A stretch of DNA of 33,069 bases from Bacteroidota bacterium (GTDB taxonomy: Bacteria > Bacteroidota > Bacteroidia > AKYH767-A > OLB10), in assembly GCA_963169675.1 (NCBI GenBank), contig CAUJFJ010000134.1, forward strand, positions 1-33,069, written 5' to 3'. Below the pieces are notes generated by a model. That model worked only from the letters and a program-made list of their open reading frames with translations, made no database searches and was not told the DNA's origin. The position numbers and the translations under genes were made by a program. This document shows, piece by piece, positions 1 to 33,069 of the stretch. Each line of letters begins with the position of its first letter. The first letter of the stretch is position 1.

Positions 1-125
1 CGGTGGATGAAAATTTTGCAGGTGAAAAAGCAGAACGAATGAAATGGCAAGGACAACGAATGGCAGAGATGTTTCATTCAAAAATTGAGTATTACAAAAA
101 TAATCCTTCAATTCCATTGCTATGA
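1..125 (+). CDS. Group III truncated haemoglobin, C-terminal end (5' partial)
   Basis: An open frame enters from the left edge and ends with TGA at 123-125, leaving about 40 residues. The visible part begins VDENFAGEKAE and continues with a helix containing RMAEMFHSKIEYY. The pattern VDExFxGEKAE followed by an amphipathic helix resembles the last helices of group III truncated haemoglobins, small haem proteins linked to oxygen and nitric oxide chemistry. The haem-ligand part lies outside the window, so the call rests on tail similarity plus context: di-iron NO-repair proteins lie downstream. The stop overlaps the next start codon (ATGA at 122-125), which implies co-translation with the membrane protein that follows. 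Another helical protein cannot be excluded. Confidence 0.6.
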   Translation, partial: VDENFAGEKAERMKWQGQRMAEMFHSKIEYYKNNPSIPLL

Positions 126-565
126 CCGTAGTAAAAATGCCTATAGTCATTATTTGTACTTTCCTATGGATAGGATTTGTGTGTGCCATTAGCTTTATGG
201 AAGCTTGGCTCAAATTTCGTGCACCGGGCATAAACCTACCTTTGGGTTTAGGGATAGGCAGAATTGTTTTTAGTGCACTCAACAAAGTTGAATGGGTGTT
301 TGCATTGGTTATAATTATCAATATTTTATGGAATTCTCCTGATATTCTTAAATGGCAAAATCTATCCTTTGTCGTCCCTATCGTTCTTTTACTAATACAG
401 ACTTTTTGGCTTTTACCAGCTTTGGATGCTAGAGCTGAATTACATATTCAAGGGCTGCTCGTACCGCCTTCTTACCTTCATTTTTATTATGTAGGAATGG
501 AAGTAATAAAAGTAGCAGGTCTTACAATTTTTGGTTTAACACTTTTTAAAAACACAACAATATGA
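122..565 (+). CDS. Four-helix integral membrane protein of the NO/haem cluster, function unknown
   Basis: This 147-aa protein has about four hydrophobic segments (near residues 6-25, 57-74, 80-100 and 121-143) with short polar loops, one of which carries APGINLPLG. I do not recognise a named family. The start overlaps the stop of the truncated haemoglobin by 4 bp, and its own stop overlaps the start of the dioxygenase gene by 4 bp (ATGA at 562-565), so the three are probably translated together. Location in the inner membrane is inferred from hydrophobicity. A link to haem or NO chemistry is inferred only from the neighbours. No cysteine pairs or conserved His-rich motif suggests a cofactor of its own. 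Confidence 0.75.
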   Translation: MTVVKMPIVIICTFLWIGFVCAISFMEAWLKFRAPGINLPLGLGIGRIVFSALNKVEWVFALVIIINILWNSPDILKWQNLSFVVPIVLLLIQTFWLLPALDARAELHIQGLLVPPSYLHFYYVGMEVIKVAGLTIFGLTLFKNTTI

Positions 566-1470
566 GCAAAGAACAAATCATCAATGATATTGAAACAAAA
601 TATCAGCAATTGGGCGAAAATCCCGAAACGTACCTAAAAGGATTACTTCACGCAAAACCCATTAATTATTGGGATTATGTGGAAGCCGATACACTACTTT
701 CCCTTCAAAAACCTAGAACAAATTTTAAGGATGAAGAAATTTTTATAATGTATCATCAGGTAACTGAACTCTTCCTTAAAATGATGGTTCACGAAATAAA
801 ACAATTGGTGTATGAGCCTTTTAATGAAACCATTTGGTTGGAAAAATTAGACCGATTGAACCGCTACACCAATATGCTTATTGGGTCTTTTGACGTGATG
901 AAATACGGAATGAACTATGACGATTACAACACTTTTAGAAGCAGTTTAACTCCTGCAAGTGGTTTTCAATCGGTAACATTTCGTTTGATTGAGATTTATT
1001 GCACCCGATTGGAAAACCTAATCAACGAAGAAGGTAAAACCAGATTGCCAAACAATCCATCAACTAACGATTTTTTTGAACATATCTATTGGAAAGACGC
1101 GGGTTTAAATAGAAAAACCGGGAAAAAGTCGCTTACACTTTTACAGTTTGAAGAAAAATATTTAGACCGATTAATTGCAATGGCAAACAAAACCAAAGGC
1201 TCTACGCTTGAAGATAAAGTGTTGAATATGCAAAATTGTTCGGAAGCACTAAAAACTAAATTGAAAGAATTTGACCATTTATACAATGTGGCTTGGCCAT
1301 TGGTACACCTCGAAACAGCTCAACATTACCTTGACCTAAAAGGTGAAAACAAAGCAGCAACAGGCGGTAGTGAATGGAAAAAATACCTGCATCCAAAGTT
1401 TCAACAACGTAAATTTTTCCCAACGCTTTGGAACAATGACGAAATAACTAATTGGGGAAATAATAAATAA
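562..1470 (+). CDS. Tryptophan 2,3-dioxygenase family haem protein
   Basis: The 302-aa protein matches the all-helical tryptophan 2,3-dioxygenase (TDO) family, whose classical members open the indole ring of L-Trp to N-formylkynurenine using haem and O2. Visible family features are the distal MYHQVTELF segment (His65), the substrate-carboxylate region DYNTFRSSLTPASGFQS (Tyr122, Arg126), the proximal haem ligand region WPLVHLETAQ (His249) and the TGGS loop (267-270). All positions I would require for haem and tryptophan binding are present. It overlaps the upstream membrane gene by 4 bp and lies 18 bp before RIC. No other kynurenine gene is visible and nadA (17318-18322) makes quinolinate from aspartate, so a role in haem/NO stress or a non-Trp substrate is possible. 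The fold assignment is firm; the physiological substrate is not. Confidence 0.85.
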   Translation: MSKEQIINDIETKYQQLGENPETYLKGLLHAKPINYWDYVEADTLLSLQKPRTNFKDEEIFIMYHQVTELFLKMMVHEIKQLVYEPFNETIWLEKLDRLNRYTNMLIGSFDVMKYGMNYDDYNTFRSSLTPASGFQSVTFRLIEIYCTRLENLINEEGKTRLPNNPSTNDFFEHIYWKDAGLNRKTGKKSLTLLQFEEKYLDRLIAMANKTKGSTLEDKVLNMQNCSEALKTKLKEFDHLYNVAWPLVHLETAQHYLDLKGENKAATGGSEWKKYLHPKFQQRKFFPTLWNNDEITNWGNNK

Positions 1471-1488
1471 CATTTAAAACATCATAAA

Positions 1489-2217
1489 ATGAACATTCAA
1501 GAAAATAACATCATCGGAGAATTGGTAGCACAAGACTACCGTGCTGCTTCTGTTTTTAAAAAATATGGCATCGATTTTTGTTGTCAAGGCAATCGTACCA
1601 TACAAGATGCGTGCGAAGCGAAACAAATTGACACTTCTTCTGTAGTAACAGATTTAAACGAAGCAAACGAAGCAACTTCGGAAAGCACCATCGACTATCA
1701 ATCTTGGCCAATAGACCTTATGGCAGATTATATCGAAAAGAAACACCATCGATATGTGGAAGACAAAACGCAGGAAATAAAACCCTATCTAGACAAAATT
1801 TGCCGAGTGCACGGTGACCGCCATCCTGAACTATTGGAAATCAATGAACACTTTAATGCGACTGCTGGTGAATTAGCAGCACATATGAAAAAAGAAGAAT
1901 TGATTTTGTTTCCTTTCATTCGCAAAATGGCTAAAGCAAAACAAGAAAATACGAAGTTAGATGCACCGCATTTTGGCACAGTAGAAAACCCTATTCAAAT
2001 GATGATGCACGAACACACTGCCGAAGGTGAACGGTTCAGAAAAATAGAAGCATTGAGCGACAACTACACACCACCTGCGGAAGCTTGCAATACCTATCGG
2101 GTAACTTTCGCCTTGTTGAAGGAATTTGAAGCTGATTTGCACTTGCACATCCATTTAGAGAACAATATTTTGTTTCCAAAAGCAATTGAGCTTGAAAAAC
2201 AATTAAGTAATGCCTAA
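1489..2217 (+). CDS. ric: Iron-sulfur cluster repair di-iron protein RIC (ScdA/YtfE family)
   Basis: This 242-aa protein has the two-part RIC layout. The short ScdA_N domain (residues 1-50) has the family GIDFCCQG motif with Cys31-Cys32. The hemerythrin-like four-helix bundle follows, with candidate iron ligands His86/87, His132 and Glu136 (HMKKE), His176 (EHTAEG), and His220 and Glu224 (HIHLE). RIC proteins repair Fe-S clusters damaged by NO or oxidants in the cytoplasm and may release iron for rebuilding. The start is the ATG at 1489, 18 bp after the dioxygenase stop, with an A-rich leader and no Shine-Dalgarno, normal for Bacteroidota. The 3' end overlaps the next hemerythrin gene by 8 bp. 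Confidence 0.93.
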   Translation: MNIQENNIIGELVAQDYRAASVFKKYGIDFCCQGNRTIQDACEAKQIDTSSVVTDLNEANEATSESTIDYQSWPIDLMADYIEKKHHRYVEDKTQEIKPYLDKICRVHGDRHPELLEINEHFNATAGELAAHMKKEELILFPFIRKMAKAKQENTKLDAPHFGTVENPIQMMMHEHTAEGERFRKIEALSDNYTPPAEACNTYRVTFALLKEFEADLHLHIHLENNILFPKAIELEKQLSNA

Positions 2218-2668
2218 TCCCATTAAAAGAAACGAAGCTCTCAAGCCTTTAAGCCGTGACCATCATCACGGCTTATTGCTCTGTTGGAAAATCCGTCAAG
2301 GCATCAAGTTAAATGTAGAACCCGAAAGGATAAAAAAGTATTTGGATTGGTTTTGGATGAGCTATTTAAAACCACATTTTGAAATCGAAGAGCAATATGT
2401 GTTCCCTGTTTTAGGAAATGAAAATGAGTTGGTAAAACAAGCTTTAAGTGAACATAGAAGGTTAAAACGCCTTTTTGAAAACGACATCGACCATAATAAA
2501 ACTATTAGTTTGATTGAAGAAGAATTGGAAAAGCATATCCGATTTGAAGAACGAGTGCTATTTAATGAAATAGAAAAAGTAGCCACTAGCGAACAACTAC
2601 TTCAGATAGAAATGGATAGTTCAGACAAGAGTTTTTACGAAAACTTATCAGATCCGTTTTGGGAATGA
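2210..2668 (+). CDS. Single-domain hemerythrin-like di-iron protein
   Basis: A 152-aa hemerythrin-like protein. The sequence shows a DHHHGLLL segment (His18-20), HFEIE (His56, Glu60), SEHRRLKRLF (His82) and HIRFEE (His109, Glu113), the H...HxxxE...H...HxxxE arrangement of a four-helix bundle holding two irons. There is no ScdA_N cysteine pair, so it is not a second RIC. It starts inside the last codons of ric (8-bp overlap) and ends overlapping the ferredoxin start (ATGA at 2665-2668), which argues for coupled translation. Likely roles are O2 or NO binding, or iron handling, next to RIC. The exact activity cannot be read from sequence. Confidence 0.88.
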   Translation: MPNPIKRNEALKPLSRDHHHGLLLCWKIRQGIKLNVEPERIKKYLDWFWMSYLKPHFEIEEQYVFPVLGNENELVKQALSEHRRLKRLFENDIDHNKTISLIEEELEKHIRFEERVLFNEIEKVATSEQLLQIEMDSSDKSFYENLSDPFWE

Positions 2669-2997
2669 CGAGAAGTACCATAAAAATTACAGTTCTTGAA
2701 AATGAGGCAGAACAAACCATTGAAACCTACAAAGGTGAGTATCGAAATTTAATGGAATTGCTAAAGGACAAACTCTATTTTGATTGCTTTGGTGAGTGTG
2801 GCGGAATGGGCAGGTGTGCTACTTGCATTGTACACGTAACCGGATTACAAGGAAGTTCGGTAAAACAAGACAGGAATGAACCTGTAACACTTGCAAGATA
2901 CGGTTATAAAGATGAATCCGAAATACGCCTTTCTTGCCAATTGTTAATTTCAGCAGATTTGGACGGGGCAAGAGTTTCGGTTTTGGAAGAAAATTGA
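2665..2997 (+). CDS. 2Fe-2S ferredoxin (adrenodoxin/plant type)
   Basis: A 110-aa ferredoxin. The cluster motif is C-x5-C-x2-C with a distal Cys: Cys45, Cys51 and Cys54 in ECGGMGRCATC, and Cys91 in LSCQ. I chose the ATG at 2665, which overlaps the preceding stop (ATGA); a TTG two codons upstream is in frame but less likely. The protein is soluble and should carry single electrons. Its place directly after RIC and hemerythrin suggests it feeds electrons to a di-iron or haem partner in the same operon, but this is an inference from position. Confidence 0.92.
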   Translation: MTRSTIKITVLENEAEQTIETYKGEYRNLMELLKDKLYFDCFGECGGMGRCATCIVHVTGLQGSSVKQDRNEPVTLARYGYKDESEIRLSCQLLISADLDGARVSVLEEN

Positions 2998-3057
2998 AGC
3001 ATTCTTCAAAAATCACGAAAAACTCCTAGCTGAACGTACTAAAAACTTTAAAAATAA

Positions 3058-3088
3058 TTTGAACAGTTAGGATTCCTTACTATATTTG
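3058..3088 (+). promoter_or_regulatory. Bacteroidota promoter TTTG-N19-TATATTTG with a palindromic element in the spacer
   Basis: TTTG at 3058-3061 and TATATTTG at 3081-3088 are separated by exactly 19 bp, matching the published Bacteroidota -33/-7 consensus (TTTG / TAnnTTTG). The spacer contains AGTTAGGATTCCT at 3065-3077. The same 13 bases occur in the spacer of the next promoter (3381-3393), which suggests a shared regulator. Transcription would begin near 3093-3095, which supports 3130 rather than 3100 as the start codon of the next gene. Confidence 0.75.
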
Positions 3089-3129
3089 TAGCGGCAATAA
3101 TGCCAAACAACTATAAAATATTTAATCAA

Positions 3130-3363
3130 ATGGCAAAATCAATTTTCTATCACGCAGGATGTCCAGTATGCGTAAGTGCAGAGCACGACATCATTAACCT
3201 TTTAGGTCAAGACAATGTAGAAGTAGTTCACTTCGGTAATGACAAATCAAGAATTGACGAAGCGGAAAATGCAGGTGTAAAATCTGTTCCAGCATTGCTA
3301 ACACCAAACAGAAATGTATTACACATCAACTTTGGTGCATCTATGGCTGATGTAAAAGGTTAA
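3130..3363 (+). CDS. Small thioredoxin-fold protein with a CPVC site
   Basis: A 77-aa protein with a beta-alpha-beta start (MAKSIFYHAG), an active-site-like CPVC (Cys11, Cys14) and a cis-proline loop KSVPALL (Pro54), the thioredoxin/glutaredoxin layout in near-minimal length. An upstream in-frame ATG at 3100 would add ten residues, but it lies only about six bases after the predicted transcription start, so I prefer 3130. It is a single-gene unit: its own promoter lies upstream, and a hairpin followed by a T-rich stretch begins 9 bp after its stop. A thiol-disulfide or glutaredoxin-like role in the cytoplasm is likely; the partner is unknown. Confidence 0.8.
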   Translation: MAKSIFYHAGCPVCVSAEHDIINLLGQDNVEVVHFGNDKSRIDEAENAGVKSVPALLTPNRNVLHINFGASMADVKG

Positions 3364-3369
3364 AAAAAA

Positions 3370-3400
3370 TTGCCCTGCATAGTTAGGATTCCTATCTTTG
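3370..3400 (+). promoter_or_regulatory. Bacteroidota promoter with palindromic TAGGATTCCTA operator candidate
   Basis: TATCTTTG at 3393-3400 matches TAnnTTTG, with TTG at 3370-3372 about 20 bp upstream. TAGGA-T-TCCTA (3384-3394) is a perfect palindrome around one base and overlaps the start of the -7 element, a position where a bound protein would block RNA polymerase. The same AGTTAGGATTCCT occurs in the upstream promoter. The MarR-type regulator encoded in this transcript is the obvious candidate binder; this is an inference. Confidence 0.7.
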
Positions 3401-3410
3401 CAGGGCTTTA
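3372..3410 (+). terminator. Rho-independent terminator that also contains the next promoter
   Basis: GCCCTGCA (3372-3379) and TGCAGGGC (3399-3406) form a perfect 8-bp stem, followed by TTTACTTTT. The 19-nt loop holds TAGTTAGGATTCCTATCTT. The right side of the loop and the first two stem bases are the TATCTTTG -7 element of the downstream promoter, so the terminator of one unit and the promoter of the next share bases. Confidence 0.65.
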
Positions 3411-3431
3411 CTTTTAAACAATCACGAGCAA

Positions 3432-3770
3432 ATGAGAATTTTAAGTAGTATAGTAATAATGTTGTTTGCATTTTCTGCAAACGCACAAAACAATAAAACA
3501 AAAACAATGAAAGTAGCAGTTTGGGACACCTACGTAACAAAAAAAGACGGTAGCATAATGCACTTCGACATTATTGCACCCGAAGAAATAAAAGAGACTA
3601 CCATAATATACGCTTATGGTAGAGAATATTTAAAAGCAAAAGGGCAAGAAGAACAACCATTAACTTCAAAAGAATGTAGTTTTTGTCACATTGAAACCGT
3701 AAGACCGCAATGTGAAGCCGAGATTAAACAAAAAGGATATTTTATAATTGAAATGGAAAATTGTAAATAA
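3432..3770 (+). CDS. DUF2024-like protein with a signal peptide and a CxxCH motif
   Basis: A 112-aa protein. Residues 26-112 (from MKVAVWDTYVTKKDG) resemble the DUF2024 family, small conserved proteins of unknown role with a conserved C-x-F-C-H segment and a YFIIEMENC tail. Here 25 extra N-terminal residues look like a signal peptide (MRILSSIVIMLFAFSANAQ, predicted cut before Gln19). Cys82-Ser-Phe-Cys85-His86 is formally a CxxCH haem-c motif, with further cysteines at 94 and 111. An internal ATG at 3507 would give the usual cytoplasmic length. The promoter at 3370-3400 would place the 3432 start about 25 bases into the transcript. The gene abuts the regulator start at 3771. Function unknown. 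Confidence 0.8.
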   Translation: MRILSSIVIMLFAFSANAQNNKTKTMKVAVWDTYVTKKDGSIMHFDIIAPEEIKETTIIYAYGREYLKAKGQEEQPLTSKECSFCHIETVRPQCEAEIKQKGYFIIEMENCK

Positions 3771-4376
3771 ATGAACTATTCCTCTTTCCACCTTACGGAG
3801 CAAAACCAAAAAATTGAAAGTCGCATTGTTGTGGCTTTGGAACGAATTTCAGAAGCATTCAGAGTATTATTATGGAATGAAAGCAAAGAAAACTCATTAA
3901 GCCCGATACAAATTCAAATTTTAATTTTTATCTATTTTCATTCATTGGAAAAATGTAAGGTGGGTTATTTGGCTGATGAGTTCAATATGACAAAAGCCAC
4001 CATAAGCGATAGCGTAAAAGTGTTACTTTCAAAAGAATTAGTAACCAAGGAGACTGACCCCATTGATACGAGAAGTTTTTCGCTATCACTCACAAACGAA
4101 GGAAAAAAAATAGCCAAAAAGTCATCATTATTTGCTTCATCAATAGAACAACCCATTGAAAAACTGACACAGGAACAAAAAACAATAATGCTTAATGGAT
4201 TGCTGAAATTGATTTATGACTTAAACAAATCAGGAATCATTACCATTCAAAGAATGTGTTTTACTTGTTCCAATTACCAACTTGAACAAGGTGTGCACTA
4301 CTGTAAACTCCTTAAAAGTAAACTTGCCGAAAACGAGTTGAGAGTGGATTGCCCTGAACACGAATTACAATTATGA
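3771..4376 (+). CDS. MarR-type winged-helix regulator with a C-terminal four-cysteine domain
   Basis: A 201-aa protein. The N-terminal about 150 residues read as a MarR-like winged helix: a helical dimer arm, LSPIQIQILIFIYFHS, a recognition region FNMTKATISDSVKVLLSKEL (residues 71-90) and a wing with TDPIDTRSFSLSLTNEG. After residue 150 comes an extension with Cys163-x2-Cys166, Cys178 and Cys194 (RMCFTC, HYCKLL, VDCPEH). Such a cluster could hold an Fe-S cluster or zinc, fitting a sensor beside NO/Fe-S repair genes. The start directly abuts the DUF2024-like stop, and the end overlaps the YggS gene by 4 bp. Autoregulation through the TAGGATTCCT sites upstream is plausible. The DNA-binding assignment is good; the metal and the signal are inferred. 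Confidence 0.82.
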   Translation: MNYSSFHLTEQNQKIESRIVVALERISEAFRVLLWNESKENSLSPIQIQILIFIYFHSLEKCKVGYLADEFNMTKATISDSVKVLLSKELVTKETDPIDTRSFSLSLTNEGKKIAKKSSLFASSIEQPIEKLTQEQKTIMLNGLLKLIYDLNKSGIITIQRMCFTCSNYQLEQGVHYCKLLKSKLAENELRVDCPEHELQL

Positions 4377-5089
4377 GTTTTATAATCGAAAACATTGTCA
4401 ATATTAAACGTAGAATTAGAACAGCAGCTGAATTTTCTGGAAGAAATCCTAATGAAATCAAACTTCTTTTAGCAACAAAAACTGTTTTAGCTCAAAATAT
4501 TATTACAGCGATTGAATCAGGAGAAACGCTGATTGGAGAGAATAAAGTACAAGAGCTCAAAGACAAATATGAAGAACTAAAAAATACGCCACACCAAACC
4601 CATTTCATAGGACATCTTCAAACCAACAAAATCAAGGAAGTTATAAAATATACTGACTGCATACAATCGGTTGACAGGTTGGAATTAGCTGAAAAATTGC
4701 AAAAGAGATTAGAATTTGAAAATAGAACCCTAGATGTTTTTATCCAAGTTAACACCTCTTATGAAGCAAGTAAGTTTGGTGTTTCACCCGAAAATACCTT
4801 GATTTTTACTCAACAAATTAAACAACTTGACCGATTAAACATTAAAGGATTAATGACAATCGGCCTTTTTTCTACTGAAAAAGAAAAAGTTCGCAAATGC
4901 TTTCAATTGCTCAAAAAAATTCAATTACAAATGTTAGACAAAGACTTCCCTGTTTACGAGTTATCAATGGGAATGAGCAACGACTTAGAAACAGCCATAG
5001 AAGAAGGCTCAACGATAATTCGTGTTGGAACTGCAATATTCGGCAAACGACCTTTTCCAGACAGCTATTATTGGAATGACGACAAATAG
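4373..5089 (+). CDS. YggS/PLPBP-family pyridoxal 5'-phosphate homeostasis protein
   Basis: A 238-aa single-domain TIM-barrel protein of the YggS (PLP-binding protein) family, which binds PLP without a known catalytic reaction and buffers PLP levels in the cytoplasm. Recognisable parts are LLLATK with the PLP lysine Lys36, IGENKVQEL, HFIGHLQTNKIK, SVDRLELAEKL, GLMTIGLF, LSMGMSNDLETAIEEGST and RVGTAIFG. Length is typical. It overlaps the regulator by 4 bp (ATGA), so it is the last gene of the DUF2024-MarR-YggS unit. In many bacteria yggS sits with cell-envelope genes; its coupling here to a MarR regulator and stress genes is less usual. Confidence 0.92.
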   Translation: MSFIIENIVNIKRRIRTAAEFSGRNPNEIKLLLATKTVLAQNIITAIESGETLIGENKVQELKDKYEELKNTPHQTHFIGHLQTNKIKEVIKYTDCIQSVDRLELAEKLQKRLEFENRTLDVFIQVNTSYEASKFGVSPENTLIFTQQIKQLDRLNIKGLMTIGLFSTEKEKVRKCFQLLKKIQLQMLDKDFPVYELSMGMSNDLETAIEEGSTIIRVGTAIFGKRPFPDSYYWNDDK

Positions 5090-5336
5090 CCAACCCACAG
5101 GTGTAAGCACATTTGCAAGCCGCACAAGCCCAAGCACAGACCAAAGCTTGCAAAAGAGCTTCCACCTTTCCCACCCAAGGACAAAGAAAAATTATTTTTT
5201 AAAATTTCCTTCCCTTCTAAAATTTTTAAAACCACTAACCACAGCCAACACAAACAGACCCAACCTTAACTTGACAACAACACCGAAACTCACAATTTAC
5301 AAGGACTTTACAACCACGACAGACAGAAGGCCAGCT
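5090..5336. other. Gene-free stretch: hairpin plus G-poor segment
   Basis: No credible gene is seen. TTTGCAAGC (5112-5120) and GCTTGCAAA (5146-5154) form a perfect 9-bp inverted repeat with a 25-nt loop. From about 5200 to 5340 the + strand is rich in A and C and poor in G. The stretch ends at the attC-like site beginning at 5337. It may be the tail of an older gene cassette or filler sequence. Confidence 0.5.
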
Positions 5337-5468
5337 TATAACATCACCTATACGCAAGCAGGGGTTTCGTGCTTCGTAGGACAGAAAAGTGCTATATTTG
5401 AAGTTCAGTTCTTCGTAGGAAGTTCATTGGTAAAAATCCCTGCCTGCGTATAGCTGAGAAACGTTAGG
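5337..5468 (+). mobile_element. Putative integron attC site 1
   Basis: The site has an R''-like box TATAAC (5337-5342), a 5-nt spacer, an L'' arm CTATACGCAAGCAGGG (5348-5363), a long loop, an L' arm CCCTGCCTGCGTATAG (5438-5453), a 9-nt spacer and an R'-like box GTTAGG (5463-5468). The two L arms pair at 15 of 16 positions. This order and spacing are those of attC recombination sites, which fold as single strands for the integron integrase. The loop contains TATATTTG (5393-5400), a match to the Bacteroidota -7 element, which could drive the gene that follows. No integrase is in the window, so this is a structural call only. Confidence 0.55.
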
Positions 5469-5485
5469 AGATATATTTTCAAATC

Positions 5486-6121
5486 ATGAATAACAAAAGT
5501 TATTATATACTTATTTCAATACTATTTTTCATCGGATGCAAACAGTCATCCGATTCTTATTTTGATCAAGCTAGAAAAAAACATGACCAAAATGATTTAA
5601 AAGGAGCAATTGAAGATTATTCAAGTGCCATTGAACTTGATTCTACTATAGCCACATATTTCTATAATCGTGGTGTAGCACATTTAGAATTGAACGAAAC
5701 TGTTCCAGCTATACAGAATTTTTCTAAATCCATTGAATTGGACTCTCTGTCCTACAGTGCTTTTTATAATAGAGGAATAGCTGAATTTATTTTGAATAAA
5801 TATGATAATGCTATTCAGGATTTTTCTAAAACAGTTGAGCTTTATAATATTGCAGAAATAGAAAATGACTCTACCAAATTAAAGGCCTATTTTAATAGAG
5901 CTGTCGCAAAAGAAAAGATAAACGATTTTGTAGGAGCCATCTCCGACTACTCAAAAGTTATTTTATTGAGTGACACCGTTGCGGATGCTTATTATAACAG
6001 AGGAATTCTAAATTATTACAAAATGAACAACAGAGAAGCTGGGTGTTCAGACTTAAAAAATGCTGAAATCATGGGAAGCCAGATTGCTAAGTCTGCATTT
6101 AAAGATTTATGCAACAAATAA
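5486..6121 (+). CDS. TPR-repeat lipoprotein
   Basis: A 211-aa protein with a lipoprotein signal peptide (hydrophobic ISILFFIG followed by lipobox Cys18) and then tetratricopeptide repeats: successive units with the pattern YFYNRGVAHLEL, AFYNRGIAEF, AYFNRAVAKEK and AYYNRGILNYY, separated by segments ending in DYSSAIELD-like helices. TPRs mediate protein-protein contacts, so a membrane-anchored scaffold is likely; no enzymatic part is visible. The gene lies 18 bp after the R'-like box of attC 1 and ends 22 bp before attC 2, so it looks like a single-gene cassette. Sorting to the inner or outer membrane is undetermined. Confidence 0.85.
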   Translation: MNNKSYYILISILFFIGCKQSSDSYFDQARKKHDQNDLKGAIEDYSSAIELDSTIATYFYNRGVAHLELNETVPAIQNFSKSIELDSLSYSAFYNRGIAEFILNKYDNAIQDFSKTVELYNIAEIENDSTKLKAYFNRAVAKEKINDFVGAISDYSKVILLSDTVADAYYNRGILNYYKMNNREAGCSDLKNAEIMGSQIAKSAFKDLCNK

Positions 6122-6142
6122 ATTATTTTCCACCAATAAATC

Positions 6143-6238
6143 GCCTAACACTTTGTTTGCGTCAGGCCGTTTTGGCGTTCTATCATAAAATTGTATTTTT
6201 ACAAAACAGTCTATCGCAAACTACGAAAAACGTTAGCC
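6143..6238 (+). mobile_element. Putative integron attC site 2
   Basis: An R'' box GCCTAAC (6143-6149) fits RYYYAAC. It is followed by a 5-nt spacer, L'' GTTTGCG (6155-6161), a loop of about 53 nt, L' CGCAAAC (6215-6221, perfect complement), a 10-nt spacer and R' GTTAGCC (6232-6238). The spacers (5 and 10 nt) nearly equal those of site 1 (5 and 9 nt) although the arm sequences differ, as expected for attC sites that share structure rather than sequence. The loop contains TATTTTTA, one base off TAnnTTTG. Confidence 0.55.
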
Positions 6239-6287
6239 AATGCAAATTATAAATTTCATTTAAAAATAAAATAACTAATTCCCTTTT

Positions 6288-6842
6288 ATGGATAATCGTG
6301 TAAACAAAAAACAGATTAAAAAGCTGATCATTGAGAAAGTGAAATCTGGAATGCCAAAACAACAAGTGTTTGAGGAAATGATACCGGAGAATAAAATTGG
6401 CAAAGATTTAGCTAAACTTATTCAATCTGTTCCTTCAGTACAGGCAAAGAATAAATTCAAATCTATCCATGTTTTATTTATTGTTTTATTGATAGTATTA
6501 TTGTTGGTTCTGATCATAGTAAGGGATTATGCCGGAATATTTTGGACTTGTCCGATACTCTATTTAGTAGCTACAGGTCAGCCTCGACATTATGGATGGG
6601 CCTTATTACCAGCTATTTATGGATTAGCACCCGGCATCCAACTTATTCTGTGGTCACCTCAAGACGAGGGAATTATAAGTGTTACTCTGGGCATAATTAT
6701 CGTTCTAATTTCAATTCTGATATCAGTAATTGGTTTCTATCTGAGTAGAAAATTAACCCCAAATTTCACCGAAACAAAGGAATCTTATGAGGATGATGAT
6801 GGTAATACACGATATAGGTTAGCCCTAAGATTCAAAGATTAA
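6288..6842 (+). CDS. Unknown membrane protein
   Basis: A 184-aa protein I cannot assign. Residues 1-60 are soluble and charged (KKQIKKLIIEKVKSG). A strong transmembrane helix follows (IHVLFIVLLIVLLLVLIIV, about 62-82), then two or three more hydrophobic segments around FWTCPILYLVATG, WALLPAIYGLAPGIQLILW and IISVTLGIIIVLISILISVIGFYL. An acidic tail (ESYEDDDGNTRYR) ends it. It begins about 50 bp after the R' box of attC 2 and so could be the gene of the next cassette. The A+T-rich leader has no recognisable ribosome binding site. A short-lived or horizontally acquired gene is possible. Confidence 0.65.
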   Translation: MDNRVNKKQIKKLIIEKVKSGMPKQQVFEEMIPENKIGKDLAKLIQSVPSVQAKNKFKSIHVLFIVLLIVLLLVLIIVRDYAGIFWTCPILYLVATGQPRHYGWALLPAIYGLAPGIQLILWSPQDEGIISVTLGIIIVLISILISVIGFYLSRKLTPNFTETKESYEDDDGNTRYRLALRFKD

Positions 6843-6847
6843 TGGGG

Positions 6848-6926
6848 TATAACTTCAGTCGGCGTGCACTCTTTATTAGAGCCGGTGTTGCGCAATGCCG
6901 GCATACCGGTATCGGTAAGCTATACC
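6848..6926 (+). repeat. Inverted repeat region, possible degenerate attC
   Basis: GGTATAACTT (6846-6855) and AAGCTATACC (6917-6926) are inverted copies with one mismatch. The inside has small self-complementary blocks (ATGCCGGCAT, TACCGGTA). TATAAC is the same R''-like box as in attC 1 and is followed by 5 nt and a GC-rich arm, but no clear GTTAG box closes the site. It could be a decayed attC or an unrelated palindrome. Confidence 0.3.
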
Positions 6927-6957
6927 AATTGTGCATAAAACTTTAGATCAAAGATTG

Positions 6958-7239
6958 ATGAAAAAATACTCAATTGAAAACCTAATCAAAGTGGATTCTT
7001 ATATCGACGAATATTTTAAAGTTGATGATAAATTCAGCAGAGGATATTTAATTAATGAAATTCCAATTGAGAAGTTAAAAAATATTATTGCTGAACAAGA
7101 AGGTGATGAAGAATTATATTTACCATATGAAATAACAGAAAATGCATCTAAGCTTATAAACGAAAATTTAAAAATTCCCATTGCTTTCAACTTTGAAACT
7201 TTTGCATATTATTTACAGAGATATGGAGAATATAAATGA
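6958..7239 (+). CDS. Small unknown protein
   Basis: A 93-aa acidic, soluble protein with no recognised domain. I start it at ATG 6958 (MKKYSIENLIKVDSYIDEYF); a GTG at 6931 is in frame but sits next to the inverted repeat and gives no better leader. Composition is rich in Glu, Lys, Asn and Ile, with predicted helices (EIPIEKLKNIIAEQEG) and a C-terminal FETFAYYLQRYGEY. It is flanked by structured intergenic DNA on both sides, like its neighbours, and may be a cassette gene. No function can be proposed. Confidence 0.5.
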   Translation: MKKYSIENLIKVDSYIDEYFKVDDKFSRGYLINEIPIEKLKNIIAEQEGDEELYLPYEITENASKLINENLKIPIAFNFETFAYYLQRYGEYK

Positions 7240-7374
7240 ATCAGTCGCTAGCAGTCGGTTGGCGTAATAGCCCTTCGTTACGGGTTCTACGCTGGTTGAT
7301 CTGGCCATTTACGAGGAGCTGCTTCGAAAACCGCGCTATCGCCACACTGCCAAAACCTTTCCAACAATATTAAA

Positions 7375-7779
7375 ATGACTGACTTCAATCTCGAGGCAAA
7401 AGTTATCCGAAAATTTGTTTTAAAAGTAAAACAGGACCGGTATCTTACTTTTATTCAAAAAGACAAAACGCGTTACAAGTTTTTGAATGACCTGTATCAT
7501 CCGACCTTCTTTAGAGCCGACCTTTTTAAACAAATATCCGGACAACATGAAAGTGATGCGATTAAAGAAGCAATGCAACAACTAAATGTGTCAGACTGTT
7601 ACATAATCTCGACAAATAAAGATATAGATGGAAAACGTATGGACACTGATCGTGCAATGAAAGAAGCTCTTTCAGACTGGGCAGACCAAGGAACATTATT
7701 GATATTTGGAGATGCAGAGATTGTATATCGCGAGCATGAAGGACCTAAGGACAAGTGGATAAGCAGACTCGTGCAATGA
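7375..7779 (+). CDS. Conserved-looking hypothetical protein
   Basis: A 134-aa soluble protein of unknown function. It begins MTDFNLEAKVIRKFVLKVKQ and has a central YHPTFFRADLF and a C-terminal beta-rich part LLIFGDAEIVYREHEG. No signal peptide or membrane segment is visible. Start and frame are supported by steady amino-acid composition and the lack of a competing ORF. The preceding 135 bp contain an imperfect inverted repeat (GCAGTCGGTTGGCG near 7254; CGCCACACTGC near 7340) that may be an attC relic. I do not recognise a family. Confidence 0.6.
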   Translation: MTDFNLEAKVIRKFVLKVKQDRYLTFIQKDKTRYKFLNDLYHPTFFRADLFKQISGQHESDAIKEAMQQLNVSDCYIISTNKDIDGKRMDTDRAMKEALSDWADQGTLLIFGDAEIVYREHEGPKDKWISRLVQ

Positions 7780-7927
7780 TCTAGCTACCGTTGCTAAGGC
7801 TGGGTGTGCCTCAGATTGGGGGATATGCAATCCTGAAAGCTTTCCGGAATGCTTCTTCACCATGTGCCAAATCGGAAATGGTTAATTTTGAACCCATACA
7901 AAAAATTATCTTTACATTAATATTTAA
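7780..7927. other. Intergenic stretch with a TTCCGGAATGCT motif
   Basis: No gene is seen. TTCCGGAATGCTTCTTCACC (7842-7861) resembles the ATTCCGG-type motifs at 8621-8746 and 9758. TATCTTTA at 7907-7914 is one base off the Bacteroidota -7 element and has TTTG at 7887-7890, but only 16 bp upstream, so it is a weak promoter candidate for the next gene. Confidence 0.3.
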
Positions 7928-8596
7928 ATGGAAAAATCTAAATTTCAAAGGCATCCTTCAAAGGCGTTGAATGAACTATATTTAAATAAAAAATATCAAG
8001 GAGCAAATCCTTCTGACGCAAAAATTCTTTTTGTTGGCCGAGACCCAAATTGGGCCGCTGATATTGATAGTAAGGAAATGTTCAGCTCTGTATCTAAGTA
8101 TTTAAATGATGGAGTGAGTTTTTGGAAAACTAATAATATCCATCATCCATTTTTGTTGCCAGGTTATAAGGGCGATGGCAAAAGATACCATAGTATTTTT
8201 TCAAAACTTAAAGTAGAAAGCACTTATTCAGATAAAATTGCTTTTATCGAACTACTTGGATTTCCAACAACAGGAATGGCAAAAACATACAATAAAATCT
8301 TCCTGGAATTTCTAATTTCCGATGAAAACAGAAATCACTTATGTGAATTAGATAAATTAATGAATGATCAAAGCAAAATTATATTCATTGCCTGGGGCTT
8401 AATTGAAGATTTTAAAATTATAAATAATAATAATAAAGACTTGTTTCACAAATTTGCCAATATTGATAAAAGTCAACTGAATATAAATGACCTAAATGAG
8501 TACGGCAACATTTACATCCACAGACATTTTTCAGATGCAATTAGCAACGGAACATTAGAGAAAATGGCTAAAAAAATAAAGCATATTCTGCAATAA
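7928..8596 (+). CDS. Hypothetical protein, possible uracil-DNA-glycosylase-like fold
   Basis: A 222-aa soluble protein. KILFVGRDPNWAADI near residue 33 recalls motif A of uracil-DNA glycosylases (strand, then GxDP). Later segments fit the same alpha/beta fold: GDGKRYHSIFSKL, IAFIELLGFPTTGMA, the strand KIIFIAWG, and IYIHRHFSDAIS, where IHRHFSD lies roughly where motif B (an HPS-type loop) would be. The canonical catalytic residues are not all present, so glycosylase activity is unproven. UDG-superfamily relatives with other roles exist. The gene is A+T-rich with runs of Asn codons, ends 24 bp before the repeat block at 8621, and sits among unrelated accessory genes. The family call is an inference. 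Confidence 0.65.
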   Translation: MEKSKFQRHPSKALNELYLNKKYQGANPSDAKILFVGRDPNWAADIDSKEMFSSVSKYLNDGVSFWKTNNIHHPFLLPGYKGDGKRYHSIFSKLKVESTYSDKIAFIELLGFPTTGMAKTYNKIFLEFLISDENRNHLCELDKLMNDQSKIIFIAWGLIEDFKIINNNNKDLFHKFANIDKSQLNINDLNEYGNIYIHRHFSDAISNGTLEKMAKKIKHILQ

Positions 8597-8967
8597 AAAT
8601 ATGGCTAACCGCAATTGGTTATTCCGGAGCAATCTTCCCTCCATTCCGGAGCAATCTTCCCTCCATTCCGAAGCAAGCTGACGCCAGGGTCAATAACAGC
8701 CATTCCGGCACATGTTGACCCCCTTAGTAGTTCATTCCGGAATACTGTCCCCACTCAAGTGCTGACCACCCATTTTTTCAAAAATAAATTTAGGCATCCC
8801 ATTTCCCAAAATTTAATTTACAACGTGAACAGTTATTATCAGTTTATATTATTCATATAAAACTCTGTTTATCAAACAAATAAAAATTTCATTTTTACCA
8901 TTGATCTATATTTAATTAATTGTTTGTCAGCAAAACAAGCCGGAACCAAACAATAAATGCAAATCAT
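8597..8967. other. Gene-free stretch with repeats, between the UDG-like gene and the toxin-antitoxin operon
   Basis: The first 150 bp hold the ATTCCGG repeats listed separately; the rest is A+T-rich sequence without a credible gene. GGCTAAC at 8603-8609 resembles an R''-type attC box but no matching partner arm follows: the ATTCCGG block begins 12 bp later. The end contains the operator and promoter of the HigBA-like operon. Confidence 0.5.
8621..8760 (+). repeat. ATTCCGG repeat block, possible insertion-sequence end remnants
   Basis: The 22-bp unit beginning ATTCCGGAGCAATCTTCC is present twice in tandem (8621-8642 and 8643-8664), with a diverged third copy at 8665. Two more ATTCCGG starts lie at 8702 and 8734, followed by CACATGTTGACCCCC and AATACTGTCCCC. 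Another copy is at 9758 (ATTCCGGTATGCTGTCCCC). Multiple short repeats at element ends are known for IS21-family insertion sequences, and these motifs resemble such ends, but no transposase gene is nearby. The call is tentative. Confidence 0.4.
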
Positions 8968-9000
8968 TGTTTCTAAATATAGAAACATTTGGTATCTTTG
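8968..9000 (+). promoter_or_regulatory. HigBA-type promoter with a 20-bp operator palindrome
   Basis: TGTTTCTA (8968-8975) and TAGAAACA (8980-8987) are perfect inverted 8-bp arms around AATA. They end 5 bp before TATCTTTG (8993-9000), a match to the Bacteroidota -7 element. The palindrome covers the -33 to -7 spacer, where autorepressors of toxin-antitoxin operons bind. The toxin start codon is 23 bp downstream. Confidence 0.7.
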
Positions 9001-9023
9001 TGTCGTAAACAAAATACTTTAGA

Positions 9024-9365
9024 ATGAGATATTTTGAGACCAAATTTTTAGAAGAAGCGGATGAATTTATATCAGGGCTTGACAGAAAAATCATCAAAAA
9101 AATCTTGTACAATATTGATCTTGCTGAACAAACTAATAACCCAAAACTTTTTAAGAAACTTCAAAACGACATATGGGAGTTGCGAACAAAATATGCTGGT
9201 CTTGAAATTAGACTACTTGCATTTTGGGACAAAACAGATAATAAAGAAACCTTGGTTTTAGCAACACATGGCTTCTTAAAAAAAGTTGACAAAGTTCCTG
9301 CAAATGAAATTGAAAGGGCAGTAACACTAAGAAATAAATATTTTGAAAACAAGCAAAAAAAGTAA
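9024..9365 (+). CDS. HigB-like toxin (RelE/ParE superfamily, phage Gp49 type)
   Basis: A 113-aa basic protein. The core IWELRTKYAGLEIRLLAFWD followed by LVLATHGFLKKVDKVPANEIERAV is the signature of Gp49/HigB-like toxins of the RelE superfamily, ribosome-dependent mRNA interferases that act in the cytoplasm when not neutralised. Length and order (toxin gene first, Xre-type antitoxin second) fit the HigBA arrangement. The promoter/operator just upstream and a 4-bp gap to the antitoxin gene indicate one autoregulated transcript. It shares no strong similarity in layout with the neighbouring accessory genes, as usual for mobile toxin-antitoxin modules. Target specificity cannot be read from the sequence. 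Confidence 0.9.
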   Translation: MRYFETKFLEEADEFISGLDRKIIKKILYNIDLAEQTNNPKLFKKLQNDIWELRTKYAGLEIRLLAFWDKTDNKETLVLATHGFLKKVDKVPANEIERAVTLRNKYFENKQKK

Positions 9366-9369
9366 TCAC

Positions 9370-9696
9370 ATGGCTGCTAAAAAAATAAAAACGTACTCGC
9401 TTACCGAAATGAAAGACAAGTACATAGGCAAACCCGGAACTCAAGAGCGTGATGAATATGAATATGAACTTCGCATGGACGTTTTAGGAAAAATGATAAA
9501 AACTGCTCGTCAGGAAAGAAATCTTACACAAGAAGAACTTGGCCGACTGGTTGGTGTGCAGAAAGCTCAAATCTCTAAACTTGAAAGCAGTGCTAATAGT
9601 GCAACAATTGACACAATATTAAAAGTTTTCAAAGCATTAAAAGCGGATATTAGTTTTAACGTAAAAATAGAAAACAACTTTGTTAAACTCGTCTGA
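9370..9696 (+). CDS. HigA-like antitoxin with Xre-type helix-turn-helix
   Basis: A 108-aa protein starting at ATG 9370 (MAAKKIKTYSLTEMKDKYIG), 4 bp after the toxin stop; an in-frame TTG at 9343 lies inside the toxin gene and is unlikely. The C-terminal half is an Xre/Cro helix-turn-helix: IKTARQERNLTQEELGRLVG, then VQKAQISKLESSANSATIDT, then ILKVFKALKADISF. The N-terminal half (about residues 1-45) carries the charged region expected to bind the toxin. It should neutralise the upstream HigB-like protein and repress the operon through the palindrome at 8968-8987. Confidence 0.9.
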   Translation: MAAKKIKTYSLTEMKDKYIGKPGTQERDEYEYELRMDVLGKMIKTARQERNLTQEELGRLVGVQKAQISKLESSANSATIDTILKVFKALKADISFNVKIENNFVKLV

Positions 9697-9994
9697 TAGT
9701 AGTGAAGTCAAACTGTATAATCCATTAGCCCAACACTACAGCTAAAAATCAACTGTCATTCCGGTATGCTGTCCCCAATTAAAACCTGATAACAGATTGT
9801 ATTTGTGTCGCTCGTGCATTTAATTAATCAAAAGTATAGAAAATGTATTGAAGACTTTTTAATCCGATTTCCACTGTCAGATACTAAAATTCATTATATT
9901 TTTTAATATTGATTAACAATTCAAGATAGAATTTACTATTTTCACAACTTGTTCCGCTATCCGGTAGTCTGGTATTAGAATTCAAAAATAATTT
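9697..9994. other. Gene-free A+T-rich stretch with an ATTCCGG motif
   Basis: GCCCAAC at 9729-9735 fits the attC R'' consensus RYYYAAC, but no complementary arm or GTTRRRY box follows. ATTCCGGTATGCTGTCCCC begins at 9758, repeating the motif of 8621-8760. The remaining 200 bp are A+T-rich with no recognisable gene or terminator. Confidence 0.4.
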
Positions 9995-10351
9995 ATGACT
10001 AAATCAGCTGAAGTATTTTCAAATGTCAGGAGATCAGCATTGGTTATTTCTCCAAAAGAACCATTATTTAATTGGGTTCAGAGCATATTTCCGGATGAAG
10101 ATAATTCAGATGTATTTAATGAACCTGATGTTTACCTGCTTCCTGATTATGAAACAACTGAGGAAATGGAGCGCTGGCTAAAGAGAAACTTTGAGTGGGT
10201 TTTCTGCGAACAACTAAACAATTGGTGCACAGATGAAAATCGATGGCCACCTAAATTAACTTTTAAGATGTTCAAAGAATGGTTTAACTATTCGTTATAT
10301 ACTATGGTTTGGGATAGTGTTGCAGGACCCATCGACAAGATTGAATACTAA
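9995..10351 (+). CDS. Hypothetical protein, Trp-rich, conserved-looking
   Basis: A 118-aa soluble protein without a named family. It starts with a strand-like ALVISPKEPLFNWVQ, continues with an acidic DVYLLPDYETTEEMERWL, then a helix FEWVFCEQLNNW, a WCTDENRWPPKLTFKMFKEW segment, and ends MVWDSVAGPIDKIEY. The repeated Trp, Pro and acid pattern looks conserved rather than random, and I have the impression of similar short proteins in other bacteria, but cannot name a function. There is no signal peptide. It lies alone between A+T-rich spacers. Confidence 0.65.
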   Translation: MTKSAEVFSNVRRSALVISPKEPLFNWVQSIFPDEDNSDVFNEPDVYLLPDYETTEEMERWLKRNFEWVFCEQLNNWCTDENRWPPKLTFKMFKEWFNYSLYTMVWDSVAGPIDKIEY

Positions 10352-10450
10352 TATTGATCTGATGCATGGTTACACTTAATACTTAATTCCTGACCAACAA
10401 AACTAGAACATACCAACTAAATTAACCCTTTAACAACTAACCTACCACAA

Positions 10451-10705
10451 ATGGCAAATCTCAATTACGAAGACGCTAAAAAGCGATTTTACGAAATCCG
10501 TGAAGAAATAATGAAACTTCAATTGGAAGCAGAACAACTCATTCTTGCTCATCAAGACCAGGCTAATCCTGAAGGTTATGGCAAATGTGACCACTTCGAT
10601 TGGTGTGGTTGTGAAAAATATCATGATAGCCCTGTACCTGCAGTCTGTGGTACATATAGGAATGGCTACGAATGTGGACACTATGCGTCGGAACACGCCT
10701 TTTAG
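10451..10705 (+). CDS. Small Cys/His-rich protein, possible zinc binder
   Basis: An 84-aa protein. The first 38 residues form a charged helix, possibly coiled coil (YEDAKKRFYEIREEIMKLQL). The C-terminal half concentrates Cys and His: KCDHFDWCGCEKYHDS, then AVCGTYRNGYECGHYASEH. At least five Cys and four His could make one zinc site or more. I recognise no family. The start ATG follows an A+C-rich leader. It is the last small gene of the accessory block before the repeat-rich spacer. Confidence 0.55.
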   Translation: MANLNYEDAKKRFYEIREEIMKLQLEAEQLILAHQDQANPEGYGKCDHFDWCGCEKYHDSPVPAVCGTYRNGYECGHYASEHAF

Positions 10706-11147
10706 GAATGATATTTTTCTGCTCAGAAGGAAAATTCGTTATCATGATAAATGATAGATGATAAATGATAGATGGGAGAACTGCCCAGAATGGAATTTCG
10801 TTATTATGATAGATGATAAATTTTAAATTGAATTCTGCTCAGAAAAATGTCATTCTTCAATATTCAATTCTTGTTAATCACTATTCAATAAAAACTTTTT
10901 GAGTACGATAAACAACCAACCTGGGCAGCAAAATAAATCCAAATGAAAAACGAAATCTTTAGGTTTAATTCAAAATAACTAGTCACTGGTCACTGATCAC
11001 CCTTCGATCCGCCAGCCGGCGGACTCAGGGCGGCGCTTTCAACTTGGTGCAGTCATATCATATTACTAAGACACCTCACTTGTCACTGATCACTGAATAC
11101 TGATTACTGATTACTAGTCACTGAATACTGGTCACTGATTACTGATC
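10706..11147. repeat. Low-complexity spacer: GATAAATGATA and ACTGATTACTGA tracts
   Basis: No gene is seen. Around 10740-10830 there are repeated GATAAATGATAGATG blocks and a segment (GAATTTCGTTATTATGATAG..., 10791 on) that recurs diverged near 15480-15540. From about 10979 to 11147 variants of CACTGATCACTG and ACTGATTACTGA are tandemly repeated, interrupted by a palindrome TCCGCC-AGCC-GGCGGA at 11008-11023. Such tracts are typical intergenic filler in some Bacteroidota genomes. Confidence 0.6.
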
Positions 11148-11196
11148 ACCCTGAAGTAGTGCCGCTGAAGCGTGCTTCAGCGGCTCACTTCAGGGT
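11148..11196. repeat. Long near-perfect palindrome
   Basis: The outer arms ACCCTGAAGT (11148-11157) and ACTTCAGGGT (11187-11196) are perfectly complementary. The inner arms GCCGCTGAAGC (11161-11171) and GCTTCAGCGGC (11174-11184) are perfectly complementary around GT. Only a small internal loop (AGT/TC) breaks the 21-bp stem. It lies 19 bp beyond the terminator of the PorE-like gene and could be a second terminator-like hairpin or a REP-type element. Confidence 0.7.
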
Positions 11197-11202
11197 AAAC
11201 TC

Positions 11203-11230
11203 AAAAAAGAAAAATCCCGCCGAGGCGGGA
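11203..11230 (-). terminator. Rho-independent terminator of the PorE-like gene
   Basis: On the + strand TCCCGCC (11215-11221) and GGCGGGA (11224-11230) form a perfect 7-bp stem, preceded by an A-rich run at 11203-11214. Read on the - strand this is a GC hairpin followed by a T-rich tract, about 45 bp past the stop codon of the gene at 11276-13435. Confidence 0.85.
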
Positions 11231-11275
11231 GGGGGGAATGGAATCTTTATAATGAACGCGTACTAAATACGCTTA

Positions 11276-13435
11276 TCAAAACTTCAATACTTTAAATTCG
11301 GTGCGTCGATTTTCCTGGTGTTCGGCTTCAGAGCATTTTACACCATTTGCACAACGGTTTATAAGCAATGTTTCACCATATCCTTTGCCGGTGATTCTCG
11401 CTTTTTCAATGCCACCAACCTCAACAATGTATTTGGCTGCAGACTTCGCACGTTTATCCGATAAGTCCCAGTTGTAGGCATCACTCGCTCTGCAATCTGT
11501 GTGAGATCCCAACTCGATTACGATAGTCGGATTATCTTTTAATATTTGTACAAGCTTATCAAGTTCTTTTGCAGCATCAGGTCTGATGTTCCATTTCGCC
11601 AGGTCATAGTAAATATTATCTAGACGAATTGGTTTGTTGAGGATTAATTTCTCAAGTGGCAGATCCTTTTTAATTACACCTGCTTTTTTACCAACGGTAC
11701 TTACCATTTCACTCTTCGAGAAATAGCCTTCTTTAGATGCTTTTACACGATATTCGCTTTCAGCTTCGAGTTTAAAATAGTAGTAACCATCGGCTGCGGT
11801 AGTTGCATTAGCCAATTCTTTACCATCTTTGTTAAGCAACACTACTTTCGCTCCTTGTAATGGTACGGTAGTTTCGCGGTCGGATACAATTCCCTCTACT
11901 GCAAAGCTTAATTTTTCTAATTGGAAATCGACTGTTATTTTGCTGGTGCGAACGTTAATAGTCGATACCGGTTTTTCTTCTTTCGAGTAACCGGTCTTGG
12001 TTGCAAGTACGGTGTATTCTTTATCGAATTCTAGTGGAAACTCATAGGTACCATCGGCTTTAGCCAGTGTGCGTGCAATTTCTTTTCCAGATTTATCTTT
12101 CAGAATTACATCGGCACCTTCAATCGGATTGCCGGTTTTCTTATCGGTTACTTTTCCGGCTACGACAATCGATTTCAGAATTTCAACTGCATAAATATCA
12201 TCATCACCTTTTCCACCATTTCGGTTAGAAGCAAGGTATCCTTTTTCACCTTCTTTATTAAGCACCAGACCAAAATCATCTTTGTGCGTATTCACAGGAT
12301 AGCCCATGTTGCGGGGCTCTGAGCGCTTTCCATCTTTGTAAGTGCTTTCGTAAATATCGAGACCACCCATTCCAACCAAACCGTTGGAAGCAAAATAGAG
12401 GATATTATCATCTGTAATAAAAGGAAACAATTCATTTCCTTTGGTATTCACTTTATTTCCAAGATTCACAGGTGCATCCCAGCCGCTTTCATTTTTATCG
12501 GCATAAAATATGTCCATGCCACCCAGTGTACCGGGCATATCTGATGCAAAATAGAGGCGTTTGCCATCTGCACTTAAGCAAGCATGTGCGGTATTGTATT
12601 CGCGGCTGTTGAAAGGGAATTCAGATGGATCATCCCACTTGCCTTCTACCAGTTTCGATTTTACAATTTTAAGTTTTACAATTTTATCGGCCTTATTCGA
12701 AACCGTTTCATGGTTTCTGGTAAGGTACATTTCATTGCCTTCTTTATTAAAGCAAACGGGACCATCATTAAATTTACTCTGGAATTCACGGATAAATAAT
12801 TCCGGTGAACGGAGATTTGATTCTTTACCTTTAGCATAATATAAGGTAAGAAATGCGTTTCCTGTCCATGTGTGCATTTTGTCTTTAGCACCTGCTTCAC
12901 GCGATGAAACAAATACTACTCCTTCGCGATAAAATACTGGTGAGAAATCGGCTTTATCGGAATTGACTAATATTTTAGAAATTCTGGTGCGTGAACTATC
13001 CTGGAAAAAGGAATCCATTTTATTGATGGCTTCCATCGCATTCTTTGCACGCTCATCGGTTGATGCAACTGTTGAATACTCCGCAAATATTTTCTTCGCA
13101 GCATCGTATTTCGCGTTGTACATCAGCGATTGCGCATACATTAATTTGTCGATTGGTTTCGCATCGGCGAGTTTTACAACTTTAGCATAATAGACTTCCG
13201 CTTTTTCCGAATTGTTGGTCTGGCGGTAGCAATCTGCTATATTACGTATAGCCACAGCGTTAGTCGGATCAGTGGCAAGTACTTTTTCGTACTCTTCAAT
13301 GGCTTCATGGAATGCAAAAAGTTTATACAACTTTTCAGCTTTAACCAACGGACTGTTACTCTGTGCTACCGCAATAACGGTAAACAGATTTAACAAGATA
13401 ACCAGAAGGGCAGCTCCCGAAAAAATTCGTTTCAT
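11276..13435 (-). CDS. PorE-like TPR / beta-propeller / OmpA outer-membrane-associated protein
   Basis: A 719-aa exported protein (signal peptide residues 1-24, cut before Gln25). Domain order: TPR repeats (about 30-140); a PD40/WD40-like propeller (about 155-420) with repeated YFASDMPGTLGGMDIFYAD and YFASNGLVGMGGLDIYE blades; two carboxypeptidase-regulatory-like Ig modules (about 424-508 and 512-597); and an OmpA C-terminal domain (about 605-719) with SHTDCRASDAYNWDLSDKRA and a final QENRRTEF that binds peptidoglycan. This is the order described for PorE of the type IX secretion system, so it may tether that machine to the cell wall. Paralogues with the same layout are common in Bacteroidota, so the exact orthology is uncertain. 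It stands alone with its own terminator. Confidence 0.85.
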   Translation of the reverse strand: MKRIFSGAALLVILLNLFTVIAVAQSNSPLVKAEKLYKLFAFHEAIEEYEKVLATDPTNAVAIRNIADCYRQTNNSEKAEVYYAKVVKLADAKPIDKLMYAQSLMYNAKYDAAKKIFAEYSTVASTDERAKNAMEAINKMDSFFQDSSRTRISKILVNSDKADFSPVFYREGVVFVSSREAGAKDKMHTWTGNAFLTLYYAKGKESNLRSPELFIREFQSKFNDGPVCFNKEGNEMYLTRNHETVSNKADKIVKLKIVKSKLVEGKWDDPSEFPFNSREYNTAHACLSADGKRLYFASDMPGTLGGMDIFYADKNESGWDAPVNLGNKVNTKGNELFPFITDDNILYFASNGLVGMGGLDIYESTYKDGKRSEPRNMGYPVNTHKDDFGLVLNKEGEKGYLASNRNGGKGDDDIYAVEILKSIVVAGKVTDKKTGNPIEGADVILKDKSGKEIARTLAKADGTYEFPLEFDKEYTVLATKTGYSKEEKPVSTINVRTSKITVDFQLEKLSFAVEGIVSDRETTVPLQGAKVVLLNKDGKELANATTAADGYYYFKLEAESEYRVKASKEGYFSKSEMVSTVGKKAGVIKKDLPLEKLILNKPIRLDNIYYDLAKWNIRPDAAKELDKLVQILKDNPTIVIELGSHTDCRASDAYNWDLSDKRAKSAAKYIVEVGGIEKARITGKGYGETLLINRCANGVKCSEAEHQENRRTEFKVLKF

Positions 13436-13664
13436 AATGGTTTTTGTTTAAGATGATTGTCTTAATTCGCTGATAATCATTGTATTAAATAATCGTTCCC
13501 GACAGTCTTCAATACAACACCGTTTTTAACTGCAAACGACTTCAAAAGGTTACAATGAGGTGAAAATGAGGGGCGAAACTGGAATAGGCCACTAAGTAAA
13601 ATGGTGTTTATTCCTCTCCCATTTCAGAAATCAATAATACTAAGAGTAAAAATACTATCAATAT

Positions 13665-15089
13665 TTACTTTTCAGTCAAAGTATTATTTGCAACAATATA
13701 ACAATAAACTGCAGCCGGAATGTAAACGATTTCAATACCTTTAATTATTTTAGAACCAGAAATATCTACCGTTGTTGATAATGCGCGCTCGAGTTTATTG
13801 GCTTCACAAAAATTCAGCAGACTTTTTAATTTTTTAGGATTTTCAAAATAGTTGTCACTCCATTTTATTTCAACTACCCATTTAGGTTTGAAGGTTTTGT
13901 TACTTAATCTGACTAAATCAACTTCGCCTTTCGACCATCTTGCATAATAAGGAATAAAATCATCACGATGCATCCATTGAGAAAATACTGCTGTTTCAAC
14001 CATATAACCCATCTCTTCGTCTGTAGGTGACAATGGTGAGAAGAGTGCAGTTCTCAGACTTGGATTTGTGAGATATACTTTAAAAAAATTATCTCTTTGA
14101 AAGCTTTTCGAATTTTGGTCAATACGTTTCACGATTTTAATCAGAAATGCTGCCTCCAGATAAGTCAGGTACTTTTTTAGCAATGCCTTAGGTACACCTG
14201 ATACTTTACTTAACGATTCCAGACTTATTTCGTTGCCACTGTAATAAGCAAGTTTTGTAAATAAGGAATTAAGTTCCTGAACATCCTGAATTCCATACAT
14301 ACCCGGCAAATCTTTCAATAATACTTTATCAACAATATCACTTCTGATGTATCTTCCGGGATTAGATTTTATAGTATCAGAAAATATAACTTCCGGATAG
14401 CCACCATAATTAATGTAGTCTACAAAATGTTTATTTACTTCTTTTATGTTTAATGCCGAAAAGGAATCTATTATTTTATTTCCCCATTTTAGTTCCGTTG
14501 GAATTAAAAGATGGTCTAATTTTTTCAGATGCATATACTCCTGAAAAGTTAAAGGAGGTAACATGAAATCTGTAAATCGTCCCGCTCCACTTTCAGTACT
14601 ACCTAATTTAAGTGCTGCTGCTGCAGAACCGGAAACAATAAATTTGGTTGACGGATAATCGTCAACCAGAATTTTGAGATGAATCTCCCAATCTTTTAAA
14701 TATTGTATTTCGTCAATAAATACATACCAGTCTTCAGGATTATTATCAGCAACTGTTTCTCGGGCATAACTGAAAAGTTCGTGCAACGGAATATTGCGGT
14801 ATACCGGATTTTCTATGTTTATAAAGCATATTTTTTTATCTGAAATATGATTGTCTAGTAATCCCTGAATGGTATGATGTAACATTACCGTCTTTCCAAC
14901 CCGACGTGGTCCCATGAGAGTTATGGCCCTTCTGACATCAGACTCGAACACCAATGAATAAAATAGCTTGTAGTATAGACGTCGTGGCTTTAATTGATAA
15001 TCTTCGTCTATCTTTCCGTGAATCCACCAGGGATTTTCAAAATTTAATCTATCCAGGATTAAATGCTTAGAAATGGGCTTAAGATTCAT
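13665..15089 (-). CDS. AAA-family ATPase with DUF4143 / PD-(D/E)XK-like C-terminus
   Basis: A 474-aa protein starting at the ATG at 15089; a GTG at 15098 would add three residues. The N-terminal AAA_14-type ATPase has Walker A GPRRVGKT (residues 60-67), Walker B YVFIDEIQYL and a sensor strand FIVSGSAAAAL. A winged-helix region (LESLSKVSGVPKALLKKYL) follows, then a DUF4143-like end with GEVDLV...VVEIKW, the D-ExK pattern of restriction-like nuclease folds. Such proteins are abundant in Bacteroidota and archaea and their role is unresolved; defence, toxin-like or DNA-related functions have been suggested. A -7 element TATTTTTG (complement of 15110-15117) lies 20 bp upstream. No partner gene is visible. 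Confidence 0.9.
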   Translation of the reverse strand: MNLKPISKHLILDRLNFENPWWIHGKIDEDYQLKPRRLYYKLFYSLVFESDVRRAITLMGPRRVGKTVMLHHTIQGLLDNHISDKKICFINIENPVYRNIPLHELFSYARETVADNNPEDWYVFIDEIQYLKDWEIHLKILVDDYPSTKFIVSGSAAAALKLGSTESGAGRFTDFMLPPLTFQEYMHLKKLDHLLIPTELKWGNKIIDSFSALNIKEVNKHFVDYINYGGYPEVIFSDTIKSNPGRYIRSDIVDKVLLKDLPGMYGIQDVQELNSLFTKLAYYSGNEISLESLSKVSGVPKALLKKYLTYLEAAFLIKIVKRIDQNSKSFQRDNFFKVYLTNPSLRTALFSPLSPTDEEMGYMVETAVFSQWMHRDDFIPYYARWSKGEVDLVRLSNKTFKPKWVVEIKWSDNYFENPKKLKSLLNFCEANKLERALSTTVDISGSKIIKGIEIVYIPAAVYCYIVANNTLTEK

Positions 15090-15109
15090 GATTAGCACAT
15101 ATTTTAATA

Positions 15110-15117
15110 CAAAAATA
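15110..15117 (-). promoter_or_regulatory. -7 promoter element of the DUF4143 ATPase gene
   Basis: The complement of CAAAAATA reads TATTTTTG, an exact TAnnTTTG match placed 20 bp before the ATG at 15089. No clear TTTG lies 19 bp upstream, so the promoter is incomplete by consensus. Confidence 0.45.
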
Positions 15118-15275
15118 CAAAATAAGCTCTATTAATAGTACTTATTTAATCACATTTTTTAAAATAAGAAAATATCAAGCAATTTTAATTCTTATTTTAC
15201 CCAATTAGATAATTTGATACTTCTAAAAGAGCTTTTGTGCTGATGATCAAGTAATTATAGTTACCTTTTTATGTC

Positions 15276-15392
15276 AGATATGAAATAAATTTCTGACGCT
15301 AATGACCCAATGACAGCAGCTCTGCTGCTAATGACCTAATGACAGCGGCCTGCCGCCAATGACCCAATGACAGCGGCCGTGCCGCTAATGAC
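15276..15392. repeat. Hairpin repeat array A (3 units)
   Basis: The array begins with a 39-bp leader (15276-15314) that recurs identically at 15550-15588. Three short inverted repeats follow: AGCAGC-TCT-GCTGCT (15315-15329), GCGGC-CT-GCCGC (15345-15356) and AGCGGC-CGT-GCCGCT (15372-15386), separated by AATGACCTAATGAC-type linkers. The third stem base pair changes in step (A-T or G-C). The run ends in ACATTTTTTT. Confidence 0.8.
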
Positions 15393-15549
15393 ATTTTTTT
15401 GAACGCAGAGTTAGGGAGACGCGGTAAGAATTAAAAATTAAAGATTAAGAATTAAGGATTAATAGGCTATTGCAAAGAAAGAAATTTCGTTAACATGATA
15501 AATTATAGATGATAAATGCTAGATTGAATCCTGCTCAAAAAACATAAGG
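15393..15549. other. Spacer between the two hairpin arrays
   Basis: No gene is seen. The left part is a run of ATTAAAAATTAAAG-like sequence. The right part (15480-15541) resembles the spacer at 10791-10855, sharing TTTCGTTA, ATGATAAAT, TAGATGATAAAT and CTGCTCA blocks. Confidence 0.6.
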
Positions 15550-15825
15550 AGATATGAAATAAATTTCTGACGCTAATGACCCAATGACGCGGCTCTGCCG
15601 CTAATGACAACAGCTCTGCTGCTAATGACACGGCCTTGCCGCTAATGACCTAATGACAGCGGCCTTGCCGCCAATGACCCAATGACGCGGCTCTGCCGCA
15701 AATGACAGCAGCTCTGCTGCTAATGACCTAATGACAGCGGCCATGCCGCTAATGACAGCAGCTCTGCTGCTAATGACCTAATGACAGCGGCCTTGCCGCA
15801 AATGACAGCGGCTCTGCCGCAAATT
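15550..15825. repeat. Hairpin repeat array B (10 units)
   Basis: After the same 39-bp leader as array A come ten short inverted repeats of two stem types, AGCGGC-(3 nt)-GCCGCT and AGCAGC-TCT-GCTGCT, separated by AATGAC or AATGACCTAATGAC/AATGACCCAATGAC linkers. In all ten, the variable third position of the left arm is matched by the complementary base in the right arm. The array begins about 6 bp after the stop codon of the MORN protein, so on the - strand it lies in that gene's 3' untranslated region. Confidence 0.85.
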
Positions 15826-15830
15826 TGCCA

Positions 15831-17321
15831 CTAATCAAATTTTACTTCTTCACCTGCTATATAGGTGGTTGTCAAAATCAGCTCCCCGGTTATATCGTAC
15901 GACGTCCATTCGCCATCGGCTAAACCAGATTTGTAATTCCGGATTTGTTTGACTTTTCCATTATCGTAATAATAGCGATGTTCTCCGTTTTCATTTCCTT
16001 CAAAATAAGAACCTTCAAAAGCTAATTTACCATTTGAAAAATAACCTTTCCAGTTACCGGTTTCCAGACCATCAATATAAGAGCCTTGTGCGGTGTAGGC
16101 CTCACTGAAAAATTTCCAGGCTCCGTCACGGCGGCCTTCAATATAATTTCCTTCTGCTATGACAGTTGCGGTGTCAGAAAATTCTTTCATGTATCCCTCT
16201 TCTTTACCTTTGAGATACGATTCTTCACGGAGTAGTTTTCCATTCATAAAGTACCACTTCCATTCACCATCAGGTAAGTTGGAAACATATTTTCCAGATT
16301 GCTCCAATTTTCCATTTTCATAGTAAAACTTCCATTCACCATCGCGGTTGCCATCTTTAAAGCTTCCTTCGGAACGAAGCTTTCCGCTTTTATAATAAAA
16401 CTTCCAGGGGCCCTGATATTTCATATTCTCATCTACCAAACCCTCGGCATAGATTTCATTGTCGCGGTATAATTTTGAAGAAGTAATATTTCCTTTAATA
16501 TCATATTCCCGGTATACACCTTGTTTTTTTCCATCAATAATATTAACAGACGATTTCACTCTTCCGCCGGCATGATAATCGCGGTCGATTTCTAATTTTA
16601 CATTTGCTGTTTTATCAATTACCAATTCACCATCTTTAAAAATATCCATCTTCGTGAATTGTCCCTCGGGATTATAATACTTCACCGGTCCTTCCAGCTT
16701 ATCATCTTTGTAATTAGCTTCTTTCTTCACCACAAAATCCGGATAAAATTCTTTCCAGGTTCCCTGCTTAAAACTGAATTTATCTTTGCGATTTATTTTT
16801 TCATCTTTCACCAGATAACCATTCTTATAAATAGAAAGATTAATCACATTACCGGATTCATCATAACTGCGTCCATTACCATTTTCAACACCTTTATCAA
16901 ATGGCACTTCTTTCATCAGATATCCGGTTTCAGAAAAATATTTCGCTACGCCCTGTTTCACACCATTCACCATGGGTTCTTCGGCGCGAATGGATTTATT
17001 GGAATAAAATTCTTTTTGAATTCCGTTTTTGGTGCCACCAACATAATTATAGATGGCTGCCGGTGTCCCATCTTCATTAAAAAACGACCAGGCACCTTCT
17101 AATTTACCATTCACACGGTTTCCTTCCGATTTCAAATTCCCATTTTCATGATAGGCCTTCCAGATTCCATCGGGTTTACCATTCAATAAATTTCCTTCAC
17201 TGCTTTTTGCACCGTTGGGATAATAAAAAATATTAAAACCATTGGGATTTACATTACCCGTTTCCTGGGCAGTAACAATTCCAAATGAAAGTAAAAATGC
17301 AAAAACTAATAATAGTCTCAT
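15831..17321 (-). CDS. Secreted MORN-repeat (YwqK-like) protein
   Basis: A 496-aa protein made almost entirely of MORN_2-type repeats of about 23 residues, for example [20 protein letters not shown] and [20 protein letters not shown], each with the pattern YxxNGkLxxxGxYxxGxxdGxW. An N-terminal signal peptide ([19 protein letters not shown]) implies export. I start it at the ATG at 17321, which overlaps the nadA stop (ATGA at 17318-17321); the frame continues upstream through nadA but without the signal peptide. Proteins of this kind are often annotated as YwqK-family antitoxins, though that function is not established for long secreted forms. MORN repeats form extended beta structures, so a surface or periplasmic structural role is plausible. 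Confidence 0.87.
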
Positions 17322-18322
17322 AGGCCGTGACTCGCTGAAATTTCCAACATTCTTTTTAAAGGTCTTAATGCATCTGCCGCCAGTTCTTCGGGAATTAATA
17401 CTTCGGGAACTTCGTACTTCATACAAAGATAAAGTTTCTCGAGTGTATTTAGTTTCATATGCGGGCAATCGTTGCAGGCACAATTATTTTCCGGTGGGGC
17501 CGGGATAAAGGTCTTATGCGGATTTGCCAGCTGCATCTGATGGATGATACCTGATTCGGTGACAACTATAAATTCATCTGCAGGATTATGTGAAGTATAA
17601 TTCAGCAATGCTGTGGTACTGCCAATAAAATCGGCCTGCTTCAAAACAGGATCTTCACACTCGGGATGTGCAATTACTTTTGCTTTCGGATGCTGATGTT
17701 TCAGCTTCATAATTTTTTCGAGTGAAAAAATCTCATGCACCATACAGGCGCCGTCCCACAAGATCATATCACGACCTGTTTTTTTCATGATATAAGCACC
17801 CAGGTTCTTGTCAGGTGCAAAAATTATCTTCTGGTCTGCAGGCACCGACTCCACTATTTTAATAGCGTTAGAAGAGGTGCAAATGATATCACTGAGTGCT
17901 TTAATACCGGCAGTGCAGTTGATGTATGAAATTACAATGTGATTGGGATGTGATTCTTTGAATTTACGAAAATCTTCCGGCGGACAGGAATCGGCCAGTG
18001 AACAACCGGCATTTAAATCGGGTAATACAACTTTCTTATTGGGATTGAGCAACTTGGCCGTCTCAGCCATGAAATGCACCCCGGCAAAAACAATCAAATC
18101 GGCAGTAGTCTTCTCAGCTTGCTGTGCCAGACCCAGACTATCGCCGCGGTAATCGGCTATGTCCTGAATATCAGCATCCTGGTAATAATGGGCGAGTATG
18201 ATTGCATTTTTTTCTTTTTTTAACTTTTCAATTTCCGCAAACAAATCCAGCGCCGGATCGATTCGCTGATTCAAATATCCGAATTTTTTCACGGCTTCCA
18301 AAATCTCACTTTCTATCATCAT
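17318..18322 (-). CDS. nadA: Quinolinate synthase A
   Basis: A 334-aa 4Fe-4S enzyme that condenses iminoaspartate with dihydroxyacetone phosphate to quinolinate in de novo NAD synthesis. Recognisable are [20 protein letters not shown], the active-site [13 protein letters not shown], and three cluster cysteines: Cys107 ([12 protein letters not shown]), Cys193 (WDGACMVHE) and Cys286 ([11 protein letters not shown]). ENNCACN adds two more cysteines just before the last. ATG at 18322 is immediately followed by a second ATG. No nadB or nadC is adjacent. The last four bases overlap the start of the secreted MORN-protein gene, so the two are probably co-transcribed although their functions seem unrelated. 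Confidence 0.96.
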
Positions 18323-18889
18323 TATATAATTATATATATTTTTAAAGATTTAATGTTATTAATGTATAGCTGTTCATATCCTGTATAAGTTTATTTCTTT
18401 TTTCTTTGATATCTCAGTTATGAACGCTTATTAACAACAGTTATTGAGTTATGAGTAGGTTATAGTATTGAATGGTAATCTTTTTTATGTTTATTAACAT
18501 GATCGGTGACTTGTTGTTTGTTAATAGTTCCAACCCGTTTTTAGTGTGAATTATGTTCACAGTATTGTTCACATTTATTCCATTACTTTCAACAACTATT
18601 ATTAGGATCTTACTTTTTTTTATCTAAGCCATTTCACATCCGGCATTGTCAACTAAAAGATCTTAGTAGTTATCAGCACTAAATTTAGTTATGAACCAAT
18701 TTCATGTTTATAAGTCACTTTTATAATTGGTTATTTTCCAGTAGTTTTGAATGCTCTACAAAAGTAGTTGTTAATAACTTTGAATCACCTGTTAATTAAG
18801 TAAATTTACTAAAAAATGATACATAAATGCAGGTTGTCAAGTAAGCCTGGATTTGTATATTAAGTTTAAAAACAATAAGTTATAATAAT
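18323..18889. other. Long A+T-rich divergent intergenic region
   Basis: The region lies between nadA (-) and rpiB (+), and no gene is seen. It contains TTATTAAC at 18428-18435 and 18491-18498 and its complement within GTTAATAAC at 18770-18778. It also contains an inverted repeat TGTGAA-N5-TTCACA at 18545-18561, with a further TGTTCACA at 18566. The last resembles, but with 7 bp rather than 6 between TGTGA and TCACA, a CRP/FNR-type site. Promoters for both genes must lie here, but no exact TAnnTTTG could be fixed. Confidence 0.5.
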
Positions 18890-19327
18890 ATGTCGACTTC
18901 ATCAATTGCCATTGGATCCGATCATGCAGGTTTTGAATGTAAAGAATCAATCAAGACTGCCCTGAAAACAGCAAACGCAGGTTTTGCTTTAGTTGATGTT
19001 GGAACCCATTCCGCCGATTCAGTAGATTATCCCGATTTTGCTCATCAGGTCGCCACTCAGGTGGAATCCGGTGAAGTTGAAATGGGTGTTGTTATTTGCG
19101 GAAGTGGAAATGGTGTTTGCATCACCGCTAATAAACATAAAGGTATTCGTGCAGCACTTTGCTGGTCGGTTGAAATCGCTGCACTTGCACGTCAACATAA
19201 CGATGCTAACGTTCTGTGCATACCTGCTAGATTCGTTTCACATGAAACGGCATTGCAGATGGTCGAAACCTTTATGAATACAGCGTTTGAAGGTGGTCGT
19301 CATCAGAAAAGAATTGAAAAAATTTAA
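18890..19327 (+). CDS. rpiB: Ribose 5-phosphate isomerase B
   Basis: A 145-aa enzyme of the RpiB/LacAB family that interconverts ribose 5-phosphate and ribulose 5-phosphate in the pentose phosphate pathway. Diagnostic parts are AIGSDHAGFE (Asp11, His12), VDYPDFA, GVVICGSGNGVCITANKHKGIRAALC with the catalytic base Cys70 in the anion-hole loop, RQHNDANVLCIPARF (His103, Asn104) and a C-terminal GGRHQKRIEKI. Length is typical. It reads away from nadA and is followed after 20 bp by a peptidase gene on the same strand. Confidence 0.95.
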   Translation: MSTSSIAIGSDHAGFECKESIKTALKTANAGFALVDVGTHSADSVDYPDFAHQVATQVESGEVEMGVVICGSGNGVCITANKHKGIRAALCWSVEIAALARQHNDANVLCIPARFVSHETALQMVETFMNTAFEGGRHQKRIEKI

Positions 19328-19347
19328 TCGCAAATTATTTTTTTATC

Positions 19348-20910
19348 ATGAAGAAATTAATTGTCACTTTACAATTACTGCTTGTATTTTTTACTGCAGT
19401 TGCACAGGATAGCACTGCTGTTTTTTTTAGTAATTATATTTCTCCGTCATTAATCAAGCAACATCTTGAAGTATTAGCTTCCGATTCTCTGGAAGGACGG
19501 GAAACAGCTGCTCCGGGAATGGTGAAGGCGGCGAATTATGTCTCAGCACAATATGAAAAATTAGGCCTCCCCACTCTTGCAAATGGGACACGCTTTCAGG
19601 AATTTCCACTCGTAAATCTGATTGCCGGTATGATGACCATTGATACCCGCAAAAAAAGCTATAAACAGTCAGGTGATTTTTTCTTCACCGATAACAGCGC
19701 CGAACTTCAGCTGGAAGCAACAGACATTGTTTTTGTTGGCTATGGTATTGTTGATTCAACAATAGGATGGAATGATTACAGTAATGTTGATATCAATGGA
19801 AAAGTAGTCATGTTCCTCGAAGGTGAACCACTGAAAAAAGATGGTTCTGCACAATTTACTAAAAGTGGAGCAGAAAGTCCCTGGGCAAGTGGCAGACAGA
19901 AAAAAATTCAATTAGCTAAAGACAGGAATGCAAAAGCGGTGCTTTTTGTTCAGAAAGATTATAAGAAAAACTACGAACGTATCAGTCGCTGGTTGGTTTC
20001 CGGTCGACTGGCTTTACCCGATGAAGAAGCAAAACAAATTATACCGGTTGCCTATATCACACCTGAAATGGCAAACGATTTTTTACAACATGCCGGCTAT
20101 ACGGTTTCCTCGTATGAAAAGCGAATTACGAAGAAGAAGAAATCATTAGCATTGACACTCAATCAGGATATTTCCATCTCCAGTAAAATTGCCAAAACAT
20201 CATGTCGCAATGTTTTGGGTTATGTGGAAGGATCATTGCTGAAGGATGAAGTAATAGTTATATCGGCACACCTCGATCATCTGGGAAAACGTGGTGATAA
20301 AATATATTATGGTGCCGATGATGATGGTTCCGGTTCCGCCTCTTTACTTGCTATGGCAGAAGCGTTTGTACAGGCAAAAAAAGCTGGCAAAGGTCCACAA
20401 AGAAGTATTTTGTTCCTGAATTTTTCCGGTGAAGAAAAAGGGTTGCTCGGTTCCGAATATTATACTAAAAATCCGGTCTTCCCACTCGAAAAAACAGTTG
20501 CCAATCTGAATATTGATATGATTGGCCGACTCGATTCTGCACATGCTTCCAATCCCGATTATACTTACATTATCGGAAGCGATAAATTAAGTACACAACT
20601 GCATCGGATCAATGAAGACGCCAACAAATTTTGTTGCAACCTGGATCTCGATTATAAATACAATGATCCATCCGATAAAATGAAACTCTATTACCGTTCT
20701 GATCATTACAATTTTGCGAAGAATAAAATTCCGGTGATATTTTATTTCACAGGTATTCACGACGATTATCACAAGCCAACCGATACGATCGATAAAATTG
20801 ACTTCGATAAAACTTCTAAAATCGCTAAACTGGTTTTTAATACAGCCTGGCAACTGGCCAATCAACAGGATCGAATTGTAGTGGATGTGGAAAATGATTT
20901 TAAGGAGTAA
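19348..20910 (+). CDS. Secreted M28-family metallopeptidase
   Basis: A 520-aa protein with a signal peptide (MKKLIVTLQLLLVFFTAVAQ) and the M28 aminopeptidase fold. Metal and catalytic motifs are VISAHLDHLG (His308), GADDDGSGSAS (about Asp325), NFSGEEKGLLGSEYY (Glu362-Glu363), NIDMIGR (Asp390) and a late SDHYNF His, as in two-zinc exopeptidases. The region between about 110 and 280, with VDINGKVVMFLEGEP, looks like a PA-domain insert involved in substrate access. It is expected in the periplasm or outside the cell, taking amino acids or short peptides. The gene follows rpiB by 20 bp, probably co-transcribed. No C-terminal T9SS sorting domain is visible. Confidence 0.92.
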   Translation: MKKLIVTLQLLLVFFTAVAQDSTAVFFSNYISPSLIKQHLEVLASDSLEGRETAAPGMVKAANYVSAQYEKLGLPTLANGTRFQEFPLVNLIAGMMTIDTRKKSYKQSGDFFFTDNSAELQLEATDIVFVGYGIVDSTIGWNDYSNVDINGKVVMFLEGEPLKKDGSAQFTKSGAESPWASGRQKKIQLAKDRNAKAVLFVQKDYKKNYERISRWLVSGRLALPDEEAKQIIPVAYITPEMANDFLQHAGYTVSSYEKRITKKKKSLALTLNQDISISSKIAKTSCRNVLGYVEGSLLKDEVIVISAHLDHLGKRGDKIYYGADDDGSGSASLLAMAEAFVQAKKAGKGPQRSILFLNFSGEEKGLLGSEYYTKNPVFPLEKTVANLNIDMIGRLDSAHASNPDYTYIIGSDKLSTQLHRINEDANKFCCNLDLDYKYNDPSDKMKLYYRSDHYNFAKNKIPVIFYFTGIHDDYHKPTDTIDKIDFDKTSKIAKLVFNTAWQLANQQDRIVVDVENDFKE

Positions 20911-21072
20911 GACACTTTATTTTCCTGAAAGAATTTCCTCGCGACTGTCCAAATTGGGATGTTGTTAACATTTTAATGAGGTGATTATCACTGACTAAAA
21001 TTTATTACGTTGCTTTGTTAAGGTTTTGCACGGGAATTCGCAGTAAATTTACTTTTACTACCAGTTATACCT

Positions 21073-22227
21073 ATGAATTTTCCAGGCACCGTTAAGTCCA
21101 AATTACATAAAACAGGCACTACTATTTTTACCATTATGTCGGGATTGGCACAGGAACATGGTGCCATAAATCTGTCGCAGGGTTTCCCCGATTTTCCGGT
21201 ATCGCCTGAATTAATCCGTCTTTACCACGAGCACATGCTTGCGGGTCATAATCAGTATGCACCCATGCCCGGTTACAGACCTTTGCGGGAAGCACTTTGC
21301 AATAAAATTGAAAAACTTTATACTGCAACCTACGATCCCGATACGGAGATAACAATTACTGCCGGTGGTACTCAGGCGATTTATACTGCCATCACTTCTA
21401 TTATTAAGGAAGGCGATGAAGTGATTGTTTTTGAACCTGCATACGATTGTTATGTTCCCGCAATTGAATTGAATGGCGGAATACCGGTACAATTGCAATT
21501 AAAGGGCCCCGATTTTCACATCGACTGGAATGAAGTGAAGAAGATGGTGAATCAGCGGACTCGTATGATTATGATTAATACACCGCATAATCCTACCGGT
21601 TCTATCCTTACTGCTAAAGATATGCTGCAGTTAGAAAAAATTACACACAACCGCGATATTGTAATTGTGAGTGATGAAGTTTATGAACACATTATTTATG
21701 ATGGTTACGAACATCAGAGTGTCATGCGTTACCCGAAATTGGCAGAACGTAGTTTTGTGGTTTTTTCGTTCGGTAAAACATATCATGCTACAGGATGGAA
21801 AGCCGGCTATTGTATGGCTCCTGCAAATCTGATGGCTGAATTTCGTAAAGCACATCAGTTCACTGTTTTCTCGGTGAACACGCCCCTGCAATATGCCCTC
21901 GCCGATTATATGAACAGTACTCCCTCCTATGCATCGGTAAGTGCGTTTTATCAGCAGAAAAGAGATTTATTTCTGAAGCTGACAAAAAAATCACGTTTTA
22001 AACCTCTGGCCTGTTCGGGTTCTTATTTTCAGTTATTCGATTACAGTGCCATCTCCCAGGAGAAGGATACAGATTTTGCTATTCGCCTCACTAAAGAATT
22101 TGGTGTTGCTTCTATTCCGGTTTCTGTATTTTACAAGAATCCGGTTGATCATAAAATACTGCGCTTCTGTTTCGCAAAAGAAGATGAAACACTCGAGAAA
22201 GCAGCAGCTAAACTTTGTCAAATCTGA
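21073..22227 (+). CDS. Class I/II aminotransferase, methionine/glutamine type (YbdL-like)
   Basis: A 384-aa fold-type I PLP enzyme. INLSQGFPDFPVSPELI at the N-terminus, the ITAGGTQAIYTAI loop, NTPHNPTG, SDEVYEHIIYDG (Asp201) and SFGKTYHATGWKAGYC with the PLP lysine Lys235 all match the methionine aminotransferase / kynurenine aminotransferase subgroup. The next gene, 6 bp downstream, is an omega-amidase. The combination is known for transamination of keto acids such as 4-methylthio-2-oxobutanoate with glutamine, where the amidase removes the 2-oxoglutaramate by-product. Methionine salvage is therefore the likely role, though kynurenine transamination cannot be excluded, given the dioxygenase-family gene at 562-1470. 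Confidence 0.92.
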   Translation: MNFPGTVKSKLHKTGTTIFTIMSGLAQEHGAINLSQGFPDFPVSPELIRLYHEHMLAGHNQYAPMPGYRPLREALCNKIEKLYTATYDPDTEITITAGGTQAIYTAITSIIKEGDEVIVFEPAYDCYVPAIELNGGIPVQLQLKGPDFHIDWNEVKKMVNQRTRMIMINTPHNPTGSILTAKDMLQLEKITHNRDIVIVSDEVYEHIIYDGYEHQSVMRYPKLAERSFVVFSFGKTYHATGWKAGYCMAPANLMAEFRKAHQFTVFSVNTPLQYALADYMNSTPSYASVSAFYQQKRDLFLKLTKKSRFKPLACSGSYFQLFDYSAISQEKDTDFAIRLTKEFGVASIPVSVFYKNPVDHKILRFCFAKEDETLEKAAAKLCQI

Positions 22228-22233
22228 TTTGCT

Positions 22234-23016
22234 ATGCAAGATCTTCGAATCACCATCATACAAACCTCATTGCATTGGGAAGATAACGCTTCTAACCGAA
22301 AGCATTTTTCAAAACTGATAAAACCGATTCGGAAAGGTTCAACAGATCTTATTATTCTCCCTGAAATGTTTACTTCAGGCTTTACGATGAATGTAGGTAA
22401 GGTTCATGAAACAATGAAAGGCGAAACCATTGCCTGGATGCTTCAAACAGCTAAAGAAAAACAGGCAGTTGTTACGGGTAGTCTGGTGATTGTGGATAAG
22501 AAGAATTATTTCAACCGGTTGATCTGGGCTCAACCCGATGGTAAAGTGCTGCACTACGACAAGCGTCATTTATTTCGCATGGCGGATGAACATCTTACCT
22601 ATACCGCAGGCGAAAAGCGTAAAGTATTTCTGCTCAATGGCTGGCGAATCTGTCCGCTCATTTGTTACGATCTCCGCTTTCCGGTCTGGAGCAGGAATCA
22701 GGAAGAATATGATTTGCTAATTTATGTTGCCAACTGGCCTAAAAGAAGAAGTTTCGCCTGGAAGCAATTGTTGATTGCCAGGGCAATTGAAAATCAATGT
22801 TTCACAGCGGGAATTAACAGGGCTGGTTCCGATGGTAAGGATATTCCTTATTCCGGCGACAGCGTAGTACTGAATCCACTAGGCAAGAAAATAGCAGCTT
22901 GCAAACCTGGTTCTGAAAGTGTTACAACCGTAACATTGTCTGCAGCTGAACTGGAAGTGCTCCGGACGTCCTTTCCGGTTTCAAAAGATGCCGACAAATT
23001 TACAATCAACAATTAA
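22234..23016 (+). CDS. Nitrilase-superfamily omega-amidase (YafV-like)
   Basis: A 260-aa carbon-nitrogen hydrolase. The triad is visible: Glu44 (ILPEMFTSGF), Lys110 (HYDKRHLF) and Cys144 (PLICYDLRFP). The N-terminal ITIIQTSLHWED and VANWPKRRSFAWKQLLIARA segments fit the YafV/omega-amidase branch, which hydrolyses 2-oxoglutaramate and 2-oxosuccinamate to the keto acid and ammonia. It starts 6 bp after the aminotransferase stop, matching the glutamine transaminase-omega-amidase pathway. It is cytoplasmic, and length is typical for this branch. Confidence 0.92.
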   Translation: MQDLRITIIQTSLHWEDNASNRKHFSKLIKPIRKGSTDLIILPEMFTSGFTMNVGKVHETMKGETIAWMLQTAKEKQAVVTGSLVIVDKKNYFNRLIWAQPDGKVLHYDKRHLFRMADEHLTYTAGEKRKVFLLNGWRICPLICYDLRFPVWSRNQEEYDLLIYVANWPKRRSFAWKQLLIARAIENQCFTAGINRAGSDGKDIPYSGDSVVLNPLGKKIAACKPGSESVTTVTLSAAELEVLRTSFPVSKDADKFTINN

Positions 23017-23021
23017 TTACC

Positions 23022-23438
23022 ATGGCTTTTGATGCGGATAGGTTATTGAAAGAAGTCTGGTTTAAAGCCACTACTTCAGGAGGCAAAGGAGGCCAGAATG
23101 TGAATAAGGTTGCCACCCGGGTCGAGCTTTATTTTGACGTGGTAAACTCCAATGTTTTTTCTGCCGATGAACAAGCCCTGCTGATGCAAAAACTGGAATC
23201 GAAGTTAACAGAAGAAGGTATTTTACGAATGGTAAGTTCCGAAGAGCGGACGCAGTTAAAGAACAAAGAGAAAGTTCAGGAAAAGTTTTTGAAGCTGATT
23301 GAGAAGACGCTTTTAATTAAGAAACCCAGAAAGAAAACCAAACCGTCTGCATCAGCAAAGGAAGAACGTCTTACAGAAAAGAAAAAGTTGGGTGATAAGA
23401 AAAAATCACGTGGCTCTTTTCAGCAGGATGAAGAATAA
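23022..23438 (+). CDS. arfB: Alternative ribosome-rescue factor ArfB (peptidyl-tRNA hydrolase domain)
   Basis: A 138-aa protein. The catalytic TTSGGKGGQNVNKVATRVEL segment has the GGQ triplet (residues 23-25) of class I release factors but no codon-recognition domain, and the C-terminal 40 residues are a Lys/Arg-rich tail (KKPRKKTKPSASAKEERL) that would enter the mRNA channel of a stalled ribosome. That is the ArfB/YaeJ layout: it hydrolyses peptidyl-tRNA on non-stop ribosomes. It starts 5 bp after the omega-amidase stop. Its convergent neighbour ends 4 bp away, so the two genes share their 3' border. Confidence 0.93.
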   Translation: MAFDADRLLKEVWFKATTSGGKGGQNVNKVATRVELYFDVVNSNVFSADEQALLMQKLESKLTEEGILRMVSSEERTQLKNKEKVQEKFLKLIEKTLLIKKPRKKTKPSASAKEERLTEKKKLGDKKKSRGSFQQDEE

Positions 23439-23442
23439 TTTT

Positions 23443-24819
23443 TTACTTCACCCCATATTCCGATAGCAAATACACCAATGATGCCATGCTGGCAGCACCT
23501 AAATGCAGCTCTCTTTTATTGACCTTATCGAAGGTATCAATTTCGGTATGATGGTAATCGAAATAACGCTGTGAATCGGGCATTAGTCCAATCAATAATG
23601 TTCCCTGATCTTCCAATCTGTTTATATCCGCACCACCACCATCTTTAGTCATCCATTCAAAAATACCATAATGTTCAAATAAGGGTTTCCATTTATTGAA
23701 GACTTGTGTTTTTTCCGGAAATTTACATTTAGAAGAAAAACCACGGGGAGAAAATCCACCTGCATCAGACTCTATAGCTGCGATATGGTTTTCTTGTTTT
23801 GCTTTAGCAACTTCAGCATATTTCAAGGCTCCTTTCAACCCATTTTCTTCATTCATAAATAACACCACACGAATGGTTCTTTTGGGTTGTATTTTCAGAT
23901 CCCGGAAAATCCGCAATATCTCCATCGATTGCACACAGCCTGCACCATCATCATGTGCACCATGTCCGTTGTCCCAGGCATCCAGGTGGCCACTAATCAC
24001 AATTATTTCATCGGGATAAACCGAACCTTTAATCTCAGCAATTACATTGTAGGAAAGTACATCGGGATACGTTTTGCAATCCATCGTTAATTCCACTTTG
24101 GTATCCGGATTAAGTTTTATCATCCTGCTCAACTCATCGGCACCTTTGGTGGAAATGGCACAAGCCGGAATTTTTGGAACCGAATCGGCATAGCCCATTG
24201 CTCCCGTATGCGGATAATCATCGAACGATAAAGTCAGCGATCGGGTGATGGAACCAACAGCACCAAATTTTGCTGCACGTGCAGCTCCTGCATACCGGTA
24301 TTTGCCACATTCACCATAAGCATGAAAAGTGTGGTAATGTTTCTGATCCATGGGAACATTGAAGAATATAATTTTTCCTTCCAGCTTCTCACGACCCATG
24401 TATTCGAGCTCTTCAAAATTGCGAATTTCAACTACGTTTGCGCTCACACCGTTAGTAGGTGTCGGTACGCTTCCACCGAGACTGCATATGCGCAGTTGTT
24501 TCTTTTCGTTTCCTGAAATTGCGGTAAGTTCTTGTTTGGTACCACGTTCCCAATGCGGAACCATTACTTCCTGAAGAGATACACTTCCATTTCCTTCAGC
24601 TTCCATTGCCATTTTTGCCCAGGCAACAGCTTTTTCAGCACCAACAGAACCACTCAGGCGGGGACCAATTTTGTTGCTCAGGTAATCGAGCCACTCATAC
24701 GATTTGCCCTCTTCAAGGCAATAGCTGAAAATTTTACGAATAACAAGGGAGTCGGATGGCTGTGCCTGAGCCGCAAGAGCCGGCAGTAACGCAATCAGTA
24801 TTAACAAGATACGGACCAT
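23443..24819 (-). CDS. Secreted M28-family peptidase (carboxypeptidase Q-like)
   Basis: A 458-aa exported metallopeptidase (signal peptide MVRILLILIALLPALAAQAQ). Zinc-site motifs: SGHLDAWDNGHGAHDDGAG (His278, Asp290/291), VLFMNEENGLKG (Glu324-Glu325), IESDAGG and a late YHHTEIDTFDKV His. Residues 115-265 form an inserted PA-like domain (VSANVVEIRNFEELE). The architecture is nearer to plasma glutamate carboxypeptidase / carboxypeptidase Q than to the M28 protein at 19348-20910, so the two are not recent duplicates. It is the last gene of the leftward operon, 51 bp after the WecA-like gene. A role in peptide scavenging is likely. Confidence 0.92.
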   Translation of the reverse strand: MVRILLILIALLPALAAQAQPSDSLVIRKIFSYCLEEGKSYEWLDYLSNKIGPRLSGSVGAEKAVAWAKMAMEAEGNGSVSLQEVMVPHWERGTKQELTAISGNEKKQLRICSLGGSVPTPTNGVSANVVEIRNFEELEYMGREKLEGKIIFFNVPMDQKHYHTFHAYGECGKYRYAGAARAAKFGAVGSITRSLTLSFDDYPHTGAMGYADSVPKIPACAISTKGADELSRMIKLNPDTKVELTMDCKTYPDVLSYNVIAEIKGSVYPDEIIVISGHLDAWDNGHGAHDDGAGCVQSMEILRIFRDLKIQPKRTIRVVLFMNEENGLKGALKYAEVAKAKQENHIAAIESDAGGFSPRGFSSKCKFPEKTQVFNKWKPLFEHYGIFEWMTKDGGGADINRLEDQGTLLIGLMPDSQRYFDYHHTEIDTFDKVNKRELHLGAASMASLVYLLSEYGVK

Positions 24820-24870
24820 AACTTTGGAATAGGATTTCCAAAGATATAGGTTTCCTCAAAAAAATAACAA

Positions 24871-25959
24871 TTAATTCGAACGGATACGAATATTCCGGGC
24901 ATTGCTGTTGCCGAATATTTTATGGTGTATGGTGGCAAGCCAACCAATAACCCTGGTATTCAATATTGCCAGAGCCATCGCAACACTGATCACGATGAAT
25001 AAATTAGCTGAAAGACCAGGCATTAATACCTGAAGCATCACAAACATCAGACTGAAAGAAGCCATCATAAGTGCCGTACTGCGGTGTCCGAAACCGTGAC
25101 TCAATATCAGGTGATGCAAATGGTTACGATCGGCATGAAATGGCGATGAACCGTTCAGCATGCGGATGATGAATACGCGGGTGATATCGAATAAAGGTAA
25201 AAATAAGAGTGCAAAGATAAATGCCGGATTCACTGCAATATCGGGTTGACTAACTCCGGTATTCAGCAATTCGATACTCATGGTGGCAAGCAAAAAGCCT
25301 ACAACCAGTGAGCCCGTATCTCCCATAAATATTCTTGCAGGTGAGAAATTGTAAAATAAAAATCCCAGTAAAGCACCTGTAACACAGAATGACAAAACCG
25401 CAAAATCTTCCTTACCATAGTGGAAGAACAACGCACCCATGCAGCTGGAAGCAACTACACCTAAGCTACCTGCTAATCCATCCACACCATCAATAAAATT
25501 GAAAGCATTGGTGAACATTACAACCAGTAACAAGGTAAGTGGCAATTGAAACAAGAGAGGAATTTCATGAATCCAGAGTATTCCATCGAGGTTCATAATC
25601 CGGAATCCACCATAGTAAATTATACAGGTACTTATAGCCTGGAAAATCATTTTCTTAAAAGGCGGCACATCCATTAAATCATCAAAGAATCCGGTGAAGA
25701 ATAATATTAGAGTTGCACCAAATAGAAATCGTAATTTTTCATGATCGGTAATTTCTGCAAAGGCCAGAAACGAAATAAATAATCCGGCATAAATCGCAAT
25801 CCCACCCATCGACGGCGTCATGGTTACATGGTGCTTCCTTCCATCGGGTTCATCAAATAGTTTCCATTTACGGCAAACCGATATCCAAACCGGAATAAGC
25901 AAAATGGTAATGAACATGGATAGTCCAAAAGGGGTCACAAGGTGGAGCAGAAATTCCAT
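24871..25959 (-). CDS. WecA/TagO-like undecaprenyl-phosphate sugar-1-phosphate transferase
   Basis: A 362-aa polytopic inner-membrane protein (about 10-11 helices) of the MraY/WecA family. Diagnostic cytosolic motifs are LFDEPDGRKHH (34-44), PSMGGIA (49-55), FFDDLMD (91-97, the metal-binding Asp pair), NFIDGVDGLAG (154-164), FMGDTGS (211-217) and HADRNHLHH (275-283). The last replaces the MraY signature and points to the WecA/TagO branch, which loads HexNAc-1-phosphate onto undecaprenyl phosphate to start O-antigen or other glycan synthesis. It starts 3 bp after the PorP-OmpA gene, an unusual partner. The sugar specificity cannot be read from sequence. Confidence 0.93.
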   Translation of the reverse strand: MEFLLHLVTPFGLSMFITILLIPVWISVCRKWKLFDEPDGRKHHVTMTPSMGGIAIYAGLFISFLAFAEITDHEKLRFLFGATLILFFTGFFDDLMDVPPFKKMIFQAISTCIIYYGGFRIMNLDGILWIHEIPLLFQLPLTLLLVVMFTNAFNFIDGVDGLAGSLGVVASSCMGALFFHYGKEDFAVLSFCVTGALLGFLFYNFSPARIFMGDTGSLVVGFLLATMSIELLNTGVSQPDIAVNPAFIFALLFLPLFDITRVFIIRMLNGSSPFHADRNHLHHLILSHGFGHRSTALMMASFSLMFVMLQVLMPGLSANLFIVISVAMALAILNTRVIGWLATIHHKIFGNSNARNIRIRSN

Positions 25960-25962
25960 AAC

Positions 25963-27753
25963 CTACTTAATTTTTAAAATATTTATTTCAACACGGCGGT
26001 TTAATTGTTTGCCTTCAACTGTGGTATTATCTTCAAGCGGCATAGTCTCGCCATAAGTCACTGTTTTAATGCGGCTCTCATCTATTCCCTGTTTCACCAT
26101 GTAAGTCTTAACCATATCGGCACGTGATTGCGAAAGCACCATATTCTGGAAGGCATCACCTTCACTGTCGGTGTGTCCCGATAATATTACCGTTGCATCT
26201 TTATCTGCATACATAATATCTATCGCACGTTCAATAATATCGAAGATGTCATCGGTACGCAGTCGTGTTTTTCCTGATTCAAAAAGGATGTTATCAAACT
26301 TCCTGATCAACTGCTGACTGTTCACCGGTTGCGCTTTTGTTTTATCGGGGCAACCTTTTGTTGCTGCGGTACCACTTTCCATCGGACAATCATCCTGCAT
26401 ATCAATCACGCCATCATTATCGGAATCGGGACAACCATTGGTTGCTTTTGAACCTTTTATGTATGGGCAGTCGTCCACTGCATCAATAATGCCATCTTTA
26501 TCGAAGTCCTCAATTTTCACCGCTACCGGAGTGGCTGCTGCAGTTTCCAGTTTAGGTTGTTCTGCAATAGCTACAGGTGTTTCGGCCGTTTTCACTGGTG
26601 TTTCTGCAACCTGCTCCACAACTTTGGTTCCAACCGGTTGTTCCGTTACTTGTTCCGCTGGGGCGGGATGTATTACTTGTCTGTCGTTTGTTAATTCTTC
26701 CGGAACTTCAATGCTCGTAGTTACATAATCCAATGTTTCCATAAGATCTGTATCAAGCTGTTTGGTTGGAAGTATTTCTTTGGGTTCTTTAGCACGTTTT
26801 GGACGAGGAGAGTAAGTGATTGAAAGCTCAAAAGCATTCGTTCCTTTTCCGGATGTACTTAGTGAACTAGTGTTGATATCATAACTCATCCCAACCTTAA
26901 CCAGATTCATCTGATAACCGGCATAAGCAATTAAGGCATCATTAAAACGGTTATATGCTCCAAGCTGAACGGCGTTTTTATTATCGAGTTGATAATTAAC
27001 CAGAGCACCAACATTTGTTTCTTTAAAATCCTGCTGGCGAAGTATCATTGCAGATGGTCGGATCTCAGCACGATCGGAAACCATAAATCCCGCACCGAAA
27101 TAAAAACTCTTCTTCACCGGCATTTTGTTATTGTCGATGATGAATGTTTCATTCGGTCTGTTAATGTGAGCCAGACTGATTCCTGCAAAAGGCTTAAAGC
27201 GAATATCTTTATTCAGCCAGCCACGTTGCCAGAATATTCCAACATTCACATCGGGACGTGTAATGCTGGTGTTTGTAAATATTTCTCCTGAACTAATCGA
27301 TGGATCATATCCTGCATCAGGATTGTATTGGTTGTCGAATGACATTTTCGACTGATCGAAACTCTTATTGAAAATTCCTACCTGAACACCTGCTGAAAGA
27401 ATATGTTCTTTTGCGTCACCAAGAGGAAGGTTATAGGAAAGATTTCCTGCAATGCTCAATGTCCGTATTCCGGCATCACCAGCCCCGTTTCGGGTAATTA
27501 TCCCGCCAAGGCCAACACGGTTCACCACTTTATCGACTGCAAACCCTTGCGTGGTAAACGGATTACCAACTCCGGCCCACTGGTTTCTGTAGATGCCGGT
27601 TACACGAATGTATTCGATACCATTTCCTGCAGTACCCGGATTTAGTGATAGTGTATTATTAAAATATTGGGAGAAGCGCGCATCCTGACCATTTACCAGT
27701 TGAGGTAAGGCAAGCAGCACAAATAAAGTAATTCGTAGTAGCTGTTTTTTCAT
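25963..27753 (-). CDS. PorP/SprF-type outer-membrane protein fused to TSP3 repeats and an OmpA domain
   Basis: A 596-aa protein. The signal peptide (residues 1-22, cut near NGQD) is followed by ARFSQYFNNTLSLNPGTAG, the typical PorP/SprF start, and an about 300-residue beta-barrel-like region. Then come a Pro/Thr/Glu/Val-rich linker (about 315-415), two thrombospondin type 3-like calcium repeats (DFDKDGIIDAVDDCP, DSDNDGVIDMQDDCP, about 418-470) and an OmpA C-terminal domain (about 485-596) with LSGHTDSEGD and a QLNRRVE end. PorP/SprF proteins assist or anchor type-B T9SS substrates, and the substrate gene lies 4 bp upstream. The OmpA end should hold peptidoglycan, so the fusion could tether the surface adhesin to the wall. 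Confidence 0.93.
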   Translation of the reverse strand: MKKQLLRITLFVLLALPQLVNGQDARFSQYFNNTLSLNPGTAGNGIEYIRVTGIYRNQWAGVGNPFTTQGFAVDKVVNRVGLGGIITRNGAGDAGIRTLSIAGNLSYNLPLGDAKEHILSAGVQVGIFNKSFDQSKMSFDNQYNPDAGYDPSISSGEIFTNTSITRPDVNVGIFWQRGWLNKDIRFKPFAGISLAHINRPNETFIIDNNKMPVKKSFYFGAGFMVSDRAEIRPSAMILRQQDFKETNVGALVNYQLDNKNAVQLGAYNRFNDALIAYAGYQMNLVKVGMSYDINTSSLSTSGKGTNAFELSITYSPRPKRAKEPKEILPTKQLDTDLMETLDYVTTSIEVPEELTNDRQVIHPAPAEQVTEQPVGTKVVEQVAETPVKTAETPVAIAEQPKLETAAATPVAVKIEDFDKDGIIDAVDDCPYIKGSKATNGCPDSDNDGVIDMQDDCPMESGTAATKGCPDKTKAQPVNSQQLIRKFDNILFESGKTRLRTDDIFDIIERAIDIMYADKDATVILSGHTDSEGDAFQNMVLSQSRADMVKTYMVKQGIDESRIKTVTYGETMPLEDNTTVEGKQLNRRVEINILKIK

Positions 27754-27757
27754 TTCC

Positions 27758-30706
27758 TTACCTGATTACACTAATATTACCTCTTAACAATTCTGTTGTG
27801 CCGTTGTCGAAGGTCACACGTATCATATAAGCATAAGTACCATTAGGCACTGTTTCGCCATTCATCTTACCATCCCAGCCTGTAGTCTCTTTTAATGAAA
27901 ACCATATTTGCTGACCCCACTGGTTATAAATATGCATTTCGCTGTGGCTGATGTTGTTTCCTCTTACTCTGAAAATATCGTTATTGCCATCGTTGTTCGG
28001 TGTAAATCCAGTTGGCACAAACAAGTGATTGTTTAATACTACAGTCAGAATTTTGGAAATGGTATCGGTACATCCTTCAGCACTGCTCGTAATTAAGGTT
28101 ACAGTATAATCGCCCGGTTGTGCATACAGATGCATCGGATCAGGATCAGAGGAATTATTATCGTTGGATGATGGATCACCAAAATCCCAATAATAGGAAC
28201 TTGCTGATGAGGCTGCATTCGTAAACTGCACCTCAAAACCACCATTCACGGGTACTGGATTGGTAGCAGTGAAATTTGCTTCCGGCACCTGGTAAGTCAT
28301 TACAGTTACTGCAGTACGCTGATCACTTTCACATCCAAAACTATTTACGGCTGTTACATAGTAAGTAGTTGTTTGCTGTACAGCCGATGTTGTGAAATTT
28401 AATCCCGTTCCTGCTATTGTTCCTCCTGTTGCAGCAGTGTACCATTGGTAAGTTAAACCACTTACTGCCGGAGCAGAAATCATGGCAACCTCACCCTGAC
28501 AAACCGTATCACCTGTTGCGGCAATTTGATTTGGTACAGTTCTGATAATAACCTGGATGGAATCGGAATTAACCGGAATACCAGAAGTTGGAGTGTATAA
28601 TACGTGATAATATCCGGTAGCTTTAGCCATGTAATGTTGCGAAGTAGCACCTGCTATTGACACACCATTTTTGAACCATTGATTTCCATTTATAAATGCA
28701 GAACTCAGTTTAACAGAGTCGCCGTTACAGAATGAAGTAGGACCATTTGCCGTTACAAGATTCGCTGAACTTAACAGCGATACCTGTGATGTTGCGGGAG
28801 CCGATTTACAACCATTCGCATCGGTTACGGTAACCGTGTAGCTTCCTGCTGTGGTTACTGTTATAGCCTGTGATGTTGAACCGGTTGACCATAAATAGGA
28901 ATTACCGCTGTTTGCAGTAAGCACCGCATTGGCACCCTGAACTATTACAATATTACCTGTAGGTGAAATCGAAGAATTCGTTGACGGAAAGAATGCTACT
29001 GTCACGGGTAATGAAATAGCAGAACATCCTGCTCCGTTGGTTACCATTACCGTGTAATTTCCGGGAGCTGTTGCATAAGTTATTTGTGAGGAAGCACCAT
29101 TCGACCATTGAAAGTTTGCGCCATTTCCTGCAGTGAGCATGAGTGAATCACCGGAACAAACAGGCAAGGTGCTCGATGATGTTATAGTTGCTAGTGGCGC
29201 TTGCAAATTTGTTACCTGTACAGGAGCTGCTACACCACTGCATCCGGATCCATTACTAACGGTAAGCGTATACGTAGCTGCATTAGAAACAGTAATCGAT
29301 GCCGTTGTAGCTCCATTCGACCATAGGTATGTTCCTGCTACGGATGATGAAAGTGTCACGGATTGTCCGGGACATAAGGTTGTGCTGCCACTGATATTAA
29401 TAGTGACATTGAGTCCTGCGGTTACACTTAATGATAAGGTATTGGACGATACCGTTTGTCCGGAACCATTGGTTGCTGAACAGGTTATACTGTGCAGACC
29501 TTGTGAAAGTGTATTAATAGTAAGTATACCATTGGCCGATGTTCCAATAATGGTGGATCCGTCCATGAAAACATAGTTGGTTAATCCAGATGGAGAAGCA
29601 TTCAAGGTGATGTTGGTACCTTCGCAAAAAGAGGTGCCACCGGTTGCGGTAAGTGTAATATTTTGTGCTGCTTGAGCAGTAATTTTCCTGACAAGCTGGC
29701 TGAAGGGATCGCAAAGGAATATTGTTCCATTAACAGGATGTATCCACAAGGAGCTTACCCCATTAAAAGATGCCGTTGTGGCGCTTCCATTAACAGAACC
29801 CGGCACTCCATTTTGTCCGGCATACGTTGAAACGGCACCGGCTGCAATCTTACGAATGGTGAAGTTATTGCCATCGCCAACATAAACATCCCCGTTAGGA
29901 GCCACACAAACGCCCCAGGGCGCATTGAATGAAGCGGAGGCAGCAGCACCATCGGCAGAGCCTGCTGATCCATCCCCGGCAAGGGTAGAAACCATACCGG
30001 CATTGGTTACTTTACGTATTTTATTATTGAATTCATCGGCAACAATAATACTGCCTGTAGCATCAATAGCGATACTATAAGGATGATCGAACTTGGCAGA
30101 TGCTCCGGGACCATCGGTGCTTCCGGGAGAATAAACTACACCGGCATGTGTTGTCACCTGGCCACCTGCAATTTTGCGGATCGTATGTGTCATGCGGTCG
30201 GCAACATATATTGCGGACCCTACTTTATTAACTGCAATTCCCACCGGGAAACCAAATTGTGCGGTTGCTACGGGACCATTGGTAACACCAAAAACGCCTG
30301 TTCCGGCAACGGTTGTTACTACACCTGCTGAGGTTATTTTCCGGATCTTATAATTCTTGGTGTCGGCAACATAAATATTTCCCAATGTATCGCAGGCAAC
30401 TGCCCAGGGCTCGTTAAACGATGCAGCTGTTCCGGTACCATCATTAGCACCCGGACTCCCTGAACCGGCAAACGTGGAAACGACACCTGCAGGAGTAATC
30501 TTGCGGATGTTATGGCCGTATCGGTTAGCAACGTAAATATTTCCCTGTGGATCACAGGCAACACCATGCGGATTGTTAAAAGAGGCAGATGCAGCAGGAC
30601 CATCAGCGGAACCAACTACTCCGGCCATTCCCGCAACAGTAGAAACTGTTTGTGCAGAAGCCGCAGTAATTAAGAAGGACAGTACAATGGTTAGAATTGT
30701 TTTCAT
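27758..30706 (-). CDS. T9SS type-B substrate: NHL propeller, Ig/PKD-like modules, CHU_C sorting domain
   Basis: A 982-aa secreted protein. After the signal peptide (residues 1-18, ending AASA before Gln19) come about six NHL repeats (to about 345), each with the pattern VACDPQGNIYVAN...IRKIT and the spacer AGVVSTFAGSG. A series of Ser/Thr-rich Ig-like modules follows (about 350-795, repeated YLWSNGATTASITVSNAATY-type units). Next is a PKD-like domain with YYWDFGDPSSN (about 800-890). The end (about 895-982) begins LFVPTGFTPNNDGNNDIF and contains IYNQWGQQIW and GWDGKMNG, the gliding-motility-associated C-terminal (CHU_C, type B) sorting domain that sends proteins through the type IX system. 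It is the first gene of an operon with PorP-OmpA, 4 bp downstream. Probable cell-surface adhesin. Confidence 0.93.
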   Translation of the reverse strand: MKTILTIVLSFLITAASAQTVSTVAGMAGVVGSADGPAASASFNNPHGVACDPQGNIYVANRYGHNIRKITPAGVVSTFAGSGSPGANDGTGTAASFNEPWAVACDTLGNIYVADTKNYKIRKITSAGVVTTVAGTGVFGVTNGPVATAQFGFPVGIAVNKVGSAIYVADRMTHTIRKIAGGQVTTHAGVVYSPGSTDGPGASAKFDHPYSIAIDATGSIIVADEFNNKIRKVTNAGMVSTLAGDGSAGSADGAAASASFNAPWGVCVAPNGDVYVGDGNNFTIRKIAAGAVSTYAGQNGVPGSVNGSATTASFNGVSSLWIHPVNGTIFLCDPFSQLVRKITAQAAQNITLTATGGTSFCEGTNITLNASPSGLTNYVFMDGSTIIGTSANGILTINTLSQGLHSITCSATNGSGQTVSSNTLSLSVTAGLNVTINISGSTTLCPGQSVTLSSSVAGTYLWSNGATTASITVSNAATYTLTVSNGSGCSGVAAPVQVTNLQAPLATITSSSTLPVCSGDSLMLTAGNGANFQWSNGASSQITYATAPGNYTVMVTNGAGCSAISLPVTVAFFPSTNSSISPTGNIVIVQGANAVLTANSGNSYLWSTGSTSQAITVTTAGSYTVTVTDANGCKSAPATSQVSLLSSANLVTANGPTSFCNGDSVKLSSAFINGNQWFKNGVSIAGATSQHYMAKATGYYHVLYTPTSGIPVNSDSIQVIIRTVPNQIAATGDTVCQGEVAMISAPAVSGLTYQWYTAATGGTIAGTGLNFTTSAVQQTTTYYVTAVNSFGCESDQRTAVTVMTYQVPEANFTATNPVPVNGGFEVQFTNAASSASSYYWDFGDPSSNDNNSSDPDPMHLYAQPGDYTVTLITSSAEGCTDTISKILTVVLNNHLFVPTGFTPNNDGNNDIFRVRGNNISHSEMHIYNQWGQQIWFSLKETTGWDGKMNGETVPNGTYAYMIRVTFDNGTTELLRGNISVIR

Positions 30707-30948
30707 ACAGGGGGCTGGTCTCCCATTTTTCTTCCTGTATTATACATCAGCCTGTTAAAAACGATCGGTAGTGAATGTAGTCTGCTTACATTTGTAAGGA
30801 AAAACTAAAAATTAACCGTTTCGATGAACAACAATAGGGTTTCCTTGTTGTGAAATCCGGTCGAATAACGACATTTACCGGAATTATGTATTTTACACAC
30901 CTGTTTATCAACACACTTACCAAATAACAATTTAACCATTGTAAGAAA

Positions 30949-31587
30949 ATGCCTGATTTCGTATCAAAACTATTAGAAAACAATAGGAACTGGGTTAAAA
31001 ACAAGCTGCAAACGGATCCCGATTTCTTCAACAACCTGAGTTCGCGCCATGAACCTCAATTATTGTGGATTGGATGTTCAGATGCACGGGTTCCAGCAAA
31101 TCAAATTACAGGCACTAAACCCGGAGATGTTTTTGTGCATCGTAATATTTCGAACATGGTAGTACATACGGATATGAATTTGTTGAGTGTACTTTCGTAT
31201 GCAGTTGAAGTGCTTCAGGTTAAACATATTATTGTGTGCGGTCATTATCAGTGTGGTGGAATTCGTGCAGCCATGAGTAATACGTCGTTCGGACTCATCG
31301 ACAACTGGTTACGACATGTGAAAGATGTTTACCGCTTACACTTGAGCGAGCTCGAGGCCATAAAAGATGAAAACTTAAGATATAACAGACTGGCAGAATT
31401 AAATGTGATGCAACAGGTTTACAATTTATGCAAAACCAGCATTGTACAATCGGCCTGGCAAAAAGGAGAATTCCCATACATTCATGGTTGGGTTTATGAT
31501 GTTCATGATGGAATTCTTAAAGATCTGGATGTAACATTCAATAGCCACCATCCGCTGCCCGATCTTTATAAGTTCGATGGCATTTGA
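30949..31587 (+). CDS. Beta-class carbonic anhydrase
   Basis: A 212-aa enzyme converting CO2 and bicarbonate. The zinc ligands and dyad are clear: Cys43-x-Asp45-x-Arg47 (WIGCSDARVPANQITG) and His99-x2-Cys102 (CGHYQCGG), with VFVHRNISNMV between them, as in classical plant-type beta enzymes. It has no signal peptide, so it is cytoplasmic. The start at ATG 30949 has an A-rich leader. A TACATTTG element at 30787-30794 lies within a CTTACA-TT-TGTAAG palindrome, but it is 155 bp upstream, and whether it serves this gene is uncertain. The gene is divergent from the adhesin operon and convergent with the unknown gene on its right. Confidence 0.96.
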   Translation: MPDFVSKLLENNRNWVKNKLQTDPDFFNNLSSRHEPQLLWIGCSDARVPANQITGTKPGDVFVHRNISNMVVHTDMNLLSVLSYAVEVLQVKHIIVCGHYQCGGIRAAMSNTSFGLIDNWLRHVKDVYRLHLSELEAIKDENLRYNRLAELNVMQQVYNLCKTSIVQSAWQKGEFPYIHGWVYDVHDGILKDLDVTFNSHHPLPDLYKFDGI

Positions 31588-31598
31588 TGTGAATAGAG

Positions 31599-31620
31599 TT
31601 TCTCGGAGAAAATTTATTTT
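31599..31620 (+). terminator. Weak hairpin with T-rich tail after carbonic anhydrase
   Basis: TTTCT-CGG-AGAAA (31599-31611) is a short 5-bp stem followed by ATTTATTTT. It sits 12 bp after the stop codon at 31585-31587 and could act as a modest terminator. Confidence 0.35.
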
Positions 31621-31653
31621 CTGAAATTTTGTTTCACGACCTAAAACGCGAAA

Positions 31654-32412
31654 TTACAAAACCGCCTGACCTGCAGTATTGCGATTTTTGATTGGTGCTG
31701 TGCCGGTAGAAATATTTCCGGGCTTATGCGTTTTCACAATTACCTTTTTGGTGAAGTTGCTGATGAACCGGAAAATTCCGTACTCGACAACCCGCAGGAA
31801 CATTCGCAACAACGAATTCATTTTGTCGCGTCGTAACCCTACCATCATTTTTAATTGTGTACTTCCTTTTGGCTGATACAATTCATCAAGCGTATTTATC
31901 ACCAGGTCATATCTTGGTTGAATATATCTGAAGATGGTTGTGCGTGTTTCAAAATCGAAGCCTGCAAAATAATTGCGGTATCTGTCGGGCATCGAAATTT
32001 GCGCAAACTGACATAACAGAAAAAGGTATTCAAAATGATGTGAATTGGAAGCAACCTGCATTCCATGTTCGTTGGAAAATGCATCTCTTCTGACCTCATC
32101 GAAATGCATGCATGAAAAAGCTTTGCGGATCATATCTCTGAGTAGCATGAAACGCAGCTCTGTGGAATCTGTGAACTTTACAATTATTTCGGTGCGGCGG
32201 AATTCCGGTGAGATGCGGATTTCTGATACCAACGAATGGCTTTCGCAAAAACTGATAAAACCAGCAGTGGCTTTTTTGTCGGCAATTATATCAATAGATG
32301 AAATATCTGCAACCAGATTTGCCGGTGCACCTGAATGGTTCAAGAACACAATTTTCAAAGACGCGGAATGCTGCGCCAATGATTCCAGAAAACTTATTCT
32401 ATGCGTATTCAT
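31654..32412 (-). CDS. Unknown protein downstream of a BY-kinase-type gene
   Basis: A 252-aa protein of unknown family. It begins MNTHRISFLESLAQHS, has a segment of alternating strands and helices (IVFLNHSGAPANLVADISSI, EIIVKFTDSTELRFML), then a helical part with His/Cys residues (NSHHFEYLFLLCQFAQIS) and a basic Arg/Lys-rich C-terminus (VVEYGIFRFISNFTKK). It has no signal peptide and no clear membrane segment. It lies 35 bp after the BY-kinase-type gene on the same strand, so a role in polysaccharide export or regulation is possible by position. The first half may have an alpha/beta fold of a transferase kind, but I cannot support a specific assignment. Confidence 0.75.
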   Translation of the reverse strand: MNTHRISFLESLAQHSASLKIVFLNHSGAPANLVADISSIDIIADKKATAGFISFCESHSLVSEIRISPEFRRTEIIVKFTDSTELRFMLLRDMIRKAFSCMHFDEVRRDAFSNEHGMQVASNSHHFEYLFLLCQFAQISMPDRYRNYFAGFDFETRTTIFRYIQPRYDLVINTLDELYQPKGSTQLKMMVGLRRDKMNSLLRMFLRVVEYGIFRFISNFTKKVIVKTHKPGNISTGTAPIKNRNTAGQAVL

Positions 32413-32447
32413 CTAACGGGGGAGTGCAAAATTAAGGCATGATTTAA

Positions 32448-33069
32448 TTAATAAAACCACAATGCAATTTTTCTTAGGACCGCAGGCACATAATCTACTT
32501 TAACTTTCTGATTTCCAGAAGAATGTAATTTTCTATAAGTTCCACGACCTGTTTTACCCGTGTGTGTATCAGGTTTAGTTATAGAGTTGAGTATGAAGTA
32601 CATGTTCTCAATCTGATAGTCTTTGCGAATCAACTCAGCATTCAACAACGATTCTCTGCGAGTCGATTTTGCCTTGGCTATGTATAATGTCAGGTCACTC
32701 ACCTTCATTAACGGAATTGCATCAATATTATTCATCGATTCCGGAGTATCTATGATGATCAGATCATAATGCTTTTTCAGTTCAGCAATAAGTTTATCCC
32801 TTTTTGAGGATGCCAGAAGCTGGTTAACACCATCTGTCATTTCTCCTCCCATTAGAATATTTAAGTTTGGATATGATGTTAAACATACGGCATCATGAAC
32901 ATCACAAGCCCCATTTAAAACGTCAATGATTGTACGTACAGGTCTGATATTGTAAAGTTCAGCTATCTCCGGATTTTGGGTATTGAGATCTATCAACAAA
33001 ACTTTTTTATCGATGGCACTATACGCCTGCGCTAAATGTGAAGCAATAAATGTTTTTCCTTCTCCGGAG
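32448..33069 (-). CDS. BY-kinase / Wzc-type ATPase domain protein (5' end cut by window)
   Basis: The frame is open to the right edge, giving about 206 residues of the C-terminal part; the apparent TTG start at 32999 is internal. The first visible residues are SGEGKTFIASHLAQAYS, the Walker A end of BY-kinases (Wzc/CapB, 'GEGKT'). KKVLLIDLNTQNP is at the Walker A' position, where the consensus D-x-D-x-R is replaced by D-L-N-T-Q. LIIIDTPESMNN is Walker B. The C-terminus (KVKVDYVPAVLRKIALWFY) has few tyrosines instead of the usual Tyr cluster. These proteins control capsule or exopolysaccharide polymerisation. The neighbour at 31654-32412 is probably in the same operon. Kinase activity is uncertain because of the changed Walker A'. 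Confidence 0.85.
   Translation of the reverse strand, partial: SGEGKTFIASHLAQAYSAIDKKVLLIDLNTQNPEIAELYNIRPVRTIIDVLNGACDVHDAVCLTSYPNLNILMGGEMTDGVNQLLASSKRDKLIAELKKHYDLIIIDTPESMNNIDAIPLMKVSDLTLYIAKAKSTRRESLLNAELIRKDYQIENMYFILNSITKPDTHTGKTGRGTYRKLHSSGNQKVKVDYVPAVLRKIALWFY

Follow-up and report, generated by a model that had tools for sequence, protein, structure and literature searches.

The window analysed here, a stretch of 33,069 nucleotides of a Bacteroidota genome, carries thirteen short hairpins on the 3' side of a gene for a MORN-repeat protein. The question they raise is whether they are a structure of that gene's RNA, kept by selection, or copies of a sequence that has spread from elsewhere. 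A first-pass annotation had left room for both, as it took the compensated stems of all thirteen units to imply selection for pairing or copying from two palindromic master units. Comparison with the rest of the genome (G000) and with a single congener (G001) suggests an answer: the arrays in the window are best read as two local clusters of a genus-specific, REP-like short palindromic repeat that is scattered between genes. Both genomes are fragmented draft assemblies, with 351 contigs in G000.

Structure of the two arrays

Read directly, the 3' side of the MORN gene holds 3 + 10 head-to-tail hairpins set between AATGAC words, with stems of GCGGC/GCCGC or GCAGC/GCTGC (Table 1). On the AATGAC strand a unit consists of the AATGAC tag followed by a hairpin of 5-6 bp with a 3-nt loop, while one unit of the window has a loop of 2 nt. 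The minus strand is the coding strand of the MORN gene, and there the pattern is hairpin-GTCATT: GTCATT follows each hairpin of array 1, whose hairpins proper span 15315-15386, and the linkers of array 2 are GTCATT or GTCATT-RG-GTCATT. The MORN-proximal hairpin of array 2 begins about 11 bp past the stop codon. The 39-bp leader that the first-pass annotation had seen to be shared by both arrays is, on the GTCATT strand, their 3' edge module.

Table 1. Features of the array region and its neighbours, in window coordinates
Feature	Position	Strand	Composition or basis
39-bp leader, array 1	15276..15314	+	AGATATGAAATAAATTTCTGACGCT + AATGACCCAATGAC; identical to 15550-15588
Array 1	15315..15392	-	three units: one A-T type, two G-C type
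Dispersed intergenic module CTCTGCGTCTCCCTAACTCTGCGTTCAAAAA, diverged copy	15396..15426	-	copy counts
Dispersed TTAATCCTTAATTCTTAATC-type module	15430..15462	-	TRF
39-bp leader, array 2	15550..15588	+	identical to array 1 leader
Array 2	15589..15821	-	ten units: 7 G-C type, 3 A-T type
MORN-repeat protein gene	15831..17483	-	ORF; Pfam MORN_2, 143 bits; 3' end abuts array 2
AAA_14/DUF4143 ATPase gene, neighbour	13665..15098	-	Pfam

The hairpins are real and far beyond chance, with a folding z of -3.8 for the array against dinucleotide shuffles, a z of -2 to -4.5 for single units folded as DNA, and a TRF score of 276 over 15572-15824. The array has a GC content of 58%, against 38% for the window. 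TRF finds periods of 20, 29, 50 and 78 bp across array 2, which points to probable tandem duplication of blocks of units. Nine units have G-C as their third stem pair and four have A-T, and the pair is matched in 13/13, as had been claimed; not every stem is perfect, however, as two units of array 2 (ACGGCCTTGCCGC and AACAGCTCTGCTGCT) have a broken outer pair. The arrays are no CRISPR, since what lies between their repeats is 2 nt, 4 nt or a hairpin, and we agree that they are not a protein repeat. At gathering scores, the window matched none of the Rfam covariance models.

Other short repeats share this region. In the stretches around unit matches, the CTCTGCGTCTCCCTAACTCTGCGTTCAAAAA module has 8 copies in G000 and 9 in G001, and the TTAATCCTTAATTCTTAATC-type module 11 and 18. 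At 15396-15520, as at many other loci, the intergenic gap is a mosaic of short repeated modules (CTCTGCGTCTCCC..., TTAATCCTTAATTC..., TCTATCATTTATAATTTATCAT...), the order of which is often similar in this genus. Elsewhere in the window (11083-11149), a heptamer-type tandem repeat, TCACTGA in 9.6 copies, lies behind an OmpA-domain gene; its style is like that of the TAACTGA heptamer arrays of Beggiatoaceae, cyanobacteria and Bacteroidetes (PMC4679880).

A dispersed family in the genus

A search of the genome and its relatives, as the annotation had proposed, placed the arrays in a wider family. With at most one mismatch, the 27-base unit has 33 matches in G000 and 30 in G001 and none in 147 other relatives; the reversed control pattern has none in the own genome. 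A phylum sample of 395 genomes gave matches in the own genome and none in the 394 others. The matches in a wider collection were ten stretches of the congener G001 (Bacteroidia metagenome bin JAEUTI, MAG-325) and one in Verrucomicrobia. The latter, in a marine bin (L070, 6742-6768), is a single isolated 27-mer with GTCATTGATCATT behind it and is possibly due to chance.

Counted in the stretches around unit matches rather than in complete genomes, the units total 169, of which 84 are in G000 and 85 in G001. The clusters are intergenic, except where they overlap two frames of 84-88 aa that are themselves doubtful. The arrays follow or precede many unrelated genes and are not tied to the MORN gene. 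At one locus (L099, 3865-4035, minus strand) a pure array of GTCATT words with alternating 2-nt and 4-nt spacers and without hairpins lies directly behind three hairpin units.

That the arrays are an artefact of assembling a fragmented draft genome is scarcely credible. Several of the 351 contigs do end near such repeats, and exact unit numbers may be wrong, but an independent assembly, that of another genome bin (L104/L067), has the same locus, leader and MORN gene included.

By a rough count, about two thirds of the main arrays lie toward gene 3' ends, with no convincing orientation bias. The hairpins might be an RNA element, which at the 3' ends of transcripts would stabilise the RNA, mark sites of processing or terminate the upstream gene. 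Where the upstream gene faces the array, the first hairpin often lies 2-75 bp past the stop codon, and at L124, L116, L122 and L151 the array begins at, or merges with, a long palindrome that is specific to the gene and resembles an intrinsic terminator. Published REPs, too, lie mostly downstream of coding regions (PMC3733652). The L095 array likewise starts at a long, terminator-like, gene-specific palindrome adjoining the stop codon; such palindromes at array edges may be targets, seeds or accidental neighbours. However, the hairpins are without a T-tract: where an intrinsic terminator has its U-tract, one strand reads (T)GTCATT and the other has AATGAC words. Moreover, about one third of the arrays start next to a divergent gene, on its 5' side. 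The stems themselves, and the comparison of the two species, bear further on this explanation.

Pairing and covariation

Of the 169 units, 161 have a matched third stem pair (95 G-C and 66 A-T), whereas 20,000 shuffles of the partners gave a mean of 87 matched pairs and a maximum of 113. Off-consensus bases amount to 2.4% in the stem off position 3, against 15-56% in the loop, a degree of conservation which implies that pairing has been constrained, most likely while the copies spread. To this extent the claim of selection for pairing stands; selection at each locus, in the RNA of this gene, finds no support. Outside position 3, 30 stem changes are one-sided and one is two-sided (676 pairs), which implies that individual hairpins decay after insertion and deprives the thirteen compensated units of their standing as independent signs of RNA-pairing selection. 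The first-pass annotation had itself named uncompensated changes in homologous arrays as the finding that would count against it; such changes occur at L105/L120, L104 and L119 and speak against selection per locus. With stem changes one-sided at fixed loci, the RNA element loses ground as well.

The G-C and A-T types are both present in G000 and G001, in about the same proportion in each. The simplest reading is that two founders were copied many times, and this bears out the other half of the earlier claim, that of two palindromic master units. The 13-fold compensation in the window is thus best read as the inheritance of two unit types and not as 13 independent selection events. This calls for caution more generally, as covariation counted over repeat copies can reflect the inheritance of two founders instead of repeated selection. 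Position 3 is mismatched or wobble in eight units. Among them are the opening units of three arrays (L108, L119 and L123), where the arms of two units look as if they had been joined. Folded as DNA, units reach -5.5 to -6.8 kcal/mol, and a mixed-arm unit -2.5.

Turnover between the two species

The comparison of unit number between relatives, also proposed at the outset, showed that it differs. At eleven orthologous loci both species have arrays, differing in unit number or type. The window locus has 10 + 3 units against 5 + 1 in the congener (L104), where the leader module is kept once; the stretch of the AAA_14/DUF4143 ATPase gives no alignment with the congener locus (an alignment gap). Perfect units at orthologous loci number 11 vs 4 for the window, 1 vs 5 for L123/L097 and 7 vs 1 for L116/L149. 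Such wide variation at the same gene (7 vs 1, 11 vs 4) again disagrees with an RNA element, and on balance we regard that explanation as unlikely.

At one further locus, L096, the array is found in G001 only, and G000 has unrelated intergenic sequence near a contig end. At this sole empty site the whole intergenic gap is replaced, so that no insertion borders are definable by the criterion used for MITEs (TIR and target-site duplication), and no clean insertion with defined borders was seen among the compared loci. The L099 locus in G000 runs to the contig end. The presence of arrays at eleven loci in both species, and at L096 in one, implies that most arrays predate the species split; they are remodelled quickly and occasionally gained or lost.

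Such turnover could also be that of an intergenic minisatellite, in which slippage expands the word GTCATT and carries the hairpins along as spacers, with a transposase at no stage. Pure GTCATT-RR-GTCATT-AATK arrays do exist (L099), other short-word modules share the same intergenic gaps, TRF periods are 20-78 bp, and Bacteroidetes and cyanobacteria are known to have heptamer arrays in a similar style (PMC4679880). Slippage leaves unexplained, however, how the same stems were dispersed to more than 20 separate loci per genus and why the stem rather than the loop is conserved, and we consider it rather improbable.

A possible link to RAYT transposases and a proposed model of spread

The agents known to recognise hairpins with a tag in single-stranded DNA are the RAYT transposases. 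One is encoded in the own genome (contig C327 of G000; HLH and YIHDNP motifs; Pfam Y1_Tnp). It has GGATC-AGA-GATCC hairpins around it, and AATGAC precedes one of these. Around this gene (L126, 200-1300) the GGATC-AGA-GATCC and GTCGGTATC-TCT-GATACCGAC hairpins, a separate family, form a REPtron-like arrangement. A RAYT with GTCATT/GCRGC hairpins at its sides turned up neither in G000 or G001 nor among the RAYT loci of related genomes, and G001 has no RAYT-type match though it has about as many units as G000. In the flanks that were read of an IS200-like transposase (contig C66 of G000; L009), neither GTCATT nor GCRGC hairpins occur.

RAYT-like proteins occur in 46/120 relatives. The same perfect hairpin core (stem of at least 6, 3-nt loop) stands on both sides of 9/28 motif-bearing RAYT loci, against 3/185 control ORFs, and all 3 positive control ORFs lie inside RAYT loci. 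RAYT-flanking hairpins in this class thus often share a perfect short stem and a 3-nt loop. Head-to-tail arrays stand beside some RAYTs, with periods of 29 bp (L181) and 41 bp (L189). Arrays of perfect hairpins with short loops were noticed by RAYT genes of other Bacteroidia at L181 (1114-1305), L189 (1084-1344), L179 (1045-1456) and L197 (861-2709). The flanks of such hairpins are mostly unlike GTCATT; a CGCCAG-type flank is common to several sets (L174, L175 and L190). The RAYT-adjacent hairpins of the class thus resemble the window units in geometry and differ in stem sequence. Because the stem is unmatched and G001 lacks a RAYT match, we call the family REP-like and orphan, and infer mobilisation by a RAYT.

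We think it probable that the arrays belong to an orphan family of REP-like palindromes which spread as single-stranded hairpin substrates of a Y1 (RAYT-type) transposase and were expanded locally by tandem duplication. Replication or transcription would expose a unit as single-stranded DNA, and the hairpin is computed to fold. By analogy with known systems, a RAYT-type (TnpA-REP) enzyme, a Y1/HUH transposase, may then have recognised tag and hairpin and spread the units between genes; that transposase would since have been lost or unlinked, the present RAYT of G000 having hairpins of a different stem. Both founders, one with G-C and one with A-T as third pair, would have spread before the species split. 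Blocks of about 21 to 78 bp would be duplicated in tandem or deleted, so that units are gained and lost, as suggested by the TRF periods and the species differences, and inserted copies would decay without selection at each locus, as suggested by the one-sided stem changes. A side effect on the 3' end of a neighbouring mRNA is possible. On the other hand, much of the pattern could be explained with no transposase involved, by tandem duplication and gene conversion.

A variant without a dedicated transposase is fold-back copying at gene ends, in which GCRGC units lengthen a gene's terminator-like palindrome or take its place. Gene-specific outer arms do surround a GCRGC-like core at L122, L095, L151 and L124; on template switching, the literature searched yielded nothing specific. 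We give this variant little credence; if true, hairpins would template further hairpins, a self-propagating hairpin of a new kind. The orphan, transposase-spread family remains our preferred reading, and the best explanation is a genus-specific, non-autonomous, new REP-like family of a known kind of bacterial repeat. It documents two compensated stem types, an unusual AATGAC tag and head-to-tail arrays in a poorly studied genus of Bacteroidia.

Relation to known systems

BOX elements of Streptococcus pneumoniae are modular and contain an internal unit in variable number. They resemble the present arrays in this modularity, while sequence and host are unrelated. TAACTGA heptamer arrays (PMC4679880) are also short intergenic words found in Bacteroidetes and cyanobacteria, but they are without hairpins and the word differs.

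Closer are the CGTC-tagged palindromic repeats, including dRS3 and RPE, which are orphan repeats without a dedicated transposase, with Bacteroidetes among their phyla and large clusters in Neisseriae and Wolbachia (PMC3733652). The window units are likewise orphan palindromes, and if no base intervenes between stem and GTCATT they read GCCGC-GTCATT, with CGTC at the end of the hairpin; CGTC is present in that case only. The CGTC-tagged stems are of 8-9 bp with loops of 4-5 nt and mostly form head-to-head dimers, whereas the window units have 5-6 bp, mostly 3 nt, and stand head-to-tail.

The REP/BIME repeats with their RAYTs offer the nearest comparison. In place of the GTAG/GTGG that stands 5' of the hairpin in REPs of the GTRG type, the window units have AATGAC/GTCATT as their conserved flank, and Bacteroidetes RAYTs of subclass 2.6 have REPs without a GTRG tag (PMC6006769). 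In contrast to a REP whose cognate RAYT is flanked by the same palindromes, the RAYT of G000 has a different stem and G001 has none, in draft assemblies. Unlike the inverted REP pairs of BIMEs and REPINs, the units of each array share one orientation, head-to-tail. In hairpin geometry, a short perfect stem with a 3-nt loop, the window units are like the hairpins by RAYTs of their class, and with REP/BIME systems (PMC6006769) they share the short intergenic palindrome, the one-sided tag, many copies, clusters and a patchy distribution.
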